NCBI GenBank assembly: GCA_905233565.1
Contig: CAJOCL010000006.1
Coordinates: 1-56,426 of the forward strand
From: an uncultured Synergistales bacterium
GTDB taxonomy: Bacteria > Synergistota > Synergistia > Synergistales > Aminobacteriaceae
Direction of reading: 5' to 3'
DNA: 56,426 bases
Below the pieces are notes generated by a model, which saw only the letters and a program-made list of their open reading frames with translations, ran no database searches and was not told the DNA's origin. The position numbers and the translations under genes are program-made. Shown in pieces: positions 1 through 56,426 of this stretch; within the stretch, counting starts at the first letter, position 1; each line of letters opens with the position of its first letter.

Positions 1-1066
1 AAGCGTCGCAGTGTCTGATAAAGCGTGATGCCTTGTCCGAAGCGTTAATGTCGAGGCATCCGGCCATGACATCAGCGTTATTGGCAACTATGCCGACCGA
101 ACGGCCTCCGATTCTGCCGTATCCCGTAACTATATTCTTTGCGTAACCTGCCTGAACTTCCGTAAATTCACCGTCATCAAGGACACGTGAAAGAACTTCA
201 TGAACATCATAGCCCTTGTTAGGATTAACCGGGACTATTTCCCTTAATGAAACGTCTGAGCGTTCGGGGCTGTCATTAGTGGCTTTGAACGGTGCATCAT
301 CAAGATTATTCAACGGCAAATATGATAATACCTTGCGAACCTGCTCAAAGCATTCATCTTCGTCTTTTGCCTCGAAATGAGCAACACCGCTGACCGTGTT
401 GTGTGCTTCAGCTCCGCCGAGTTCCTCACTCGTTACTGCCTCGCCCGTTACTGCTTTTATGACTTCAGGGCCGGTTATGTGCATAATGCTTTCACCGTCA
501 ACCATAAAGATGAAGTCAGTTAATGCAGGACTGTAGACCGCACCGCCTGCCGTAGGACCCATTATTACGCTGAACTGGGGAATAACGCCGCTTGCCATAG
601 TGTTACGCTTGAAGATTTTCCCGTAACCGTTGAGAGCGTCAACAGCCTCCTGAATCCTTGCACCGCCCGAGTCATTAATTCCGATTACAGGGCAGCCCAT
701 CTGCATGGCCATGTCCATTACTTTGCAGATTTTATCCGCGTGTTTTTCGCCTAATGAACCGCCGAAAACCGTAAAATCCTGGCTGTAAACAAACACTTTG
801 CGGCCGTCAATAGTTCCCCAGCCGGTAACTACGCCGTCCCCGAGAGGCTTTCTTTCATTAAGGCCGAAATTGCTGCACCTGTGTGTTACGAACTCGTCAA
901 GTTCAACGAATGACCCCGCGTCAAGTAATTTTGCTATGCGTTCACGGGCTGTGCCTTTGCCTTTTGACTTCTGCTTTGAAACGGCTTCTTCTCCTCCGCC
1001 AGAAAGAGATGATTTGCGTTTTTCGTCAAGTTCAGCGCAAAGCTCTTCGATTGTACGAAATCCCAT
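1..1066 (-). CDS. mmdA: Acyl-CoA carboxyltransferase, methylmalonyl-CoA decarboxylase alpha-type (partial)
   Basis: Carboxyltransferase of the biotin-dependent acyl-CoA carboxylase/decarboxylase family. The 355 N-terminal residues are present and the C-terminal part, about 160 residues, lies beyond the window edge. The reading frame shows the family's glycine-rich CoA-binding loops, including a Gly-Gly-Ser-Leu-Gly-Glu stretch, an Asp-Ser-Gly-Gly-Ala-Arg-Ile-Gln-Glu motif and Met-Gly-Pro-Thr-Ala-Gly-Gly-Ala. In Synergistota and related fermenters this subunit works with biotin and membrane subunits to decarboxylate methylmalonyl-CoA while pumping Na+. A propionyl-CoA carboxylase beta subunit would look very similar, and the partner genes that would decide are outside the window. 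The ATG at 1066 is preceded by AAGGAGGAA at good spacing. It is divergent from the Na+/H+ antiporter operon, which fits a role in sodium energetics. Confidence 0.85.
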   Translation of the reverse strand, partial: MGFRTIEELCAELDEKRKSSLSGGGEEAVSKQKSKGKGTARERIAKLLDAGSFVELDEFVTHRCSNFGLNERKPLGDGVVTGWGTIDGRKVFVYSQDFTVFGGSLGEKHADKICKVMDMAMQMGCPVIGINDSGGARIQEAVDALNGYGKIFKRNTMASGVIPQFSVIMGPTAGGAVYSPALTDFIFMVDGESIMHITGPEVIKAVTGEAVTSEELGGAEAHNTVSGVAHFEAKDEDECFEQVRKVLSYLPLNNLDDAPFKATNDSPERSDVSLREIVPVNPNKGYDVHEVLSRVLDDGEFTEVQAGYAKNIVTGYGRIGGRSVGIVANNADVMAGCLDINASDKASRFIRHCDA

Positions 1067-1233
1067 ATCCGACAAGTTCCTCCTTAAAATTAAATTTTTG
1101 ATTAAAATATTGTATAACAGAATATCATACAAGTTATTTTACTGCAAAGATTTTAATAATGCTTAATTAATTTATATGTTAAAATTGCAGTAATCTTTCA
1201 CAAATTTATTTTCATGTAGGGAGGTAATATGTT

Positions 1234-1710
1234 TTGAGCCTCGTGTACTTCTTAATATGGATGATCTTTAACGGCAGAATGACCGTTGAGATAGCGGCTA
1301 TAGGAGCGTTAATTTCAATCATGCTTGACCTTTTTGTCAGGAAAGTTTTGAAACTCAATTTAACGGCCTCAAATTTATTCAGGTTTATAAAAATTTTCCC
1401 TGATATTATTCTTTATATGATAATTCTGTTAATTGAGATTGTCCGCGCTAATTTTTCGATTATAAAACTTGTCTTGGCTCCTCAGATTGAGGTTGAGCCG
1501 TGTTTAGTCAGGTTCAAAACACCGCTGAAGACGGAGGCTGCACGTGTAGCACTGGCAAATTCAATAACATTAACGCCGGGAACTATAACGGTCTCGCTTG
1601 AAGGGTCTGAACTTTTAGTACACGCCTTGAACCGTGAAATTGCGAAGGGGCTTGAAAGCAGCATATTTGAGAGGTTACTTTCAAGAATGGAGAGGGTATT
1701 ACATGCTTAA
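1234..1710 (+). CDS. mrpE: Na+/H+ antiporter subunit E (MnhE/MrpE)
   Basis: First gene of an Mrp-type cation/proton antiporter operon. The 158-residue protein has two or three N-terminal membrane segments and the MrpE C-terminal pattern, with a Thr-Leu-Thr-Pro-Gly-Thr stretch followed by a His-Ala-Leu. The start is TTG at 1234, about ten bases after GGGAGG at 1219-1224. The ATG at 1229 is unusable because it runs into TGA after two codons. It overlaps mrpF by 8 bases, suggesting translational coupling. MrpE is a small accessory membrane subunit needed for assembly of the complex. Identification is from length, hydrophobic profile, motif and operon position. Confidence 0.88.
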   Translation: MSLVYFLIWMIFNGRMTVEIAAIGALISIMLDLFVRKVLKLNLTASNLFRFIKIFPDIILYMIILLIEIVRANFSIIKLVLAPQIEVEPCLVRFKTPLKTEAARVALANSITLTPGTITVSLEGSELLVHALNREIAKGLESSIFERLLSRMERVLHA

Positions 1711-1999
1711 CGCAGAAAACATACAGTTTTTAATACTGGTTTCAAGCGCAATATTTCTGTCAGTAACGATATTTTTCTGTCTTATGCGTGCAGCATTGGG
1801 GCCGAGATTTTCGGACAGGATAATAGCGGCGAATATAATCGGGACGAAGATAATACTTTTAATTGCGGTTACTTCACTGATAATCGGTGAAAGTTATCTT
1901 GCTGATATATGCCTGATTTACGCGATTATAAGTTTTTTGTCGGTCGTAGTGCTTGCGCGTTCAGTGATTGAAAAAAAGGAAGGTGAGGAAAAATCATGA
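1703..1999 (+). CDS. mrpF: Na+/H+ antiporter subunit F (MrpF)
   Basis: 98-residue protein with three predicted membrane helices, the usual MrpF size. The family stretch Leu-Gly-Pro-(Arg)-Phe-Ser-Asp-Arg-Ile-Ile-Ala-Ala-Asn is visible after the first helix, and Gly-Glu-Ser-Tyr-Leu-Ala-Asp-Ile follows in the loop before helix three. I place the start at the ATG at 1703, inside the end of mrpE, because an upstream in-frame start at 1634 would add a long non-family extension overlapping mrpE. The end overlaps mrpG by 4 bases (ATGA). The charged C-terminal tail (Glu-Lys-Lys-Glu-Gly-Glu-Glu) is probably cytoplasmic. Confidence 0.88.
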   Translation: MLNAENIQFLILVSSAIFLSVTIFFCLMRAALGPRFSDRIIAANIIGTKIILLIAVTSLIIGESYLADICLIYAIISFLSVVVLARSVIEKKEGEEKS

Positions 2000-2337
2000 T
2001 ACGGGTGATAATCGGCGGTGTTTTAATATTTGCCGGGTTATTCGTTCTGGGCATTGCAACAATAGGGATATTCAGGTTCTCAACGATGTTAAACAGGATA
2101 CATGTAGCCGCAAAATGCGATACTTTGGGGGCTTTGCTCGTGCTGTCAGGGCTGATAGTGCTTTCGGGCTTTAATGTCTTTTCGCTGAAATTGGCACTTG
2201 TCATCGTTTTTCTGTGGCTCTGCAACCCTGCTGCAAGTCATCTTGTTGCACGTGCTGAGGTGAAGACAAATCCGAACTTGGAGCAGATTTGTGATTTTCT
2301 TGACATGACGGGAGAAGGTGAGATTAAAGAATGTTAG
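1996..2337 (+). CDS. mrpG: Na+/H+ antiporter subunit G (MrpG)
   Basis: 113-residue protein of the MnhG/PhaG family with three membrane helices. The family signature Gly-(Ile)-Phe-Arg-Phe...Leu-Asn-Arg-Ile-His-Val-Ala-Ala-Lys-Cys-Asp-Thr-Leu-Gly is clear near residues 25-45, followed by Asn-Pro-Ala-Ala-Ser-His-Leu-Val-Ala-Arg-Ala near residue 77. It starts within the mrpF stop (ATGA overlap at 1996) and its end overlaps the next gene by 7 bases, so E, F, G and the following subunit are very probably translated as one coupled unit. Confidence 0.9.
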   Translation: MIRVIIGGVLIFAGLFVLGIATIGIFRFSTMLNRIHVAAKCDTLGALLVLSGLIVLSGFNVFSLKLALVIVFLWLCNPAASHLVARAEVKTNPNLEQICDFLDMTGEGEIKEC

Positions 2338-2591
2338 CAGTTGAATGGCTGTTGCTCTTATTCCTGATAGTCTGTGCGCTTGCCGTCTCAATATCAAAGA
2401 ATTTGCTGAACTCGGTAATAATCTTCATGAGTTACAGTCTTGTCATGGCCGTTATATGGGTATTATTGAGGTCGCCTGATTTAGCGATTACTGAGGCTGC
2501 CGTAGGGGCAGGGGTTACAAGTGTTCTTTTCTTTCTGGCCTTGAGGAAAATCGGCCAGTTAGGACACAAGGACGATGAGGATAATAAATAA
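2331..2591 (+). CDS. DUF4040/MbhD-like antiporter subunit
   Basis: 86-residue membrane protein with three helices. The central stretch Asp-Leu-Ala-Ile-Thr-Glu-Ala-Ala-Val-Gly-Ala-Gly is the hallmark of the DUF4040 domain, which occurs as a stand-alone MbhD-type subunit in membrane-bound hydrogenase/Mrp-like complexes or inside the C-terminal part of MrpA. No full-length MrpA is present here, so this operon has the split, Mbh-like arrangement: this gene plus the N-terminal part of the gene at 3563 supply what MrpA carries in Bacillus. It overlaps mrpG by 7 bases. Confidence 0.8.
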   Translation: MLAVEWLLLLFLIVCALAVSISKNLLNSVIIFMSYSLVMAVIWVLLRSPDLAITEAAVGAGVTSVLFFLALRKIGQLGHKDDEDNK

Positions 2592-2613
2592 TCGTCAGGA
2601 GGTAATAATTAAT

Positions 2614-2829
2614 ATGTTAAACAGGTTTAGCAAGTTAGCGGCGTTTTTGATGATTGTTGTTGTAGCCGGCTGTGCTGTTCCGGCACTTGCTGAGAGTTTA
2701 GCAACAATACAAGAAAAGGCATTAAAGGGTAATGCTGATGCACAGGCAAATCTGGGGTGGATGTACTACAACGGCGACGGGATTAAACAGAATAAAACCG
2801 AGGGCATTAAATTATGGAAAAGGAGTTAA
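2614..2829 (+). CDS. Small exported Sel1-repeat protein
   Basis: 71-residue protein starting at ATG 2614, behind a good CAGGAGG site. An N-terminal hydrophobic segment ends in Val-Ala-Gly-Cys, a plausible lipobox; cleavage after Ala-Leu-Ala by signal peptidase I is the alternative. The remainder is a single Sel1 repeat (Ala-Gln-Ala-Asn-Leu-Gly-Trp-Met-Tyr-Tyr-Asn-Gly-Asp-Gly). It stops at residue 71 just before the next gene, which also begins with a signal peptide and Sel1 repeats, so it may be a truncated duplicate of that neighbour. It lies inside the Mrp operon but has no known role in cation transport. Confidence 0.7.
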   Translation: MLNRFSKLAAFLMIVVVAGCAVPALAESLATIQEKALKGNADAQANLGWMYYNGDGIKQNKTEGIKLWKRS

Positions 2830-2836
2830 AAATATT

Positions 2837-3559
2837 ATGAACAAGAAATTTCGTATTTTCACGGCGTTAATAACAGCTGCAATAATGGTAACGGCTGCAG
2901 TCCCGGCATTTTCGGCGGGCTTTGAAGAGACAATGAAACAGGCTCAGGCAGGAAATGCGGAAGCACAGTTTCATCTTGCAGGCATGTACTACAGGGGCGA
3001 AGGTGTAAAACAGGACAAGGCGGAGGCCGCTAAATGGTATCGTAAAGCGGCTGAACAGGGGATCGGCGATGCACAGTACGATCTCGGACAGCTGTACCGC
3101 ACCGGTGAGGGAGTTAAACAGGATTATTCAGAGGCTAAGAAATGGTATCAGAAAGCGGCTGAAAATGGAATTGTTGACGCGTTTATAAATATCGGCTCTC
3201 TTTACGTCTACGGTCAGGGTGTTAAAAAAGATTACAACGAGGCTTTCAAATGGTTCAAAAAAGCTGCTGACAAGGGCGATGCTTCAGCAGAGTTCAATAT
3301 GGGTCAGATGTATTATTTCGGCAACGGTGTTAAGGAAGACAAGGCAGAGGCCGTTAAATGGTACACAAAGGCAGCAGAACAGGGACACGCTGAAGCACAG
3401 TTTAGTCTCGGAGTTATGTATTGCAAAGGCGAGGGCGTAAATCAAAATACAGATGAAGGGATTAAATGGTTCCGCATGTCGGCACAGCAGGGTTACGCTG
3501 ATGCTAAGGAGGCATTAAGGGAAATAGACGAAGAACACTTGAACGAAAGGAGCAAATAA
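2837..3559 (+). CDS. Exported Sel1-repeat protein
   Basis: 240-residue protein. A signal peptide (Lys-Lys then a hydrophobic core ending Ala-Phe-Ser-Ala) is followed by about six Sel1-type TPR repeats of 36 residues from residue 30 to the C-terminus. Each shows the Ala-x-Ala-Gln-x-x-Leu-Gly-x-Met-Tyr...Gly-x-Gly-Val...Ala-x-Lys-Trp-Tyr-x-Lys-Ala-Ala pattern. The ATG at 2837 has AAAAGGAG seven bases upstream; the longer in-frame reading from 2732 overlaps the previous gene and lacks the signal peptide at its N-terminus. Sel1 repeats form alpha-solenoids for protein-protein contacts. The gene sits between mrp subunit genes, 3 bases before mrpB, so it is co-transcribed with the antiporter; any functional link is inference. 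Confidence 0.85.
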   Translation: MNKKFRIFTALITAAIMVTAAVPAFSAGFEETMKQAQAGNAEAQFHLAGMYYRGEGVKQDKAEAAKWYRKAAEQGIGDAQYDLGQLYRTGEGVKQDYSEAKKWYQKAAENGIVDAFINIGSLYVYGQGVKKDYNEAFKWFKKAADKGDASAEFNMGQMYYFGNGVKEDKAEAVKWYTKAAEQGHAEAQFSLGVMYCKGEGVNQNTDEGIKWFRMSAQQGYADAKEALREIDEEHLNERSK

Positions 3560-3562
3560 ATC

Positions 3563-4564
3563 TTGAACGAGGAATTACGCAGAATATGGAAATCATTTTT
3601 TGACTGGGTAATGGGAAACGGCCCGCGCCCGGAAAATGAAGTTATCCCCCCTGAACCTCCTCCGGATCTTCCGTTTACGAGGAAGCCGAAAGATAAATAT
3701 TCTCGTTTTCATGAAGCGACATTGAAGGAACGTTATAATCAATGGCTCGAAATTCACGGCCTTCATTTATTTTCTGTTTTATATGCAGGTTTGAGCGTAT
3801 TGACATGTATTGTCATTGTCTCGCTGCTGCTTGCTACAGTTGCTGAACTTCCGCCGTTCGGGCATGAACGCAACCCGGCAAACAACGAGGTAATAAGGCG
3901 TTACGTTGAACACGGAGGACACGAGACCGGCGCACAGAATATAGTTGCGGGCTTAATTCTTGATTACAGGGCTTTTGACACGTTCGGCGAGTCCGCAGTA
4001 TTATTCACCGCTGCCGTAAGCGTCTTAATGCTATTGGGAGCTTCGCGCCGAAACAGGGCAGAAAGCGAGTTACAGCCGCATACTTACGAAATAGGCCGAA
4101 ATTTCCTTCAGCGCGGGCCTCCGTCATTGGGGCATCATGTATTCAGAAGGGACGATACTATCCTTCACAGTGTCGCAAATCTCTCAATCCCCGTAATCTT
4201 AATGATGGGCTGTGTCGTCGTCATTAACGGCCATTTATCTCCCGGCGGAGGTTTTTCGGGCGGTGCAATATTAAGCACGGCTCTTATACTCGCTGCGAAT
4301 GCTTACGGTTTTGAACGTGTTCACGAATTTTTCAACGAACGGACTTTCATTATCTCAAGTTCAACGGCTTTGATGATTTACGCACTGTCGAAAGGCTATT
4401 CATTTTTTACGGGTGCAAATCATATTCATTCAATCATTCCAAAGGGAACAATCGGAAATATTCTCAGCGGCGGCCTTATACTGCCGTTAAATCTCTGTGT
4501 CGGCTTAATCGTTGCAGGGACTCTTTACGGATTTTATGCCTTATTCAGCGAGGGGGATATGTAA
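3563..4564 (+). CDS. mrpB: Na+/H+ antiporter subunit B fused to an MbhE-like segment
   Basis: 333-residue membrane protein. After a proline-rich hydrophilic N-terminus (residues 1-65), residues about 70-165 form an MbhE/MrpA-C-terminal-like module with the characteristic Asp-Tyr-Arg-Ala-Phe-Asp-Thr-Phe-Gly-Glu motif. Residues about 195-330 are the MnhB domain, with Gly-His-Leu-Ser-Pro-Gly-Gly-Gly-Phe-Ser-Gly-Gly. It starts at TTG 3563, with AAAGGAG at the end of the preceding Sel1 gene. In Bacillus the first module is part of MrpA; here it is fused to MrpB. The hydrophilic N-terminal extension is not part of the usual family. Confidence 0.87.
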   Translation: MNEELRRIWKSFFDWVMGNGPRPENEVIPPEPPPDLPFTRKPKDKYSRFHEATLKERYNQWLEIHGLHLFSVLYAGLSVLTCIVIVSLLLATVAELPPFGHERNPANNEVIRRYVEHGGHETGAQNIVAGLILDYRAFDTFGESAVLFTAAVSVLMLLGASRRNRAESELQPHTYEIGRNFLQRGPPSLGHHVFRRDDTILHSVANLSIPVILMMGCVVVINGHLSPGGGFSGGAILSTALILAANAYGFERVHEFFNERTFIISSSTALMIYALSKGYSFFTGANHIHSIIPKGTIGNILSGGLILPLNLCVGLIVAGTLYGFYALFSEGDM

Positions 4565-4568
4565 AATC

Positions 4569-5006
4569 ATGCTCGAAAAATTACTGCTTAATCATTACGA
4601 GGCTGCTGCCGTAATACTTTCAGGCATAGGACTGACAAATTTATTATTGCAGCGAAATCTCATCAAGAAAATTATCGGCCTCAATATCATGGATACGGCC
4701 GTTTATTTATTTCTTGCCGCAAAGGGTTACGTTGAGGGCCGTGCAGCTCCGATCCTTATTGCTGACGGTTCGGGGGGCTGGTTAAGATCTTCAGCTTTGT
4801 ACGTCAATCCAGTACCTGCAGGATTAGTTCTTACCGGCATTGTCGTAAGCGTAAGCGTTACGGCTTTTGCTCTTGCTTTGACTTTGAAATTATATGAGAG
4901 TTACGGGACACTGAATATTGACGAGGCCTTAATGAAAATGACTCAGGAACAGGAAGAGTTAGAGGCAAGAATTGATGATGCAGAAGAGGAAGTGTTATCA
5001 TCATGA
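4569..5006 (+). CDS. mrpC: Na+/H+ antiporter subunit C (NuoK-like MrpC)
   Basis: 145-residue NuoK-like protein with three helices. The family stretch Gly-Leu-Asn-Ile-Met-Asp-Thr-Ala-Val-Tyr-Leu-Phe is near residue 38, and Val-Asn-Pro-Val-Pro-Ala-Gly-Leu-Val-Leu-Thr-Gly-Ile-Val-Val follows near residue 78. The start is ATG at 4569, just after the mrpB stop; a longer in-frame start at 4512 would overlap mrpB extensively and add a non-family N-terminus. The C-terminal 30 residues are acidic (repeated Glu/Asp) and longer than usual. The end overlaps the next gene by 4 bases. Confidence 0.88.
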   Translation: MLEKLLLNHYEAAAVILSGIGLTNLLLQRNLIKKIIGLNIMDTAVYLFLAAKGYVEGRAAPILIADGSGGWLRSSALYVNPVPAGLVLTGIVVSVSVTAFALALTLKLYESYGTLNIDEALMKMTQEQEELEARIDDAEEEVLSS

Positions 5007-6508
5007 TTAACATGTTCGCTTATAATATCCCGTTCGCAAGCATATTTTTAATGATGATTGCAGCCATAATAACGCCTTTGATTCCCAACAGAAACAGGCT
5101 GCCTGAAAAATTATCATGCCTTATGATTGCTACGGTCGGCATTCTTTCAGCTTATCTTCTTTATTCGCTTACTAATTCCGGTCAAAGCCTTAACTTCAAC
5201 TTTTCAATGGGTCATTTCCCTGCCCCATGGGGCAATGAATTACGCGCAGGCCCTCTTGAAGCAGTATTATCACTCGTTTTCTGTACGGCCATGCTCTTAT
5301 CGTTGACGGGTAATCTTTCATCTACGGCTGAAGATATAGCCCCGAAAAGGCGCAATATATTCTGTGTCCTCGTCAATCTTCTGACGGCCTCACTGCTTGC
5401 GCTGACTTACACGAACGACCTTTTTACGGCTTATGTATTCATTGAGATAAACACCATTGCAGCGTGTTCAATCGTTGCGGTTAAAGAAAGTCCCGAAACA
5501 GTAAGGGCTGCACTGCGTTATCTGATTATGAGCCTTGTAGGTTCGGGGCTTGTAATGATTGCGATATGCCTGTTATATGATTTAACGGGTCATCTTTTAA
5601 TGCAGAACATGCACAATGCCATTCAGGTACTCGTAGCAACAAAAAGTTACATGATGCCTCTTACCGTATCGCTTGCCTTAATAACCGCAGGGCTTGCAAT
5701 AAAGAGCGCGTTATATCCTTTTGCGTCATGGCTTCCCGATGCACACGGAAGTTCAACAAACGCCTCAAGCGCAATATTATCGGGCTTGGTTCTTAAAGGC
5801 CATATATTCACGATCATAAAGATATTTTACAGGGTATTCGGGCTGGATGTCATTCACCTGCTCAGGATGGATACGGTAATATTCATTCTCGGATTAACGG
5901 CAATGATTATGGGTTCCGTTCATGCACTGAGGCAAAAGAACGTTAAGCGGATGATAGCATGGTCAAGCGTTGCACAGGTGGGTTATATATTTTTAGGCGT
6001 AGGGCTGAACACTACGGCAGGGATCGCCGCCGCCTGTCTTCACATTATCGTACATGCCTGCGTTAAGCCTATGCTGTTCACGGCTGCAGGTGGATTGAGC
6101 AACGCCGCAGGACATAAAAAGGGTCTTCATGCCTTAATGGGAACTTTCTACGTGAATAAATGGGCAGGATTGGGACTTATTGCAGGAGCTTTTTCAATGA
6201 TGGGTATACCGGGATTCGCCGGCTTTGCGTCAAAACTGAGCCTGACGCTTGCTTCATTCGATCATGCTACGGTCGTATGGGCGTTATCGGCACTGGCTGC
6301 AAGTTCAGTGTTAAACGCCTTGTATTACGTTCCTGCGGTTATCGTAGTCCTGACACACAATAAAGACGCTCAGAAAAATTTTACGGCTCATGCTCCTACT
6401 TTGTCGTATAAAATATCAATGTTTGTATTTCTTGCGCTGAATTTCTATCTGGGTTTATTCTGCGTTCCGCTGCTTAGGCTGATAACAAGGGGGGTGAACG
6501 TATTATGA
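5003..6508 (+). CDS. Proton-conducting antiporter-type subunit (MrpD/NuoN-like)
   Basis: 501-residue polytopic protein of the NuoL/M/N-MrpA/D family with about 14 helices. The conserved channel residues are visible: Glu148 in the helix-5 region (Phe-Ile-Glu-Ile-Asn) and Lys234 in the helix-7 region (Ala-Ile-Lys-Ser-Ala-Leu-Tyr-Pro), followed by Trp-Leu-Pro-Asp-Ala-His and Ser-Ala-Ile-Leu-Ser-Gly. It is one of two such subunits in tandem. The two overlap by 4 bases and probably form the two ion-translocating modules of the complex. Whether it corresponds to MrpD or to the truncated MrpA of classical complexes cannot be settled by eye. Confidence 0.88.
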   Translation: MINMFAYNIPFASIFLMMIAAIITPLIPNRNRLPEKLSCLMIATVGILSAYLLYSLTNSGQSLNFNFSMGHFPAPWGNELRAGPLEAVLSLVFCTAMLLSLTGNLSSTAEDIAPKRRNIFCVLVNLLTASLLALTYTNDLFTAYVFIEINTIAACSIVAVKESPETVRAALRYLIMSLVGSGLVMIAICLLYDLTGHLLMQNMHNAIQVLVATKSYMMPLTVSLALITAGLAIKSALYPFASWLPDAHGSSTNASSAILSGLVLKGHIFTIIKIFYRVFGLDVIHLLRMDTVIFILGLTAMIMGSVHALRQKNVKRMIAWSSVAQVGYIFLGVGLNTTAGIAAACLHIIVHACVKPMLFTAAGGLSNAAGHKKGLHALMGTFYVNKWAGLGLIAGAFSMMGIPGFAGFASKLSLTLASFDHATVVWALSALAASSVLNALYYVPAVIVVLTHNKDAQKNFTAHAPTLSYKISMFVFLALNFYLGLFCVPLLRLITRGVNVL

Positions 6509-7998
6509 TGATAGGCGATGAATTTTTGACATTGGCACCAGTTTTATTCCCGATAATTGCGGGGTTTGCTTTATTTTCAAGGCCGATATTCGAGGACAGG
6601 CATATTTATGTCGGAGTAATGACCTTCATAACGTCAATAATAACATTTTTCGCGGCATTCATGACGGGCGGAGAGCTTATAACTTTATGGCGTGTTACTG
6701 ACAGTTTATCAATAGCTTTCAGAATGGATTATCCTGCGAGGGCGTTTTCGTGCCTTGTAGCGTTCATATGGCCTTTAGTAACTATATATGCCTTTGAATA
6801 CCTGAGAAGGAGGCCGCCGATCGACAGATTTTACGCGTTCTTTTTGTCGACGTTCGGAATTTTAATCGGTGTTGCCTGTGCCGCTAATCTTTTGACGCTT
6901 TATTTGTTTTATGAGCTTATGACGTTTATGACGCTTCCTCTTGTAATGCACGAACAAAAACGGGAATCAATAAGGGCTACGATATCATATTTATTATATT
7001 CGCTGACTGGTGCTGCGCTTGCGCTGGGAGGATTTTTCTTTTTCCAGGTTTACGGTGTTTCAATGGAATTTACGCCCGGCGGAGTACTCGACATGGCCAG
7101 AATTTCGGAGCATCATAACGAGGGAATGTTATTAACCGTAACATTTTTCACTCTTCTCGGATTCGGAGCTAAGGCCGGATTAGTTCCCTTACATGCCTGG
7201 CTTCCGACCGCACACCCTCAGGCTCCCACTCCTGCGAGTGCCGTACTTTCAGGATTGATAACAAAAGCAGGAGTTATAGCTATGTTCAGGGTAGTATATT
7301 ACGTTGTCGGTGATGATTTTCTGCGCGGAACATGGGTACAGACAACTTTAATCTGTATGGCACTGCTTACGATATTTACGGGTTCAATGATGGCATATGT
7401 TGAAAAGCACCTGAAAAAGCGTATAGCATGGTCAAGCGTCAGCCAGGTTTCATATGTAGTTTTTGCAATGATGCTTTTAACGCCTGACGGCATAAGGGGA
7501 GCAGTTTTACAGATAGCGGCTCACGCAATGGCTAAAAGCTGTCTTTTCCTGAGCGCTGGAGTTGTCATATATTTCACGCTTCAGGGAGCTAATTACCACT
7601 ACGCTGACCAGCTCAGGGGCGTAGGCAAGGAACTGCCGATAACAATGACATGCTTTGCGCTTGCGTCAGTTTCATTAATCGGTCTTCCCGTAACAGGCGG
7701 CTTCACGGCAAAATGGTACATGGCCGCAGGAGCTTTGGGACTAGGCAATCTTGGAATTTTCGGGATAATTATTCTTATGGTAAGTGCCTTGCTGACAGCC
7801 GGGTATTTGCTGCCGATAGTTACTGATGCTTTCTTTCCGGGTGAAAATTATGATTATTCGAGCGTCGTACCGTTCAAACTGCCGATGAATATGCTTCTGC
7901 CCCTGCTGCTTCTCGGAGCGGGTGCAGTGTGTACGGGGCTTTTTGCCGGTTCAATTCTTGATTTTGTCAGCACTAAAATTATTCCTGTTTTGCTATAA
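6505..7998 (+). CDS. mrpD: Proton-conducting antiporter-type subunit (MrpD/NuoM-like)
   Basis: 497-residue paralogue of the preceding subunit and last gene of the Mrp operon. The helix-5 Glu137 (Phe-Tyr-Glu-Leu-Met-Thr), helix-7 Lys223 (Phe-Gly-Ala-Lys-Ala-Gly) and the following His-Ala-Trp-Leu-Pro-Thr-Ala-His-Pro motif are intact, so it should be competent for ion translocation. The start ATG at 6505 overlaps the stop of the upstream subunit. A strong hairpin terminator follows directly at 8004. There are about 14 membrane segments and the length is normal for the family. Confidence 0.9.
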   Translation: MMIGDEFLTLAPVLFPIIAGFALFSRPIFEDRHIYVGVMTFITSIITFFAAFMTGGELITLWRVTDSLSIAFRMDYPARAFSCLVAFIWPLVTIYAFEYLRRRPPIDRFYAFFLSTFGILIGVACAANLLTLYLFYELMTFMTLPLVMHEQKRESIRATISYLLYSLTGAALALGGFFFFQVYGVSMEFTPGGVLDMARISEHHNEGMLLTVTFFTLLGFGAKAGLVPLHAWLPTAHPQAPTPASAVLSGLITKAGVIAMFRVVYYVVGDDFLRGTWVQTTLICMALLTIFTGSMMAYVEKHLKKRIAWSSVSQVSYVVFAMMLLTPDGIRGAVLQIAAHAMAKSCLFLSAGVVIYFTLQGANYHYADQLRGVGKELPITMTCFALASVSLIGLPVTGGFTAKWYMAAGALGLGNLGIFGIIILMVSALLTAGYLLPIVTDAFFPGENYDYSSVVPFKLPMNMLLPLLLLGAGAVCTGLFAGSILDFVSTKIIPVLL

Positions 7999-8003
7999 TT
8001 TTT

Positions 8004-8040
8004 ATCCCCCTTGCCGTTTTTACTGTAAGGGGGATTTTTT
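8004..8040. terminator. Intrinsic terminator ending the Mrp operon (bidirectional)
   Basis: A perfect 9-bp stem (ATCCCCCTT at 8004-8012, AAGGGGGAT at 8027-8035) is followed by a T-run to 8040 on the plus strand. The convergent aminopeptidase gene ends inside this run, so the hairpin can serve both genes. Confidence 0.9.
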
Positions 8041-9482
8041 CACAGCCTCATTAAATAGTCGAGGCACGTTCTTACGCCGAAAGCCGTTGCGCCCTTAGCA
8101 TAGACTCCGTATTCTTTATCCTTGAAGTCAACCCCTGCAATATCCATGTGTGCCCACTTGATATTTTCGTCTACAAATTCCTTCAGGAACAACGCCGCGA
8201 ATATTGCACCGCCGTAACGCTGCCCGGAGTTCACCAAGTCAGCAAAAGGAGACTTCAAAGACTCTGAAATATCATCATCTTCAAGAGGCAGCCGCCAGTA
8301 ATTCTCGCCCCTTAATTCAGACGAAGCCAGGAGCTTTGAGCATAAGTCATCGTCATTGACAAAAAGCCCAGCCCTGTTTTTCCCAAGTGCTACCACACAA
8401 GCACCCGTCAAAGTGGCCATGTCGATAATAACATCGGGTTTAATCTCACTGGCAGCACAAAGAGCGTCAGCAAGCACTAAACGCCCCTCAGCGTCAGTGT
8501 TGTTAATTTCGATCGTCTTTCCGTTCCTTGCGCGTATTATGTCATCGGGTCTGTAAGAACTTCCCGAAGGCATATTCTCGGCACATGACAAAAAGCCGTG
8601 AACTTCAACGTTAAGCCCCAATTCACAAACTCCCTTTAATATTCCGAGAACGTTACAGGCACCTGTTTTGTCGCCCTTCATCGTGAGCATGAAATTATCA
8701 GGCTTTATGTTAAGTCCTCCGCTGTCGAACGTTATACCTTTGCCGACGACTGCAATTTTCTTAGACGCTTTAACTCTGGGCTTATAAGTCAGGTGTATTA
8801 ATCTCGGCGGATTTTTCGAGCCGCTTCCGACCGCAAGCAATGCGCCCATTCTTTCAGCCTTTAATCTGTTTTCGTCCCAGACTTCACACTCAAGGCCGTA
8901 TTTTTTCGCAAGTTCGCGGGCTTTTTCGGCCATTACTTCAGGAGATACGGAACAGCCCGGCTCATTAGCGATATTGCGTGAAAATATCTGAGCATCGGCA
9001 AACTTCAGGCCGTTAGAAATTTCTTTTTCGTCATAAACATCTGAATATATTTCGTCAAGCGAGAAGGGTTCGTAATCCTTGTCTTTAGTCTTGTAGCTGT
9101 CGAAAGCGTATCCGCAAAGCCCCCCTGCCTCGCCCAAAGAAAAGCATAAACCTTCATATTCTTTCAGGTGCGATAATGGGACGCAGGCAGATTTCCCGTG
9201 ATTTCTGCCGATTGTCCTCAGTCCCCAAGCGAGTGAATCACGTATTAATTTCAGCGTGCATTTATCCTTTTTTCCAAGCCCGATGAGATACATATTGCCC
9301 TCGACCATAGGGACGCGAAGGAGACTGCCTTTTTTGCCCTTGAAATCTCTGCGCGAAACGAGAACTGCAATAATCTCCCGTATATCTTTATGAAATTCAG
9401 GGATATTATTGCAGTCTTCCTCACGTAAAAGAACTAAGAGAGAATCGGCTGACGTGTCATCAGCGCAGCGGTTAATCAGCAT
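8040..9482 (-). CDS. pepA: Leucyl aminopeptidase, M17 family
   Basis: 480-residue cytosolic di-metal aminopeptidase that removes N-terminal residues from peptides, expected in an amino-acid fermenter. The C-terminal catalytic domain holds the metal-binding and active-site residues: Lys248 and Asp253 in Gly-Lys-Gly-Ile-Thr-Phe-Asp-Ser-Gly-Gly, then Lys-Gly-Asp-Lys near 269, and the M17 signature Asn-Thr-Asp-Ala-Glu-Gly-Arg-Leu at 328-335. The N-terminal 160 residues form the less conserved macro-like domain. Length is normal. The start ATG at 9482 overlaps the end of rpmB by 11 bases, so the two genes are co-transcribed. Confidence 0.93.
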   Translation of the reverse strand: MLINRCADDTSADSLLVLLREEDCNNIPEFHKDIREIIAVLVSRRDFKGKKGSLLRVPMVEGNMYLIGLGKKDKCTLKLIRDSLAWGLRTIGRNHGKSACVPLSHLKEYEGLCFSLGEAGGLCGYAFDSYKTKDKDYEPFSLDEIYSDVYDEKEISNGLKFADAQIFSRNIANEPGCSVSPEVMAEKARELAKKYGLECEVWDENRLKAERMGALLAVGSGSKNPPRLIHLTYKPRVKASKKIAVVGKGITFDSGGLNIKPDNFMLTMKGDKTGACNVLGILKGVCELGLNVEVHGFLSCAENMPSGSSYRPDDIIRARNGKTIEINNTDAEGRLVLADALCAASEIKPDVIIDMATLTGACVVALGKNRAGLFVNDDDLCSKLLASSELRGENYWRLPLEDDDISESLKSPFADLVNSGQRYGGAIFAALFLKEFVDENIKWAHMDIAGVDFKDKEYGVYAKGATAFGVRTCLDYLMRL

Positions 9483-9675
9483 TAACAGCCCTCTTCACGA
9501 AGCCGGATCTCAGGCACTTTGTGCAGACCCTGACTTTGAACGTCTCGCCGTCACCGGCATCAATTCTTACGGTCTGAAGGTTGATGTTCCAGCGTCTGCG
9601 AGTATGACGGTTTGAGTGGCTCACGGCGTTTCCTGATACGGGGCCGCGTCCGCAGCATTCACAAAATTTAGCCAT
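9472..9675 (-). CDS. rpmB: 50S ribosomal protein L28
   Basis: 67-residue L28 family protein with the expected N-terminus (Met-Ala-Lys-Phe-Cys-Glu-Cys-Cys-Gly-Arg), the Asn-Ala-Val-Ser-His-Ser-Asn segment, Arg-Arg-Trp-Asn-Ile-Asn-Leu-Gln, and a second Cys pair (Val-Cys-Thr-Lys-Cys-Leu). The N-terminal CxxCC-type cluster together with the later CxxC makes it a zinc-binding (C+) form. The ATG at 9675 has GGAGG eight or so bases upstream. Its 3' end overlaps pepA by 11 bases, an unusual pairing. Confidence 0.95.
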   Translation of the reverse strand: MAKFCECCGRGPVSGNAVSHSNRHTRRRWNINLQTVRIDAGDGETFKVRVCTKCLRSGFVKRAVNAD

Positions 9676-9732
9676 AATATAAAATCCTCCGTTGCAATTA
9701 CAAAATTACAAATATGAAAAATTACAGGCTGT

Positions 9733-9741
9733 ATTATAGCA
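9733..9741 (-). promoter_or_regulatory. Candidate extended -10 promoter for rpmB-pepA
   Basis: On the minus strand TGCTATAAT (TGnTATAAT, perfect extended -10) lies about 60 bases before the rpmB start. No good -35 is visible, which is common for extended -10 promoters. Prediction from sequence only. Confidence 0.5.
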
Positions 9742-9838
9742 TTAAGGCTGAATTTTCAGCGAGGCACATAAATATAAAACAAAACAGGATACATTATAAT
9801 TACGTATAAAATCAGATAATATTTCATATGGAGATGTT

Positions 9839-12382
9839 TTGCAAGTGAACGTTAATAAAATTTTATTCTCGTTGCTGAATAACGGATTAACTTTTTCAGC
9901 GTCCCCGTCATATGCAGCAGAGTACGATCCTCAGCATACTATGCTCGCGCTCAACATGGCAATAGTTTCAATCAACAGAATAATAACGACTCAGGACAGA
10001 ATCGTTCTTGAACAGGAATATCAGAACATCATAAACAATCTTAGTCTTGAAAATATTGAAAGCGATCACGATATGACCGCCCTTTACCGCGATATGATGT
10101 CCGTTATTTCAAGAAAGAGGCTGCACGATGAGGACGCGGAATTTCTGCAGGGCCGTTATGACCGAATGGAAGAAAAATTCATGAAAGATACTTTGGGCAG
10201 TATTAAACCTTCCGGGTCAAACATCTTCAGCTTTGTCGTAAGCCTTGCCGTTAAGTCCATGTCTTCATATTTTTCGTACAAGTATTCAAAGTCAGAAATT
10301 GCAGAAGGGTTAAACGGTGAACGCTGGAAGCTGACAAAAGAAGATATAACAGACTGCAATCAGCTTCAGGAACGCCTGTTAAATTCGTCATGGAATTTGT
10401 TGCGTCAATACAAACTCCCTGACAATTACCGCCTTGTTCAAAGAAGCCTTGACGATTTTTACAAGGCCGTCAGTGAAACAGAACAGAAGCGGAAATTAAG
10501 AATGCTGCGGGCGCTTGAAAAGGATTTCCGGGTTTATCCGCCTTACTGGTATTACAGGGCAAGGACTGCTCAGGCTTTGAATGACGATCAAGAGGCTCAT
10601 TCATGTTTTGAGAAGTTCAACGAAACTTGGAGGCCGGTACTTCGTCATGATCCGTACAAAGTCGAGGCTGTGAAGTTCAGAATAGCGGAACTTGTAAGGA
10701 ATGGGGATCTTTCGGATGATGAAAGGCGCGAGGCTCTCAGCCTTCTTGAAGTCATGACCGCTAACACTCCCCGTGAAGACTGGGCGGATAATCTTTTCGC
10801 CGGATTTGTATATTTCCTGCTTGGCGAGAAGAACAGAGGGATTGAAATTGTTGAAACTAATGTTGATTTCGGTTATGGCGTTGACGCGAGCAAAGCAATG
10901 CTGGCTCAGATGAAAAGCGGTGAATTGAATTTTGGAACGCTGCCTTCAGAACTTGCAGAATTGGATAAACAGCTTGCGGAGGCATTAACCAAATATTTTG
11001 AAGGTCAGGAAGACGAAGGAGTAAGGCAGGATAAATCGGAGGCCGTAAAATGGTACCGCAAAGCTGCTGAACAGGGTCATGCTACGGCACAATACAATCT
11101 TGGATGTATGTACAACCTCGGCGAGGGAGTAAGAGAAGATGACTCGGAGGCCGTAAAATGGTACCGCAAAGCCGCTGAACAGGGTAATTCTTGGGCACAA
11201 TACATTCTTGGAAATATGTACTACGACGGCGAGGGAGTGGAAAAGGATAAATCGGAGGCCGTAAAATGGTACCGCAAAGCCGCTGAACAGGGTAACGCTG
11301 TGGCACAAAACTGGCTTGGATTTATGTACTATAACGGCGATGGAGTAAGGCAGGATAAATCGGAGGCTGTCAAATGGTACCGCAAAGCCGCTGAACAAGG
11401 TAACGCTTCGGCACAAAGCCGTCTTGGATGTATGTACAACCTCGGCGAGGGAGTAAGAGAAGATCAATCGGAGGCCGTAAAATGGTTGCGCAAAGCCGCT
11501 GAACAGGGTTATGGTTGGGCACAAGACTGTCTTGGACATATGTACTACAACGGCTATGGAGTGGAAAAGGATTTTTCGGAGGCCGTCAAATGGTACCGCA
11601 AAGCCGCTGAACAGGGTCATGCTCAGGCACAAACCAGTCTTGGACATATGTACTACAACGGCTATGGAGTGGAAATGGATAAATCGGAGGCCGGAAAATG
11701 GTACCGCAAAGCCACTGAACAGCGTAATTCTTGGGCACAAAGAAATCTTGGGGCTATGTACGGCAACGGCGAGGGAGTAAGGCAGGATAAATCGGAGGCC
11801 GTCAAATGGTATCGCAAAGCCGCTGAACAGGGTCATGCTTGGGCACAATACAGTCTTGGAGAAATGTATTACGACGGCGAGGGAGTGGAAATGGATTTTT
11901 CGGAGACTGCTAAATGGTACCGCAAAGCCGCTGAACAGGGTCATGCTTCGGCACAATTCCATCTTGGATGGATGTACAGCCTCGGCCTTGGAGTGGAAAA
12001 GGATAAATCGGAGGCCGGAAAATGGTACCGCAAAGCCGCTGAACAGGGTCATGCTGATGCACAATACCGTCTTGGAGTGATGTACAGAGTGGAAAAGGAT
12101 GACTCGGAGGCCGTAAAATGGTACCGCAAAGCCGCTGAACAGGGTCATGCTTGGGCACAATTAAGTCTTGGGGCTATGTACGGCAACGGCGAGGGAGTGG
12201 CGCAGAACTATAAAACAGCGTACATGTGGTATTATCTCTTAACTTTAAGCGGTCTTAATTGCAATGACGAGTTAAGGAAACTTGAAGAAGGCCGATCAAG
12301 TTCCGCAAAAGTCTCAAAATCCGAAGCTCAGGAGGCCAGAGCGGAAGCACAGCGAAAATACAACGAAATCAAAGCGCGTTAA
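9839..12382 (+). CDS. Large Sel1-repeat protein with helical N-terminal domain
   Basis: 847-residue protein. Residues about 1-30 hold a weak signal-peptide-like segment (Lys-Ile-Leu-Phe-Ser-Leu-Leu, ending Ser-Tyr-Ala-Ala-Glu). Residues 35-380 are a helical domain I do not recognise, with TPR-like stretches around 240-370. Residues about 390-800 are 11 to 12 Sel1 repeats that are nearly identical (Glu-Ala-Val-Lys-Trp-Tyr-Arg-Lys-Ala-Ala-Glu-Gln-Gly). The last repeat diverges and is followed by a basic/acidic tail. One late repeat lacks four residues. The start is TTG at 9839 with GGAG six bases upstream; a GTG at 9845 is an alternative. It is monocistronic, between rpmB and a terminator. The role is probably a protein-interaction scaffold, but the partner is unknown. 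Confidence 0.8.
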   Translation: MQVNVNKILFSLLNNGLTFSASPSYAAEYDPQHTMLALNMAIVSINRIITTQDRIVLEQEYQNIINNLSLENIESDHDMTALYRDMMSVISRKRLHDEDAEFLQGRYDRMEEKFMKDTLGSIKPSGSNIFSFVVSLAVKSMSSYFSYKYSKSEIAEGLNGERWKLTKEDITDCNQLQERLLNSSWNLLRQYKLPDNYRLVQRSLDDFYKAVSETEQKRKLRMLRALEKDFRVYPPYWYYRARTAQALNDDQEAHSCFEKFNETWRPVLRHDPYKVEAVKFRIAELVRNGDLSDDERREALSLLEVMTANTPREDWADNLFAGFVYFLLGEKNRGIEIVETNVDFGYGVDASKAMLAQMKSGELNFGTLPSELAELDKQLAEALTKYFEGQEDEGVRQDKSEAVKWYRKAAEQGHATAQYNLGCMYNLGEGVREDDSEAVKWYRKAAEQGNSWAQYILGNMYYDGEGVEKDKSEAVKWYRKAAEQGNAVAQNWLGFMYYNGDGVRQDKSEAVKWYRKAAEQGNASAQSRLGCMYNLGEGVREDQSEAVKWLRKAAEQGYGWAQDCLGHMYYNGYGVEKDFSEAVKWYRKAAEQGHAQAQTSLGHMYYNGYGVEMDKSEAGKWYRKATEQRNSWAQRNLGAMYGNGEGVRQDKSEAVKWYRKAAEQGHAWAQYSLGEMYYDGEGVEMDFSETAKWYRKAAEQGHASAQFHLGWMYSLGLGVEKDKSEAGKWYRKAAEQGHADAQYRLGVMYRVEKDDSEAVKWYRKAAEQGHAWAQLSLGAMYGNGEGVAQNYKTAYMWYYLLTLSGLNCNDELRKLEEGRSSSAKVSKSEAQEARAEAQRKYNEIKAR
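11020..12200 (+). repeat. Tandem 108-bp Sel1-coding repeat array
   Basis: About 11 copies of a 108-bp unit lie in tandem inside the Sel1 gene, with strong identity at DNA level around GGAGGCCGTAAAATGGTACC and CGCAAAGCCGCTGAACAGGG. One copy (near 12075-12100) is 12 bp shorter, still in frame. Conservation of third codon positions suggests recent amplification or gene conversion. The array also creates a long antisense open frame that I treat as an artefact. Confidence 0.9.
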
Positions 12383-12402
12383 AATCAATAAAATAAAACA
12401 GG

Positions 12403-12432
12403 CCGCCGGCGATAAAAACCGGCGGTATTTTC
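12403..12432. terminator. Bidirectional intrinsic terminator
   Basis: A perfect 7-bp GC stem, CCGCCGG (12403-12409) and CCGGCGG (12419-12425), has TATTTT on its plus side and an A-rich flank that reads as a T-rich run on the minus strand. It lies between the convergent Sel1 gene and tusA-like gene. Confidence 0.8.
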
Positions 12433-12437
12433 TGCCC

Positions 12438-12659
12438 TTATTTCAAAAGTACCAGTTTGTAGCCTCCGCCTTCAAGCTCATTAACTTCAACTTTCCAGCC
12501 CTTATTCTCTGCAAAGCGTGATACATTGTTCCGTGAAGTTGCCGTGTCGACAAGAACTTCAACACGTCCTGAATTAAGGCCCGAAAGAGCCTTTTTAGTC
12601 AGCATTACAGGCTGGGGACAAGAAAGCCCCGATGCGTTGACCGTTATAACATCGCTCAT
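12438..12659 (-). CDS. TusA/YedF-type sulfurtransferase-like protein
   Basis: 73-residue protein of the TusA/SirA/YedF family. The family signature is near the N-terminus: Asp/Asn-Ala-Ser-Gly-Leu-Ser-Cys-Pro-Gln-Pro-Val-Met, with Cys14 in the CPxP motif that carries persulfide in TusA. It lies 4 bases after the YedE-type transporter gene, so the pair matches the yedE-yedF arrangement known from bacteria with sulfur or selenium trafficking. It probably accepts sulfur (or selenium) linked to import by YedE; which of the two elements cannot be told from sequence. Confidence 0.87.
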   Translation of the reverse strand: MSDVITVNASGLSCPQPVMLTKKALSGLNSGRVEVLVDTATSRNNVSRFAENKGWKVEVNELEGGGYKLVLLK

Positions 12660-12663
12660 TGAA

Positions 12664-13740
12664 TTACTCCCCCCTGTCCCTGCATAATACGCCCACTAAG
12701 ACGCAGAATATAAGGCCGGCTATTGTTACATGTATTCCGTAAGCCCCGATCCCTGCGCCTGACGATGCAGCCGAAAAATTATGAGCAACAGCGGCACCCG
12801 TAAGCATTCCGAGAACGAATACGCCCGCGTCGGAATCTCCTTCGCCTGCCATGATTAACTGTCTTCCCGGACATCCTCCCGCAAGCGTGAACGCTAAGCC
12901 TGAAAGCACCATTCCCAAGAAATTCCATAATTCATTCGTGTGTGCAACCGGCTGACCCTCAAAACCCGGCTTGAAAGTTCCAAGCGCGTAATTTGCCGCA
13001 AACGCCGTAATCATGAACGCGATTATACCCTTGAGGAGATAAGAATCACCCATCATCAGGAAATCACGTATCGCCCCGACCGTGCAGAACCTGCTACGCT
13101 GTGCAAGCCATCCGACAATCAAGCCTGCAGCAAGTGCCATTAATACCGGTGCATGCTGTGAGCCGGGCCCTGATGTTGAAAAGAAGACGGGAGCATTCTC
13201 GCCGAATTTGGGCGCAATAAAGAGCATGGCCAGAAGTCCGGCGGCAATTAAAGGCATTACTAGGCCGGAGGCTTTAGGGTTGTTTGTTGACGCGCCGAGA
13301 CTGAAGCCCCTCCATAAGAATAATATTCCGATGAATATCCCGACGATTAATCCGCCGACACCGTATAAAGCGTTCCAGTCACCGCCCGAAACTCTCAGAT
13401 ATGCCCTCCACGGACAGCCGAGAAAGACTAAAGCCCCGAGCATTGCGAAAACTCCCAAGCCGAAACGTACCGCCGGTGATGATCCGCCTCTCGGTGAATA
13501 CTCACGGAATATCAGGGCAGAAATGAACGAACCGAGTATAAATCCCGGAATTTCAGGGCGTATATACTGGACAACTCCGGCTCTGTGAAAGCCTAAAGCC
13601 CCTGCAATATCCCTAGTGAAACAGGCTACGCAGAATCCCATGTTTCCCGGATTCCCATAGTGTGCAAGCGCAACAGCAATAAGCCCGATAAGACCGCCTG
13701 CAATCCACGGGCCGTGTCTGGACGTTAAAGTTTTGTCCAT
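12664..13740 (-). CDS. yedE: YeeE/YedE family transporter (sulfur/selenium-linked)
   Basis: 358-residue inner-membrane protein with nine or ten helices in two repeated halves. The family cysteine motifs are visible: Gly-Phe-Cys-Val-Ala-Cys-Phe-Thr-Arg-Asp near residue 36, Gly-Cys-Pro-Trp-Arg near 108, Arg-Phe-Cys-Thr-Val-Gly-Ala-Ile-Arg-Asp near 216, and Gly-Gly-Cys-Pro-Gly-Arg near 288. This double arrangement is typical of YeeE/YedE proteins, some of which import thiosulfate, while the YedE subgroup is associated with selenium metabolism. It is followed by the TusA-like gene in the same operon. The substrate here is inferred, not shown. Confidence 0.87.
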   Translation of the reverse strand: MDKTLTSRHGPWIAGGLIGLIAVALAHYGNPGNMGFCVACFTRDIAGALGFHRAGVVQYIRPEIPGFILGSFISALIFREYSPRGGSSPAVRFGLGVFAMLGALVFLGCPWRAYLRVSGGDWNALYGVGGLIVGIFIGILFLWRGFSLGASTNNPKASGLVMPLIAAGLLAMLFIAPKFGENAPVFFSTSGPGSQHAPVLMALAAGLIVGWLAQRSRFCTVGAIRDFLMMGDSYLLKGIIAFMITAFAANYALGTFKPGFEGQPVAHTNELWNFLGMVLSGLAFTLAGGCPGRQLIMAGEGDSDAGVFVLGMLTGAAVAHNFSAASSGAGIGAYGIHVTIAGLIFCVLVGVLCRDRGE

Positions 13741-13864
13741 AATTTTATGAATCCTCCTTTTTGATTATTTATGTGTATATTAACTCATTACCTGCATTTT
13801 TAGCTATCATGTTTTTTGTGATATATTTTCCCCGTAAAAATTTTATGACTAAGGATTTATTTTT

Positions 13865-14482
13865 ATGATTGCAATAGTTAATTACGGCGTTGGAAATCTT
13901 TTCTCACTTAAAAGTTCTTTCAGCGCTATCGGACAGAAAGTTATAATAACGTCAGACCCTGAAGACCTGAAAGACGCTGACAGAATAATCCTGCCCGGTG
14001 TCGGAGCTTTCGGGGATGCCGCAGAAAAATTATTCTCTTCGGGACTCTCAAAGCCCCTTATATCTGAAGCACGGAACGGGAAGCCCATACTCGGCATTTG
14101 TCTTGGAATGCAGCTGTTATTTTCAAAGGGTTACGAGTTCGGCGAATATGACGGGCTGAATCTCATTCCCGGAGATGTCAGAGCCATAAGCGGCGTAATC
14201 CCGAAAAATCTTAAAATCCCTCAAATGGGCTGGAACTCATTGAAATTCACTAACCCGTCGGAAATATATTCGCGTTCAAAAAAAGGCAGCTATGTTTATT
14301 TCGTTCATTCTTACGCTGCTTTCTGTCCGTCCGAATATATAACGGCGACAACGAATTACGGCGCGGATTTAACGGCCTCGGTTCAGAACGGAAATATTTA
14401 CGGCGTTCAGTATCACCCCGAAAAAAGCGGAAATGTCGGGCTTGATATACTGAGATCGTTCTGTGAAATTGAGGTGAAATGA
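13865..14482 (+). CDS. hisH: Imidazole glycerol phosphate synthase glutaminase subunit HisH
   Basis: 205-residue class I glutamine amidotransferase. It supplies ammonia from glutamine to HisF in the fifth step of histidine synthesis. The catalytic triad is complete: Cys79 (Gly-Ile-Cys-Leu-Gly-Met-Gln), His185 and Glu187 (Tyr-His-Pro-Glu-Lys-Ser). The oxyanion strand motif Pro-Gly-Val-Gly-Ala-Phe is at 44-49. It is the first visible gene of a tight plus-strand operon hisH-A-F-IE-K. hisG, hisD, hisC and hisB are not in this window. Confidence 0.95.
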   Translation: MIAIVNYGVGNLFSLKSSFSAIGQKVIITSDPEDLKDADRIILPGVGAFGDAAEKLFSSGLSKPLISEARNGKPILGICLGMQLLFSKGYEFGEYDGLNLIPGDVRAISGVIPKNLKIPQMGWNSLKFTNPSEIYSRSKKGSYVYFVHSYAAFCPSEYITATTNYGADLTASVQNGNIYGVQYHPEKSGNVGLDILRSFCEIEVK

Positions 14483-14484
14483 TA

Positions 14485-15201
14485 ATGATCATAATTCCTG
14501 CTATAGATTTATTTAACGGTCAGGCTGTAAGGCTCTTCAAGGGCGATTATAACAGCATGACGGTTTATGATACTGACCCGGTAAATACGGCCATGAAGTT
14601 TAAGTCTGAAGGTGCGGAATGGATTCATATTGTTGACCTTGAGGGCGCAAAATCAGGGAATGCAGTTAATATTGATACCGTCATGAAGATTCATGATTAC
14701 AGCGGCTTAAAATGTGAAACGGGGGGCGGGATAAGGGATATTAAAACGGTTGAAAGATATATAAATTCAGGGATTGACCGCGTAATTCTCGGAACTTCGG
14801 CGGTCTTGGACGAAAAATTTTTGCGCACGGCGGTGAAAACTTTCGGGGATAAAATAGCAGTCGGCGTTGATATTAAAAATGGCAGTGTTGCGGTTAAAGG
14901 CTGGCTTGAAGATTCAGGGGTTGACGCTATGGCTTTCTGCCTGAAAATTCAGGACATCGGCGTAAAGACCATAATTTCGACCGACATTTCACGGGACGGC
15001 GCAATGAAAGGGACAAATCTTTTACTGTATTCGGAACTTAAATCAAAATTAAAAATGAATATAATTGCTTCAGGCGGTGTAAGCTCTCTTGATGACGTAA
15101 AAGAACTTTCAGAACTGGGAATTTACGGCGCAATAATCGGGAAGGCATATTACACGGGAGCAGTCAAAATTTCAGAAGCGATAGAGGCGGCGAAAAAATG
15201 A
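14485..15201 (+). CDS. hisA: ProFAR isomerase HisA
   Basis: 238-residue TIM-barrel isomerase converting ProFAR to PRFAR in histidine synthesis. I choose ATG 14485: it puts the catalytic Asp at the usual position 8 (Ile-Pro-Ala-Ile-Asp-Leu) and lies 8 bases after GAGGTG. ATG 14479, overlapping the hisH stop, is the alternative and adds two residues. The second catalytic Asp is in Val-Gly-Val-Asp-Ile-Lys-Asn-Gly near 129. The phosphate-binding loops Gly-Gly-Gly-Ile-Arg and Ser-Gly-Gly-Val-Ser are intact. The stop overlaps hisF. Confidence 0.94.
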   Translation: MIIIPAIDLFNGQAVRLFKGDYNSMTVYDTDPVNTAMKFKSEGAEWIHIVDLEGAKSGNAVNIDTVMKIHDYSGLKCETGGGIRDIKTVERYINSGIDRVILGTSAVLDEKFLRTAVKTFGDKIAVGVDIKNGSVAVKGWLEDSGVDAMAFCLKIQDIGVKTIISTDISRDGAMKGTNLLLYSELKSKLKMNIIASGGVSSLDDVKELSELGIYGAIIGKAYYTGAVKISEAIEAAKK

Positions 15202-15956
15202 TAACAAAAAGAATAATCCCATGTCTTGACGTTAAGAACGGGCGTGTTGTTAAGGGCGTTAATTTCCGTTGGCTCAGCGATGTAAGTTCCCCCGTTGAAC
15301 TCGCAAAATTCTACAGCGATAACGGGGCTGATGAACTTGTATTCTATGACATTACGGCCTCGTCGGACGGACGGAAGATTTTTACTGAAGTTCTGCGTGA
15401 GACTGCAAGGAACGTATTTATCCCTTTGACTGTCGGGGGCGGAATATCAAGCGTTAATGATTTTGAGCGTGTTTTGTCATGCGGTGCCGACAAAGTCAGC
15501 GTTAATACGGGCGCAATAATGAACCCTGAATTAATCCACGAAGCCGCAAAATTATACGGCTCTCAATGTGTAGTCATTTCTGTTGACGTTAAACGGGTGA
15601 ACGGTGAATTTCATGTTTTTTCACGGGGCGGGCGCAATGATACGGGCATTGAGGCGGTAGGCTGGATTAAACGCTGTGTACATGACGGTGCGGGTGAAGT
15701 TGTTTTGAACTCGATTGACACTGACGGTGTGAAAAAGGGCTTTGATCTCGAAATGTTAAAGGCCGTCTGCAATTCCGTAAATGTTCCTGTAATAGCGTCA
15801 GGGGGTGCAGGCAGCATTGAGGATTTTATAACTCTCTTTCATGAAATCCCTAAATGTGATGCCGGGCTTGCTGCTTCAATATTCCATTTCGGCGAGGTTT
15901 CAATAATGGATCTGAAATTAAGAATGAAAGAGGAAAATATACCTGTGAGGTTGTAA
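15198..15956 (+). CDS. hisF: Imidazole glycerol phosphate synthase cyclase subunit HisF
   Basis: 252-residue TIM-barrel cyclase that pairs with HisH to make imidazole glycerol phosphate and AICAR. The catalytic Asp11 is in Pro-Cys-Leu-Asp-Val-Lys-Asn-Gly-Arg-Val-Val-Lys-Gly. The second acid is in Ile-Ser-Val-Asp-Val-Lys. Phosphate-binding Gly-Gly-Gly-Ile and Ala-Ser-Gly-Gly-Ala-Gly are present. It overlaps hisA by 4 bases (ATGA) and is 3 bases from hisIE. Full length. Confidence 0.96.
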   Translation: MITKRIIPCLDVKNGRVVKGVNFRWLSDVSSPVELAKFYSDNGADELVFYDITASSDGRKIFTEVLRETARNVFIPLTVGGGISSVNDFERVLSCGADKVSVNTGAIMNPELIHEAAKLYGSQCVVISVDVKRVNGEFHVFSRGGRNDTGIEAVGWIKRCVHDGAGEVVLNSIDTDGVKKGFDLEMLKAVCNSVNVPVIASGGAGSIEDFITLFHEIPKCDAGLAASIFHFGEVSIMDLKLRMKEENIPVRL

Positions 15957-15959
15957 TTA

Positions 15960-16613
15960 ATGATTGATATTAACGAATTGAAATTTAATGCTGACGGTTT
16001 AATACCTGCCGTTGTTGTTGACGATAACACCGGCGAAGTTTTAATGCTTGCTTACATGAACCGTGAGAGCCTTGAAATATCGCTCGAAAAAAAATTAACA
16101 TGTTTCTGGAGCCGTTCAAGAAAAGAATTATGGCTTAAGGGCGAAACAAGCGGAAATTATCAGCACATAAAAGAGATTAAGGCCGACTGTGACCGCGACA
16201 CTCTTTTGATTTACGTTAAGGCTGACGGCCCTGCATGTCATTTGGGTAATGTTTCGTGCTTTGCTGATGACTTAATGGAACGTGAAGGGGAAGAACACGA
16301 AAAATTCACCCTCTGCGGACTCATGGAGCTTATAAAAGGCAGGAAATCGGAAAAAGTGGATGGCTCCTACACGTCATATTTATTTGAGAAGGGATTAGAC
16401 AAGATATTAAAGAAGATAGGCGAGGAGAGTTCAGAGGTTATAATTGCCGCAAAGAATGACAGGAAAGAGGCAGTATACGAAATTTCAGACCTTGTTTATC
16501 ATATGCTTGTATTAATGGCTGAAATGAATATCGACATTAAGGACATAATCAGGGAATTGGCATCGCGCCACGTAATCGACAAGAAAATAAAACAGGAAAA
16601 AATGACATCATGA
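15960..16613 (+). CDS. hisI: Bifunctional phosphoribosyl-AMP cyclohydrolase / phosphoribosyl-ATP pyrophosphohydrolase
   Basis: 217-residue HisIE fusion for steps 2 and 3 of histidine synthesis. The N-terminal HisI part (1-110) has Thr-Cys-Phe-Trp-Ser-Arg-Ser-Arg, Leu-Trp-Leu-Lys-Gly-Glu-Thr-Ser-Gly, and Asp-Cys-Asp-Arg-Asp with the metal-binding Asp residues, followed by Cys-His. The C-terminal HisE part (about 118-215) has the MazG-like helical [10 protein letters not shown] motif. It overlaps the next gene by 4 bases. Confidence 0.95.
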
Positions 16614-17389
16614 TACTTTCAGATTTCCACGTACACACAAAATTCTGTGACGGTAAAGATTCCCCCGAAGATATAGTGATTGAGGCTGTAAAACGGGGAA
16701 TTAAGAGGCTTGGTTTTTCTGGACATTCGTACACTGAGTTTGATACAGAGCCTTGTATGTCATTAAAAAATACTGAACTCTACAAAACTGAGATTAACAG
16801 GCTGAAAGAGAAATATAACGGAAAAATAGAAATCCTCTGCGGAACCGAACAGGATTATTATTCCGAGATGAATACGGCTGATTATGATTATGTCATCGGC
16901 TCAGTACATTATGTCAAATTCGGCAACGAATATGTACATGTCGACAGCACATCAAAGAGGCTCAGGGATGCAGTAAATAAATATTGTAACGGCGATCCTT
17001 ATTCTTTTGCCGAAAAATATTACTCCCTTGTCTCTGACGTTGTGAACAAAACGAAAGCCGACATTATCGGGCATTTTGACTTAATCACTAAATTCATTGA
17101 GAGCGATAAACTTTTTGACGAGGACGACGGACGCTACATAACGGCCAGTAACAAAGCACTTGATATTCTGCTGAAAACGGGAAAGCCTTTCGAGATTAAC
17201 ACGGGCGCAATGTCGAGAGGTTACAGGACATCACCTTACCCGTCAGAAAGAATATTGAAATACATCGCAGCTCACGGGGGCAGCGTAATTCTTTCAAGCG
17301 ATGCCCACGACAAGAATAATTTGATGTATAAATTTGATGAGATTGAAAGGCTTGCTCATTCTTTAGGGCTTAATATAGTTGAATTATGA
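16610..17389 (+). CDS. hisK: Histidinol-phosphatase, PHP family
   Basis: 259-residue PHP-domain phosphatase that makes histidinol from histidinol phosphate. The N-terminal metal motif is Asp-Phe-His-Val-His-Thr, then Gly-Phe-Ser-Gly-His-Ser, Gly-Thr-Glu-Gln-Asp, Gly-Ser-Val-His-Tyr, Gly-His-Phe-Asp and, near the end, Ser-Asp-Ala-His. All are expected for the HisK/YtvP subgroup. It is the last gene of the his run, coupled to hisIE upstream and to cbiF downstream by 4-base overlaps. Confidence 0.92.
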
Positions 17390-18120
17390 TTTATTTTATC
17401 GGTGCAGGGCCGGGAGCAGCGGACTTAATAACGGTGAGGGGTGCTGAAATTTTACGCGCTGCAGGGGTTATTGTGTATGCAGGCTCGCTTGTTAATCCTG
17501 AAATTTTGAAAATCTACGCTAAATCTGACTGTGAAATTTATGACAGTTCCTCAATGACGCTTGAAGAGATTATGGAGCGTCTTATTTACGGCCATGAACG
17601 GGGATTAATTACGGTAAGGCTTCATTCAGGTGATCCGGCACTGTTCGGGGCGATACGTGAACAGATTAACATTCTGCACGATAAAAATATAGAATTTGAG
17701 ATTGTTCCGGGGGTAAGTTCGCTTTTTGCGGCATCAGCGGCTTTGAAGACTGAGTACATGATTCCAGGAATTTCACAGACTCTTATAATTTCACGCATTG
17801 AAGGCCGCACCCCGGTTCCTGAAAATGCTTCAACCGCTCTTTTTTTGTCAGCAGGAATGATTGAAAAGGCATGTAACGAACTTGTTAAAAGCGGTTACAG
17901 CCCCGATACTCCTGCGGCTGTTGTATATCGTGCGTCATGGCCGGATGAGATGATAATACGCGGAACACTTGCAACACTCCCCGAACTTGCAGTCAAAAAC
18001 GGAATAACCAAGACTGCCATAATCCTTGCCGGCGATTTCCTGAATGATGATATTGACGGAAAATCAAGGCTTTATGACAGGAATTTTTCACATGGATACC
18101 GTAATAGCAGCATTCACTGA
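17386..18120 (+). CDS. cbiF: Cobalt-precorrin-4 C11-methyltransferase CbiF
   Basis: 244-residue SAM-dependent tetrapyrrole methylase of cobalamin synthesis. The N-terminal Phe-Ile-Gly-Ala-Gly-Pro-Gly-Ala-Ala-Asp-Leu motif, Tyr-Ala-Gly-Ser-Leu-Val, Leu-His-Ser-Gly-Asp-Pro-Ala-Leu-Phe-Gly and Val-Pro-Gly-Val-Ser-Ser are family hallmarks. It is fused by a 4-base overlap to the his operon and overlaps cbiG by 29 bases. With CbiG it carries out neighbouring steps of the anaerobic pathway; the rest of the cbi genes are not in the window. Confidence 0.93.
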   Translation: MIYFIGAGPGAADLITVRGAEILRAAGVIVYAGSLVNPEILKIYAKSDCEIYDSSSMTLEEIMERLIYGHERGLITVRLHSGDPALFGAIREQINILHDKNIEFEIVPGVSSLFAASAALKTEYMIPGISQTLIISRIEGRTPVPENASTALFLSAGMIEKACNELVKSGYSPDTPAAVVYRASWPDEMIIRGTLATLPELAVKNGITKTAIILAGDFLNDDIDGKSRLYDRNFSHGYRNSSIH

Positions 18121-19057
18121 AAGGGGCGTTAATCTTGCGTTAAGGCTCTCTGAATTTTTAGGGGCTGAAGTTTTCGCTCCTGAAAGATTTTCAAGGGAGG
18201 GCGTTAATGTTATTGACCTGCCTTTAAGCGAATGGACGGGGAAATATTTTCACTCAAAAAAAGCATTAATCTTCATAAGTGCCTGCGGTATTGCTGTACG
18301 TTCAACAGCTCCCCACGTTAAAGATAAAATGTCAGATCCTGCCGTAATTGTCATAGATGAGACAGGAAGGTATGTTATTCCGATTTTGTCCGGCCATGTC
18401 GGGGGTGCTAATGAAATTTCGCGCAGCGTTGCAAAATTCCTCAACGCTCAGGCCATAATCACTACTGCAACGGATATAAATAATCTCACGGCCATAGACG
18501 AATGGGCAGTAAATAATGATTGTTTAATCGAAAATCCCGGAAACATAAAGGATATTTCAGGCTCAGTTCTTGAGGGTAAAAATGTCGGTGTTGCCGTAAC
18601 ATCTGATGACATAACCCCCCCTTTCCCCGTAACTTTGTTTTTGAGGCCGAAAGTTCTGGTACTCGGTGCAGGCTGTAACAGGGGAGCTGATGCTGAAGAA
18701 TTTGAGCGTTTTTCTATGGATTTTCTGAGCGGTGCAGGTGTCAGCGCGTTATCACTGAAAGCCATTGCATCAATTAATATTAAGTCAGACGAACCGGCCA
18801 TGAAGATTTTTGCTGAAAGGCATAATATACCTTTTCTTACTTTCAGTGCTGACGAACTGCAGACATTAAACGGAAGATTTACGGTTTCAGAAACGGTCAT
18901 GAAGTACACTGGGACTGATAATGTCTGCGAACGTGCCTGCATTCTCGCGGCAGGTGAAGGCTCTGTACTTTTGAGGAGCAAAGTTGTATATAATGGGAAA
19001 ATAACTTTTGCGCTTGCAAGGATTAAAAATAAAAATTTGAAACAAAGGCAGGAATAA
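18092..19057 (+). CDS. cbiG: Cobalt-precorrin-5A hydrolase CbiG
   Basis: 321-residue enzyme that opens the lactone ring and releases the two-carbon fragment in anaerobic corrin synthesis. The N-terminal part has Ile-Ser-Ala-Cys-Gly-Ile-Ala-Val-Arg and Leu-Ser-Gly-His-Val-Gly-Gly-Ala-Asn. The central part has Thr-Ala-Thr-Asp. The C-terminal domain has Val-Leu-Gly-Ala-Gly-Cys-Asn-Arg-Gly. I place the start at ATG 18092, ten bases after AGGA; a longer form from 18074 is possible. It begins inside cbiF. Confidence 0.9.
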   Translation: MDTVIAAFTERGVNLALRLSEFLGAEVFAPERFSREGVNVIDLPLSEWTGKYFHSKKALIFISACGIAVRSTAPHVKDKMSDPAVIVIDETGRYVIPILSGHVGGANEISRSVAKFLNAQAIITTATDINNLTAIDEWAVNNDCLIENPGNIKDISGSVLEGKNVGVAVTSDDITPPFPVTLFLRPKVLVLGAGCNRGADAEEFERFSMDFLSGAGVSALSLKAIASINIKSDEPAMKIFAERHNIPFLTFSADELQTLNGRFTVSETVMKYTGTDNVCERACILAAGEGSVLLRSKVVYNGKITFALARIKNKNLKQRQE

Positions 19058-19060
19058 AAA

Positions 19061-19858
19061 ATTAGTACTCATTATTTTGATGAAATTGTTGACATTATAG
19101 AGAGATTACGCGCACCCGGCGGATGTCCCTGGGACAGGAAGCAGACGTTAGAGACGCTGAGAACGCCTATAACTGAGGAAGCATACGAACTTGCTGACGC
19201 TATAACACGGCATAACATGCAGGACATACGCGAAGAGGCAGGGGACTTATTGTTACAGGTCGTTTTCACGGCGTCAATAACAAAAGAAATGGGAGCCTTT
19301 GACATTAAAGACGTTGTAAGGACTATATGCGACAAGCTGATACGCCGACACCCTCATGTTTTCGGCAACGTCAGCGCGAAGGATTCCGATGAAGTCCTGA
19401 AAAACTGGGAACGCATAAAGGCTGAGGAACGCAAAGAAAAACATGAAAGCACGTCCATACTTTCAGGCATTCCGAGCGGTCTGCCTCCTTTGCTGAAAGC
19501 TAACAGGATACAGGGAAAAGTAAAACATGTCGGTTTTGACTGGCCTGCCGGAGAGATTGAGCCGCTTTTCAAAAAACTTGACGAGGAAATCAGCGAACTT
19601 AAAGAGGCTGCAGGTGAGAACAACCCCGAACACATGGCCGAAGAGCTGGGCGATGTACTTTTCATGACTGTTAATATTGCCCGGAGGCTTAATGTTGACC
19701 CTGACGCGGCATTAAACATGGTCTGTGAAAAGTTCAGGAAGCGTTTTAACATAATGGAGGAATTAGCGCAAAGCGAGGGGAAATCAATATCTGATTACAG
19801 CCTTGAAGAGTTAGACTCTTTCTGGGAACAGGCAAAAGAAAGACTCAAGAAGTCATAA
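19061..19858 (+). CDS. mazG: Nucleoside triphosphate pyrophosphohydrolase MazG (apparent ATT start)
   Basis: House-cleaning NTP pyrophosphohydrolase with two MazG domains, 265 residues if it starts at 19061. The N-terminal domain has Leu-Arg-Ala-Pro-Gly-Gly-Cys-Pro-Trp-Asp then Thr-Glu-Glu-Ala-Tyr-Glu-Leu and Glu-Glu-Ala-Gly-Asp-Leu-Leu-Leu. The second has Leu-Asp-Glu-Glu-Ile-Ser-Glu-Leu and Glu-Leu-Gly-Asp-Val-Leu-Phe. It follows cbiG in the same frame: TAA, AAA, then ATT at 19061. No ATG, GTG or TTG occurs in frame until 19217, inside the conserved first domain. An AGGA lies 7 bases before the ATT. An ATT start is therefore the best reading; starting at 19217 would remove catalytic residues. 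Its 3' end abuts the convergent phospholipase gene with no gap. Confidence 0.88.
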   Translation: MSTHYFDEIVDIIERLRAPGGCPWDRKQTLETLRTPITEEAYELADAITRHNMQDIREEAGDLLLQVVFTASITKEMGAFDIKDVVRTICDKLIRRHPHVFGNVSAKDSDEVLKNWERIKAEERKEKHESTSILSGIPSGLPPLLKANRIQGKVKHVGFDWPAGEIEPLFKKLDEEISELKEAAGENNPEHMAEELGDVLFMTVNIARRLNVDPDAALNMVCEKFRKRFNIMEELAQSEGKSISDYSLEELDSFWEQAKERLKKS

Positions 19859-20917
19859 TCACAACATGGGCGATAATAACCGTCCTATGCCCTCTTTTAA
19901 TCTTGATGACAGGGGGCGTTTTTTTCTGATTTCAATATTTTCCTGCGTACAGTTCTCCAAGTCCTTAACAAATACTGCTTCAAGCTCTTTAACCAGTTTT
20001 GTCGAATAAACGAACGCCTGGACTTCGTAATTAATTTCAAAGCTCAAAGCGTCAAGATTCGCCGTTCCTACGGACGCTACATGATCATCAGCTATCATTG
20101 TCTTTGCATGTATAAATCTGTCCTGATACGTGAATATCTTTATGCCGCTGTTTATTAACGGGTCTATATATGACTGTGAAGCCCAAGATATGAACATGTG
20201 ATTAGAACCTGACGGGATTATTATTCTTACATCAGCACCCCTTGAAGATGCGGAGATCAAGGCATTTATGAATTTTTCATCGGGCGCAAAATACGGGGTT
20301 GTTATCCATATTCTTTTTTTTGCTGATTTTATTATGCGTATATACTCGTCAGCTATTGCCCTGAAATTCCCGCCCTTACCGCTTGCCATGATTCTCACTG
20401 GGACATCGTCATTTGAATGTGAACACTGATTTTTTTTGAACGTCCTGACATCAGCACCCCACATTCCCGAAAATATCCTGTCAAGTTCACTGACTGCACC
20501 GCCGTAAATTTTCAGGTGGGTATCGCGCCATTGCCTTAAATAAACATCGCCGATGTTGAAACCGCCCAGAAATCCCGTAGTTCCGTCAACAGTTATAATC
20601 TTCCTGTGATCCCTGTGAAATGAAAACGGCCTGAACATACGGAACTCGATTCCTGACGCTTCAATTCCGCGTATAAATTTCCTGTTGAGCCGCCAGCTTC
20701 CCACAGCATCAATAATCATTCTGACTTTTACGCCTTTTCTTGAACGTTCGGCCAGAATGTCTTTCAGGGCATTACCCGTCTCATCATCATGGAACGAAAA
20801 ATATTCCAAGTTTATGCAGTGTTCAGCTTTTGTAAGCGCGTCTTTGAGCGCCCTGAACGTTTCAGAGCCGTTAAGCAGGAGCTTTATTCTGTTGTTTAGC
20901 GTGATATTGTTCTGCAT
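19859..20917 (-). CDS. Cardiolipin synthase-like phospholipase D protein
   Basis: 352-residue protein of the phospholipase D/cardiolipin synthase superfamily, which transfers phosphatidyl groups between phospholipids. Both HKD motifs are intact: His104-x-Lys106-x4-Asp111 (in His-Arg-Lys-Ile-Ile-Thr-Val-Asp) and His270-x-Lys272-x4-Asp277 (in His-Ala-Lys-Thr-Met-Ile-Ala-Asp-Asp). It lacks the two N-terminal membrane helices of typical Cls (about 480 residues), so it resembles the shorter ClsB-type enzymes. It is separated by a terminator from the YbjN-like gene upstream; the start ATG at 20917 has no good ribosome site nearby, so the true start is uncertain. Confidence 0.82.
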   Translation of the reverse strand: MQNNITLNNRIKLLLNGSETFRALKDALTKAEHCINLEYFSFHDDETGNALKDILAERSRKGVKVRMIIDAVGSWRLNRKFIRGIEASGIEFRMFRPFSFHRDHRKIITVDGTTGFLGGFNIGDVYLRQWRDTHLKIYGGAVSELDRIFSGMWGADVRTFKKNQCSHSNDDVPVRIMASGKGGNFRAIADEYIRIIKSAKKRIWITTPYFAPDEKFINALISASSRGADVRIIIPSGSNHMFISWASQSYIDPLINSGIKIFTYQDRFIHAKTMIADDHVASVGTANLDALSFEINYEVQAFVYSTKLVKELEAVFVKDLENCTQENIEIRKKRPLSSRLKEGIGRLLSPML

Positions 20918-20929
20918 TACACAAAACGC

Positions 20930-20962
20930 AAAAAATTCCTCCCGCTTTCATTAAGCAGGAGG
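20930..20962 (-). terminator. Intrinsic terminator after the YbjN-like gene
   Basis: Read on the minus strand, CCTCCTGCTT and AAGCGGGAGG pair over 10 bp with one T-G wobble (20962-20953 and 20947-20938), followed by AATTTTTT. It ends transcription from the YbjN-like gene before the phospholipase gene. Confidence 0.85.
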
Positions 20963-20987
20963 GCAGATTTCTTACGCTTGCCTGAAA

Positions 20988-21461
20988 CTACCCGCACTGC
21001 GCTATAGCTTCCTCAGCTTTAGCTCCTCTGAACATGACATCAAGCAGTCCGGGAGAGTAACGTTCAAACATTAAAGACGGAATAAATATACTTGTCCTGA
21101 TGATACTATCTGAAGGCATGACGCCGTCACAGTCAACATAAATCTTGTAGCGTATTTCGCCGTCTTTTACGTCAAAATCAAAATTACCGTTTCTTAATCC
21201 GTAATTGGCACGGCAGATAAACACGGCCATTTCAGCCATTACGCTGCTGTCGTTATTATCTGCGTTTACCGGCGAGACAGCATATACGCTGTACGCATCT
21301 TCACGGACAAGGATAAAACATCTCAGGCTCTTCAGCTTGCTTTTTATGTTTACACCGAAACGGAAAAGGCCGTCTTCTTTATTAAAATCATATTTCCAGT
21401 TTTCTTCAGAAAGAAATTTATTTATTCTTCCGGCAATCTCTTCAGAATATGACATGCTCAT
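20988..21461 (-). CDS. YbjN-like protein, cytoplasmic paralogue
   Basis: 157-residue protein similar to the YbjN superfamily (type III secretion chaperone-like fold). The family stretch Tyr-Gly-Leu-Arg-Asn-Gly-Asn-Phe-Asp-Phe-Asp...Asp-Gly-Glu-Ile-Arg-Tyr-Lys is at about residues 85-105. No signal peptide is visible, so it should be cytoplasmic. It is a clear paralogue of the next gene upstream, which does carry a signal peptide; both share the Val-Tyr-Ala-Val-Ser-Pro-Val, Cys-Arg-Ala-Asn-Tyr and Met-Phe-Arg-Gly segments and end near a C-terminal Cys. YbjN proteins have a poorly defined link to motility and stress. Function here is unknown. Confidence 0.7.
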   Translation of the reverse strand: MSMSYSEEIAGRINKFLSEENWKYDFNKEDGLFRFGVNIKSKLKSLRCFILVREDAYSVYAVSPVNADNNDSSVMAEMAVFICRANYGLRNGNFDFDVKDGEIRYKIYVDCDGVMPSDSIIRTSIFIPSLMFERYSPGLLDVMFRGAKAEEAIAQCG

Positions 21462-21476
21462 TTTTTCATCTTTTCA

Positions 21477-22019
21477 TCAGTCTTCGCACTTGCTTATGGC
21501 TCTTGACGCGCTCGAACCCCTGAACATAATATCAAACATTCCTACTGAATACCTCTGGAACATGAGGCCGGGAATTATTATGCTGTTTTCGATAATATCC
21601 TTTGAAGGCAGGCGGTTATCACAGTCAACGAAAATTTTGTAACGTATTTCGCCGTCACGGAAATCAAGTTCAAAATTCCCGTTCCTTAATCCATAATTGG
21701 CACGGCAGATAAATTCGGCCATTTCTGACATTAATGAAGCCTTTTCGTTGTCAGCTTTCACCGGCGATACGGCATAAACCGTGTACCCCTTTTCGTGAAT
21801 ACGGATAGAATAATCAACGTTTTTCAGTTCACCTTTAAGGCTGACCCCCATAGTGAATACGCCTTTTGAACTGTCAAAGCTGTATTTCCAGTCTCCTTCT
21901 TTAAGAAATTTTCTGATTTCACGGGAAATTGACGAGGAATAATCAGCAGCACACGAAAAAGCAGCACTCACGAACACTATTGACAGTGCAGCCAGGCATA
22001 TAACAGATATTCTCTTCAC
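21477..22019 (-). CDS. YbjN-like protein, exported paralogue
   Basis: 180-residue protein with an N-terminal signal peptide (Lys-Arg, then a hydrophobic stretch ending Ser-Cys-Ala-Ala-Asp) followed by the same YbjN-like domain as its downstream neighbour, 15 bases away. I choose GTG 22019, preceded by AAGGGGAG. An in-frame ATG at 22043 would add eight residues before the signal peptide and lacks a ribosome site. Cleavage is probably after Ser-Cys-Ala; the Cys context (Ala-Phe-Ser-Cys) is not a good lipobox. Confidence 0.7.
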   Translation of the reverse strand: MKRISVICLAALSIVFVSAAFSCAADYSSSISREIRKFLKEGDWKYSFDSSKGVFTMGVSLKGELKNVDYSIRIHEKGYTVYAVSPVKADNEKASLMSEMAEFICRANYGLRNGNFELDFRDGEIRYKIFVDCDNRLPSKDIIENSIIIPGLMFQRYSVGMFDIMFRGSSASRAISKCED

Positions 22020-22084
22020 AGCAAAGGACTCCCCTTCATTCATTATTAATAGTGCATAATCTCAAATGATTATATCATGCTGCA

Positions 22085-22681
22085 TTATGCGCCGTAATAA
22101 ACAATGTAATATATCAATACGTCCTTATTTGTCCTGTTTGCATAAATATGCTCTCTGTTTGCAAGGAATCTTATTGCTTCGCCTTTGCCTATTTCGTAGA
22201 TTTCATTATCAAGAATCAGCGAAAATACTCCGTCAATGACCATGATATATTCCCAGATTTTCACGCCGTGAGCTTCTGCAGGTATTTCGGTATTCGGCAG
22301 AATGCGCGCTTTGTGTATTTCCATTGAAGTATTTATGTCATACTTAAACAGCGTCTGGGTTCCGTAGCCTTCACGCTGTTCGAGCTTCTTGGGCTTTGAA
22401 ACCTCGATGATTTTTTCTGGGGCTCTCAGCAGTGAGGGCAATGACACATTAATGCCTTCGCATATCTTATAGAGTACGGCAGCGGTGGGACACTTGCGTC
22501 CGCGTTCGATGTCGCTGAGCATACTCTTGCTGACAGTGCTTCTGGCTGAGACTTCATCAAGCGATAAACCTCTCTCAAGCCTGTTGCGTTTCAGGTTCAC
22601 GCCGATTATGCGCGTGATTTCTTCGGTATCCGCAAATTTTTCATTTTTTGCTGCTGATTCTGGCACATATATTTTATTCAT
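22085..22681 (-). CDS. XRE-family regulator with C-terminal cupin domain
   Basis: 198-residue transcription factor. The helix-turn-helix (about 28-82) has Leu-Asp-Glu-Val-Ser-Ala-Arg-Ser-Thr-Val-Ser-Lys-Ser-Met-Leu-Ser-Asp-Ile-Glu-Arg. The C-terminal cupin (about 120-195) probably senses a small ligand, as in the PuuR/HipB-like XRE-cupin group. The start is ATG 22681, six bases after GAGGTG; the GTG inside that site is an unlikely start. It could regulate the exported hydrolase upstream or the downstream YbjN-like pair. No operator is identified. Confidence 0.85.
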   Translation of the reverse strand: MNKIYVPESAAKNEKFADTEEITRIIGVNLKRNRLERGLSLDEVSARSTVSKSMLSDIERGRKCPTAAVLYKICEGINVSLPSLLRAPEKIIEVSKPKKLEQREGYGTQTLFKYDINTSMEIHKARILPNTEIPAEAHGVKIWEYIMVIDGVFSLILDNEIYEIGKGEAIRFLANREHIYANRTNKDVLIYYIVYYGA

Positions 22682-22877
22682 TATTAACACCTCTATAGTA
22701 TATTATACCCTTATTATGAATAAATTTCATCATTTTTTACATCTTTTTTGAATGTCAACTGATGAAATAATATTTATGTTCTCATTTTTGAGCGGATAAG
22801 TATACATTTTACATATTTACAAATATACCCCGCAAGTTATTCACATGCGAGGTATGATTTTTTATAATTATACTTTA

Positions 22878-23897
22878 TTATTTCAGGTATTTATGGAAGA
22901 AAGCGATTATTTTTTCAAACGGTATCTTCTCCATATTGTCATATAAATCAACGTGTGTAGCTCCCGGAATTATCATTAATTCTTTGCCCTCGCATTCAAG
23001 AGCCTCGAATGCGTCTTCACTCATATATTTTGAATGTGCATTTTCGCCGTGAATCAAGAGAACTGGGGAACGGATTTCATCAATAAACTGTAACATAGGC
23101 ATATTGATAAGCGCGAGCGATGATGTTGTGTTCCAGCCTTCATTTGAGTTAAGCGAACGTGCATGATAGCCTCTCGGTGTCTTGTAATAGGCGTAATAAT
23201 CCTTTACGAACTGGGGGGCATCTTCGGGCAGGGGGTCGACAACTCCGCCTGCACGCGCGTAAGTTCCGGCTTTGTAATCTTTTGTGCGCTGTTCGTTAAG
23301 AGCCTTTTTTGCGTTGTAACGGTCTTCCGCGCTGTTCTGCTCGTCGAAATATCCGTTAGCTGCAATACGGGACATGTTATACATTGTTGATGAGACTGTA
23401 GCTTTTATTCTCGTGTCCATTGCCGCAGCGTTAAGGGCAATTCCTCCCCATCCGCAAACGCCGATTATGCCGATTTTTTCGGGGTCAACGTAATCCTGAA
23501 CGCTCAAAAAGTCAACGGCTGCCGAAAAATCATCAGTGTTTATTGACGGGTCAGCAACATTTCTGACGGCTCCTCCGCTTTCACCCGTGAATGAAGGATC
23601 AAAAGCAAGCGCGATAAATCCTGCCTTTGCCATTTCCTGAGCATAAAGGCCGGATACCTGTTCTTTGACCGCTCCGAAAGGTCCGCAGACTGCAACAGCC
23701 GCGTATTTCTTTGCTGCGTCAAAGTCTTTGGGCTTGTATAAATCGCCCGTCAGGTCAATTCCGTAACGGTTATGGAAATGGGCTTTTTCAACTTTAACAT
23801 CCGGGTCAATTTTGAAAACCCTCGTGTCGTTCTCAAGCGCAAACGCCGATGAAGCCATACATATGACCATTAATGAAACTGCTAATATTTTGAACAA
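22878..23897 (-). CDS. Exported dienelactone hydrolase-like alpha/beta hydrolase
   Basis: 339-residue alpha/beta hydrolase with a signal peptide (cleavage after Ala-Phe-Ala, residue 20). The nucleophile elbow is Gly-Val-Cys148-Gly-Trp-Gly-Gly, so the nucleophile is Cys, as in dienelactone hydrolases, not Ser. The catalytic His is probably His315 (Gly-Ala-Thr-His-Val-Asp) and an acid follows Ile-His-Gly-Glu-Asn near 285. Substrate unknown; it could act on esters or lactones outside the cytoplasm. The ATG has an AGGAGG-like site (minus strand of 23906-23911). It is monocistronic. Confidence 0.8.
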   Translation of the reverse strand: MFKILAVSLMVICMASSAFALENDTRVFKIDPDVKVEKAHFHNRYGIDLTGDLYKPKDFDAAKKYAAVAVCGPFGAVKEQVSGLYAQEMAKAGFIALAFDPSFTGESGGAVRNVADPSINTDDFSAAVDFLSVQDYVDPEKIGIIGVCGWGGIALNAAAMDTRIKATVSSTMYNMSRIAANGYFDEQNSAEDRYNAKKALNEQRTKDYKAGTYARAGGVVDPLPEDAPQFVKDYYAYYKTPRGYHARSLNSNEGWNTTSSLALINMPMLQFIDEIRSPVLLIHGENAHSKYMSEDAFEALECEGKELMIIPGATHVDLYDNMEKIPFEKIIAFFHKYLK

Positions 23898-24055
23898 TTT
23901 CTATTCCTCCTGTTAATTTTTGATGATAATATTATTGCAGAAATTTAGAAAAAAGTCTAATGCTATTAAAGAGTGCCGAAAAAGAAAAATCTAATCTGAT
24001 ACGCTTCTGATATGTTATTGTGCAAAAATTATAGTGAGTTAGAAAGTTTTATCAC

Positions 24056-24084
24056 TTGACATAATCACAGTGAACATGTAATCT
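24056..24084 (+). promoter_or_regulatory. Candidate promoter of the cold shock gene
   Basis: TTGACA at 24056-24061 is followed after 17 bases by TAATCT at 24079-24084. This would give a 5' leader of about 65 bases, as is usual for cold shock genes. The -35 is perfect, the -10 is weak. Confidence 0.5.
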
Positions 24085-24157
24085 TACATTATCAAATGCT
24101 TTGCATTAATGCAGAGTGGGAAATATTTTTTAACATTTATCAGGAGGCTTTTTTTTC

Positions 24158-24358
24158 ATGGCACAGGGTACCGTAAAGTGGTTCAACGAGAGCAAAGGGT
24201 ACGGATTTATCACCGTAGACGACGGAAAGGACGTGTTCGTCCACTTCAGCGCGATTCAGGGAGAGGGTTTCAAGACTCTTAACGAGGGGCAGAAGGTAAC
24301 ATTTGACATCGTAAACGGTGAAAAAGGCCCGCAGGCTGCCAACGTTGTAAAGCAGTAG
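24158..24358 (+). CDS. Cold shock protein, CspA family
   Basis: 66-residue single cold shock domain that binds single-stranded RNA or DNA and melts RNA structure. RNP1 is Lys-Gly-Tyr-Gly-Phe-Ile-Thr-Val (14-21), RNP2 is Val-Phe-Val-His-Phe-Ser-Ala-Ile (26-33). The start follows CAGGAGG by 8 bases. It is monocistronic, with its own leader and a hairpin downstream. Full length and typical. Confidence 0.96.
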
Positions 24359-24420
24359 CATTCAAGTCTCCTGCCATAACCGCGAAAACTTCATTTATAA
24401 TAGCAGCAGAGAACATAAAC

Positions 24421-24460
24421 GATGAGGACTTTGCGATAACGTGAAGCCCTCATCTTTATT
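24421..24460. terminator. Hairpin terminator between csp and the RND operon
   Basis: GATGAGG (24421-24427) pairs with CCTCATC (24448-24454), extendable across one mismatch, followed by TTTATTATT on the plus strand. The convergent membrane fusion gene ends at 24469, so it may serve both. Confidence 0.65.
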
Positions 24461-24468
24461 ATTATGTC

Positions 24469-25587
24469 CTAATTCATAAGCCTGACTTTCTGGCCTTCCC
24501 TGAGCAGGTGAACACCTGCGACGATTAAATTATCTCCGCCCTTCAGTTCTGGAGCTGAAATTTCAATATAGCCGTCAGAATAAGGGGTGCTGACCGTAAC
24601 GGGTACTTTGTGAACTTCACCGTTTGTGCATTGCCAGACATATTTATTCTGACCTGATGTGAAGACGGCTCCTGAAGGTATGCGGAACCTGGATTTATCT
24701 ACATTTTCGCTGTCCTTGAATTCAGCTTCAACGATCGCTCCCATTCCGGGCAGGAGTAAGACATCATTTTGAGGTGTCAGCGTTGCGGTTACGGGGAACG
24801 TGTTAGTGTTTGTATCTGACTGAAGGACAAATTCCTTGAGCGTAAGCGGGAAAACTCTGCCGGGTATGGCGTCAAAACGTGCGTAAAGGCTGTCAAATTT
24901 CCTGTCTGATGTAGCATTCCAGATTACGTCGCTGTCAGGAACGTTGAAGACTACCTCAAGCGTAGAAATATCCTGCAGCCTGAATATGGGCTGTTTTGCC
25001 GTAACATCCTGGAAATTTTCAACCATTCTGTCAACAATTACGCCGTCAAACGGTGCGCGGAGTTCCGTATCCTTCAGCGAGTCACGGACTAAGGCAGTCT
25101 GTGATTTTGCGGCTTCAAGCGCGGAACGTGCAACTTCCACTTCAGTTTTCTGGTTATCAAAAGTTGATTTCGATATGGCTTTCTGTTTGTACAGATTTTC
25201 ATAACGCCTGTAATTCGTCTGAGCGTTGTTGAATTGAGCCTGAGCCTGTTCCTGCGCGCTTCTGGCCTGCTTTAACTGTGTCTGAAAGTCTCTTGTGTCA
25301 AGAGTTGCCAGCAGTTCTCCTTTTTTGACTGACGCGCCCTTGTCAACGTAAATACGACTGATCGGCCCTGATACCCTGAACGAAACATCTACGCGCCTTC
25401 CGCCCTGAAGTGTTCCGAAATAACGCCATATTCCGCCGTCGCCGTTGACCGCCAGGGTCATGCTCTTGACGGGACGGACTAATTCAGGCTTCACAACTTC
25501 TTCTTCGGGCTTCTTGAACGATTCAAGCGCAAAATATGTCCCTGCAACTATAGCTGCTATAAGTAAAATATTGATGATCTTTTTCAC
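24469..25587 (-). CDS. RND efflux periplasmic adaptor (membrane fusion) protein
   Basis: 372-residue membrane fusion protein that links an RND pump to an outer-membrane channel. An N-terminal membrane anchor (residues 5-25) is followed by the lipoyl halves (Val-Ser-Phe-Arg-Val-Ser-Gly...Gly-Glu-Leu-Leu-Ala-Thr-Leu-Asp near 75-100 and Leu-Arg-Ala-Pro-Phe-Asp-Gly-Val-Ile near 177), a helical hairpin between them with Gln/Ala-rich heptads, and a beta-barrel domain. GTG start at 25587 with AAAGGAG upstream. It lies 34 bases after the pump gene, so the order is pump first, adaptor second, the reverse of most acrAB-like operons. No TolC-type gene is in the window. Confidence 0.9.
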   Translation of the reverse strand: MKKIINILLIAAIVAGTYFALESFKKPEEEVVKPELVRPVKSMTLAVNGDGGIWRYFGTLQGGRRVDVSFRVSGPISRIYVDKGASVKKGELLATLDTRDFQTQLKQARSAQEQAQAQFNNAQTNYRRYENLYKQKAISKSTFDNQKTEVEVARSALEAAKSQTALVRDSLKDTELRAPFDGVIVDRMVENFQDVTAKQPIFRLQDISTLEVVFNVPDSDVIWNATSDRKFDSLYARFDAIPGRVFPLTLKEFVLQSDTNTNTFPVTATLTPQNDVLLLPGMGAIVEAEFKDSENVDKSRFRIPSGAVFTSGQNKYVWQCTNGEVHKVPVTVSTPYSDGYIEISAPELKGGDNLIVAGVHLLREGQKVRLMN

Positions 25588-25621
25588 TTGTATTTGCTCC
25601 TTTCAGCAATTAAAAATACTA

Positions 25622-28600
25622 TTATTCCCCGTCATCGTCATTGTCGCTGTCGTCATTGTCATAATCATAGCCGGCATCAGGATTAGGAACATGATAGACC
25701 ATCGCTGTCATTACCGGGATGACTACCATTGTCAATATAGTACTGACCGTTAAACCGCCCATTATGGTTACTGACATCGAGCCGAACATTTTATCCCAGA
25801 TTAACGGAATCATTCCCAGAACGGTCGTAAATGCTGACATGGCCACAGGGCGCAGACGGCTTACACCTGAGTTTACGATTGACATATATTTATCTTTTCC
25901 CGCATCAAAATCATCGCTTACCTGATCCAGTAGGACAATTGAGTTTTTCGCAAGCATTCCGACAAGGCTCAGGACTCCTATAATTGCCATAAAACTTACG
26001 GACATATTAGTCATTGTAAGCCCTGCAGAGACACCGATTAAGATTAGCGGTATTGACGCGAAAATTATGGCCGGCTGACGGAATCCGTTGAACAGGAACA
26101 GCATAATCGTAAACATGATTAACAGGCTCGGCACGAACATTGAGGACATTCCGTTCATTGCTTTGGCCTGCTGCTCTGCCTCTCCTCCCCATTCAAAACT
26201 ATAGCCGACAGGGAGTTTTATTGATTCAACGGCGTTTTTTATACGGTTTTGCATAACGTCAACGTTTCCGCCGTTTTTAACATCGCTCTGAATCGTAATC
26301 AAACGCCTGCGGTTCCTGCGCCTCATTATGTTGTCTTCAAAAGTAACGTCAAGCGAGGAAATTACGGAACCTAACGGGACAGTCCTCCCCAATGCCGGCG
26401 CCCATATCGGGAATGACAAAACCGTCTCCAGCTTGTTGCGTTCTTCAGGTACGAGGCTCATTATTATAGGCAGCGACCGATCCCCTTCCCTGTAAACACC
26501 AAGCGCGGCACCTGTTCCCGTTGTCTGGAACGCGGTATTTATTAAAGGACGTGTCAAACCCATAGCCTGCATACGATCCATACGTATATTCGGCCTGAAC
26601 GTCAAGACTTTTTCGCGCCAGTCAATTCGTACACAGTTGTGCAGCGGATCATCTTCAATTATCTCTCTTGCCTGTACTGCCAGAGCTCTCAGCGTATCGG
26701 GATCATCACCGTAAAATCTTGCTTCGATTACGGGTTCCATGCTGCTGCCCTTTGAAAACGGCTTGCATACTCCTATAATGCCCGGCATTTCCTCGTCAAT
26801 AATTCTCTGCGTTTCCCTCAAAACTGCCGTAACATCTACACCCTCGTTGACCTCAACTAAAAGCTCAGAAAAAGAGCTGTCAGAATCAGGCGGCGAATAA
26901 GTCAGCGTAAACCTGAGAGCGCCTCCGCCTACAAAACTTGATACGTTTTTGATTTCCGGCATTGAGCGCAGACGTTCGGAAACAATATCAGTCATTCTTT
27001 TCTGTTCGTCTATGGAAGTTCCCTTTCTCTGCCACATGTCGGCAACAAAATATGAAGCTGTTGAAGACGGGAAGAATGTCTTATCCAAACGCATAAATCC
27101 TGCAATGCTCAATACAAACATTGCAATTACTACGATCATCGTTGCAGTTCTGTATTTCAGGCAGCCTTCAAGAAATGCCCTGTACAATCTGAAAAGCGGC
27201 TTATCATAAGGATCTGAATTGTCATCGGACGCAGCGGGCTTCAACATGAAATAACCCATAACGGGCGTAATGGTTACAGCCGTAACCCAGCTGAGCATCA
27301 TTGAAATTCCTATAACCTGCAGCAAACTTCGGCAAAATTCACCTGTGCTGTCGGGTGAAAGCCCTATTGGGACAAATGCAAGAACTGCGATCAGAGTACC
27401 GCCGAACATTGACCACAAAGAAGATTTTACGGTGTCAGAGGCTGCTTCTATTACGGAAGCCCCGCGCTGAACGCCTATGAGCATGCCTTCAGTAACGACT
27501 ATTGCGTTATCGACAAGCGAACCGAGAGCGATAATTAATGCCGCAAGTGAAACCTGCTGTAAAAATATTCCCTGCCAGTTCATAATCATTAAAGTCCCTG
27601 CTATGGTCAGGAGAAGGACTATGCCTATCAGCAGCCCCGAACGTAATCCCATGAATATAAGAAGTACGCCTACGACTATGACTAAAGACTCAATCAGATT
27701 AACTACAAAGTCATTTACGGAATTTATGACACCTTTTGACTGCAGATAAATCGGGTACAGTTCCATTCCGATAGGACGCTGTAATTCAAGTTCCTCAAGC
27801 CTTTTAGCTACGGCCTCGCCCATATTAACGACATTTCCGCCCTCTACCGTTGCGATACCGATTCCGAGTGCAGGGGTGCCGTTAAATGACATCATGAAGG
27901 ACTGCGGATCTATGTAATCGCGCCGGACCTTTGCAACTTCATTCAAACGGATTAACCGCCCGTTTTCACCGCCTATAATAAGCTCGCCTATATCTTTTAC
28001 GGATAAAATGCCGCCGATAGGGTTTATAGTAACGTAATAATCCCCGTAAAAAGTCTTTCCCAATGATGATATAGTATTCTGCTGATTTAGAACGTCAAAA
28101 ATTGAAGCTGCGGATAATCCCATCGTGCTTAACCGTGCTGCGGAAAATTCGACGTAAACACCCTCGCTCTGTTCACCCAGTATGTTTACGCGTGCGACCT
28201 CATGAACAAGTACTAATTCTTTTTTCAGGAACTCGGCATATTCCCAAAGTTCGTGCATTGTATAGCCATCGCCGGTCAGAGCGTAAAATTGTCCGAAAAC
28301 ATCACCGTAATCATTATTTACCGCAACAGTGCAGCCGGTTGGAAGACTTGACTGTATATCAGCAATTTTCTGTCTCAGAACGTTCCAGACTTGCGGCAGG
28401 TTTTCCGAAGTATATTGATCTTTAATATCAACGTATACAGTGCCCGCTCCTTCAGTACAGAGGCTGCGGATAGTCTTAACTTCGCTCATTGACTGTACTG
28501 CGTCTTCTATCCTGCTTACTGCTTCTCCCTCTACTTCCCTGACGGTTGCACCGGGATAAGATACTGTTACGAGTGCAGTTTTAATTGTGAACGTAGGATC

Positions 28601-28708
28601 TTCGAGCTTTCCGATGTCGATATAAGCCTGTACCCCTCCGACTACGAGAAGGGCGCAGATAAAAAGCACTACGATTCTACGTTCAATACTAGCGCGTGCA
28701 ATATCCAT
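25622..28708 (-). CDS. RND family efflux transporter permease
   Basis: 1028-residue AcrB-type inner-membrane pump. The N-terminal helix is followed by the first large periplasmic loop (to about 330), helices 2-6, a second periplasmic loop (about 560-865), and helices 8-12. Asp-Asn-Ala-Ile-Val-Val-Thr-Glu near residue 400 is typical of helix 4 in this family and carries the proton-relay acid. The C-terminus is an unusual Asp/Asn-rich tail (about 15 acidic or Asn residues). Substrate not predictable. It is the first gene of the operon with the adaptor, preceded by a palindromic operator candidate. Confidence 0.92.
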   Translation of the reverse strand: MDIARASIERRIVVLFICALLVVGGVQAYIDIGKLEDPTFTIKTALVTVSYPGATVREVEGEAVSRIEDAVQSMSEVKTIRSLCTEGAGTVYVDIKDQYTSENLPQVWNVLRQKIADIQSSLPTGCTVAVNNDYGDVFGQFYALTGDGYTMHELWEYAEFLKKELVLVHEVARVNILGEQSEGVYVEFSAARLSTMGLSAASIFDVLNQQNTISSLGKTFYGDYYVTINPIGGILSVKDIGELIIGGENGRLIRLNEVAKVRRDYIDPQSFMMSFNGTPALGIGIATVEGGNVVNMGEAVAKRLEELELQRPIGMELYPIYLQSKGVINSVNDFVVNLIESLVIVVGVLLIFMGLRSGLLIGIVLLLTIAGTLMIMNWQGIFLQQVSLAALIIALGSLVDNAIVVTEGMLIGVQRGASVIEAASDTVKSSLWSMFGGTLIAVLAFVPIGLSPDSTGEFCRSLLQVIGISMMLSWVTAVTITPVMGYFMLKPAASDDNSDPYDKPLFRLYRAFLEGCLKYRTATMIVVIAMFVLSIAGFMRLDKTFFPSSTASYFVADMWQRKGTSIDEQKRMTDIVSERLRSMPEIKNVSSFVGGGALRFTLTYSPPDSDSSFSELLVEVNEGVDVTAVLRETQRIIDEEMPGIIGVCKPFSKGSSMEPVIEARFYGDDPDTLRALAVQAREIIEDDPLHNCVRIDWREKVLTFRPNIRMDRMQAMGLTRPLINTAFQTTGTGAALGVYREGDRSLPIIMSLVPEERNKLETVLSFPIWAPALGRTVPLGSVISSLDVTFEDNIMRRRNRRRLITIQSDVKNGGNVDVMQNRIKNAVESIKLPVGYSFEWGGEAEQQAKAMNGMSSMFVPSLLIMFTIMLFLFNGFRQPAIIFASIPLILIGVSAGLTMTNMSVSFMAIIGVLSLVGMLAKNSIVLLDQVSDDFDAGKDKYMSIVNSGVSRLRPVAMSAFTTVLGMIPLIWDKMFGSMSVTIMGGLTVSTILTMVVIPVMTAMVYHVPNPDAGYDYDNDDSDNDDDGE

Positions 28709-28741
28709 GAAATACTCCTTTGATTGTCAAATTTATTATAG

Positions 28742-28775
28742 ATTATACAAAATATGATTTAATTATACAATTAAA
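28742..28775 (-). promoter_or_regulatory. Candidate promoter and palindromic operator of the RND operon
   Basis: Minus-strand TATAAT (28747-28742) lies 17 bases downstream of TTGTAT (28770-28765). The -35 element is embedded in a perfect inverted repeat, TTTAATT-N4-AATTAAA, at 28758-28775. This placement fits repression by a dimeric regulator (TetR or MarR type). No such regulator gene is next to it. Confidence 0.5.
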
Positions 28776-28788
28776 CTCTAGTACACAT

Positions 28789-28819
28789 AAAAAGAAACCC
28801 CGATGTATAACGGGGCTTC
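28789..28819 (-). terminator. Intrinsic terminator after the exported flavodoxin-fold gene
   Basis: Read on the minus strand, GAAGCCCCG and CGGGGTTTC form a 9-bp stem (one G-T wobble), followed by TTTTTATG. It lies 38 bases after the stop of the flavodoxin-fold gene. Confidence 0.8.
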
Positions 28820-28856
28820 TGCTGTTCAATTTTAATTCAACATTTTTAATTCGACA

Positions 28857-29501
28857 TTATTTGAAAGATGCCATTGCATTTTTGATTTTTTCAATCAGCA
28901 TTTTTGAATGTTCCTGAGCTTTTTGAACGTGCAAATCTTTATCGGCTACCTTGCGCATAATATTATAACCGCCTGTGTATACCATGCCGCCGAAATCCAT
29001 GCCGCATAAATCAGCTAACTGCACCAACGGTAACTGGTAAACATCAATAGGATAGCCCATTCTTTCGCCGACGTGATACTGGCTTTCCGGCGCACCTGAT
29101 GTCATCGAAAGAATAAGCGTTTTGCCGTTCAGCATTCCGCCCTTTGCGTCATGGGCGAAGCCGAACGTAAATACTTCTTCCAGCCAGCGTTTCATGATTG
29201 CAGGTGCCGAGTACCACTGAATAGGATATTGCAGGACGATAATATCAGCACTTGAAACCCTCTGACGTTCTTTACGGATGTCAATTTTGAAGTCAGGATA
29301 CGTCTGATCCAAATATAACAATTCTGCTTCGGGAAATTCTTTTTTAACTTCCTCCATGATTGTCTTTGTTGCCGTAGATATTGCGATTCTCGCATGTCCC
29401 GATACAACTAACAAGCGGCATTTTTCCTGAGCGTATACTGCTGACGCGAGCAATAAAGCTAAAACAGCTCCGAGCATTAAATTTCTAACAAATATTTTCA
29501 T
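28857..29501 (-). CDS. Exported NAD(P)H:quinone oxidoreductase-like flavoprotein
   Basis: 214-residue protein. A Sec-type signal peptide (residues 1-25, ending Ala-Val-Tyr-Ala-Gln) precedes a flavodoxin-like fold of the NQO/KefF-ancillary family: Val-Val-Ser-Gly-His-Ala-Arg near 33, Leu-Gln-Tyr-Pro-Ile-Gln-Trp-Tyr-Ser-Ala-Pro-Ala near 89, Lys-Arg-Trp-Leu-Glu-Glu-Val-Phe near 104, and Gly-Lys-Thr-Leu-Ile-Leu-Ser. I take ATG 29501, preceded by CAGGAA; a longer in-frame start at 29546 would bury the signal peptide. Most of this family is cytosolic, so export is unusual. Confidence 0.82.
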   Translation of the reverse strand: MKIFVRNLMLGAVLALLLASAVYAQEKCRLLVVSGHARIAISTATKTIMEEVKKEFPEAELLYLDQTYPDFKIDIRKERQRVSSADIIVLQYPIQWYSAPAIMKRWLEEVFTFGFAHDAKGGMLNGKTLILSMTSGAPESQYHVGERMGYPIDVYQLPLVQLADLCGMDFGGMVYTGGYNIMRKVADKDLHVQKAQEHSKMLIEKIKNAMASFK

Positions 29502-29524
29502 TTCCTGTGTTTTTCTTTTCAAAA

Positions 29525-29928
29525 CTATTTCATTTCTTTTTCCCAAACACGGACGGTATTAATTTCTGCCTTATCTGCGAGTTCTTCAAGAGTTTTTATC
29601 TCATCAGGTGAGAGAACAAGATCAGCGGCCTTTACTGCGTCTTCAACGTGCCTGACTTTCGTTACTCCCAGAATCGGCAGTGTTCCTTTAGCTATTGCCC
29701 AAGCAACGGGGAGCTGTGCAACTTCAACGTTATGGACATCAGCAATTTTTTTCATGGCAGCATTTAACTTTTGCCGTAGACATAGGCCGTGTCCCAAAGA
29801 TTAAGCCCTGATTTCATGGCCGTGTCGAAAATCGGGCGTAAATCTTTTTCAGTGAAGTTAGTCCCGAATGTCCCGTCATTGCCCCAAGCCCATGCGCCGA
29901 GAGCAATTTTTGGTAATGCAGTTTTCAT
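29525..29928 (-). pseudogene. Aldo/keto reductase pseudogene with large internal deletion
   Basis: From the ATG at 29928 the frame reads as an aldo/keto reductase N-terminus (Ile-Ala-Leu-Gly-Ala-Trp-Ala-Trp-Gly, Leu-Trp-Asp-Thr-Ala-Tyr-Val-Tyr-Gly-Lys-Ser; the conserved Asp and Tyr are present) and then stops about 53 codons in. In another frame, 29525-29780 reads as the C-terminal part (Val-Ala-Gln-Leu-Pro-Val-Ala-Trp-Ala-Ile, Ile-Leu-Gly-Val-Thr-Lys). About 200 central residues are missing and the two ends are joined out of frame, near 29770. The product would not be functional. Confidence 0.85.
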
Positions 29929-29978
29929 TGTAAAAAATCTTCCTTTCTTAATTATTATCTTATTATCTTTCTGATTTA

Positions 29979-30956
29979 TTATTTAAGATAACGATTTATA
30001 AAATCGCTAAATTCTTTCAATGACAATTCTGACTCATAAAGTTCAGGTAAAAGCAGCGGGAAATCATGAGGCATTCCGGGATATACGGTCAGCGTTGCTT
30101 CAATATCGTCTGACAAAGCCCTCTGAAGAAGTGATATGCCGTCATCTACGAATAATTCATAACCTCCGATTTGTATCAGCATTGGCGGTAGTCCTCTTAA
30201 ATCCGCGTAAACCGGCGATAATTTCGGATCGTCAAGTTTCATATCACCTGCATACGAAGGTTTTCTGACCTGAACTTCCTGATAAAGCGGAAAGCCTTTA
30301 ATGCCAAGCACTAAATCACGCTCAGAATTTTTTATTCTTGACGGGGCTGTCTGCTCAAAAGTCCCCCACGGTGATATTAATACCAATGCTGCAGGCTGTG
30401 AAAGTTTCTGCTCTTTCAAATAAAGAGATAATTCAAGCGCTAAATTTCCTCCGGCTGAATCTCCGACAAATATTATATTTTCGGGTTTAACTCCCGATGA
30501 AAGCAATTCTCTGTAAACTGCCGCAGCATCTTCAAGTGCAGCAGGATAAACATTTTTAGGTGCAAGCCTGTAATGAACGTAATAGACTTCCGACGCACCT
30601 ATCAACATTCCCTGATCTGCTCCGAGCAGGCGGTGACCTTCTGAAAGTCCGTTAACATAACCGCCGCCGTGAAACTGGATAATTACGCGGGCTGTTTTTG
30701 GTTTTTCTGCTTTCAGACGTTCAACGCTGACATTTCCCAATGTTAAATTTTCAAGTGTCCAGCCTTCAGGTGCTTCAAATTTGTAAGGCTTAGAATCCGA
30801 AGAAGGGTGCAGAACGTTATATATTTTATTCCCGATATACTGCTGTTTTTCCGCCATTCCGAGCCGAAGCTCTGAAGCGTTTATTCTGCCTGCCGTAAAA
30901 ATCAAACTGACGGCAAGAATACTTACGCTTAATTTTTTGATTTTTTCAAATCCCAT
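29979..30956 (-). CDS. Exported alpha/beta hydrolase, hormone-sensitive-lipase-like esterase
   Basis: 325-residue esterase with a signal peptide (about residues 1-28, ending Ile-Asn-Ala-Ser). The oxyanion motif His-Gly-Gly-Gly is at 96-99 and the nucleophile Ser167 is in Gly-Asp-Ser-Ala-Gly-Gly. Tyr-Arg-Leu-Ala-Pro near 129 is typical of the HSL family. The catalytic Asp and His are probably in the Val-Asp-Asp-Gly-Ile-Ser stretch and in Met-Pro-His-Asp-Phe near the end. GTG/ATG choice is not in doubt: ATG 30956 has GGGAAG upstream. Third exported enzyme in this neighbourhood. Confidence 0.86.
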   Translation of the reverse strand: MGFEKIKKLSVSILAVSLIFTAGRINASELRLGMAEKQQYIGNKIYNVLHPSSDSKPYKFEAPEGWTLENLTLGNVSVERLKAEKPKTARVIIQFHGGGYVNGLSEGHRLLGADQGMLIGASEVYYVHYRLAPKNVYPAALEDAAAVYRELLSSGVKPENIIFVGDSAGGNLALELSLYLKEQKLSQPAALVLISPWGTFEQTAPSRIKNSERDLVLGIKGFPLYQEVQVRKPSYAGDMKLDDPKLSPVYADLRGLPPMLIQIGGYELFVDDGISLLQRALSDDIEATLTVYPGMPHDFPLLLPELYESELSLKEFSDFINRYLK

Positions 30957-31053
30957 TATTACTTCCCTCTTTCAAAAATTAATATTGACATCATGTTGTA
31001 ATGATTATAACACATAACAACACGGTGTCAATATTAATTGATGTTATTAATTT

Positions 31054-31410
31054 TTACCACAGATTAATTGAGCCGTTTTCCGTCCCGCGAACCCAATATA
31101 TTGCGTTTTCGTCGGCTCTTACATAAGCCGTGTCAACATTTCCGACAGCTTTAACCTTTGCCGTTATTTCTCTCGGCGTAATTTCCTGCCCGGACGGAGA
31201 CTGAATGATAATTTTCGTTCTCTTTCCGGCCGCCTTTTTCTTCATCCAAGCCGCAACCGCCTGCCACTTGAGACCGTAAGCCTCAGCAACCGGCCTTGTT
31301 CCGTATTCCCTTGCCGCTTCCGCTATTTTTATCTTTTCATTTTCCTGATACTGAGCTTTAACAGGCGGCATTCCGTTAAAGCCGGCTTTGAAATTAGTTT
31401 CGTTATTCAT
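31054..31410 (-). CDS. Small helix-turn-helix plus DUF6465-like protein
   Basis: 118-residue protein. Residues about 22-55 resemble a transposase-type helix-turn-helix (Ala-Ala-Arg-Glu-Tyr-Gly-Thr-Arg-Pro-Val-Ala-Glu-Ala-Tyr-Gly-Leu-Lys-Trp). Residues about 62-118 match the DUF6465 pattern (Ile-Ile-Ile-Gln-Ser-Pro-Ser-Gly-Gln-Glu-Ile-Thr-Pro, Val-Asp-Thr-Ala-Tyr-Val-Arg-Ala-Asp-Glu-Asn, Tyr-Trp-Val-Arg-Gly). I take ATG 31410: an extended -10 lies 10 bases before it and no ribosome site is visible, so the message may be leaderless. Function unknown. It is separated from the EFR1 gene by a terminator. Confidence 0.72.
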   Translation of the reverse strand: MNNETNFKAGFNGMPPVKAQYQENEKIKIAEAAREYGTRPVAEAYGLKWQAVAAWMKKKAAGKRTKIIIQSPSGQEITPREITAKVKAVGNVDTAYVRADENAIYWVRGTENGSINLW

Positions 31411-31420
31411 AATGAAGAGT

Positions 31421-31429
31421 ATTCTATCA
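31421..31429 (-). promoter_or_regulatory. Extended -10 promoter for the DUF6465-like gene
   Basis: On the minus strand TGATAGAAT (TGnTAGAAT) ends 10 bases before the ATG at 31410. Transcription would then begin within a few bases of the start codon. Confidence 0.5.
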
Positions 31430-31435
31430 CATCGC

Positions 31436-31472
31436 AATAAAAAAAACGGCCATGCTATTGACACAGCCGTTT
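31436..31472 (-). terminator. Intrinsic terminator after the EFR1-type gene
   Basis: Read on the minus strand, AAAACGGC (31472-31465) pairs with GCCGTTTT (31449-31442) and is followed by a T-rich run. It lies just after the EFR1-type stop at 31483. Confidence 0.85.
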
Positions 31473-31482
31473 TGATTTCAGC

Positions 31483-32313
31483 CTAGAATATCATATCAAC
31501 CTCAAACGGGACTTTAACCGCGCCTGAGAATTTCTTGACTAATTCATCAACTTCCGGGCTGGCAGGACTAATTGCCTTCTTCGGACATCTATTGATACAG
31601 CTCAAGCAGCCTATACATTTATCAAGGTCAAAGGTTTTATTCTCAATATCTATCGCATCAACAGGGCAATGGCGTACACATGTCCTGCATTTTATGCAGG
31701 CATCTGAGATTGTTTTCGCCCTGAACGGGAAAGCAGCATGGCCGCCGCTTTCAACAGCGCGGTATGAGGAGACTTTTTCAGCGTCAGACTCATCTAACTT
31801 TATCTCATCATGCAAAACATAATCGCCTTTTTCAACTTTTTCATAGACGCGCCGTCCAAATTCAAGCATTAATTTTTCGTCTTCAGCATTCGGACGGTTT
31901 TCACTGCCCAGAGAAGCGGCGAGTGTGTGTGCTGCCGGGAATGCTCCTAACGCGGCGACTTTGAAACCTTGTTTTTCAGTATATTTTTTGATCTCTTCGA
32001 GTAATATTACTTTCATGTACAAAGTGTTTGCAAAAGTTACAACACCGGCAAAAGGCGCACCGTTCCCGTGAAGGCAGCCGAAAATCTCATCAAATTTTGT
32101 AAGTACAAGACTGGCTGTCATTGTGCAGAAGAAGACGAGATCGGTATCAGAAAAATTGTAATCCTTTTTTCTGCTGGCAGATGTCAAGAGATCGTGTGTT
32201 TCAACTGAAAGATCTTTGTTGACGGCTGTTATTGAGGAAGCTATCTTTTTAATAACTTTCTCGCTTGTACCGCTTGGACTGAAATAAACTAAATGAAGTT
32301 TCTTGATCGACAT
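31483..32313 (-). CDS. EFR1-family flavodoxin/ferredoxin fusion
   Basis: 276-residue cytosolic electron-transfer protein. Residues 1-165 form a flavodoxin-like domain (Leu-Val-Tyr-Phe-Ser-Pro-Ser-Gly-Thr-Ser-Glu-Lys is the FMN phosphate loop). Residues about 205-255 hold two 4Fe-4S motifs: Cys-Ile-Lys-Cys-Arg-Thr-Cys-Val-Arg-His-Cys-Pro and Cys-Ile-Gly-Cys-Leu-Ser-Cys-Ile-Asn-Arg-Cys-Pro. This is the EFR1 arrangement. It probably shuttles low-potential electrons in an anaerobe; partners unknown. It is divergent from the NAD(P)-binding protein gene at 32450. Confidence 0.87.
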   Translation of the reverse strand: MSIKKLHLVYFSPSGTSEKVIKKIASSITAVNKDLSVETHDLLTSASRKKDYNFSDTDLVFFCTMTASLVLTKFDEIFGCLHGNGAPFAGVVTFANTLYMKVILLEEIKKYTEKQGFKVAALGAFPAAHTLAASLGSENRPNAEDEKLMLEFGRRVYEKVEKGDYVLHDEIKLDESDAEKVSSYRAVESGGHAAFPFRAKTISDACIKCRTCVRHCPVDAIDIENKTFDLDKCIGCLSCINRCPKKAISPASPEVDELVKKFSGAVKVPFEVDMIF

Positions 32314-32345
32314 ATTTTATTCCACTCAAAATAAAATTTGTTGTC

Positions 32346-32354
32346 ATTATAGCA
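32346..32354 (-). promoter_or_regulatory. Extended -10 promoter for the EFR1-type gene
   Basis: On the minus strand TGCTATAAT, a perfect extended -10, lies 33 bases before the EFR1-type start at 32313. It is only about 12 bases from the -35 of the divergent promoter at 32366, so the two could be regulated together. Confidence 0.55.
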
Positions 32355-32365
32355 TAGTTAGAAGG

Positions 32366-32393
32366 TTGACATTACAGAAAAAAATCATATTAT
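32366..32393 (+). promoter_or_regulatory. Promoter of the NAD(P)-binding protein gene
   Basis: TTGACA (32366-32371), 16-base spacer, TATTAT (32388-32393). The -35 is perfect and the -10 has five of six bases. The start codon is at 32450 with AGGAGG upstream. Confidence 0.7.
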
Positions 32394-32449
32394 TGTTTGT
32401 GTATGAAACAAGGTAAGTTACAATTTTTTACAGGAGGAATTTTCTACAA

Positions 32450-33079
32450 ATGAAATTAGCAGTTTTATGTGCAAACGGCAAGGCCGGACGCTTGATTGTA
32501 GAAGAAGCCGTTAATCGCGGCTTGGATGTTACAGCTATTGTCAGAGGCGAAAACAAAACAAAAGCACAGCACACAATCAGCAAAGATATTTTTGATATTA
32601 AAGCTGATGATCTGAAGGGCTTTGACGTTGTTATTAATGCTTTCGGAGCATGGACGCCGGAAACTCTGCCGCTGCACAGTACGGCATTAAAAGTTGTATG
32701 TGATGCACTGAGCGGAACTAAGACAAGGCTTTTAGTTGTCGGCGGGGCAGGAAGCCTTTACGTGAACAAAGAACACACGGTTCAGTTATATCAGACACCT
32801 GATTTCCCTGAAGAATATAAAGTAATCGCCACAGCACAAGTAAAAGAACTTGATGAGTTACGCAAACGCGATGATGTTAGATGGACATTCGTAAGCCCCG
32901 CAGGAGATTTTCAGGCTGAAGGTTCGAGAACAGGGAAATATATTCTGGCCGGCGAAGAACTCACGTTAAATTCAAAGGGTGAAAGCATAATAAGCTATGC
33001 GGATTACGCTATTGCAATGATTGACGAGGCAACAAAGGGTAATCACATAAAGCAAAGGATAAGCGTTGTCAGAGAATAA
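32450..33079 (+). CDS. NAD(P)-binding oxidoreductase, NmrA/YwnB-like
   Basis: 209-residue Rossmann-fold protein of the atypical short-chain dehydrogenase type. The N-terminal dinucleotide-binding loop is Cys-Ala-Asn-Gly-Lys-Ala-Gly-Arg-Leu (residues 8-16), with Val-Ile-Asn-Ala-Phe-Gly-Ala near 61 and Val-Val-Gly-Gly-Ala-Gly-Ser-Leu near 98. These proteins often use NADPH or act as redox sensors; the substrate is unknown. Start ATG follows CAGGAGG by 8 bases. Monocistronic with a clear promoter and a downstream hairpin; divergent from the EFR1-type gene. Confidence 0.83.
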   Translation: MKLAVLCANGKAGRLIVEEAVNRGLDVTAIVRGENKTKAQHTISKDIFDIKADDLKGFDVVINAFGAWTPETLPLHSTALKVVCDALSGTKTRLLVVGGAGSLYVNKEHTVQLYQTPDFPEEYKVIATAQVKELDELRKRDDVRWTFVSPAGDFQAEGSRTGKYILAGEELTLNSKGESIISYADYAIAMIDEATKGNHIKQRISVVRE

Positions 33080-33106
33080 GAAAACACACCGAAAATTTTT
33101 GCAGTA

Positions 33107-33145
33107 AAATCAGGCAGGTTCTTTTTGAGCCTGTCTGATTTATAC
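33107..33145. terminator. Hairpin terminator between convergent genes
   Basis: AAATCAGGCAGG (33107-33118) pairs with CCTGTCTGATTT (33130-33141) over 12 bp with one wobble. The flanking T-runs are short on both strands. It lies between the NAD(P)-binding gene and the S37 pseudogene. Confidence 0.6.
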
Positions 33146-33162
33146 ATTTCACAGAATTTGCG

Positions 33163-34659
33163 TTATTTAATTCTGACTTTTTTTAATGCAATTAACAAAA
33201 GACTGAAACTTAAAAATGAAAATCCTGAATGACAGCCGCTTCCTGAAGAACCCGAAACATGAACACCCTGCACCAGCCATTTGTTCAATAATGCTTTAAT
33301 CTCCGTGCTTAATTCTTCTTCCATTTTCTGTATCCTGACATAGTGGGCATCTGTCGAAGAGACAAATACATGAATATTTTTATTTCCCGTCTCAGGAAGT
33401 CTCATAAAATACCAAGGGTCAGAATTGCCGTAAATCATGATTACGTTGCTCGCATTTGTCTCCGTCCATTCAAGCATTTTATTTCTCATGGCCGGGTTGA
33501 AGCTGAATGTGTCAAGCTGTCTTTGAGTGAGCGTTGCGAGTGCCATATAATTTTTTTCCGTTTCTGCCGTTAAATCCATTTAAAGCCCTATCTTTGCCAG
33601 CTCATCGCGCAGAGGCTGCAAACGAAAGCCGTAATTTCCATTTTCCATAACCGCATGTATCTCATAGGGAAAAGATAATTCTCTGTTTGCTGAAAAAGAA
33701 TCTTCGTTTTTAATAAACAAACTTAAAAGGCCGTCCAAGAATTTTTGATTTTCTTTAGTGCGCGGAGTTATCTTCATTACCTCGTCAAACGAAGCAAAAT
33801 TTTGATCCTCCATCCATACTCCGTAGACAATATCTACAACCATTTTTTCAAAATCACGCGAGACCGTTGCAAGGGGATATTTATTTTCCGAATATAAATC
33901 TTCCGATATAAGGCGCGGCTGAAGGTAGTCGCGGTTTTTTATTGCTTCAACCTGAAAATCAAGCATTAAATCACGGTATGCTTTTGCTTTTTCTTCTCCG
34001 TAACGTTCATTTCCGATTGTGTTATAAATTGCATTGAAAGCGCGGTCGTCATCTATTCCGTTGCAGAATGGGGCAACATATGAGACGTAAGCGTCAGCGT
34101 ATTTCGGGAAATAATAAGCAAAAACATTTGTCGCCTGTCCGCCCTTGCTTGTTCCCGTAAAGACCCAGCGGCCTGAGAGAATTTCTTTTAACTGTTCAAT
34201 TATGTTATGAAAATCATTCGAGGCGTTTTCATCGGTTAAATATTCCCATAACTCCGTGCCGTCAGTTGAAAGCCCTTCCGGTTTTGATTTTGAAAAGAAA
34301 CGGTATTCAACATTAAAATAATTTCCGTTGAACATTTTTGAAATTTCATGTTCGTCGTTTCTCTCAAAATAATTTTCCTGAAGTTCGTAGCCGTCCACGT
34401 TCATTACGTTTACATTATCATAACCCCTGAAGCCTATTTCAACGCGTTGCGTGAAAGTCCCTAAACCGGGATTGTTCCAGTCGATATACTGAACGAAGGT
34501 TACAATATATTTTTCAGCAAAAGGCTTTGAATCTCCGCTCTGCACTATAACATCAACTGCAGCAACGCTCTAAAGCTTCAATAAATCATCTCTGAATGAT
34601 GCTGCTGACGTTCCGCAAAATGATAAAAGCAAAAATAATAACAAAAAAATTTTTTTCAT
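33163..34659 (-). pseudogene. Exported S37-like tripeptidyl aminopeptidase pseudogene with two in-frame stops
   Basis: One continuous reading frame from ATG 34659 to 33163 resembles an S37 (PS-10) serine peptidase, but is interrupted by TAG at codon 30 (about 34570-34572, just after the signal peptide) and by TAA at 33580-33582. Both are single in-frame stops with no frameshift, and the sequence on each side is well conserved. The nucleophile motif Gly-Thr-Ser-Lys-Gly-Gly is in the middle part. The likely catalytic Asp (Gly-Asn-Ser-Asp-Pro-Trp) and His (Asp-Ala-His-Tyr-Val) lie after the second stop, so no fragment can be active. The C-terminus (Gly-Ser-Gly-Cys, then a membrane helix and Lys-Lys-Val-Arg) resembles the Synerg-CTERM signal. 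A GTG at 34545 could start the middle fragment, without signal peptide. Confidence 0.82.
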
Positions 34660-34748
34660 AATAATCCCTCAGGAGAGTAAAATTTAATAAATTAAACTCT
34701 CCTTTTGTAATACGATCAAACGCGTGATTCAAAATACCGGCGGCAACC

Positions 34749-36362
34749 TCAGCTATTATGGGCTTTCAGTATGTCAAATACCTCGCGCTCATCATTCGAT
34801 GTCAGGAGTCTTTCTCTTTCCTCAGCAGTAAACCCCGAAAGAAATTCCCTCATACTCAGCGACATGCAGTCAGGATTATCCTTATACTTCGAGTGAACCT
34901 GCACTCCCTTCGATATATCGCCGCTGTCTGTTTTGTCCGGCTCTTCATTTGAGCTGTCATTAAATTTCCTGAGGCTTTCAAGTCCTTCATGTCTGACCTT
35001 CCAGAGTATTCTCGGTGCGATTTCGGCAAATATCTCCTTAGCCTCTTCGCAGACACCTTCAGAGAGGTTATCGGTCTTAGAGGCAGCACAGCCTCCGCCG
35101 CAAAGCATTAATATCGGGCATGTTTTGCAGGGGGTCATTTTGTCGACGGTTCTTGTACGCCACTTCGACATTGAGAAATCGTAAAGGAATCTGCCTTCCT
35201 CTTCGTCTACGATTCCGACAGCCTTATCGTCTCTTGCTATGACGTTCCAGCACGAATATATCAGCCCGTCAGTACCTATAACGTTCATTCCGCTTTCGGC
35301 ACCGCAGTATATTGTCCGCATTGACGGCCATGATTTTTTGTCCAGCCATTGCGCAAAAGACCTCGCCGAACTTCTGTATGCGCTGTCAAGGCTTGCCGCT
35401 TCCGTATAGTCTGAGCCCGTTCTCATAAGCTCTCTCACTACATCTCCGTCACTCACGAAATTTTCTTCCGTAACATGGAAATACTCAAACGCTGACTTGA
35501 AGTAATACGAGAAATTTTTATACCCGGTTAAACCTCTTGATTTCAGCTCATCAATCAAAGCCCTTATACCCGAAATGTTTGTCTTGTTCACATTCACCCG
35601 CATTGATATTTCTATGTCATGATCAAGCGCAAGTCTCATGTTCTCCATTATCTTGGCATAGCTTTTTCCGCCTCCTGCGAGCGGTCTCATACGGTTATGT
35701 ACTTCATCAGTCCCGTCAACAGTTATCTGAAGCATGTTGAACTTGTACTCTTCAAGTATATCTATGAACTTGTCCAGATCATAGCCGTTGGTTATTGCCT
35801 CAACTGACATTTCAAGTTCACGGCATTTACCGCATATATATCTTATGAGTTCCTTGTTCTGTGCGAGTAAAGGCTCTCCGCCGAAAAGAGTGCAGCTTTT
35901 TACGCTGAAGCCCCGTTCCTTGTAGTTTTTAATCTGCGCGAAAACAGCGTCAACAAGTTCCCTGCTCATTGTGCGTTCGAGCCATTCTTTTCCGCGTTCA
36001 AGCCTGTGGCGTTCGTAACAGTATACACACCTGAAATTGCAGTTGTAAGTCGGCAGGAGTATGAGACCTATACCATTACGGCTCTGTACTATTGTATTTA
36101 TATGGGAAATTATACGGAGGTCTTCGTTTTCACGGGCTTCATTTTCGGTGAGATGTCCGCGTTCCGTAAGCAGTTCAATTCTTGAAGGGCTTAGGGACGA
36201 AAGCAGTGAAGGGTCATTAACGGCCTTAGCGATGATTTCATACTCTTCGGGCAAAATCATATCGACAGCACCGTAGAGGCCGTTCACTAAGGCATATTCG
36301 CCGGATTCAACGCCGTCTGAATTGATTAACGGCAGTATTGTGTCATATTTGCTTAACTTCAA
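34749..36362 (-). CDS. Radical SAM/SPASM peptide maturase
   Basis: 537-residue candidate RiPP maturase. Residues 1-95 are an N-terminal domain that may bind leader peptide. The radical SAM cluster motif is Cys108-x3-Cys112-x2-Cys115 (Asn-Cys-Asn-Phe-Arg-Cys-Val-Tyr-Cys-Tyr) with Gly-Gly-Glu-Pro at 161-164. A SPASM-like domain follows, with Cys353, Cys371, Cys412, Cys415, Cys421, Cys425 and Cys438 for auxiliary clusters. Residues 450-537 are an extension of unclear role. The start is TTG 36362, nine bases after AGGAGGA. Such enzymes form thioether or carbon-carbon crosslinks on precursor cores; Cys-containing cores next door favour thioethers, but the product is not predictable. Last gene of the RiPP operon. 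Confidence 0.9.
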   Translation of the reverse strand: MKLSKYDTILPLINSDGVESGEYALVNGLYGAVDMILPEEYEIIAKAVNDPSLLSSLSPSRIELLTERGHLTENEARENEDLRIISHINTIVQSRNGIGLILLPTYNCNFRCVYCYERHRLERGKEWLERTMSRELVDAVFAQIKNYKERGFSVKSCTLFGGEPLLAQNKELIRYICGKCRELEMSVEAITNGYDLDKFIDILEEYKFNMLQITVDGTDEVHNRMRPLAGGGKSYAKIMENMRLALDHDIEISMRVNVNKTNISGIRALIDELKSRGLTGYKNFSYYFKSAFEYFHVTEENFVSDGDVVRELMRTGSDYTEAASLDSAYRSSARSFAQWLDKKSWPSMRTIYCGAESGMNVIGTDGLIYSCWNVIARDDKAVGIVDEEEGRFLYDFSMSKWRTRTVDKMTPCKTCPILMLCGGGCAASKTDNLSEGVCEEAKEIFAEIAPRILWKVRHEGLESLRKFNDSSNEEPDKTDSGDISKGVQVHSKYKDNPDCMSLSMREFLSGFTAEERERLLTSNDEREVFDILKAHNS

Positions 36363-36410
36363 AATTTTAAGTCCTCCTAATTCTTCACGAGTGTGAAATT
36401 TGCCTGAAAG

Positions 36411-36506
36411 TCAGCGGGCTATTTGTCTTCCTTTTGCCAGAGCGAGAAGTTCATCAACGGTCTTGCAGTTCGTTGCGTTGCGTATCTGTTCCTTCGTGAA
36501 CGTCAT
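36411..36506 (-). pseudogene. Truncated fourth Nif11-like RiPP precursor (leader only)
   Basis: Behind a GGGAGATG site, ATG 36506 opens a 31-residue frame whose first 25 residues copy the precursor leader (Met-Thr-Phe-Thr-Lys-Glu-Gln-Ile-Arg...Asp-Glu-Leu-Leu-Ala-Leu-Ala-Lys), then ends Gly-Arg-Gln-Ile-Ala-Arg and stops at 36411. The rest of the leader, the Gly-Gly site and the core are missing. An internal deletion that joined the leader to the sequence around the old stop explains this. It lies between the intact precursors and the maturase. Confidence 0.8.
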
Positions 36507-36571
36507 GATAATTCATCTCCCTTGAGTAATTCCCCCCCTGAAGCTCAGGGGGAGCGTCAAGCCTCAGCAGG
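36507..36571 (-). repeat. RiPP-locus intergenic hairpin repeat, copy 1
   Basis: About 65 bases between precursor A and the truncated precursor. It contains two hairpins (read on the minus strand): AGCC-TGCTGA-GGCT, then CCCCCTGA-GCT-TCAGGGGG, followed by a ribosome site. There is no T-run, so it is not a classical terminator. Confidence 0.8.
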
Positions 36572-36808
36572 CTATTTTTCTTTCGGGCAATTATCCTTGC
36601 AGAAACGGCCACAACGATCATAATCAATACCACCCGCGACCTGAGCGAGTTCGTCATCAGTGAGCTTGCGTTTGCCCGTGATAGCAGCGATGTACTCTTC
36701 GGCCTGTTCGCGCGAAAGTTCAACGCCCTCACTCTTAGCATAAGCGAGAAGCTCATCAACCGTCTTGCAGTTCATTGCGTTGCGTATCTGTTCCTTCGTG
36801 AATTTCAT
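36572..36808 (-). CDS. Nif11-like RiPP precursor A
   Basis: 78-residue precursor. The leader (1-60) has the Nif11-like pattern Thr-Val-Asp-Glu-Leu-Leu-Ala-Tyr-Ala-Lys-Ser-Glu-Gly, ending Leu-Thr-Asp-Asp-Glu-Leu-Ala-Gln-Val-Ala-Gly-Gly, the usual double-glycine cleavage site. The core of 18 residues is IDYDRCGRFCKDNCPKEK with three Cys spaced C-x3-C-x3-C. Start ATG 36808 has AAGGAGGAG nine bases upstream. Leader is almost the same as in B and C; the core is unrelated except for Cys and a basic end. Probable substrate of the maturase at 34749. Confidence 0.85.
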   Translation of the reverse strand: MKFTKEQIRNAMNCKTVDELLAYAKSEGVELSREQAEEYIAAITGKRKLTDDELAQVAGGIDYDRCGRFCKDNCPKEK

Positions 36809-36871
36809 TATAGTTCTCCTCCTTTGAGTAATTCCCCCTGAAGCTCAGAGGGAGCGTAAAGCCTCAGCAGG
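36809..36871 (-). repeat. RiPP-locus intergenic hairpin repeat, copy 2
   Basis: Second copy of the intergenic unit, between precursors B and A, with the same AGCC...GGCT hairpin and a CCCTCTGAGCTTCAGGGGG stem (one wobble or mismatch against copy 1), ending in the AAGGAGGAGAACTATA ribosome-site block. Confidence 0.8.
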
Positions 36872-37102
36872 CTATTTATTCTTTCCGCCTCTCTCATCGG
36901 CGCAATTGCATTCTACGGCGAGCCATCCCCCCGCGACCTGATCGAGTTCATCATCGGTGAGCTTGCGTTCTCCCAGTTGAGCGATGTACTCTTCGGCCTG
37001 TTCGCGCGAAAACTCAATGCCCTCACTCTTTGCATAAGCGAGAAGCTCATCAACCGTCTTGCAGGTCATGGCCTTGCGTATCTGTTCTTTCGTGAATTTC
37101 AT
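36872..37102 (-). CDS. Nif11-like RiPP precursor B
   Basis: 76-residue precursor. Leader nearly identical to precursor A, ending Leu-Thr-Asp-Asp-Glu-Leu-Asp-Gln-Val-Ala-Gly-Gly. The core of 17 residues is WLAVECNCADERGGKNK, with two Cys spaced C-x-C. It also contains an internal Gly-Gly near its end. The ATG at 37102 is preceded by the same AAGGAGGAG block as precursor A. It lies second in the precursor array. Confidence 0.85.
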   Translation of the reverse strand: MKFTKEQIRKAMTCKTVDELLAYAKSEGIEFSREQAEEYIAQLGERKLTDDELDQVAGGWLAVECNCADERGGKNK

Positions 37103-37170
37103 TATAGTTCTCCTCCTTTGAGTAATTCCCCCCCCCCTGAAGCTCAGGGGGAGCGTAAAGCCTCAGCAGG
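37103..37170 (-). repeat. RiPP-locus intergenic hairpin repeat, copy 3
   Basis: Third copy, between precursors C and B. It has the same two-hairpin layout; the C-run/G-run stem is longest here (CCCCCTGA and TCAGGGGG plus extra Gs on the minus strand). Confidence 0.8.
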
Positions 37171-37389
37171 CTATTTGTTCTTGCTGCACTGGGTACACAA
37201 TCCGCTTTTAAAACCACCCACGACCTGAGCGAGTTCCTCATCAGTGAGTTTGCGTTTGCCCTGTGTAGCGATGTACTCTTCGGCCTGTTCGCGCGAAAGT
37301 TCAACTTCCTCACTGTTTGCCAGAGCGAGAAGCTCATCGGCCGTCTTGCAGGTCATGGCCTTGCGGATCTGTTCCTTCGTGAATGTCAT
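37171..37389 (-). CDS. Nif11-like RiPP precursor C
   Basis: 72-residue precursor and the first of the array in transcription order. The leader differs slightly (Met-Thr-Phe, Leu-Leu-Ala-Leu-Ala-Asn-Ser-Glu-Glu) and ends Leu-Ala-Gln-Val-Val-Gly-Gly. The core is only 13 residues, FKSGLCTQCSKNK, with C-x2-C. It follows a candidate internal promoter by about 30 bases and has AAGGGGGTG as ribosome site. The truncated copy at 36411 also starts Met-Thr-Phe, so it is probably closest to this one. Confidence 0.85.
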   Translation of the reverse strand: MTFTKEQIRKAMTCKTADELLALANSEEVELSREQAEEYIATQGKRKLTDEELAQVVGGFKSGLCTQCSKNK

Positions 37390-37423
37390 GATTATTCACC
37401 CCCTTAAGCGGAAATTAATTCAC

Positions 37424-37452
37424 ATTCTACAATATTGCTATAGGTTTCACAA
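37424..37452 (-). promoter_or_regulatory. Internal promoter driving the RiPP precursors
   Basis: On the minus strand TTGTGA (37452-37447), exactly 17 bases, then TAGAAT (37429-37424), about 35 bases before the start of precursor C. The -35 overlaps the stop of the GNAT-like gene. It could give separate, higher expression of precursors and maturase. Confidence 0.6.
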
Positions 37453-38331
37453 TAAAGCAGCTTCACCCTTCGGAATCAGGTCAAGATAAAACCACCGTGT
37501 CCCCTCGCTGAACGCATTACCGAAATAATGAGGGTAAAACCTCTTAAGCGACCTTGCCTTGTCATCAAGAAAGAGCTTAACTACAGAGTATTTTTTCTGT
37601 ATCCTCCGTATCGCTATGGTGATAATCACTACGCCTCCCCTCCTGTATGCCCGGAACTTCCTGGCCGTGTAGAACGACGTAAAATCAACGGTCTTGCTGT
37701 CAATCTCACTGCATACCACCCAGCCCATAACTTCGCCCCTGCACAACGCTATGAAACTCGTATCGGGGTCATAATTGCTCGCTCCCAATGGCGAAAGCAA
37801 AGCAGCGTCAGGATCTTCGGCAATGAGCGCTGAAATTTCACGGACAAACGGCTCCATTTCCTCAAGCGGAATGAACGTGATACCTGTATCGGAGAGCCAT
37901 TCCGGCGAAATGTGATAATCATGCTGCATTCTTTCGGGGAGAATTTCCATGTTGATTTCGTAGTCCCTTCCGTGAACAGTCCTCACTAATTCATACTCAG
38001 GGTAGAATACAGCGACCGAATGCATAAGAGCGAAATAAGGATCATTTTTTGCGTCAGTGTAATCTGCTCCATGAGGTTCGGGGTAACGCCAGTTGAAAGT
38101 CTCCGCGCCTAACTCCTGACCTGATGAGATGAGTTCGGCGAGTGCATGTCTTATCACATTATCGTCTTTGTATTCGCTTTTCAGGTTTATGTTTCTGATA
38201 CGCAAACGGGTTTTCATTAAAGGGCTGAAATCAGCTTTTATCATTCCTGCGTAAAGGCCGTTATCCATAATAATGCTTAAAGTAATTTCCCTGTGAAGGT
38301 CAAACGAATAAACATCCATAAAATTTTCCAC
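37447..38331 (-). CDS. GNAT-like acetyltransferase in the RiPP locus
   Basis: 294-residue protein I recognise only weakly. The C-terminal half (about 190-285) looks like a GNAT fold: Ile-Ala-Leu-Cys-Arg-Gly-Glu-Val-Met-Gly-Trp-Val-Val (beta 4), Val-Asp-Phe-Thr-Ser-Phe-Tyr, then Lys-Phe-Arg-Ala-Tyr-Arg-Arg-Gly-Gly-Val-Val as a candidate acetyl-CoA loop. The N-terminal half may be a second, degenerate copy. It lies 17 bases after the ABC permease and just before the precursors, so it may acetylate the peptide or protect the host; both are inference. Confidence 0.6.
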   Translation of the reverse strand: MENFMDVYSFDLHREITLSIIMDNGLYAGMIKADFSPLMKTRLRIRNINLKSEYKDDNVIRHALAELISSGQELGAETFNWRYPEPHGADYTDAKNDPYFALMHSVAVFYPEYELVRTVHGRDYEINMEILPERMQHDYHISPEWLSDTGITFIPLEEMEPFVREISALIAEDPDAALLSPLGASNYDPDTSFIALCRGEVMGWVVCSEIDSKTVDFTSFYTARKFRAYRRGGVVIITIAIRRIQKKYSVVKLFLDDKARSLKRFYPHYFGNAFSEGTRWFYLDLIPKGEAALL

Positions 38332-38348
38332 CTGTTCTTTCTGAAATA

Positions 38349-39578
38349 TTACTCAGTTCTCAGTGCCTCAATCGGGTCAAGCTGAGACGCTTTCCACGCC
38401 GGCCACAGTCCGAAAAGCATTCCGACAAGAGCCGAGAATCCCGAAGCTATTATGACAATATCAGCCGATACTGAGGCAGGCCAGTGAAATGTATTGGCGA
38501 TTACAGCAACTGCTGCGGCAGCCAGAGCGATTCCGATAATTCCGCCGACAGCCGAGAGAACAGCAGCCTCCGTGAGAAACTGAACTCGGATATTTGACGG
38601 CCTTGCGCCTACGGACATTCGTATTCCGATCTCGTGAGTACGTTCCGTAACCGTAACCAGCATTATGTTCATGATACCTATACCGCCTATGAGAAGCGAT
38701 ATGCCTGCAACGGAACTCAGCATTATTGAAAGGGCATCTATTGTCTTCTCAGTGTTTTCGAGTACTTCGGTGAGCTGATATACAGTGAAGTCATCGGAGT
38801 TTCCTGATTCATCATTGATTCTGTGCCTCTGACGGAGTATCGATTTCACTTCGTCTTCGGCAGCTCCGAGAAGCTCGCGGCTTTTTGCCTGAACGGTTAT
38901 TCTGTGTACGCTGTCGTTGTTGGTGCCGTAATGTACCAGCCTCCTCAGAGCCGTAGTTACAGGGACAATGATAATATCATCATCATCATTGCCGAGAGCG
39001 TCAACTCCCTGCTCCGTTAAGACGCCTATTACCCTGAAGGGTATACGTCCGATTCTTATGAGCGAATCAGTCGGGTCTGACTGCCCGAAGAGTTCCCTTG
39101 CAGGGGTAGCACCGAGAACACAGACTTTGTTGCCTGAGCGGACATCATTATCGCTGATGAAGATTCCGCTTTTAACCCTGAAAGGCCGAATCTTGAGAAA
39201 ATCTTCGGTTGTTCCGCGAATTGAAGTCTTCCAGTTGCTTCCGCCGAAAATGACCTGAGAAGTAACGGTGATTTGAGGGACTGAACATGTCAGCGTGAAA
39301 CTCTCATCGGCAATGGCTTTTGCGTCCTCCAGAGTGAGCGAAAACCAGCCGCCAGAAGAAGCTCTGGTACCGCTGCTAGTCTTTGGCTGTGATGGATATA
39401 TGTGTATTATGTTTTCTCCAAAACTAGCTATGTAACCTTCAACTACAATCGCTGCACCCCTTCCCAGTGAGACCATAACTATAACGGAGCCTACGCCTAT
39501 TATTATTCCTATCATCGTAAGCAGGGAACGCACCCTGTTCCCCGCAAGAGAACGAAAAGCGGATTTGATTATTTCCAT
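38349..39578 (-). CDS. MacB-like ABC transporter permease
   Basis: 409-residue FtsX/MacB permease. An N-terminal helix (Ser-Leu-Leu-Thr-Met-Ile-Gly-Ile-Ile-Ile-Gly-Val-Gly) is followed by a large extracytoplasmic domain (about 45-285) and three C-terminal helices with Gly-Gly-Ile-Gly-Ile-Met-Asn-Ile-Met-Leu-Val-Thr-Val-Thr-Glu-Arg-Thr and Pro-Ile-Glu-Ala-Leu-Arg. First gene of the RiPP operon. No ATPase gene is adjacent (the next gene upstream is divergent), so its nucleotide-binding partner must be elsewhere. It could export the mature peptide or give self-resistance. Confidence 0.86.
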   Translation of the reverse strand: MEIIKSAFRSLAGNRVRSLLTMIGIIIGVGSVIVMVSLGRGAAIVVEGYIASFGENIIHIYPSQPKTSSGTRASSGGWFSLTLEDAKAIADESFTLTCSVPQITVTSQVIFGGSNWKTSIRGTTEDFLKIRPFRVKSGIFISDNDVRSGNKVCVLGATPARELFGQSDPTDSLIRIGRIPFRVIGVLTEQGVDALGNDDDDIIIVPVTTALRRLVHYGTNNDSVHRITVQAKSRELLGAAEDEVKSILRQRHRINDESGNSDDFTVYQLTEVLENTEKTIDALSIMLSSVAGISLLIGGIGIMNIMLVTVTERTHEIGIRMSVGARPSNIRVQFLTEAAVLSAVGGIIGIALAAAAVAVIANTFHWPASVSADIVIIASGFSALVGMLFGLWPAWKASQLDPIEALRTE

Positions 39579-39641
39579 AATTTAATATTATATATGAGCA
39601 AATTTTGACGCACTGATTTTTTTTTTTCAGTTGTCAGTCCA

Positions 39642-39670
39642 TTTACATTTTCCGCAAAAGGAATTATAAT
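39642..39670 (+). promoter_or_regulatory. Promoter of the FG-GAP-like protein gene
   Basis: TTTACA (39642-39647), 17-base spacer, perfect TATAAT (39665-39670). Start ATG 39702 follows AGGAGGATTATTT. Confidence 0.72.
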
Positions 39671-39701
39671 TTCGATTAATTTCTTTTTAGGAGGATTATT
39701 T

Positions 39702-42700
39702 ATGAAACACAAATTGCGTTTTTTATTCTGCGCCCTGCTGCTTCTGCTGCTCGGCGCGTGCGCCTGCTACGGCGTAACTGTTACCGGCTATGACGGGACT
39801 CAGCTCTCACTGAGCCAGATTCCCGACATCATACGGCATGTTACTGGTCAGACTTCGGGGGATTTGAGCTTCAAGAAGGAGTCTCTATACATGTACGGCG
39901 CGTTTTTCAGTGCTAATCCCCCCAACGCACAAAAAGATGTTTACTCATTCAACACTGACGGCAGCAATAATCACGTGGCCTCATGTGGTGATACTACTGA
40001 CTACAATCTCAGCGGTCCAATAGATTATCAAAACGTGGCAGCCATCACAACCCAAACAGTGTGGGACAGCGACAAGGGAAAACTCGTACTGAATTTTTAT
40101 CCCGGGGGTGATACATCAGCTCTGTATAATCAAGCCGCTTATGTAACGGGCAATGCTAATGACGGAAGCGCGAACATTGATGACGGTGATTTCTACGATG
40201 TAGGAGGTGGAGATACTCCAGTAGTACAAGGCTTATTAGTTGACGTTAAAGGCGGTATGACAGTCAACGGCTATGACGGCGAAGTTACAGCATACCTCGT
40301 GAGGGACGGCGCAACAATCAAAGTATATGCGGGATATATCAGCCAGTACGCTGGGGACCCTTGGTGGGTAACATACGCGGATAGGGCAGAGACAGGCTCA
40401 TGGTCAACAACTATCACCAGCGATGTACCTACAATGCGTGCTCCGTATAACACTCCATATATCCCCGTAAGCATGGTAGTTGGCGACTTCAACAATGACG
40501 GCTACAAGAATGAGATTGCCGTAGCTTATTCGGATAGAGCAGCGGTGCGCTATGTAGTTCTTCAGGCGACACAAACAAGCAACAATCCAATTAATCCCGA
40601 CTTCGCGCTCAATGTGCTGAACAATGGTGATGTCGGCTCATACAACTACAACGCCTACTACGAAGGTTTCTACAACGGAACCTACGATAGCTACGGCGGA
40701 CAAATGGACGGCCTTACCGCTATGTATTCAGTTGCTACAGCTACAGGGGATTTTGACGGGGACGGACAATCGGAATTTGCTGTAGTGTGGAGAGACACCA
40801 CGCCTAATACTTTCTTAAGATTTGCAATGCTTCCTGGTGATAGTGGTTGTTTGTTCATTGGCTACACAGGAAAGATTCACGTCAAGACATATAAATGGAA
40901 CGGAGGCGGTTACATCTCTGAAGAAGATGTGCAGGCGTTTGATGCTTATTCTTATGAAAATGACTCTGACCGCAACATGCAATGGCACAATCTTGACCTT
41001 CCACTCGGAGTGAAAGCCACTGCCGGAGATTTTGACGGGGACGGGCGCGATGATATTGCCGTTCTGCGTATCATGCTTCAGTGTTCAGAGTACTACAACT
41101 ACAATGATGATACTTTATGGTACTCAAATTTTGTTTTCGGTGGGTTCGTTGACTGGTACACATTCAACAGCGGCAGCATTCATCCGAATTATCGCGCTCA
41201 TTCATGGGAGCCTACAGACCCGACCACAGTGGGATCACAGCCGCCCAATTACGGCGTCAACCAAAATGGCTGGGTAGGTATACGATCAACTGGTAACATG
41301 TGGCTTGGAAACATCTCCCAAACTGGAATAGATGTGATCAGTGAAAAGGATCCGGGAAAGCAGAACCAAATCAGGCAGATTTACTACGTACAACCTTTAA
41401 CAGGAGCGCAGGACGCTTACCCCATTATTGACCGTGAATTTGACATCATCGCCGGGAAATTCTCAGGCAGAATCGGAGATGTTGACAACATGATAATTTG
41501 CGATGACCTCGTAATTAAATATCCGCAGTGGTCAAACTCAGACGGAAACAAGCTGAGGAGTCATGTAGCTCTGATGACGAATATCCCGGGCACAACGAAT
41601 TGGGGAACTCAGGTTAACGAAATTACGTCGCTGTCGGACAGGAATCACCTTCTGGCCTTTACAAAGGGTGATTATCTCAATGAGAGCGTAACGCTCGGCG
41701 ACCCTGTGAAGACGGTTGACCGCTCGGACCTTGATTACACGGCGATACTCCAGATGATGCCTTACCATGTGGACAACATAACGCCTGACGGGAGATCGCT
41801 CACGAGGGATCCGCAGAATTTCACGCTCCGCCTCGACACGGCCATAAACTACAACAACTCTTCAACGGAGTCGGACACAAAGAGCATGGAATACAGCATG
41901 ACGTCCACAGCGGAGACGATATTTGCGCTGGACAGCGGCATAACGCGCGGAGCGTCAAAAACTTTTCAGGGCATAAGGGGTATAACGTCTACATTTCTCG
42001 GCGAAACTCCTGCAGGGAAAGCACTTGAGGGCATCGGAAAATTATGGGACAAAATGAAGGACACCGTAACAACGACAAAAACTACATCGAACCAGAACGA
42101 ATCGACAAGCATGATGTCAATCACAACTCAGGCGAATTACCTCGACACGCTGTACGTGAACTCGTCAAACCGTTATCTGTGGCGTTATCCTGTAGAGAAT
42201 CCGCCGTCATGGATTCTTGAGCGGACATTAAGCAATTACGGATCTTTCGACCAGTCACAGGCAAATGCAAAGCAGACGTATATAACTTTCGCCATGAGCG
42301 AACCTGCAATCCCCACAGCGACCAAAGGTGTGAACGACTCCAATTACCAGCCCTACCACGAATCTGGAAACCTGTTCTCTTACCCTGCCTCGCTTGAACA
42401 GGTTGAAGGCTACGAGGGGCATACATCACTCCTCCAAAACGGAGACAGCGCAACGAAGAGGTGGGACGGCGCGGCGTTCAATGAAACAATAACGTTCATC
42501 AACTCGACAACGGATCAGGAATCAGACAAGAAGACCAACAAAATAGGAGTTATAACAAGATTCCTCTCAGCGATTGACAACCTGTTCGGCACAAGTTTTG
42601 CGAGCATTCCTTACGATACGGTGTCAAGTTTCACGAGAAACGTAACGGACAAGGAGAGCATATCCGTAAACATTCCCGTTGCCCTCAGCGGTGCGCAGTT

Positions 42701-43949
42701 CACGGCGGTGTTCGAGCCGTATCTTGATGTTACGGGTGCAACAATGGTGGCGTTCGCGGTGGAAGGTTTCAGGAATATTGACGCTCTCTGGGGGCCTGAA
42801 AGCCTTTACTCAAAGAAGCCTGACCCGTCTTTCCTTCTGCCTGAGAAATTCAACTGCACCGCTCTCCCCCAGCCCGGCAATCAGTTTGCGGCGTTCGCGG
42901 GGAACAGCAATGATGCTACGGCAATAAGGGGAAGGGGCATAAGATATACAGTTTCTGACTACGACATGGAGACGAACAACCTCCTGATGAACGGCCTGAA
43001 GTACAAGATACGTATACCTGTCTACAATGCCAGTTTCGTCAACGCGCCTGAGTTCAACGTCAGGCTGTCTTACGCGAAGGAGCTGAAATACAACGCGGTG
43101 AAAACGACAATAGGCGAGTTTACTTTCGGCAGCACGGTCGAAAACACGCTTGCGGGGCGCGGCGGCGGAAATCACAGGCAGTACGCTGAATTTGAATGGA
43201 CACCGAATGTAGATCAGGGGATATATTACCTCTTTGCTGAGATTGACCCGGAGCATAAAATTGATGAAGTCCACGAGGACAGGTACGATTCGGCAGGGAA
43301 TATTGTCGACTTCGGCGCAAACAACATGGCGTATTTCAAGATAGGCATAGCGTCAACGGATGCAGTCCCGTTTGACAGGACGCAGCTTGAGACTCAGTAC
43401 GGGAGCGCATCATACGAGGGGAAATTTGCGGCTGCGGATATAAACGGTTCTGAATTTCCTTTTGTTGAATGGGTGAAGGCTGACGGGCTTGACTTCAGGG
43501 ACTTCATAGAGCAGAAAGTTGACGGGAAAACAGCTCCTGTAACGGCTGAAGTTGAAGTGAAGTACAGCGGCGAACACCTCATGACGGACGCAGTTCTTAT
43601 AGGGTACGCGCTGAAACCCGAGTCATCAGGCAAGGACGTTTCAGAAATCACTGACGCTGACATAGGTTTGATATTCGAGAAGGAGCATTTTGCGCTGTTT
43701 CCCGGCGAGGATCACAAGCTGCATTTCAGGATTAATCCCAAAGACCTCGAAAACGGGGTCGGATTCCTCCTCAAGGTTTACGGCCATGAATACAAACTTA
43801 CGGACATAATCTACGGGAGTTCCGGAACAGAAACGGCTATAGGAGTCGGGAGCGCATCGAGCGGAGGATGTGAGGCATTCTCAGCAGGCATGGCCGGAGT
43901 AATGGCACTGATTTTCATAATGAGAAAACGCGGAAACTGCAACCGTTAA
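39702..43949 (+). CDS. Large exported FG-GAP-like protein with C-terminal Synerg-CTERM-type signal
   Basis: 1415-residue exported protein. The signal peptide (1-24) ends Leu-Leu-Gly-Ala-Cys, a possible lipobox. Three calcium-binding FG-GAP/VCBS-like units are visible: Asp-Phe-Asn-Asn-Asp-Gly near 262, Asp-Phe-Asp-Gly-Asp-Gly near 350, and Asp-Phe-Asp-Gly-Asp-Gly near 442, which suggests a beta-propeller in residues 170-470. A CARDB-like beta-sandwich is plausible near 1130-1210. The last 30 residues have Ser-Gly-Gly-Cys, a hydrophobic helix, then Arg-Lys-Arg, resembling the Synerg-CTERM sorting signal. Ligand unknown. Strong promoter and ribosome site. Independent of the RiPP operon, which is divergent. 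Confidence 0.85.
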   Translation: MKHKLRFLFCALLLLLLGACACYGVTVTGYDGTQLSLSQIPDIIRHVTGQTSGDLSFKKESLYMYGAFFSANPPNAQKDVYSFNTDGSNNHVASCGDTTDYNLSGPIDYQNVAAITTQTVWDSDKGKLVLNFYPGGDTSALYNQAAYVTGNANDGSANIDDGDFYDVGGGDTPVVQGLLVDVKGGMTVNGYDGEVTAYLVRDGATIKVYAGYISQYAGDPWWVTYADRAETGSWSTTITSDVPTMRAPYNTPYIPVSMVVGDFNNDGYKNEIAVAYSDRAAVRYVVLQATQTSNNPINPDFALNVLNNGDVGSYNYNAYYEGFYNGTYDSYGGQMDGLTAMYSVATATGDFDGDGQSEFAVVWRDTTPNTFLRFAMLPGDSGCLFIGYTGKIHVKTYKWNGGGYISEEDVQAFDAYSYENDSDRNMQWHNLDLPLGVKATAGDFDGDGRDDIAVLRIMLQCSEYYNYNDDTLWYSNFVFGGFVDWYTFNSGSIHPNYRAHSWEPTDPTTVGSQPPNYGVNQNGWVGIRSTGNMWLGNISQTGIDVISEKDPGKQNQIRQIYYVQPLTGAQDAYPIIDREFDIIAGKFSGRIGDVDNMIICDDLVIKYPQWSNSDGNKLRSHVALMTNIPGTTNWGTQVNEITSLSDRNHLLAFTKGDYLNESVTLGDPVKTVDRSDLDYTAILQMMPYHVDNITPDGRSLTRDPQNFTLRLDTAINYNNSSTESDTKSMEYSMTSTAETIFALDSGITRGASKTFQGIRGITSTFLGETPAGKALEGIGKLWDKMKDTVTTTKTTSNQNESTSMMSITTQANYLDTLYVNSSNRYLWRYPVENPPSWILERTLSNYGSFDQSQANAKQTYITFAMSEPAIPTATKGVNDSNYQPYHESGNLFSYPASLEQVEGYEGHTSLLQNGDSATKRWDGAAFNETITFINSTTDQESDKKTNKIGVITRFLSAIDNLFGTSFASIPYDTVSSFTRNVTDKESISVNIPVALSGAQFTAVFEPYLDVTGATMVAFAVEGFRNIDALWGPESLYSKKPDPSFLLPEKFNCTALPQPGNQFAAFAGNSNDATAIRGRGIRYTVSDYDMETNNLLMNGLKYKIRIPVYNASFVNAPEFNVRLSYAKELKYNAVKTTIGEFTFGSTVENTLAGRGGGNHRQYAEFEWTPNVDQGIYYLFAEIDPEHKIDEVHEDRYDSAGNIVDFGANNMAYFKIGIASTDAVPFDRTQLETQYGSASYEGKFAAADINGSEFPFVEWVKADGLDFRDFIEQKVDGKTAPVTAEVEVKYSGEHLMTDAVLIGYALKPESSGKDVSEITDADIGLIFEKEHFALFPGEDHKLHFRINPKDLENGVGFLLKVYGHEYKLTDIIYGSSGTETAIGVGSASSGGCEAFSAGMAGVMALIFIMRKRGNCNR

Positions 43950-44017
43950 GCGGCAGGATTATTATTTCTCATTCACGAGATCGTATCAGAATACGCCGTG
44001 AACAATCCCGAAAAGAA

Positions 44018-44050
44018 GGCTGCCGAAGATTCATCAGGCAGCCTCTCTTA
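44018..44050 (+). terminator. Candidate terminator after the FG-GAP-like gene
   Basis: GGCTGCC (44018-44024) pairs with GGCAGCC (44037-44043), followed by TCTCTTAT. A small open frame overlapping it (43998-44207) is probably not a gene. Confidence 0.55.
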
Positions 44051-44535
44051 TAGGGAGCTTGACTGCAGAAGCAATAAGGGCGCAAATTCACATGCAGGCT
44101 TGATTTCGCGTTTCACTTTCAGTTTTATGATTGACGGACATGTAATATCAGCTGCTGTTGAGTTTTTGCCGCTAAATCCGCTCATTTATTCTTTTCCGCT
44201 ACGATAAATATGTACAATCTTATACAAAGTTCATACTATTTATACTGCGGCATTCTTGCGATATGCCTTCCTGTTTCATCGAACCCGATTTCGCCGATGT
44301 TGCTGGCTACTTTCGTTTGGTATAGCTCTCTACAGGCTTTAATTCCCCAGTAGCGATGGGTACATAATTTCTTTGCTCATTGATTATGGTTGAATATCTT
44401 ACGGACGAAACCTGTATGCTTGGTTTTCGCACTATATTTTCTCCGTCCAGCCGCCAATATTCAGTTGTCAACAGCTTACCAAACGCATGAAATTATATCA
44501 GGCAATCTATACTTTTGAATAACTTTTTTAATCTT
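44051..44535. other. Gene-poor decayed region
   Basis: No intact gene is seen. On the minus strand, two overlapping short frames near 44236-44430 read like coding remnants (one ends Gly-Arg-His-Ile-Ala-Arg-Met-Pro-Gln-Tyr-Lys at 44236; the other, ending at 44307, contains Asn-Glu-Gln-Arg-Asn-Tyr-Val-Pro). I cannot assign a family. Another short minus-strand frame near 44050-44200 begins Met-Ser-Gly-Phe-Ser-Gly-Lys with no good ribosome site. Confidence 0.4.
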
Positions 44536-44538
44536 TGT

Positions 44539-44716
44539 TTAGATTTTTCGTAACAGTTTCGTTACCCATTTCGTCCAGCCGTAAGGGTTAGTGCATGTTC
44601 CTTTCGGACATTGCTCCGTTATCGGAATTTCCGCAGGCGTACCGTACGGCCTTGATTAATTCAACCGCCGTGTGTGAACCGATATAACCTGCACCGCCTG
44701 TTAAGAGTATTTTCAT
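44539..44716 (-). pseudogene. galE: galE (UDP-glucose 4-epimerase) remnant
   Basis: From ATG 44716 the first 23 codons are a perfect UDP-glucose 4-epimerase N-terminus (Lys-Ile-Leu-Leu-Thr-Gly-Gly-Ala-Gly-Tyr-Ile-Gly-Ser-His). The next part, in a shifted frame to 44539, reads as the mid-region (Tyr-Gly-Thr-Pro-Ala-Glu-Ile-Pro-Ile-Thr-Glu...Thr-Asn-Pro-Tyr-Gly-Trp-Thr-Lys) and ends at a stop. About 90 residues between the two parts and all the C-terminal half are missing. The catalytic Tyr/Lys region is cut. Confidence 0.85.
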
Positions 44717-44965
44717 TAATTTAGCCTCGTACGCATCGTAAAGTTTTTAACGTCTGTTTATTTATTTTACCACTGAAGAATTTTTCAAGAACTCGAAGTT
44801 TCAAAAGTGCTGCGGCAGGAGGTGAGCCGAAGCAGGACGGATAAACTGATAATGTTTTTGCTCTTCACAAACCGTTATGATATTATATGCTGAATAGTTG
44901 TTATATAAAAAAATATAAAAGAATTTTGTAAATAGAAAAATTTATAATGAGGGAGGCGGTATGAT

Positions 44966-47725
44966 TTGGCAGGTAACATAAAGCGTTTTATTGAACACTG
45001 GAAAGACAAAGGCGATGAAAAGAGTGAAACTCAGGCATTCTGGCTTGAATTATTTCGTGATGTTCTTGAATTTGATGCACTTGAAAATCACAGCATTATC
45101 TTTGAAAAACGTGTAGAACTCGAACATATCAGCTTCATTGACGCTTACATCCCTTTAACCCGTGTGATTATTGAGCAGAAGAGTAAAAATATTGATCTTA
45201 ACAAGTCTGCAAAGCAATCTGACGGAACAATGAAAACCCCTTTTGAGCAGGCTAAGAGATATTCTGATTGGCTGCCTGCATCGGAGCGCCCGAATTGGAT
45301 AGTTATTTGCAACTTTCAGGAATTTAGAATCCATGATATGGAAGAGCCTAAAGCAGCTCCGGAGATTATTCATCTCGCGGATTTAGAGAAGCATAAAGCA
45401 AAATTACAATTTCTCATTGATCCCAACGCTGCAAAGCCGAAAGAGATTCGTAAGCTGGAAATATCGGTTAAGGCAGGCAAGCTCGTCGGCAAGCTGTATG
45501 ACGCATTATTGAAACGTTATAAAAATCCTGAAACTGACAGCTCATTAAAAAGCCTCAATGTCCTTTGTGTAAGGATTGTATTCATATTATATGCTGAAGA
45601 TTCAGGTCTTTTCAAAAAGTCAGCGTTTCATGATTACATGAAGAAGAACAGCCATAATTCACGCCGTGCCTTAATGGATTTATTCACAATCCTCTCACAA
45701 GATGAAAAGGATCGTGATCCCTATATTGATTCAGATTTAATGGCTTTCCCTTACGTCAACGGCGGTTTATTCAATGATAATGTCAATATTGAAATCCCTC
45801 AGCTTGACGGTGAACCGTTGGATATAATTCTTCATGAAATGAGTGAAGGCTTTGACTGGAGCGGTATCAGTCCTACAATTTTCGGAGCTGTATTTGAAAG
45901 TACGCTGAACCCTGAAACACGCCGAAAGGGCGGAATGCATTACACATCTATCGAAAATATACACAGAGTTATTGACCCGTTATTCCTTAATGATCTGAAA
46001 GCAGAGCTTGCCGAAATAATGCAGATGCCTAAAAACACTCTCAGTGAGATAAGTGCAAGAACTAGGAAATTCAACGCTTTTCAAAAGAAATTGGGCTCTT
46101 TAACATTCCTTGATCCGGCTTGCGGTTCAGGTAACTTCTTGACTGAAACATATTTATGTTTAAGACGGCTTGAAAATCAGATTTTATTTGAATGTCACTT
46201 ACAGCGAGAGTTTGCGTCTTCATTGGAAGATGTTGGCTATATCCGAGTTTCTATAAAGCAGTTCTACGGCATTGAAATTAATGATTTTGCCGTGTCTGTT
46301 GCGAGGACGGCTTTATGGATTGCCGAAGCTCAGATGATGGACGAGACAAAGAAAATAGTTGAGATTCTTGACGATTTTTTACCGTTGAAGTCATATAACC
46401 ACATTGTAGAGGGTAACGCTCTTAGAATGGACTGGGGAGAGATTGTGCCGCCTGAGAAATTAAATTACATTATGGGGAATCCGCCTTTCAGGGGCGCACG
46501 TATCATGGATCCAACACAAAAGGTTGAATTAAATGAAGTTTTTAATGGCTGGAATAATGCCGGAAATCTCGACTACGTAAGCTGTTGGTATAAAAAGGCT
46601 GCTGACTTGATGAAAAATACAACAATAAAAGCCGCTCTCGTTTCAACAAATAGCATTGCTCAAGGCGATTCAGTGGCTATTCTTTGGAAGCCGTTATTTG
46701 ATGCCGGCATTCACATAGACTTTGCACGAAGGACTTTTATATGGAACAGTGAAGCCTCTGATAAAGCTCATGTTCACTGCGTGATTATTGGTTTCAGTTC
46801 AGGAAAACAATCAAAAAACTGTATTATCTACGATAATGAGCAAGCTATTACCGTTAGACACATCAACGCTTACCTTGTTGATGCTCCTGATATTTTTGTA
46901 GGGAGCAGGCAAAATCCGATATGTAGTGTGCCTGAAATAGGGATGGGAAATCAACCAATAGATAATGGTAATTATCTGTTCAAGAAAGATGAAATGGAGG
47001 CATTCATCAAGAAAGAGCCTCAATCTGCTAAATATTTTCATGCTTGGTATGGGGCTGATGAGTTTATAAATCGCAGACCTCGTTATTGTTTATATTTGGG
47101 GAATTGCACACCAAATGAGCTTCGTAAAATGCCTGAATGCTTAAAACGAATTGAAGCTGTTAAGGAATATAGGCTGAAAAGTAGTAGAGCTTCTACTGTA
47201 AAACTCGCTGAGAAACCTACAAGATTTCAGACTGAAAATATGCCTGAAGGAAATTATATTGTAATTCCTAAAGTATCATCTGAAAAACGAATATATATTC
47301 CAATGGGATTTATGTCTCCTGACATTTTATGTGGTGATGCTGTTTTTCTTCTTCCAGACGCAAATTTATATCATCTTGGTATTCTTGAGTCATCACTTCA
47401 TATGGCTTGGATGCGCACTGTAGCAGGACGCTTAAAAAGCGATTACCGTTATTCAAAGGACATTGTATATAACAACTTCATCTGGCCGTCTCCGAATGAT
47501 AAACAGAAATCTAAAATCGAGGCCGCAGCTCAGGCTATCCTTGACGCAAGAGATTTATATCCCGACAGCTCATTAGCCGATCTGTATGATCCTCTGACAA
47601 TGCCTGCCGAGTTACTGAAAGCTCACAGAGCAAATGATGAAGCGGTCTTGTCTGCTTACGGCTTCCCAAAGGATATAACCGAAGAAGAGATTGTTGCAAA
47701 GTTATTTGAAAGATTGTGTTCCTAA
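44966..47725 (+). CDS. MmeI-like type IIL restriction-modification enzyme
   Basis: 919-residue single-chain enzyme that should both methylate adenine in its target and cut at a distance. The length equals that of MmeI as I recall it. The N-terminal nuclease has Asp59-x10-Glu70-x-Lys72 (in Val-Ile-Ile-Glu-Gln-Lys-Ser-Lys). The methyltransferase motif I is Asp-Pro-Ala-Cys-Gly-Ser-Gly-Asn-Phe near 383, and motif IV is Asn-Pro-Pro-Phe near 505. The target-recognition domain (about 630-830) has Tyr-Ile-Pro-Met-Gly-Phe-Met-Ser-Pro-Asp and Ala-Gly-Arg-Leu-Lys-Ser-Asp-Tyr-Arg-Tyr-Ser. TTG start at 44966 with GGGAGGCGG upstream. Solitary, next to decayed sequence, as expected for a mobile defence gene. 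Confidence 0.88.
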   Translation: MAGNIKRFIEHWKDKGDEKSETQAFWLELFRDVLEFDALENHSIIFEKRVELEHISFIDAYIPLTRVIIEQKSKNIDLNKSAKQSDGTMKTPFEQAKRYSDWLPASERPNWIVICNFQEFRIHDMEEPKAAPEIIHLADLEKHKAKLQFLIDPNAAKPKEIRKLEISVKAGKLVGKLYDALLKRYKNPETDSSLKSLNVLCVRIVFILYAEDSGLFKKSAFHDYMKKNSHNSRRALMDLFTILSQDEKDRDPYIDSDLMAFPYVNGGLFNDNVNIEIPQLDGEPLDIILHEMSEGFDWSGISPTIFGAVFESTLNPETRRKGGMHYTSIENIHRVIDPLFLNDLKAELAEIMQMPKNTLSEISARTRKFNAFQKKLGSLTFLDPACGSGNFLTETYLCLRRLENQILFECHLQREFASSLEDVGYIRVSIKQFYGIEINDFAVSVARTALWIAEAQMMDETKKIVEILDDFLPLKSYNHIVEGNALRMDWGEIVPPEKLNYIMGNPPFRGARIMDPTQKVELNEVFNGWNNAGNLDYVSCWYKKAADLMKNTTIKAALVSTNSIAQGDSVAILWKPLFDAGIHIDFARRTFIWNSEASDKAHVHCVIIGFSSGKQSKNCIIYDNEQAITVRHINAYLVDAPDIFVGSRQNPICSVPEIGMGNQPIDNGNYLFKKDEMEAFIKKEPQSAKYFHAWYGADEFINRRPRYCLYLGNCTPNELRKMPECLKRIEAVKEYRLKSSRASTVKLAEKPTRFQTENMPEGNYIVIPKVSSEKRIYIPMGFMSPDILCGDAVFLLPDANLYHLGILESSLHMAWMRTVAGRLKSDYRYSKDIVYNNFIWPSPNDKQKSKIEAAAQAILDARDLYPDSSLADLYDPLTMPAELLKAHRANDEAVLSAYGFPKDITEEEIVAKLFERLCS

Positions 47726-48595
47726 ATGAATCTTGAACGAATAAAATTTATTACAGCCCTTGTTCTTTATGGGACAATCGGTCTATTTTTACGGCATGTG
47801 AGCCTTCCAAGCGAGATTGTTGTTTTGTTCAGAGGGATTATCGGTTCAGCTTTTATACTTTCATATTTGAAGCTGACAGACCGCCATATAAATATTACTG
47901 CAATAAAAAATAATGCCCTGTGGCTCATTCTGTCCGGAATCTTTTTAGGCTTGAACTGGGGATTTCTATTCGCCGCTTATATGCACACAACAATAGCCAT
48001 AGCAAGCCTTTGCAATTATACGGCTCCCCTGATTGTTATTTTAACCGCTCCGATTGTTCTTCATGAACCCTTGAACAAGAAGAAACTTCCCTGCGTTGCG
48101 GCTGCTTTTATCGGCATCATTTTAGTTTCCGGCGCATGGGAAGGAGCTTCGGAAGGTGTTGAAACTGCGGGGAATTTGTCGGGTATCTTGCTCGGATTGA
48201 CTTCAGCACTATGCTTTGTCGGAATTGTTATCTGCAACAGGAAGATAATCAATATCTCATCTTTTGATAAAGCGGTTGTACAGTTGGCCGTATCTGCTCT
48301 GACAATCCTGCCTTATGTGCTGATAAATAATCGCAGTGCAGCTGCCTTGAATTGGGATATGAAATCAATTCTAATAATTTTGACGCTTGGAATCGTCCAA
48401 ACAGGAATTGCCTATTGCTTTTATTTTAGCGGATTAGGAAGCCTGCCGGTTCAGACAATCGCCGTTCTAGGTTATCTTGAGCCGGTTGTGTCGGTGATTT
48501 GCTCATCAATATTTTTACATGAGAGCATGAGTATTATCGGCTGGCTGGGTGCAGCTCTGATTTTAGGGGCGGCTGTAATCAGTGAGTGCTTATAA
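47726..48595 (+). CDS. EamA/DMT-family transporter
   Basis: 289-residue membrane protein with about ten helices in two EamA repeats (DMT superfamily), which usually exports amino acids or other metabolites. The first repeat has Phe-Arg-Gly-Ile-Ile-Gly-Ser-Ala and Leu-Asn-Trp-Gly; the second has Leu-Gly-Tyr-Leu-Glu-Pro-Val-Val-Ser-Val near residue 252. Start directly follows the stop of the restriction-modification gene, so the two may be co-transcribed, though no functional link is apparent. Substrate unknown. Confidence 0.87.
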   Translation: MNLERIKFITALVLYGTIGLFLRHVSLPSEIVVLFRGIIGSAFILSYLKLTDRHINITAIKNNALWLILSGIFLGLNWGFLFAAYMHTTIAIASLCNYTAPLIVILTAPIVLHEPLNKKKLPCVAAAFIGIILVSGAWEGASEGVETAGNLSGILLGLTSALCFVGIVICNRKIINISSFDKAVVQLAVSALTILPYVLINNRSAAALNWDMKSILIILTLGIVQTGIAYCFYFSGLGSLPVQTIAVLGYLEPVVSVICSSIFLHESMSIIGWLGAALILGAAVISECL

Positions 48596-48644
48596 TAAAC
48601 AATGAGAAAAATTAATAAATTTAGAAAGCGAGGAACAAAAAATT

Positions 48645-50438
48645 ATGGAGAATATTTACGACGACAAAGTCAAGAATAAAATGCTTAGCAGGTTATTCAG
48701 GAAAGCTGAAGCCGCAGGGGCAGTTTCAGACACTTCAGAGTCAATCGGGCCTATGATTGATTTAGTTTTTATCAGTCAGTTTATCGGGCTGGACGGCGTA
48801 ACAGTTATGGGCTATGCTGCCCCATTGATAATGTTAGCAAACCTTATAGGAAACAGCATAGCTAACGGAGCGCGAATTAAGGCCGCACCGTTTCTCGGAT
48901 CCGGAAATCTTGTTGAAACCAATCGGATTTTTTCAAACGCTGCTATTTTGGGAGGGGGTTCATCGTTTTTAGCGGCTCTTTTGATTGCGCTATTCTCCGG
49001 AGGTGTCTGCTTTTTGCTGGGAGTAAGGGACTCTAATATTTTTGTAATCACCCGCCAATATATTTTCGGATATATTATCGGGCTGCCGTTTTTAACGCTG
49101 ACGAAGATTCTTAAGCCTTATCTGCAGCTTGAAGGACAGTACAGGCGGTGTGTTGCAAGTTCTTTCATGATGACAGTTATTGACATTGCGGCCGATGCCT
49201 TTGTAATTTTTGTTTTACGCGGCGGAATGTTTGAGATTGCGCTGGCTACTTCGTTGAGCTATGTAGTTGCTTTCTTGATTGATGCTTCATTTTTCTTTAA
49301 TAAAAAAAATGAGTCGCAGTTCCGTGTTTCAATTAAGGAATTTGACTATAAAAGTTGTCTTGATATGCTAAGGTTGGGATCATCTTCCTTAAATTACTGG
49401 GGGAGCCGCAGCTTGGGCGGTATGATAATAAATAATCTGCTTACGTCTTTTAAGATGCCCTATTTTGTTGCGACCTATGGAGTATTTGAACATATAAAAG
49501 TTTATGTCCGTTCGGCGTGGTCTTCTCCGGCGTCAAATCTTCTTGCATTTTCCGGAATTTTTATCGGTGAAGAGGACAAAACTATGCTCAAAGGTGTACA
49601 GAAAATTGCATTAGTTCACGCGTTAATTTGTTCAAGTGCCGCAGCGGTTTTAATTTTTGTCTTTGCTGAGCCGCTTGCAAGAATTTTCATGAAGTCAAGC
49701 GATCCTGCCGCAACGATAATGGCTGTTGAGTGTATCCGTGTTTCGTGTTTTTCCCTTCCATTTCATACGATTGTATATAACTTTAGCATGTATCTCATGG
49801 CAGTTAAGCGTATCAGGTTTAGTAATTTCTATGGTTTTCTGATTGAATGCGGAGCTCTTGTGCCGGTTACATTTTTGCTTTTACATGTTATGGGCTATCA
49901 TGGTGCTTGGGCTGCGAAAGTTGTGAACGTGTTAGTTCTGAGTTTTATAGCGATAATTTATATCTACATGAACAAAGAGGCGGAAGACTTCAGCGACAAA
50001 ATGCTGCTGCTTCCAAAAAGTTTTGGTATTCCGCCTGAAAATGAAATTTCAGTTATAACTCGCTCAGAAGAAGAAATGGAAGATCTTTCACGCGTAGCAA
50101 TAGAATTTGCAATGAACCATGAAACCGATGAAGATCGCGCCCTGACTTTTGGATTAATTATCGAAGAGCTGGGGATATTCTTAGCCGGGCATGGCTTTAA
50201 GGACGGTAAGCCCCACTCCATCAACGTCCGGCTTGTGGAAAAGAACGGAGACTTAATAATTCGTATGCTCGATGACTGCAAGCCGTTAAATCTCACGGAG
50301 TATTACAAATTCCTCAACACTCCCAAAGAAAAAGAAGAAAAAGAAGAAGAGGCCGATGTTGTGATTATTATGGACATGGCCAAGCAAGTTATTTATACGC
50401 CGACTTTTGGAGCGAATAATTTAATAATAAAAATTTAG
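48645..50438 (+). CDS. MATE transporter fused to a C-terminal HATPase-like domain
   Basis: 597-residue protein. Residues about 15-450 form a MATE-family transporter with 12 helices (Met-Ile-Asp-Leu-Val-Phe-Ile-Ser-Gln-Phe and Gly-Tyr-Ala-Ala-Pro-Leu are typical of the N-terminal half). Residues about 465-597 form a cytoplasmic GHKL/RsbW-like ATPase domain: Leu-Ile-Ile-Glu-Glu-Leu-Gly (N-box-like), Asp-Gly-Lys-Pro-His, and Arg-Met-Leu-Asp-Asp-Cys-Lys-Pro-Leu (G1-like Asp-x-Gly replaced by Asp-Asp-Cys). A Glu/Lys-rich linker is between this and the last strand. The conserved Asn of the N-box is not obvious. Such fusions are known in anaerobes but their role is not established. Start ATG 48645 follows AAAGCGAGG. 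Confidence 0.85.
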   Translation: MENIYDDKVKNKMLSRLFRKAEAAGAVSDTSESIGPMIDLVFISQFIGLDGVTVMGYAAPLIMLANLIGNSIANGARIKAAPFLGSGNLVETNRIFSNAAILGGGSSFLAALLIALFSGGVCFLLGVRDSNIFVITRQYIFGYIIGLPFLTLTKILKPYLQLEGQYRRCVASSFMMTVIDIAADAFVIFVLRGGMFEIALATSLSYVVAFLIDASFFFNKKNESQFRVSIKEFDYKSCLDMLRLGSSSLNYWGSRSLGGMIINNLLTSFKMPYFVATYGVFEHIKVYVRSAWSSPASNLLAFSGIFIGEEDKTMLKGVQKIALVHALICSSAAAVLIFVFAEPLARIFMKSSDPAATIMAVECIRVSCFSLPFHTIVYNFSMYLMAVKRIRFSNFYGFLIECGALVPVTFLLLHVMGYHGAWAAKVVNVLVLSFIAIIYIYMNKEAEDFSDKMLLLPKSFGIPPENEISVITRSEEEMEDLSRVAIEFAMNHETDEDRALTFGLIIEELGIFLAGHGFKDGKPHSINVRLVEKNGDLIIRMLDDCKPLNLTEYYKFLNTPKEKEEKEEEADVVIIMDMAKQVIYTPTFGANNLIIKI

Positions 50439-50873
50439 TCAGATTCGAATGCAGAGGAAGTTCAAGTCCTTAGCGCACAGCAATGATCTATGTGATGAAT
50501 AAGCAGACTGACAAAGAACTTCCTCTTGATTATTACTTACAAAAAATGTCTGTACGTCACCAGCGCAAAAATAAATAATTCAATCCCAAAGTGCGCGAAT
50601 ACCGCGACTCGGCAGCCAAACTACAAATAATGCGTATACCGATGTTTTTAACTTTATCATATCCCTGATGAATTTTCAGCCATTCCATAGGGTCGAATGA
50701 TAAAAGTTTTTGAAGCTGACGGGCTTGTCGTTGGTCGCCAGTATATTGCAGTTCACCGAGCGGGACTCTATCTCATTCCTTGACAGATTATTTTTCAGCA
50801 CTACTTTTTCAAAGCATATGAAGCAAAAGTGTATAATATTAAAACTCATAAAAAATAAAGAGGAGAGAATAAA
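50439..50873. other. Non-coding or decayed gap
   Basis: No intact gene. An 11-bp perfect inverted repeat, AGAGGAAGTTC (50456-50466) and GAACTTCCTCT (50519-50529), lies just after the MATE gene; it could be a long-loop hairpin or trace of a mobile element. On the minus strand 50557-50773 is open and ends at TGA, with protein-like composition (Leu-Gln-Tyr-Thr-Gly-Asp-Gln-Arg, Asp-Pro-Met-Glu-Trp-Leu-Lys) but no good start; probably a gene remnant I cannot name. Confidence 0.4.
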
Positions 50874-51323
50874 ATGATAATTGGAACTTTCAATAATCCT
50901 GAGTACTATATCGGTTTCGGTGAAAGGGTCGTGCGTGCCATTCAGTACATGCTAGACCATGATCCAAAAACGTTTCCGCTTGGGAAAAATTCAATTGACG
51001 GCGATAATATTTACTTTACGGTGAGCGAGAACGAGACAGTCAAAGCTGACGAAAAATTATTCGAGGCACACAAGAAATATATCGACATTCAAATGACATT
51101 GAGCGGTGAAGAATGGTACGGCTACAACCATGTCGACAAACTCAGGGAAGAAATACCATATAACCCGGAAAGAGACGCTGCGTTTTATTCTGGAGAAGGT
51201 GAATATTTCAAGATACCTGAAGGGCAATTTGCGCTGTTTATGCCGGAAGATGCTCATAATCCTTGCGTATATTTCAATCAGCAGGGGCGTATAAGAAAAA
51301 TTGTTATCAAGGTAAAAATATAA
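50874..51323 (+). CDS. YhcH/YjgK/YiaL (DUF386) family protein
   Basis: 149-residue cupin-fold protein of the YhcH family, which is linked to sialic acid and other sugar metabolism and to the beta subunit of evolved beta-galactosidase. The hallmarks are present: Glu-Ala-His-Lys-Lys-Tyr-Ile-Asp-Ile-Gln-Met, Gly-Glu-Glu-Trp-Tyr-Gly-Tyr and, near the end, Phe-Ala-Leu-Phe-Met-Pro-Glu-Asp-Ala-His-Asn-Pro-Cys with the metal-binding His. The ATG at 50874 has GAGGAGAG upstream. Monocistronic; no sugar genes are near, so its role here is open. Confidence 0.9.
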   Translation: MIIGTFNNPEYYIGFGERVVRAIQYMLDHDPKTFPLGKNSIDGDNIYFTVSENETVKADEKLFEAHKKYIDIQMTLSGEEWYGYNHVDKLREEIPYNPERDAAFYSGEGEYFKIPEGQFALFMPEDAHNPCVYFNQQGRIRKIVIKVKI

Positions 51324-51391
51324 GACTGTGCAAAACGCACGGACGCTATGAACTTTGATACGCATGCCCCCTTTTTGTGCGCCTCATGTCT

Positions 51392-52219
51392 TCAAAATAA
51401 TTTCAAAGCGTTACGGCTTGTAACGGCTTCAAGTTCCTCAGCATTTAATCCTGAAGCCGTAAAAATTTTTTCATAACGCTGTGGGGTCAAGATCGGGAAG
51501 TCCGAACCGAATAAGAATTTTTCAATCAGTCCGGCTCCCTTTATTGCGTTTAAGATTTCCGGTTTATAAAGCCATGTGAGAGCAGCCAAGTCGTAATAAG
51601 CGTTTTTCAGGATTTCTTTCATTTCAGGCATTAGCTCATAAAGCCATAAACCGCCGCCGAGATGAGCAAATATAACATTCAGTTCGGGGTGATTAGAGCA
51701 AAAAATCGCCGATTCTCTTGGCCCGATGTTGCCCTTCCCGATGTAATCATGGCCGACAGGTTCAGCTGTGTGTAAAAGCAAAATTAATTTACACTCCTTC
51801 AAAACTCCTGCTAAGTTCTGTGTTTCCTGTTTATCCGTAATATCAAAGCCCTGTCCTTCCGGGAATAATTCGCCAACACCGATTAAGCCTTTTTCTGAAC
51901 AGCGTAAAATTTCAGCTTCAGAACCGCGAGCCAACGGCGGAACGACACAAAGACCGCTGAGCCGTTCAGGGTAATTCCTGACAGCCTCAATAACATAATC
52001 ATTGCAAAGCCGGCACAATCCTAAATCCTGAAACGCAAAGCCGAAAATTACAGAGCGTTCAACGCTGTTATCTTTCATAGCCGATAGCAGGTCATCAACC
52101 GTTGCCCACTTATGAACTTTATTATGTGTCAGGGCATTGAAATACGGTTCAGACTTTGAGATTTCTTCAGCATTTTTAATTATCTCAGGCGGGTAGACGT
52201 GAACGTGAAAGTCGATCAT
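51392..52219 (-). CDS. Amidohydrolase family protein (amidohydrolase-2 type)
   Basis: 275-residue TIM-barrel metal-dependent hydrolase of the ACMSD-like amidohydrolase-2 group. The N-terminal metal motif is Met-Ile-Asp-Phe-His-Val-His-Val. His-Thr-Ala-Glu-Pro (about 173), Ala-His-Leu-Gly-Gly-Gly (about 208), and Gly-Ser-Asp-Phe-Pro (about 240) follow. I place the start at ATG 52219, which overlaps the stop of the YitT-like gene (ATGA); a longer in-frame start at 52306 would sit inside that gene and push the metal motif inwards. Possible decarboxylase or hydrolase; substrate unknown. Confidence 0.86.
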   Translation of the reverse strand: MIDFHVHVYPPEIIKNAEEISKSEPYFNALTHNKVHKWATVDDLLSAMKDNSVERSVIFGFAFQDLGLCRLCNDYVIEAVRNYPERLSGLCVVPPLARGSEAEILRCSEKGLIGVGELFPEGQGFDITDKQETQNLAGVLKECKLILLLHTAEPVGHDYIGKGNIGPRESAIFCSNHPELNVIFAHLGGGLWLYELMPEMKEILKNAYYDLAALTWLYKPEILNAIKGAGLIEKFLFGSDFPILTPQRYEKIFTASGLNAEELEAVTSRNALKLF

Positions 52220-52896
52220 TTCAGAACATGCCTGAGGCTTGATTTCACTATTCTGTCTGAATACGGCATGAAGAAATCCGCGACAAATCCGACTAAGAAT
52301 GCGCAAATTATTGTGCCTATTCCTAACTTACCGCCCAGAAGAAAGCCGATTAAAACAAATAAGCCGTCTGTTATAACTCTTGTTAAACCGAAACGAAATC
52401 CGCCCTTTTCACTTATTACAACTGCTACTAAATCGTTCGGTCCCGTACCGCCTTCGGAACGAATTACAATAGTCATTCCGAACGCAAGAATTATGCAGCC
52501 GAGAATTAAAACCGGAATTTTTATAGATAATCCCGCACTACCTATTGCAAAATCTTTCAGCACCCACATAAATAAATCAATAATAGGCCCTCCGCATACC
52601 ATGCAAATTATTGTGCCTGCCTTGATATAACTCCGATCAACAAACAGCAAAATTAAAATAATCAGGAAGGAAATGCACATGTGAACGGTTCCGTGTGTAA
52701 TATTAAGTCCGATCATTCCCGTTAAAAAATGAAGTCCCTGAACAAATACATTAAACGGGTCTGCCCCGAGATTAGCGAGCAAAAATAGCGTTACTCCTAA
52801 ATGTGCTATTGTTAGACCGCAGAAAAGAATTACAAGACGGCAGATTGTTTCCTGTAAATTCTTCGTTACTGAGCCATAACTACGGGATACAGGCAT
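52216..52896 (-). CDS. YitT/YczE-family membrane protein
   Basis: 226-residue inner-membrane protein with five or six helices. Leu-Gly-Ala-Asp-Pro-Phe-Asn-Val-Phe near residue 43 and Gly-Gly-Thr-Gly-Pro-Asn-Asp near 148 are typical of the YczE/YyaS/YitT family. The end overlaps the start of the amidohydrolase gene by 4 bases. It is 125 bases from the upstream MatC-like gene, with a terminator between them. The family's function is not known; some members are thought to move small molecules. Confidence 0.83.
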   Translation of the reverse strand: MPVSRSYGSVTKNLQETICRLVILFCGLTIAHLGVTLFLLANLGADPFNVFVQGLHFLTGMIGLNITHGTVHMCISFLIILILLFVDRSYIKAGTIICMVCGGPIIDLFMWVLKDFAIGSAGLSIKIPVLILGCIILAFGMTIVIRSEGGTGPNDLVAVVISEKGGFRFGLTRVITDGLFVLIGFLLGGKLGIGTIICAFLVGFVADFFMPYSDRIVKSSLRHVLK

Positions 52897-52967
52897 TATT
52901 TTAACCTTCTTTCGTTCATAAACTTTTACGTATTTTTATATATTTTACGCTTTGATGATAAATAACA

Positions 52968-52990
52968 CAAAAAAAGGGCATTAAAGCCCT
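52968..52990 (-). terminator. Intrinsic terminator after the MatC-like carrier gene
   Basis: Read on the minus strand, AGGGC-TTTAAT-GCCCT is followed by TTTTTT. It is about 30 bases after the carrier stop at 53022 and separates it from the YitT-like gene. Confidence 0.82.
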
Positions 52991-53021
52991 CTTGTTTGTA
53001 TTGTCTTTTAGAGTGAGTTAA

Positions 53022-54347
53022 TTAAAACACAGTCGTTACAAGATAGTTGAAGCATGCACAAAGTATAACGCTTGTTGGAACAGCCAAGAACATTAACCTG
53101 TTAAATAAGCTGACACGTTCATCTTCTTTGCCGCATGATGACATTATCAGACTTCCGCCGGATGAGAACGGACTTATTGCGCTGCTCTGCGAACCTAATA
53201 CCGTAGCCGCAAATAATGCCTCCGCGTTTAATCCTGTTGACGCTGCAAGCGCAGGTATTAACGGGAATAAAGCCGGCGTAACTACTCCTGTTGTTGAACT
53301 GAAGAAGCTCATGAACGCACCTACAATGCTGAACGCTATCGGCACTAACGGTGCTGCAACATTTGAACCGATCCATGATGAAAGCTCGTTAATCGTTCCT
53401 GCTTTTACCGCAACCGCTATTAACATTCCTGCTCCCGCTATCATTATTATTGTATTCCAAGGGATTCTTGCAATCGCTTCTTTCTGCGGTGCCAGTTTCA
53501 TCAGTAATGCTATGACAGCAAAAATAATCCCTACAAGTCCGACATCAATTTTACTGTTCAGCATAACTATTGTCTTGTTAGATGGCATTATGCTCTTCAA
53601 AATCGGGAAAGCAAGCAGAACAACCATCATTAAAATCATCAGCGTAAATGTCTGACGCTGCTTTTTGTCAAACGGCTCCGGCTTCTTGAAAGTTACTCCC
53701 TTGCCTATATGCCAGTTTGAAGGCAGGCAAAATCTGAATACGGCAATCAATATCAGCGAAAAAATTACAGCGTAAACAAAAATCTTCATCTCCATGCTGA
53801 ATGATTCAACAGGCTGCAAATCCTTGTGAGCTTCATAGGCACTGTCTGCAAGCCCCCTGAATATGACACCTAAATTTGATGTAGGGAAATTACCGCCTGC
53901 AAGTGCCCCCGCGTTTATTGCAACACCGCCCGTCAGTTTATCCATGTGGGCTTCCTCGCAGATTACCAGCGTAATGGGAGCCATGAACGCCATAACCGTA
54001 AAAAATGTTGCTCCCATTATTGACAGGATTACAGCTACTGCAAATAATGCAAACGGAAGCATTCCGGGAAATTTACGGCAGGCATAAAGCAATAATGATG
54101 ATAGTTTTTCAAGTGTCCCGTTAATGGCCGCAAAATTATAGAACAGCGACACCGACAAAATTACAAACATCGTATTCACCGGCCAAAATCCTATTACTTG
54201 GGACGGTTTCAGCCCCATAACGAAGCAGCCGATAACATACGCAAATATCATACAGAAAAGACCGGTATTAATTCCAGTTTTGTATCCGAGAATGATTGCA
54301 ACAGCAATGCAGATTACGATCGCAAGGCTTAACGTTCCTCCTGTCAT
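53022..54347 (-). CDS. MatC-like dicarboxylate carrier
   Basis: 441-residue membrane carrier with about 12 helices. It resembles the SLC13/MatC (malonate or dicarboxylate) carrier group. The N-terminal half has Pro-Val-Asn-Thr-Met-Phe-Val-Ile-Leu-Ser-Val-Ser and Asn-Ala-Gly-Ala-Leu-Ala-Gly-Gly-Asn-Phe-Pro-Thr-Ser; the second half has Ser-Ser-Thr-Thr-Gly-Val-Val-Thr-Pro-Ala near 355 and Ser-Gln-Ser-Ser-Ala-Ile-Ser-Pro-Phe-Ser-Ser-Gly near 395. It follows the DUF6282-like gene by 3 bases and is divergent from LysR, so it is probably the carrier of the enzyme's substrate. Substrate is inferred. Confidence 0.8.
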   Translation of the reverse strand: MTGGTLSLAIVICIAVAIILGYKTGINTGLFCMIFAYVIGCFVMGLKPSQVIGFWPVNTMFVILSVSLFYNFAAINGTLEKLSSLLLYACRKFPGMLPFALFAVAVILSIMGATFFTVMAFMAPITLVICEEAHMDKLTGGVAINAGALAGGNFPTSNLGVIFRGLADSAYEAHKDLQPVESFSMEMKIFVYAVIFSLILIAVFRFCLPSNWHIGKGVTFKKPEPFDKKQRQTFTLMILMMVVLLAFPILKSIMPSNKTIVMLNSKIDVGLVGIIFAVIALLMKLAPQKEAIARIPWNTIIMIAGAGMLIAVAVKAGTINELSSWIGSNVAAPLVPIAFSIVGAFMSFFSSTTGVVTPALFPLIPALAASTGLNAEALFAATVLGSQSSAISPFSSGGSLIMSSCGKEDERVSLFNRLMFLAVPTSVILCACFNYLVTTVF

Positions 54348-54350
54348 TGT

Positions 54351-55214
54351 TTACTCCTCCTTCAGACCAAGCAGGTTATACGGGATTGTATGTGTCATGT
54401 AGTAAATCTGCTCTTCAGGAATCCCGTTATCAGCAAGATATTGCATGTACTCTTCGAGCGCAATTTCCCAGTGGGGATTTTCAGTCTGTCCGCCGTCAGT
54501 GTCGACCATGACATTTTTATAGCCGACCTTCTTTATGATTTCGAGATTGTCGGGAAGATTGCTCTTGTATTTTCCTCCGCCCATATTCTGCGCGTAGCAG
54601 CGTTCAAGAATAACATCATAATCTTTTACGATCTTTATCTGATCCTCGTGAGACATACCGACTATCCACCATTCAGGGTGGGTCAAAACTATTTTTTTGA
54701 CTCCTGCATTCCTTGCCGCTTCGATTACAACGAAAGCCTCTTCAGGTGATGTGTGTGCAGTCCCCAGAACAGCGTCATAATCGTTAATCATTTTGAAAAT
54801 TTCGTTCAGCTCAGGAACTACTTTCCAACCTAAAACGACATCAACTCCGCCTGACGGATCCTTGCCCATTTTATGAAGATGATTTTTTGCTGACTGAGTA
54901 GGAAGCCAGACGACTTTTGCCCCGAGTTTTAACGCCGTCTCAACCGCTGAAGGATTTATCCCTCCGACAACTTTGTTGAGAGTTACCGAACCGAACATCG
55001 TGAAATTAGTCTCACCGTGAACTTTTTTAACATATTCATTTGTCAAAAAAGCCCGGTTTGCCGTAAATCCCTGATGGGATTTTATGACGATCGCACGCGC
55101 CCCGACACGCACTGCCGCTTCAGCAAGTTCAAAATCATTGTATGCTCTAAGACGTAAATCCGGATTTGTATGAACGTGCATATCACATACACCCTTCAAT
55201 GACACTTTTGCCAT
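54351..55214 (-). CDS. DUF6282-family metal-dependent hydrolase-like protein
   Basis: 287-residue TIM-barrel protein of the DUF6282 group, related to amidohydrolases and PHP/phosphotriesterase-like enzymes. The metal site is intact: Asp-Met-His-Val-His-Thr (12-17), Ile-Lys-Ser-His-Gln-Gly (44-49), Gly-Thr-Ala-His-Thr-Ser (about 149), Leu-Thr-His-Pro-Glu (about 177), and Asp-Thr-Asp-Gly-Gly (about 237). It is 3 bases from the MatC-like gene and 133 bases from the divergent LysR gene. The enzyme probably acts on an imported carboxylate; reaction not known. ATG 55214 has CAGGAGGG upstream. Confidence 0.83.
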   Translation of the reverse strand: MAKVSLKGVCDMHVHTNPDLRLRAYNDFELAEAAVRVGARAIVIKSHQGFTANRAFLTNEYVKKVHGETNFTMFGSVTLNKVVGGINPSAVETALKLGAKVVWLPTQSAKNHLHKMGKDPSGGVDVVLGWKVVPELNEIFKMINDYDAVLGTAHTSPEEAFVVIEAARNAGVKKIVLTHPEWWIVGMSHEDQIKIVKDYDVILERCYAQNMGGGKYKSNLPDNLEIIKKVGYKNVMVDTDGGQTENPHWEIALEEYMQYLADNGIPEEQIYYMTHTIPYNLLGLKEE

Positions 55215-55347
55215 TAATTTTACCCTCCTGTTTTGTTATGAAATTTAGAAATTGATTTTATTATAATCATTAATTGCAATCTGAGAAGTAGAAAATTTTA
55301 TATATAATATATCGGAAAAAACGATAGCTGAAAGAGATTCAAAAATT

Positions 55348-56274
55348 ATGGAAGTAAAAGAACTGAATTATATAATTGCAATCGCTGAGGAAAAGAGCAT
55401 TTCAAAAGCCGCTGAACGTTTATTCATGGCACAGTCAAGCCTGAGCCAGTTTCTGATTAATCTTGAATCTGAAATACACAGCAAACTTTTTGTCAGGACA
55501 TCAACGGGAGTAAGACCGACTGAAGCAGGGCGGTTAATGATTGAGTACGCTTATCGTGAAATGTCGGAATATCACAGGGTCAGGGATAAAATTCAAGACG
55601 TTAATAATCTTCAGGGCGGCCGCGTCATTATGGGGATAAGTACATTTCGCGGAACTTTCCTTCTGCCGCCCGTTCTTACCGCTTTTCATGAAAAATATCC
55701 AGACATTCATATAATAATAGTAGAAGAAAATTCAATGGCACTTGAACAGATGCTGAAAAACGGGACAATAGACTTAGCGTTAATTATTCTGCCGCCTAAA
55801 GAATTAAAGCATAAAATTGATGTCGTAATGCGTGACGAAATCTGCATAATCACCAGCCCTAATCACCCGGCCTTAAACTTTGCGAAAGAATCCCCCGAAC
55901 ACAGTATGTCAGCAATTCCAAAATATATTGATCTTAAAGACGCTGTACAGTTTGAATTTCTGCTAAGTGATTACGATACTATATTAGGCCGTGAAAGCAG
56001 AAAGATTTTCCGTGAACACAATTTAATCCCAAAAGTATATAACGAAAAATTATCCGCGTTCCTTGCGGCCTCAATGGGTGCTGCGGGACTGGGGCTTGCA
56101 TTTACGTATTACTGCGCTAAAAATTATTATTCACACGCTGAATTTTTATCGCTTGGAGAAGAAGGGACTTTAATAGACTTGGGGGTGTCCTTAGCTCCCG
56201 GACGTTATCACTCAAGGGCAGCAATTGCATTAAAAGATACGCTTATTGATGTCCTTAGTTTCAGCACACAGTAA
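55348..56274 (+). CDS. LysR-family transcriptional regulator
   Basis: 308-residue LysR-type regulator. The winged helix-turn-helix is at residues 1-60 (Ser-Ile-Ser-Lys-Ala-Ala-Glu-Arg-Leu-Phe-Met-Ala-Gln-Ser-Ser-Leu-Ser-Gln), and the effector-binding domain follows from about 90 (Val-Ile-Met-Gly-Ile-Ser...Leu-Leu-Pro-Pro-Val-Leu). It is divergent from the DUF6282-like/MatC-like pair, the usual position for a LysR regulator of those genes. Effector unknown. The intergenic region of 133 bases is AT-rich, and the T-N11-A box cannot be chosen with confidence. Confidence 0.92.
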   Translation: MEVKELNYIIAIAEEKSISKAAERLFMAQSSLSQFLINLESEIHSKLFVRTSTGVRPTEAGRLMIEYAYREMSEYHRVRDKIQDVNNLQGGRVIMGISTFRGTFLLPPVLTAFHEKYPDIHIIIVEENSMALEQMLKNGTIDLALIILPPKELKHKIDVVMRDEICIITSPNHPALNFAKESPEHSMSAIPKYIDLKDAVQFEFLLSDYDTILGRESRKIFREHNLIPKVYNEKLSAFLAASMGAAGLGLAFTYYCAKNYYSHAEFLSLGEEGTLIDLGVSLAPGRYHSRAAIALKDTLIDVLSFSTQ

Positions 56275-56285
56275 AATTTTTTATA

Positions 56286-56426
56286 TTACTCGTAATCAAT
56301 TCTTTCAACCTTAAAAATGACCGGGCGTGTTCCGTCGGAACAGCAACAAATCATTTCATTTTCTTTTGCCATCCACCCTTTCATGATTGAACCGCCTTGA
56401 AGCCCTGTGTAGATGTAACGGCTTAT
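56286..56426 (-). CDS. C-terminal part of a small TIGR04076-like protein (partial)
   Basis: The last 46 codons of a gene cut by the window edge. It has a Gly-Leu-Gln-Gly-Gly turn, a Cys-Cys-Cys-Ser-Asp-Gly-Thr-Arg-Pro-Val cluster and ends Val-Glu-Arg-Ile-Asp-Tyr-Glu. This resembles the C-terminal end of the TIGR04076 family (short Cys-containing proteins of unknown function), but only weakly. It is convergent with the LysR gene. Confidence 0.5.
   Translation of the reverse strand: MSRYIYTGLQGGSIMKGWMAKENEMICCCSDGTRPVIFKVERIDYE

Follow-up and report, generated by a model that had tools for sequence, protein, structure and literature searches.

The operon on the minus strand at 34749-39578 of the window (the whole 56,426-nucleotide stretch analysed here, from an uncultured Synergistales bacterium of the rumen, phylum Synergistota) is very probably a RiPP operon, in which a radical SAM/SPASM maturase is encoded beside three Nif11-like precursors. 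The genes that a first-pass annotation had listed there were all found in place when the sequence and its open reading frames were checked (Table 1), with the maturase, the GNAT-like gene and the three precursors open and preceded by ribosome-binding sites, and its RiPP reading is well supported by the co-occurrence of maturase and precursors, which are found together in genomes of the genus and of many other, unrelated rumen bacteria. The pairing of Nif11 precursors with radical SAM enzymes is already known (models TIGR04064 and TIGR04103), and the maturase family described here is a new branch, real and testable, of this type of system. What was a guess from one genome has become a family with 79 or more maturase loci, cultured strains among its members and a specific prediction for the crosslink. 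With the terms tried, we found no description of the maturase family among the open-access papers searched, nor any mention of Nif11 in those parts of two rumen gene-cluster surveys that a term search covered.

Table 1. Features of the operon in the window, and Hint-bearing precursors at other loci of the maturase family
Feature	Coordinates	Strand	Evidence
MacB-like permease without ATPase	39578-38349	minus	scores above the PF12704 and PF02687 cut-offs; lineage-specific neighbour, probably outside the core
GNAT-like accessory protein	38331-37447	minus	weak PF00583 in three orthologs; only in maturase-bearing genomes
Precursor P1, core FKSGLCTQCSKNK	37389-37171	minus	TIGR03798 19.8 bits, below cut-off; leader homology
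Hairpin after P1	37133-37153	minus	genome copies only between precursors; folds well
Precursor P2, core WLAVECNCADERGGKNK	37102-36872	minus	passes TIGR03798, 36.8 bits
Hairpin after P2	36834-36854	minus	genome copies only between precursors; folds well
Precursor P3, core IDYDRCGRFCKDNCPKEK	36808-36572	minus	TIGR03798 29.9 bits, below cut-off; leader homology
Hairpin after P3	36534-36554	minus	genome copies only between precursors; folds well
Fourth precursor unit, deleted	36506-36411	minus	25 leader codons; Gly-Gly and core lost
Radical SAM/SPASM maturase, 537 aa	36362-34749	minus	PF04055 78.9 bits; 32-sequence alignment; predicted structure; CteB best PDB match
Hint-bearing precursor	L144:4567-5271		
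Hint-bearing precursor	L157:4608-5312		
Hint-bearing precursor	L168:5022-5702		
Hint-bearing precursor	L156:5228-6019		
Hint-bearing precursor	L169:1914-2708		

The precursor array and its maturase

The precursor region is built of four tandem repeat units of ~300 bp, three of them complete, as the annotation had it, and a fourth, deleted one that it had overlooked. In each of P1-P3 a Gly-Gly precedes a short variable core that includes Lys. Only P2 scores above the cut-off of the NCBIfam model for Nif11 leaders (TIGR03798, 32.3 bits), and the leaders of P3 and P1 are 80% and 71% identical to that of P2. Despite the conservation of leaders and 3′ flanks in the DNA of the complete units (85-88% and 83-86% identity), their cores are nearly unrelated, at 40-46% identity versus 27-31% for shuffled cores. 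The same pattern is seen when P1 is compared with its positional equivalent in the closest relative (G002), where identity is 97% in the upstream flank, 82% in the leader and 43% in the core (shuffled, 34%). Of 43 genus genomes, exactly six have strong leader matches (E<1e-20), and each of these also has the maturase; since such matches are confined to maturase-bearing genomes of the genus, the precursor finding is not a chance one. The inter-precursor hairpin has three copies genome-wide, one after each complete precursor, which ruled it out as a dispersed genomic repeat, and, as the sequence after it has no T-run, it may be an mRNA-stabilising element.

The array shares with Nif11-derived RiPPs (TIGR03798), whose precursors have been described together with NHLM exporters (Haft, Basu and Mitchell 2010, PMC2887384), the leader family, the Gly-Gly site, paralogous precursors, a C39/NHLM exporter in the genome and a mix-and-match use of modifying enzymes. 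It differs in that the modifying enzyme is a radical SAM/SPASM protein rather than a cyclodehydratase or LanM, and in that the exporter lies outside the operon.

The maturase, which starts at a TTG behind AGGAGG, has the CX3CX2C motif (C108-X3-C112-X2-C115), the radical SAM core and the seven-Cys SPASM domain (C353, C371, C412, C415, C421, C425 and C438) that mark a radical SAM/SPASM RiPP maturase, and all of these cysteines are invariant in an alignment of 32 homologs. An RRE-like N-terminus and a C-terminal extension flank these domains; the predicted structure (pLDDT 88.9) begins with an RRE-like beta3-alpha3 fold. The SCIFF (ranthipeptide) maturase CteB (5WGG/5WHY) is the best match both by fold and by sequence profile, with SkfB and SuiB also among the fold matches. 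With CteB and the freyrasin enzyme PapB the system shares the RRE-like start, the radical SAM core, the SPASM domain and Cys-rich cores, although CteB, the closest solved fold, is only 17-18% identical to the window maturase in a structural alignment.

None of the six maturases of the clade that were scanned reached an NCBIfam cut-off. The best whole-enzyme scores were for CefB (NF038107; 152 bits, cut-off 600), TIGR04463 (149, cut-off 525) and Clo7bot (140, cut-off 600), systems from which the window cores differ in having no Cys at every fifth position. TIGR04064, a radical SAM enzyme model named for pairing with Nif11-like peptides, scored 86 bits against 519, and the PapB model 119 against 340. 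For SCIFF, the maturase scored 60.8 against 425 (TIGR03974), and TIGR03973 was not among the precursor matches. In freyrasin, Cys is joined to Asp with the spacing CX3D; the window system is set apart from SCIFF and freyrasin by its Nif11-like leader and its CX2[D/N/E] spacing.

Crosslink motif, processing and export

We counted D/N/E at ten offsets around each core Cys and compared the counts with shuffles within each core that kept Cys fixed. A C-X2-[D/N/E] motif is present in all ten Cys-bearing Synergistaceae cores (5.7 expected, p 0.0009), a set that is not fully independent, as the pooled data in which the +3 offset first came to notice had four Synergistaceae loci among them. Among 73 non-redundant cores from other taxa there are 52 such sites versus 30.5 expected (z 4.9), with 40 of the 73 having no such motif. 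Of the ten offsets, +3 is the only one enriched in both core sets, the other nine giving no enrichment of D/N/E. The window motifs are CSKN, CADE and CKDN.

We favour side-chain thioethers because Asp, Asn and Thr are known ranthipeptide acceptors (PMC8326336) and the closest structure is that of a thioether former; Cys-to-side-chain, ranthipeptide-like thioethers are the leading prediction for the product, each crosslink being expected to cost 2 H. A minority reading, unlikely yet the best-placed of the alternatives, keeps the RiPP operon and changes the bond, to an alpha-carbon sactionine thioether, a C-C cyclophane or another radical modification, in which case the C-X2-[D/N/E] spacing could instead mark a structural motif, a disulfide or a metal site. 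SPASM maturases of similar score (CefB, TIGR04463, Clo7bot, DynA and YhhB) make other products, SkfB and SuiB are among the fold matches, and Tyr and Pro are also enriched at Cys+1; against this, CteB is the best match, the known ranthipeptide acceptors agree with the motif, and D/N/E enrichment is seen at +3 only.

Building on the thioether prediction, we consider the following detailed mechanism to be fairly probable, with its enzymatic steps, crosslink type and processing in trans inferred. The maturase would probably use its RRE-like N-terminal domain to grip the conserved Nif11-like leader and then, with SAM and its Fe-S clusters, would join core Cys to side chains, most likely those of Asp, Asn or Glu at the +3 position, giving ranthipeptide-like thioethers. 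The peptide would then be cut after Gly-Gly and exported by a C39/NHLM transporter encoded on another contig (C22), and the GNAT-like protein may act on the same peptides, either as an acyltransferase for a lysine or amine or in self-protection. Tandem duplication of the leader unit and fast core turnover would yield several different products. If the prediction is right, it would add a peptide class that is likely active between rumen microbes, and would point to a single exporter shared by several RiPP loci.

The annotation had noted that no C39 peptidase is nearby, which a genome search bore out for the window, although there is one C39 gene elsewhere in the genome. Its expectation that processing relies on other genes now has a concrete candidate in this single C39/NHLM exporter, which passes TIGR03796 and lies on C22 beside another Nif11 precursor. 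A C39 is present in all seven maturase-bearing genomes versus 16 of 37 genus genomes (p 0.001, with phylogeny ignored). G002 has an NHLM exporter next to the operon, in divergent orientation, and of the 79 maturase loci 27 have a relative of the C22 exporter in their fetched flanks. Leader processing in trans by the C22 exporter is likely on the basis of this co-occurrence. The C22 locus (L083, 3159-12469) is a second RiPP locus, with two ACGX-like radical SAM proteins (one above the model cut-off), a Nif11 precursor ending GGDCSCPTCGIEPWDW, an HlyD-like protein, the C39/NHLM protein, a second NHLM transporter and two neighbours with no assigned family.

Accessory genes and turnover within the genus

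The GNAT-like gene more probably starts at ATG 38319, with AGGTGG 8 nt upstream. Its inclusion in the system, as first proposed, is supported by exclusive co-occurrence with the maturase, while its identity as a GNAT remains a sub-threshold match: PF00583 scores 15.9-17.3 in three orthologs against a cut-off of 20.7. A search of PDB sequences with the protein gave no match, and a structure prediction from three usable sequences was discarded (pLDDT 41). NpuN, the GNAT of the selidamide/nostolysamide group, acylates Lys of a Nif11-type precursor (PMC13060382). The operon resembles this group, by description of NpuN, in having a GNAT-like gene beside Nif11-type precursors and Lys in the cores, and differs in that the characterised members are lanthipeptides.

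The permease (409 aa) has MacB_PCD and FtsX domains only and not the fused ATPase and permease of MacB. Its proposed role as the export machinery found no support: it lies in the operon only in the window's genome (G000) and G002, and nearly all genomes of the genus have MacB-like paralogs of ~55% identity; being a local paralog in just two operons, it was ruled out as a core part. It is improbable that the GNAT-like gene and the permease belong to a resistance or detoxification unit of their own, with the RiPP system being the precursors and maturase only. The permease is close to the GNAT-like gene, no GNAT was found in G034, where maturase and precursor are present, and the GNAT-like gene is missing from maturase loci outside Synergistaceae, which ruled it out as a family-wide feature. 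However, it occurs in five of 188 Synergistota genomes, every one of them maturase-bearing (within the genus, p 5e-5), and in G016 it lies next to precursors with the permease absent. In G005 the GNAT-like gene and a precursor stand at the ends of two different contigs and are likely adjacent.

The maturase is present in seven of the 37 genus genomes searched (G000, G002, G035, G005, G034, G016 with two copies, and G009 as fragments), six of which also have strong leader matches, found in no other genome of the genus. In both G016 copies (L047, L048) the maturase and GNAT are interrupted, in G035 (L051) the GNAT is truncated and a second copy is a pseudogene, and in G009 (L049, L050) the system survives as fragments. 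These damaged copies in congeners point to fast gain and loss of the system. Decay of the window operon itself, with no product in this strain, is nonetheless very improbable, for although a fourth precursor is deleted, Gly-Gly is missing from two of the three G002 precursors and copies are damaged in G016, G035 and G009, the maturase, GNAT-like gene and three precursors of the window are intact, with their ribosome-binding sites and all cluster cysteines. Upstream of a maturase fragment in G009, where a leader precursor would be expected, stands a 29-aa hydrophobic ORF with a ribosome-binding site, MIKKLEISIAVLGLLALSSISSYVSIIKN (G009:C118, L050:562-651, minus).

The wider maturase family

When bacterial and archaeal genomes were scanned, the 79 or more maturase loci came mostly from ruminant-gut MAGs and rumen isolates of Selenomonadaceae, Acidaminococcaceae, Lachnospiraceae and Spirochaetia, a rumen skew that habitat bias may shape, as the genome collection is rich in rumen genomes. 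The loci with precursors are mostly those of rumen Selenomonadales, Lachnospiraceae, Spirochaetia and Synergistaceae, and cultured members of the family include Selenomonas ruminantium HD4, Succiniclasticum ruminis DSM 9236 and a Butyrivibrio sp. The pairing of precursor and maturase in other genomes, on which the annotation had let its reading stand or fall, recurs widely. A leader profile made from Synergistaceae alone matched ORFs in 60 of 79 loci and, refined once, placed a leader ORF ≤2.5 kb from the maturase in 59 of them. In the other 20 loci no leader ORF was recognised; some lie at contig ends and some belong to a divergent clade.

A quick, midpoint-rooted tree places the Synergistaceae enzymes in a single clade nested among sequences of Bacillota and Spirochaetota, and near-identical cores, such as VKTCYMVDGCAFKCGTLKDC, recur across bacterial families. 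Together, the nested clade and the recurring cores point to transfer between rumen bacteria. One core, [VI]KTCYM[VI]DGCAFKCGTLKDC, is the same or nearly so across families and phyla (L139, L145, L148, L157), with variants at L131, L136, L144, L147, L154, L181 and L189, as if by recent transfer or under strong constraint.

It is conceivable, and in our view rather doubtful, that the family makes a distinct ranthipeptide-like class across rumen phyla, in which Cys would be joined to the +3 Asp, Asn or Glu within Nif11-led hypervariable cores, and in which GNAT-like acylation in Synergistaceae would give lipidated, crosslinked peptides, maybe for competition or signalling in the rumen.

In five Nif11-leader precursors of the maturase family (Table 1) the core is directly followed by a C-terminal Hint (hedgehog/intein-type) domain, and four of four scanned against Pfam were above a Hint cut-off. 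With the terms tried, we found no paper on Hint-bearing Nif11 precursors. The domain suggests that these precursors cleave themselves, which would trim the core at its C-terminus or activate it there.

Several other genes of the window were noted in passing. A gene for a Peptidase S37-like secreted protein (33580-34659, minus) has an in-frame TAG just past the signal-peptide region, and its long ORF restarts at GTG 34545. Divergent from the operon, a 1415-aa FG-GAP repeat protein (39702-43949, plus) ends in SSGGCEAF...MALIFIMRKRGN, a C-terminus that we take to resemble the Synergist-CTERM sorting signal. An 847-aa protein (9839-12382, plus) has, by eye, a long Sel1-like tandem repeat array (AVKWYRKAAEQGHA...).
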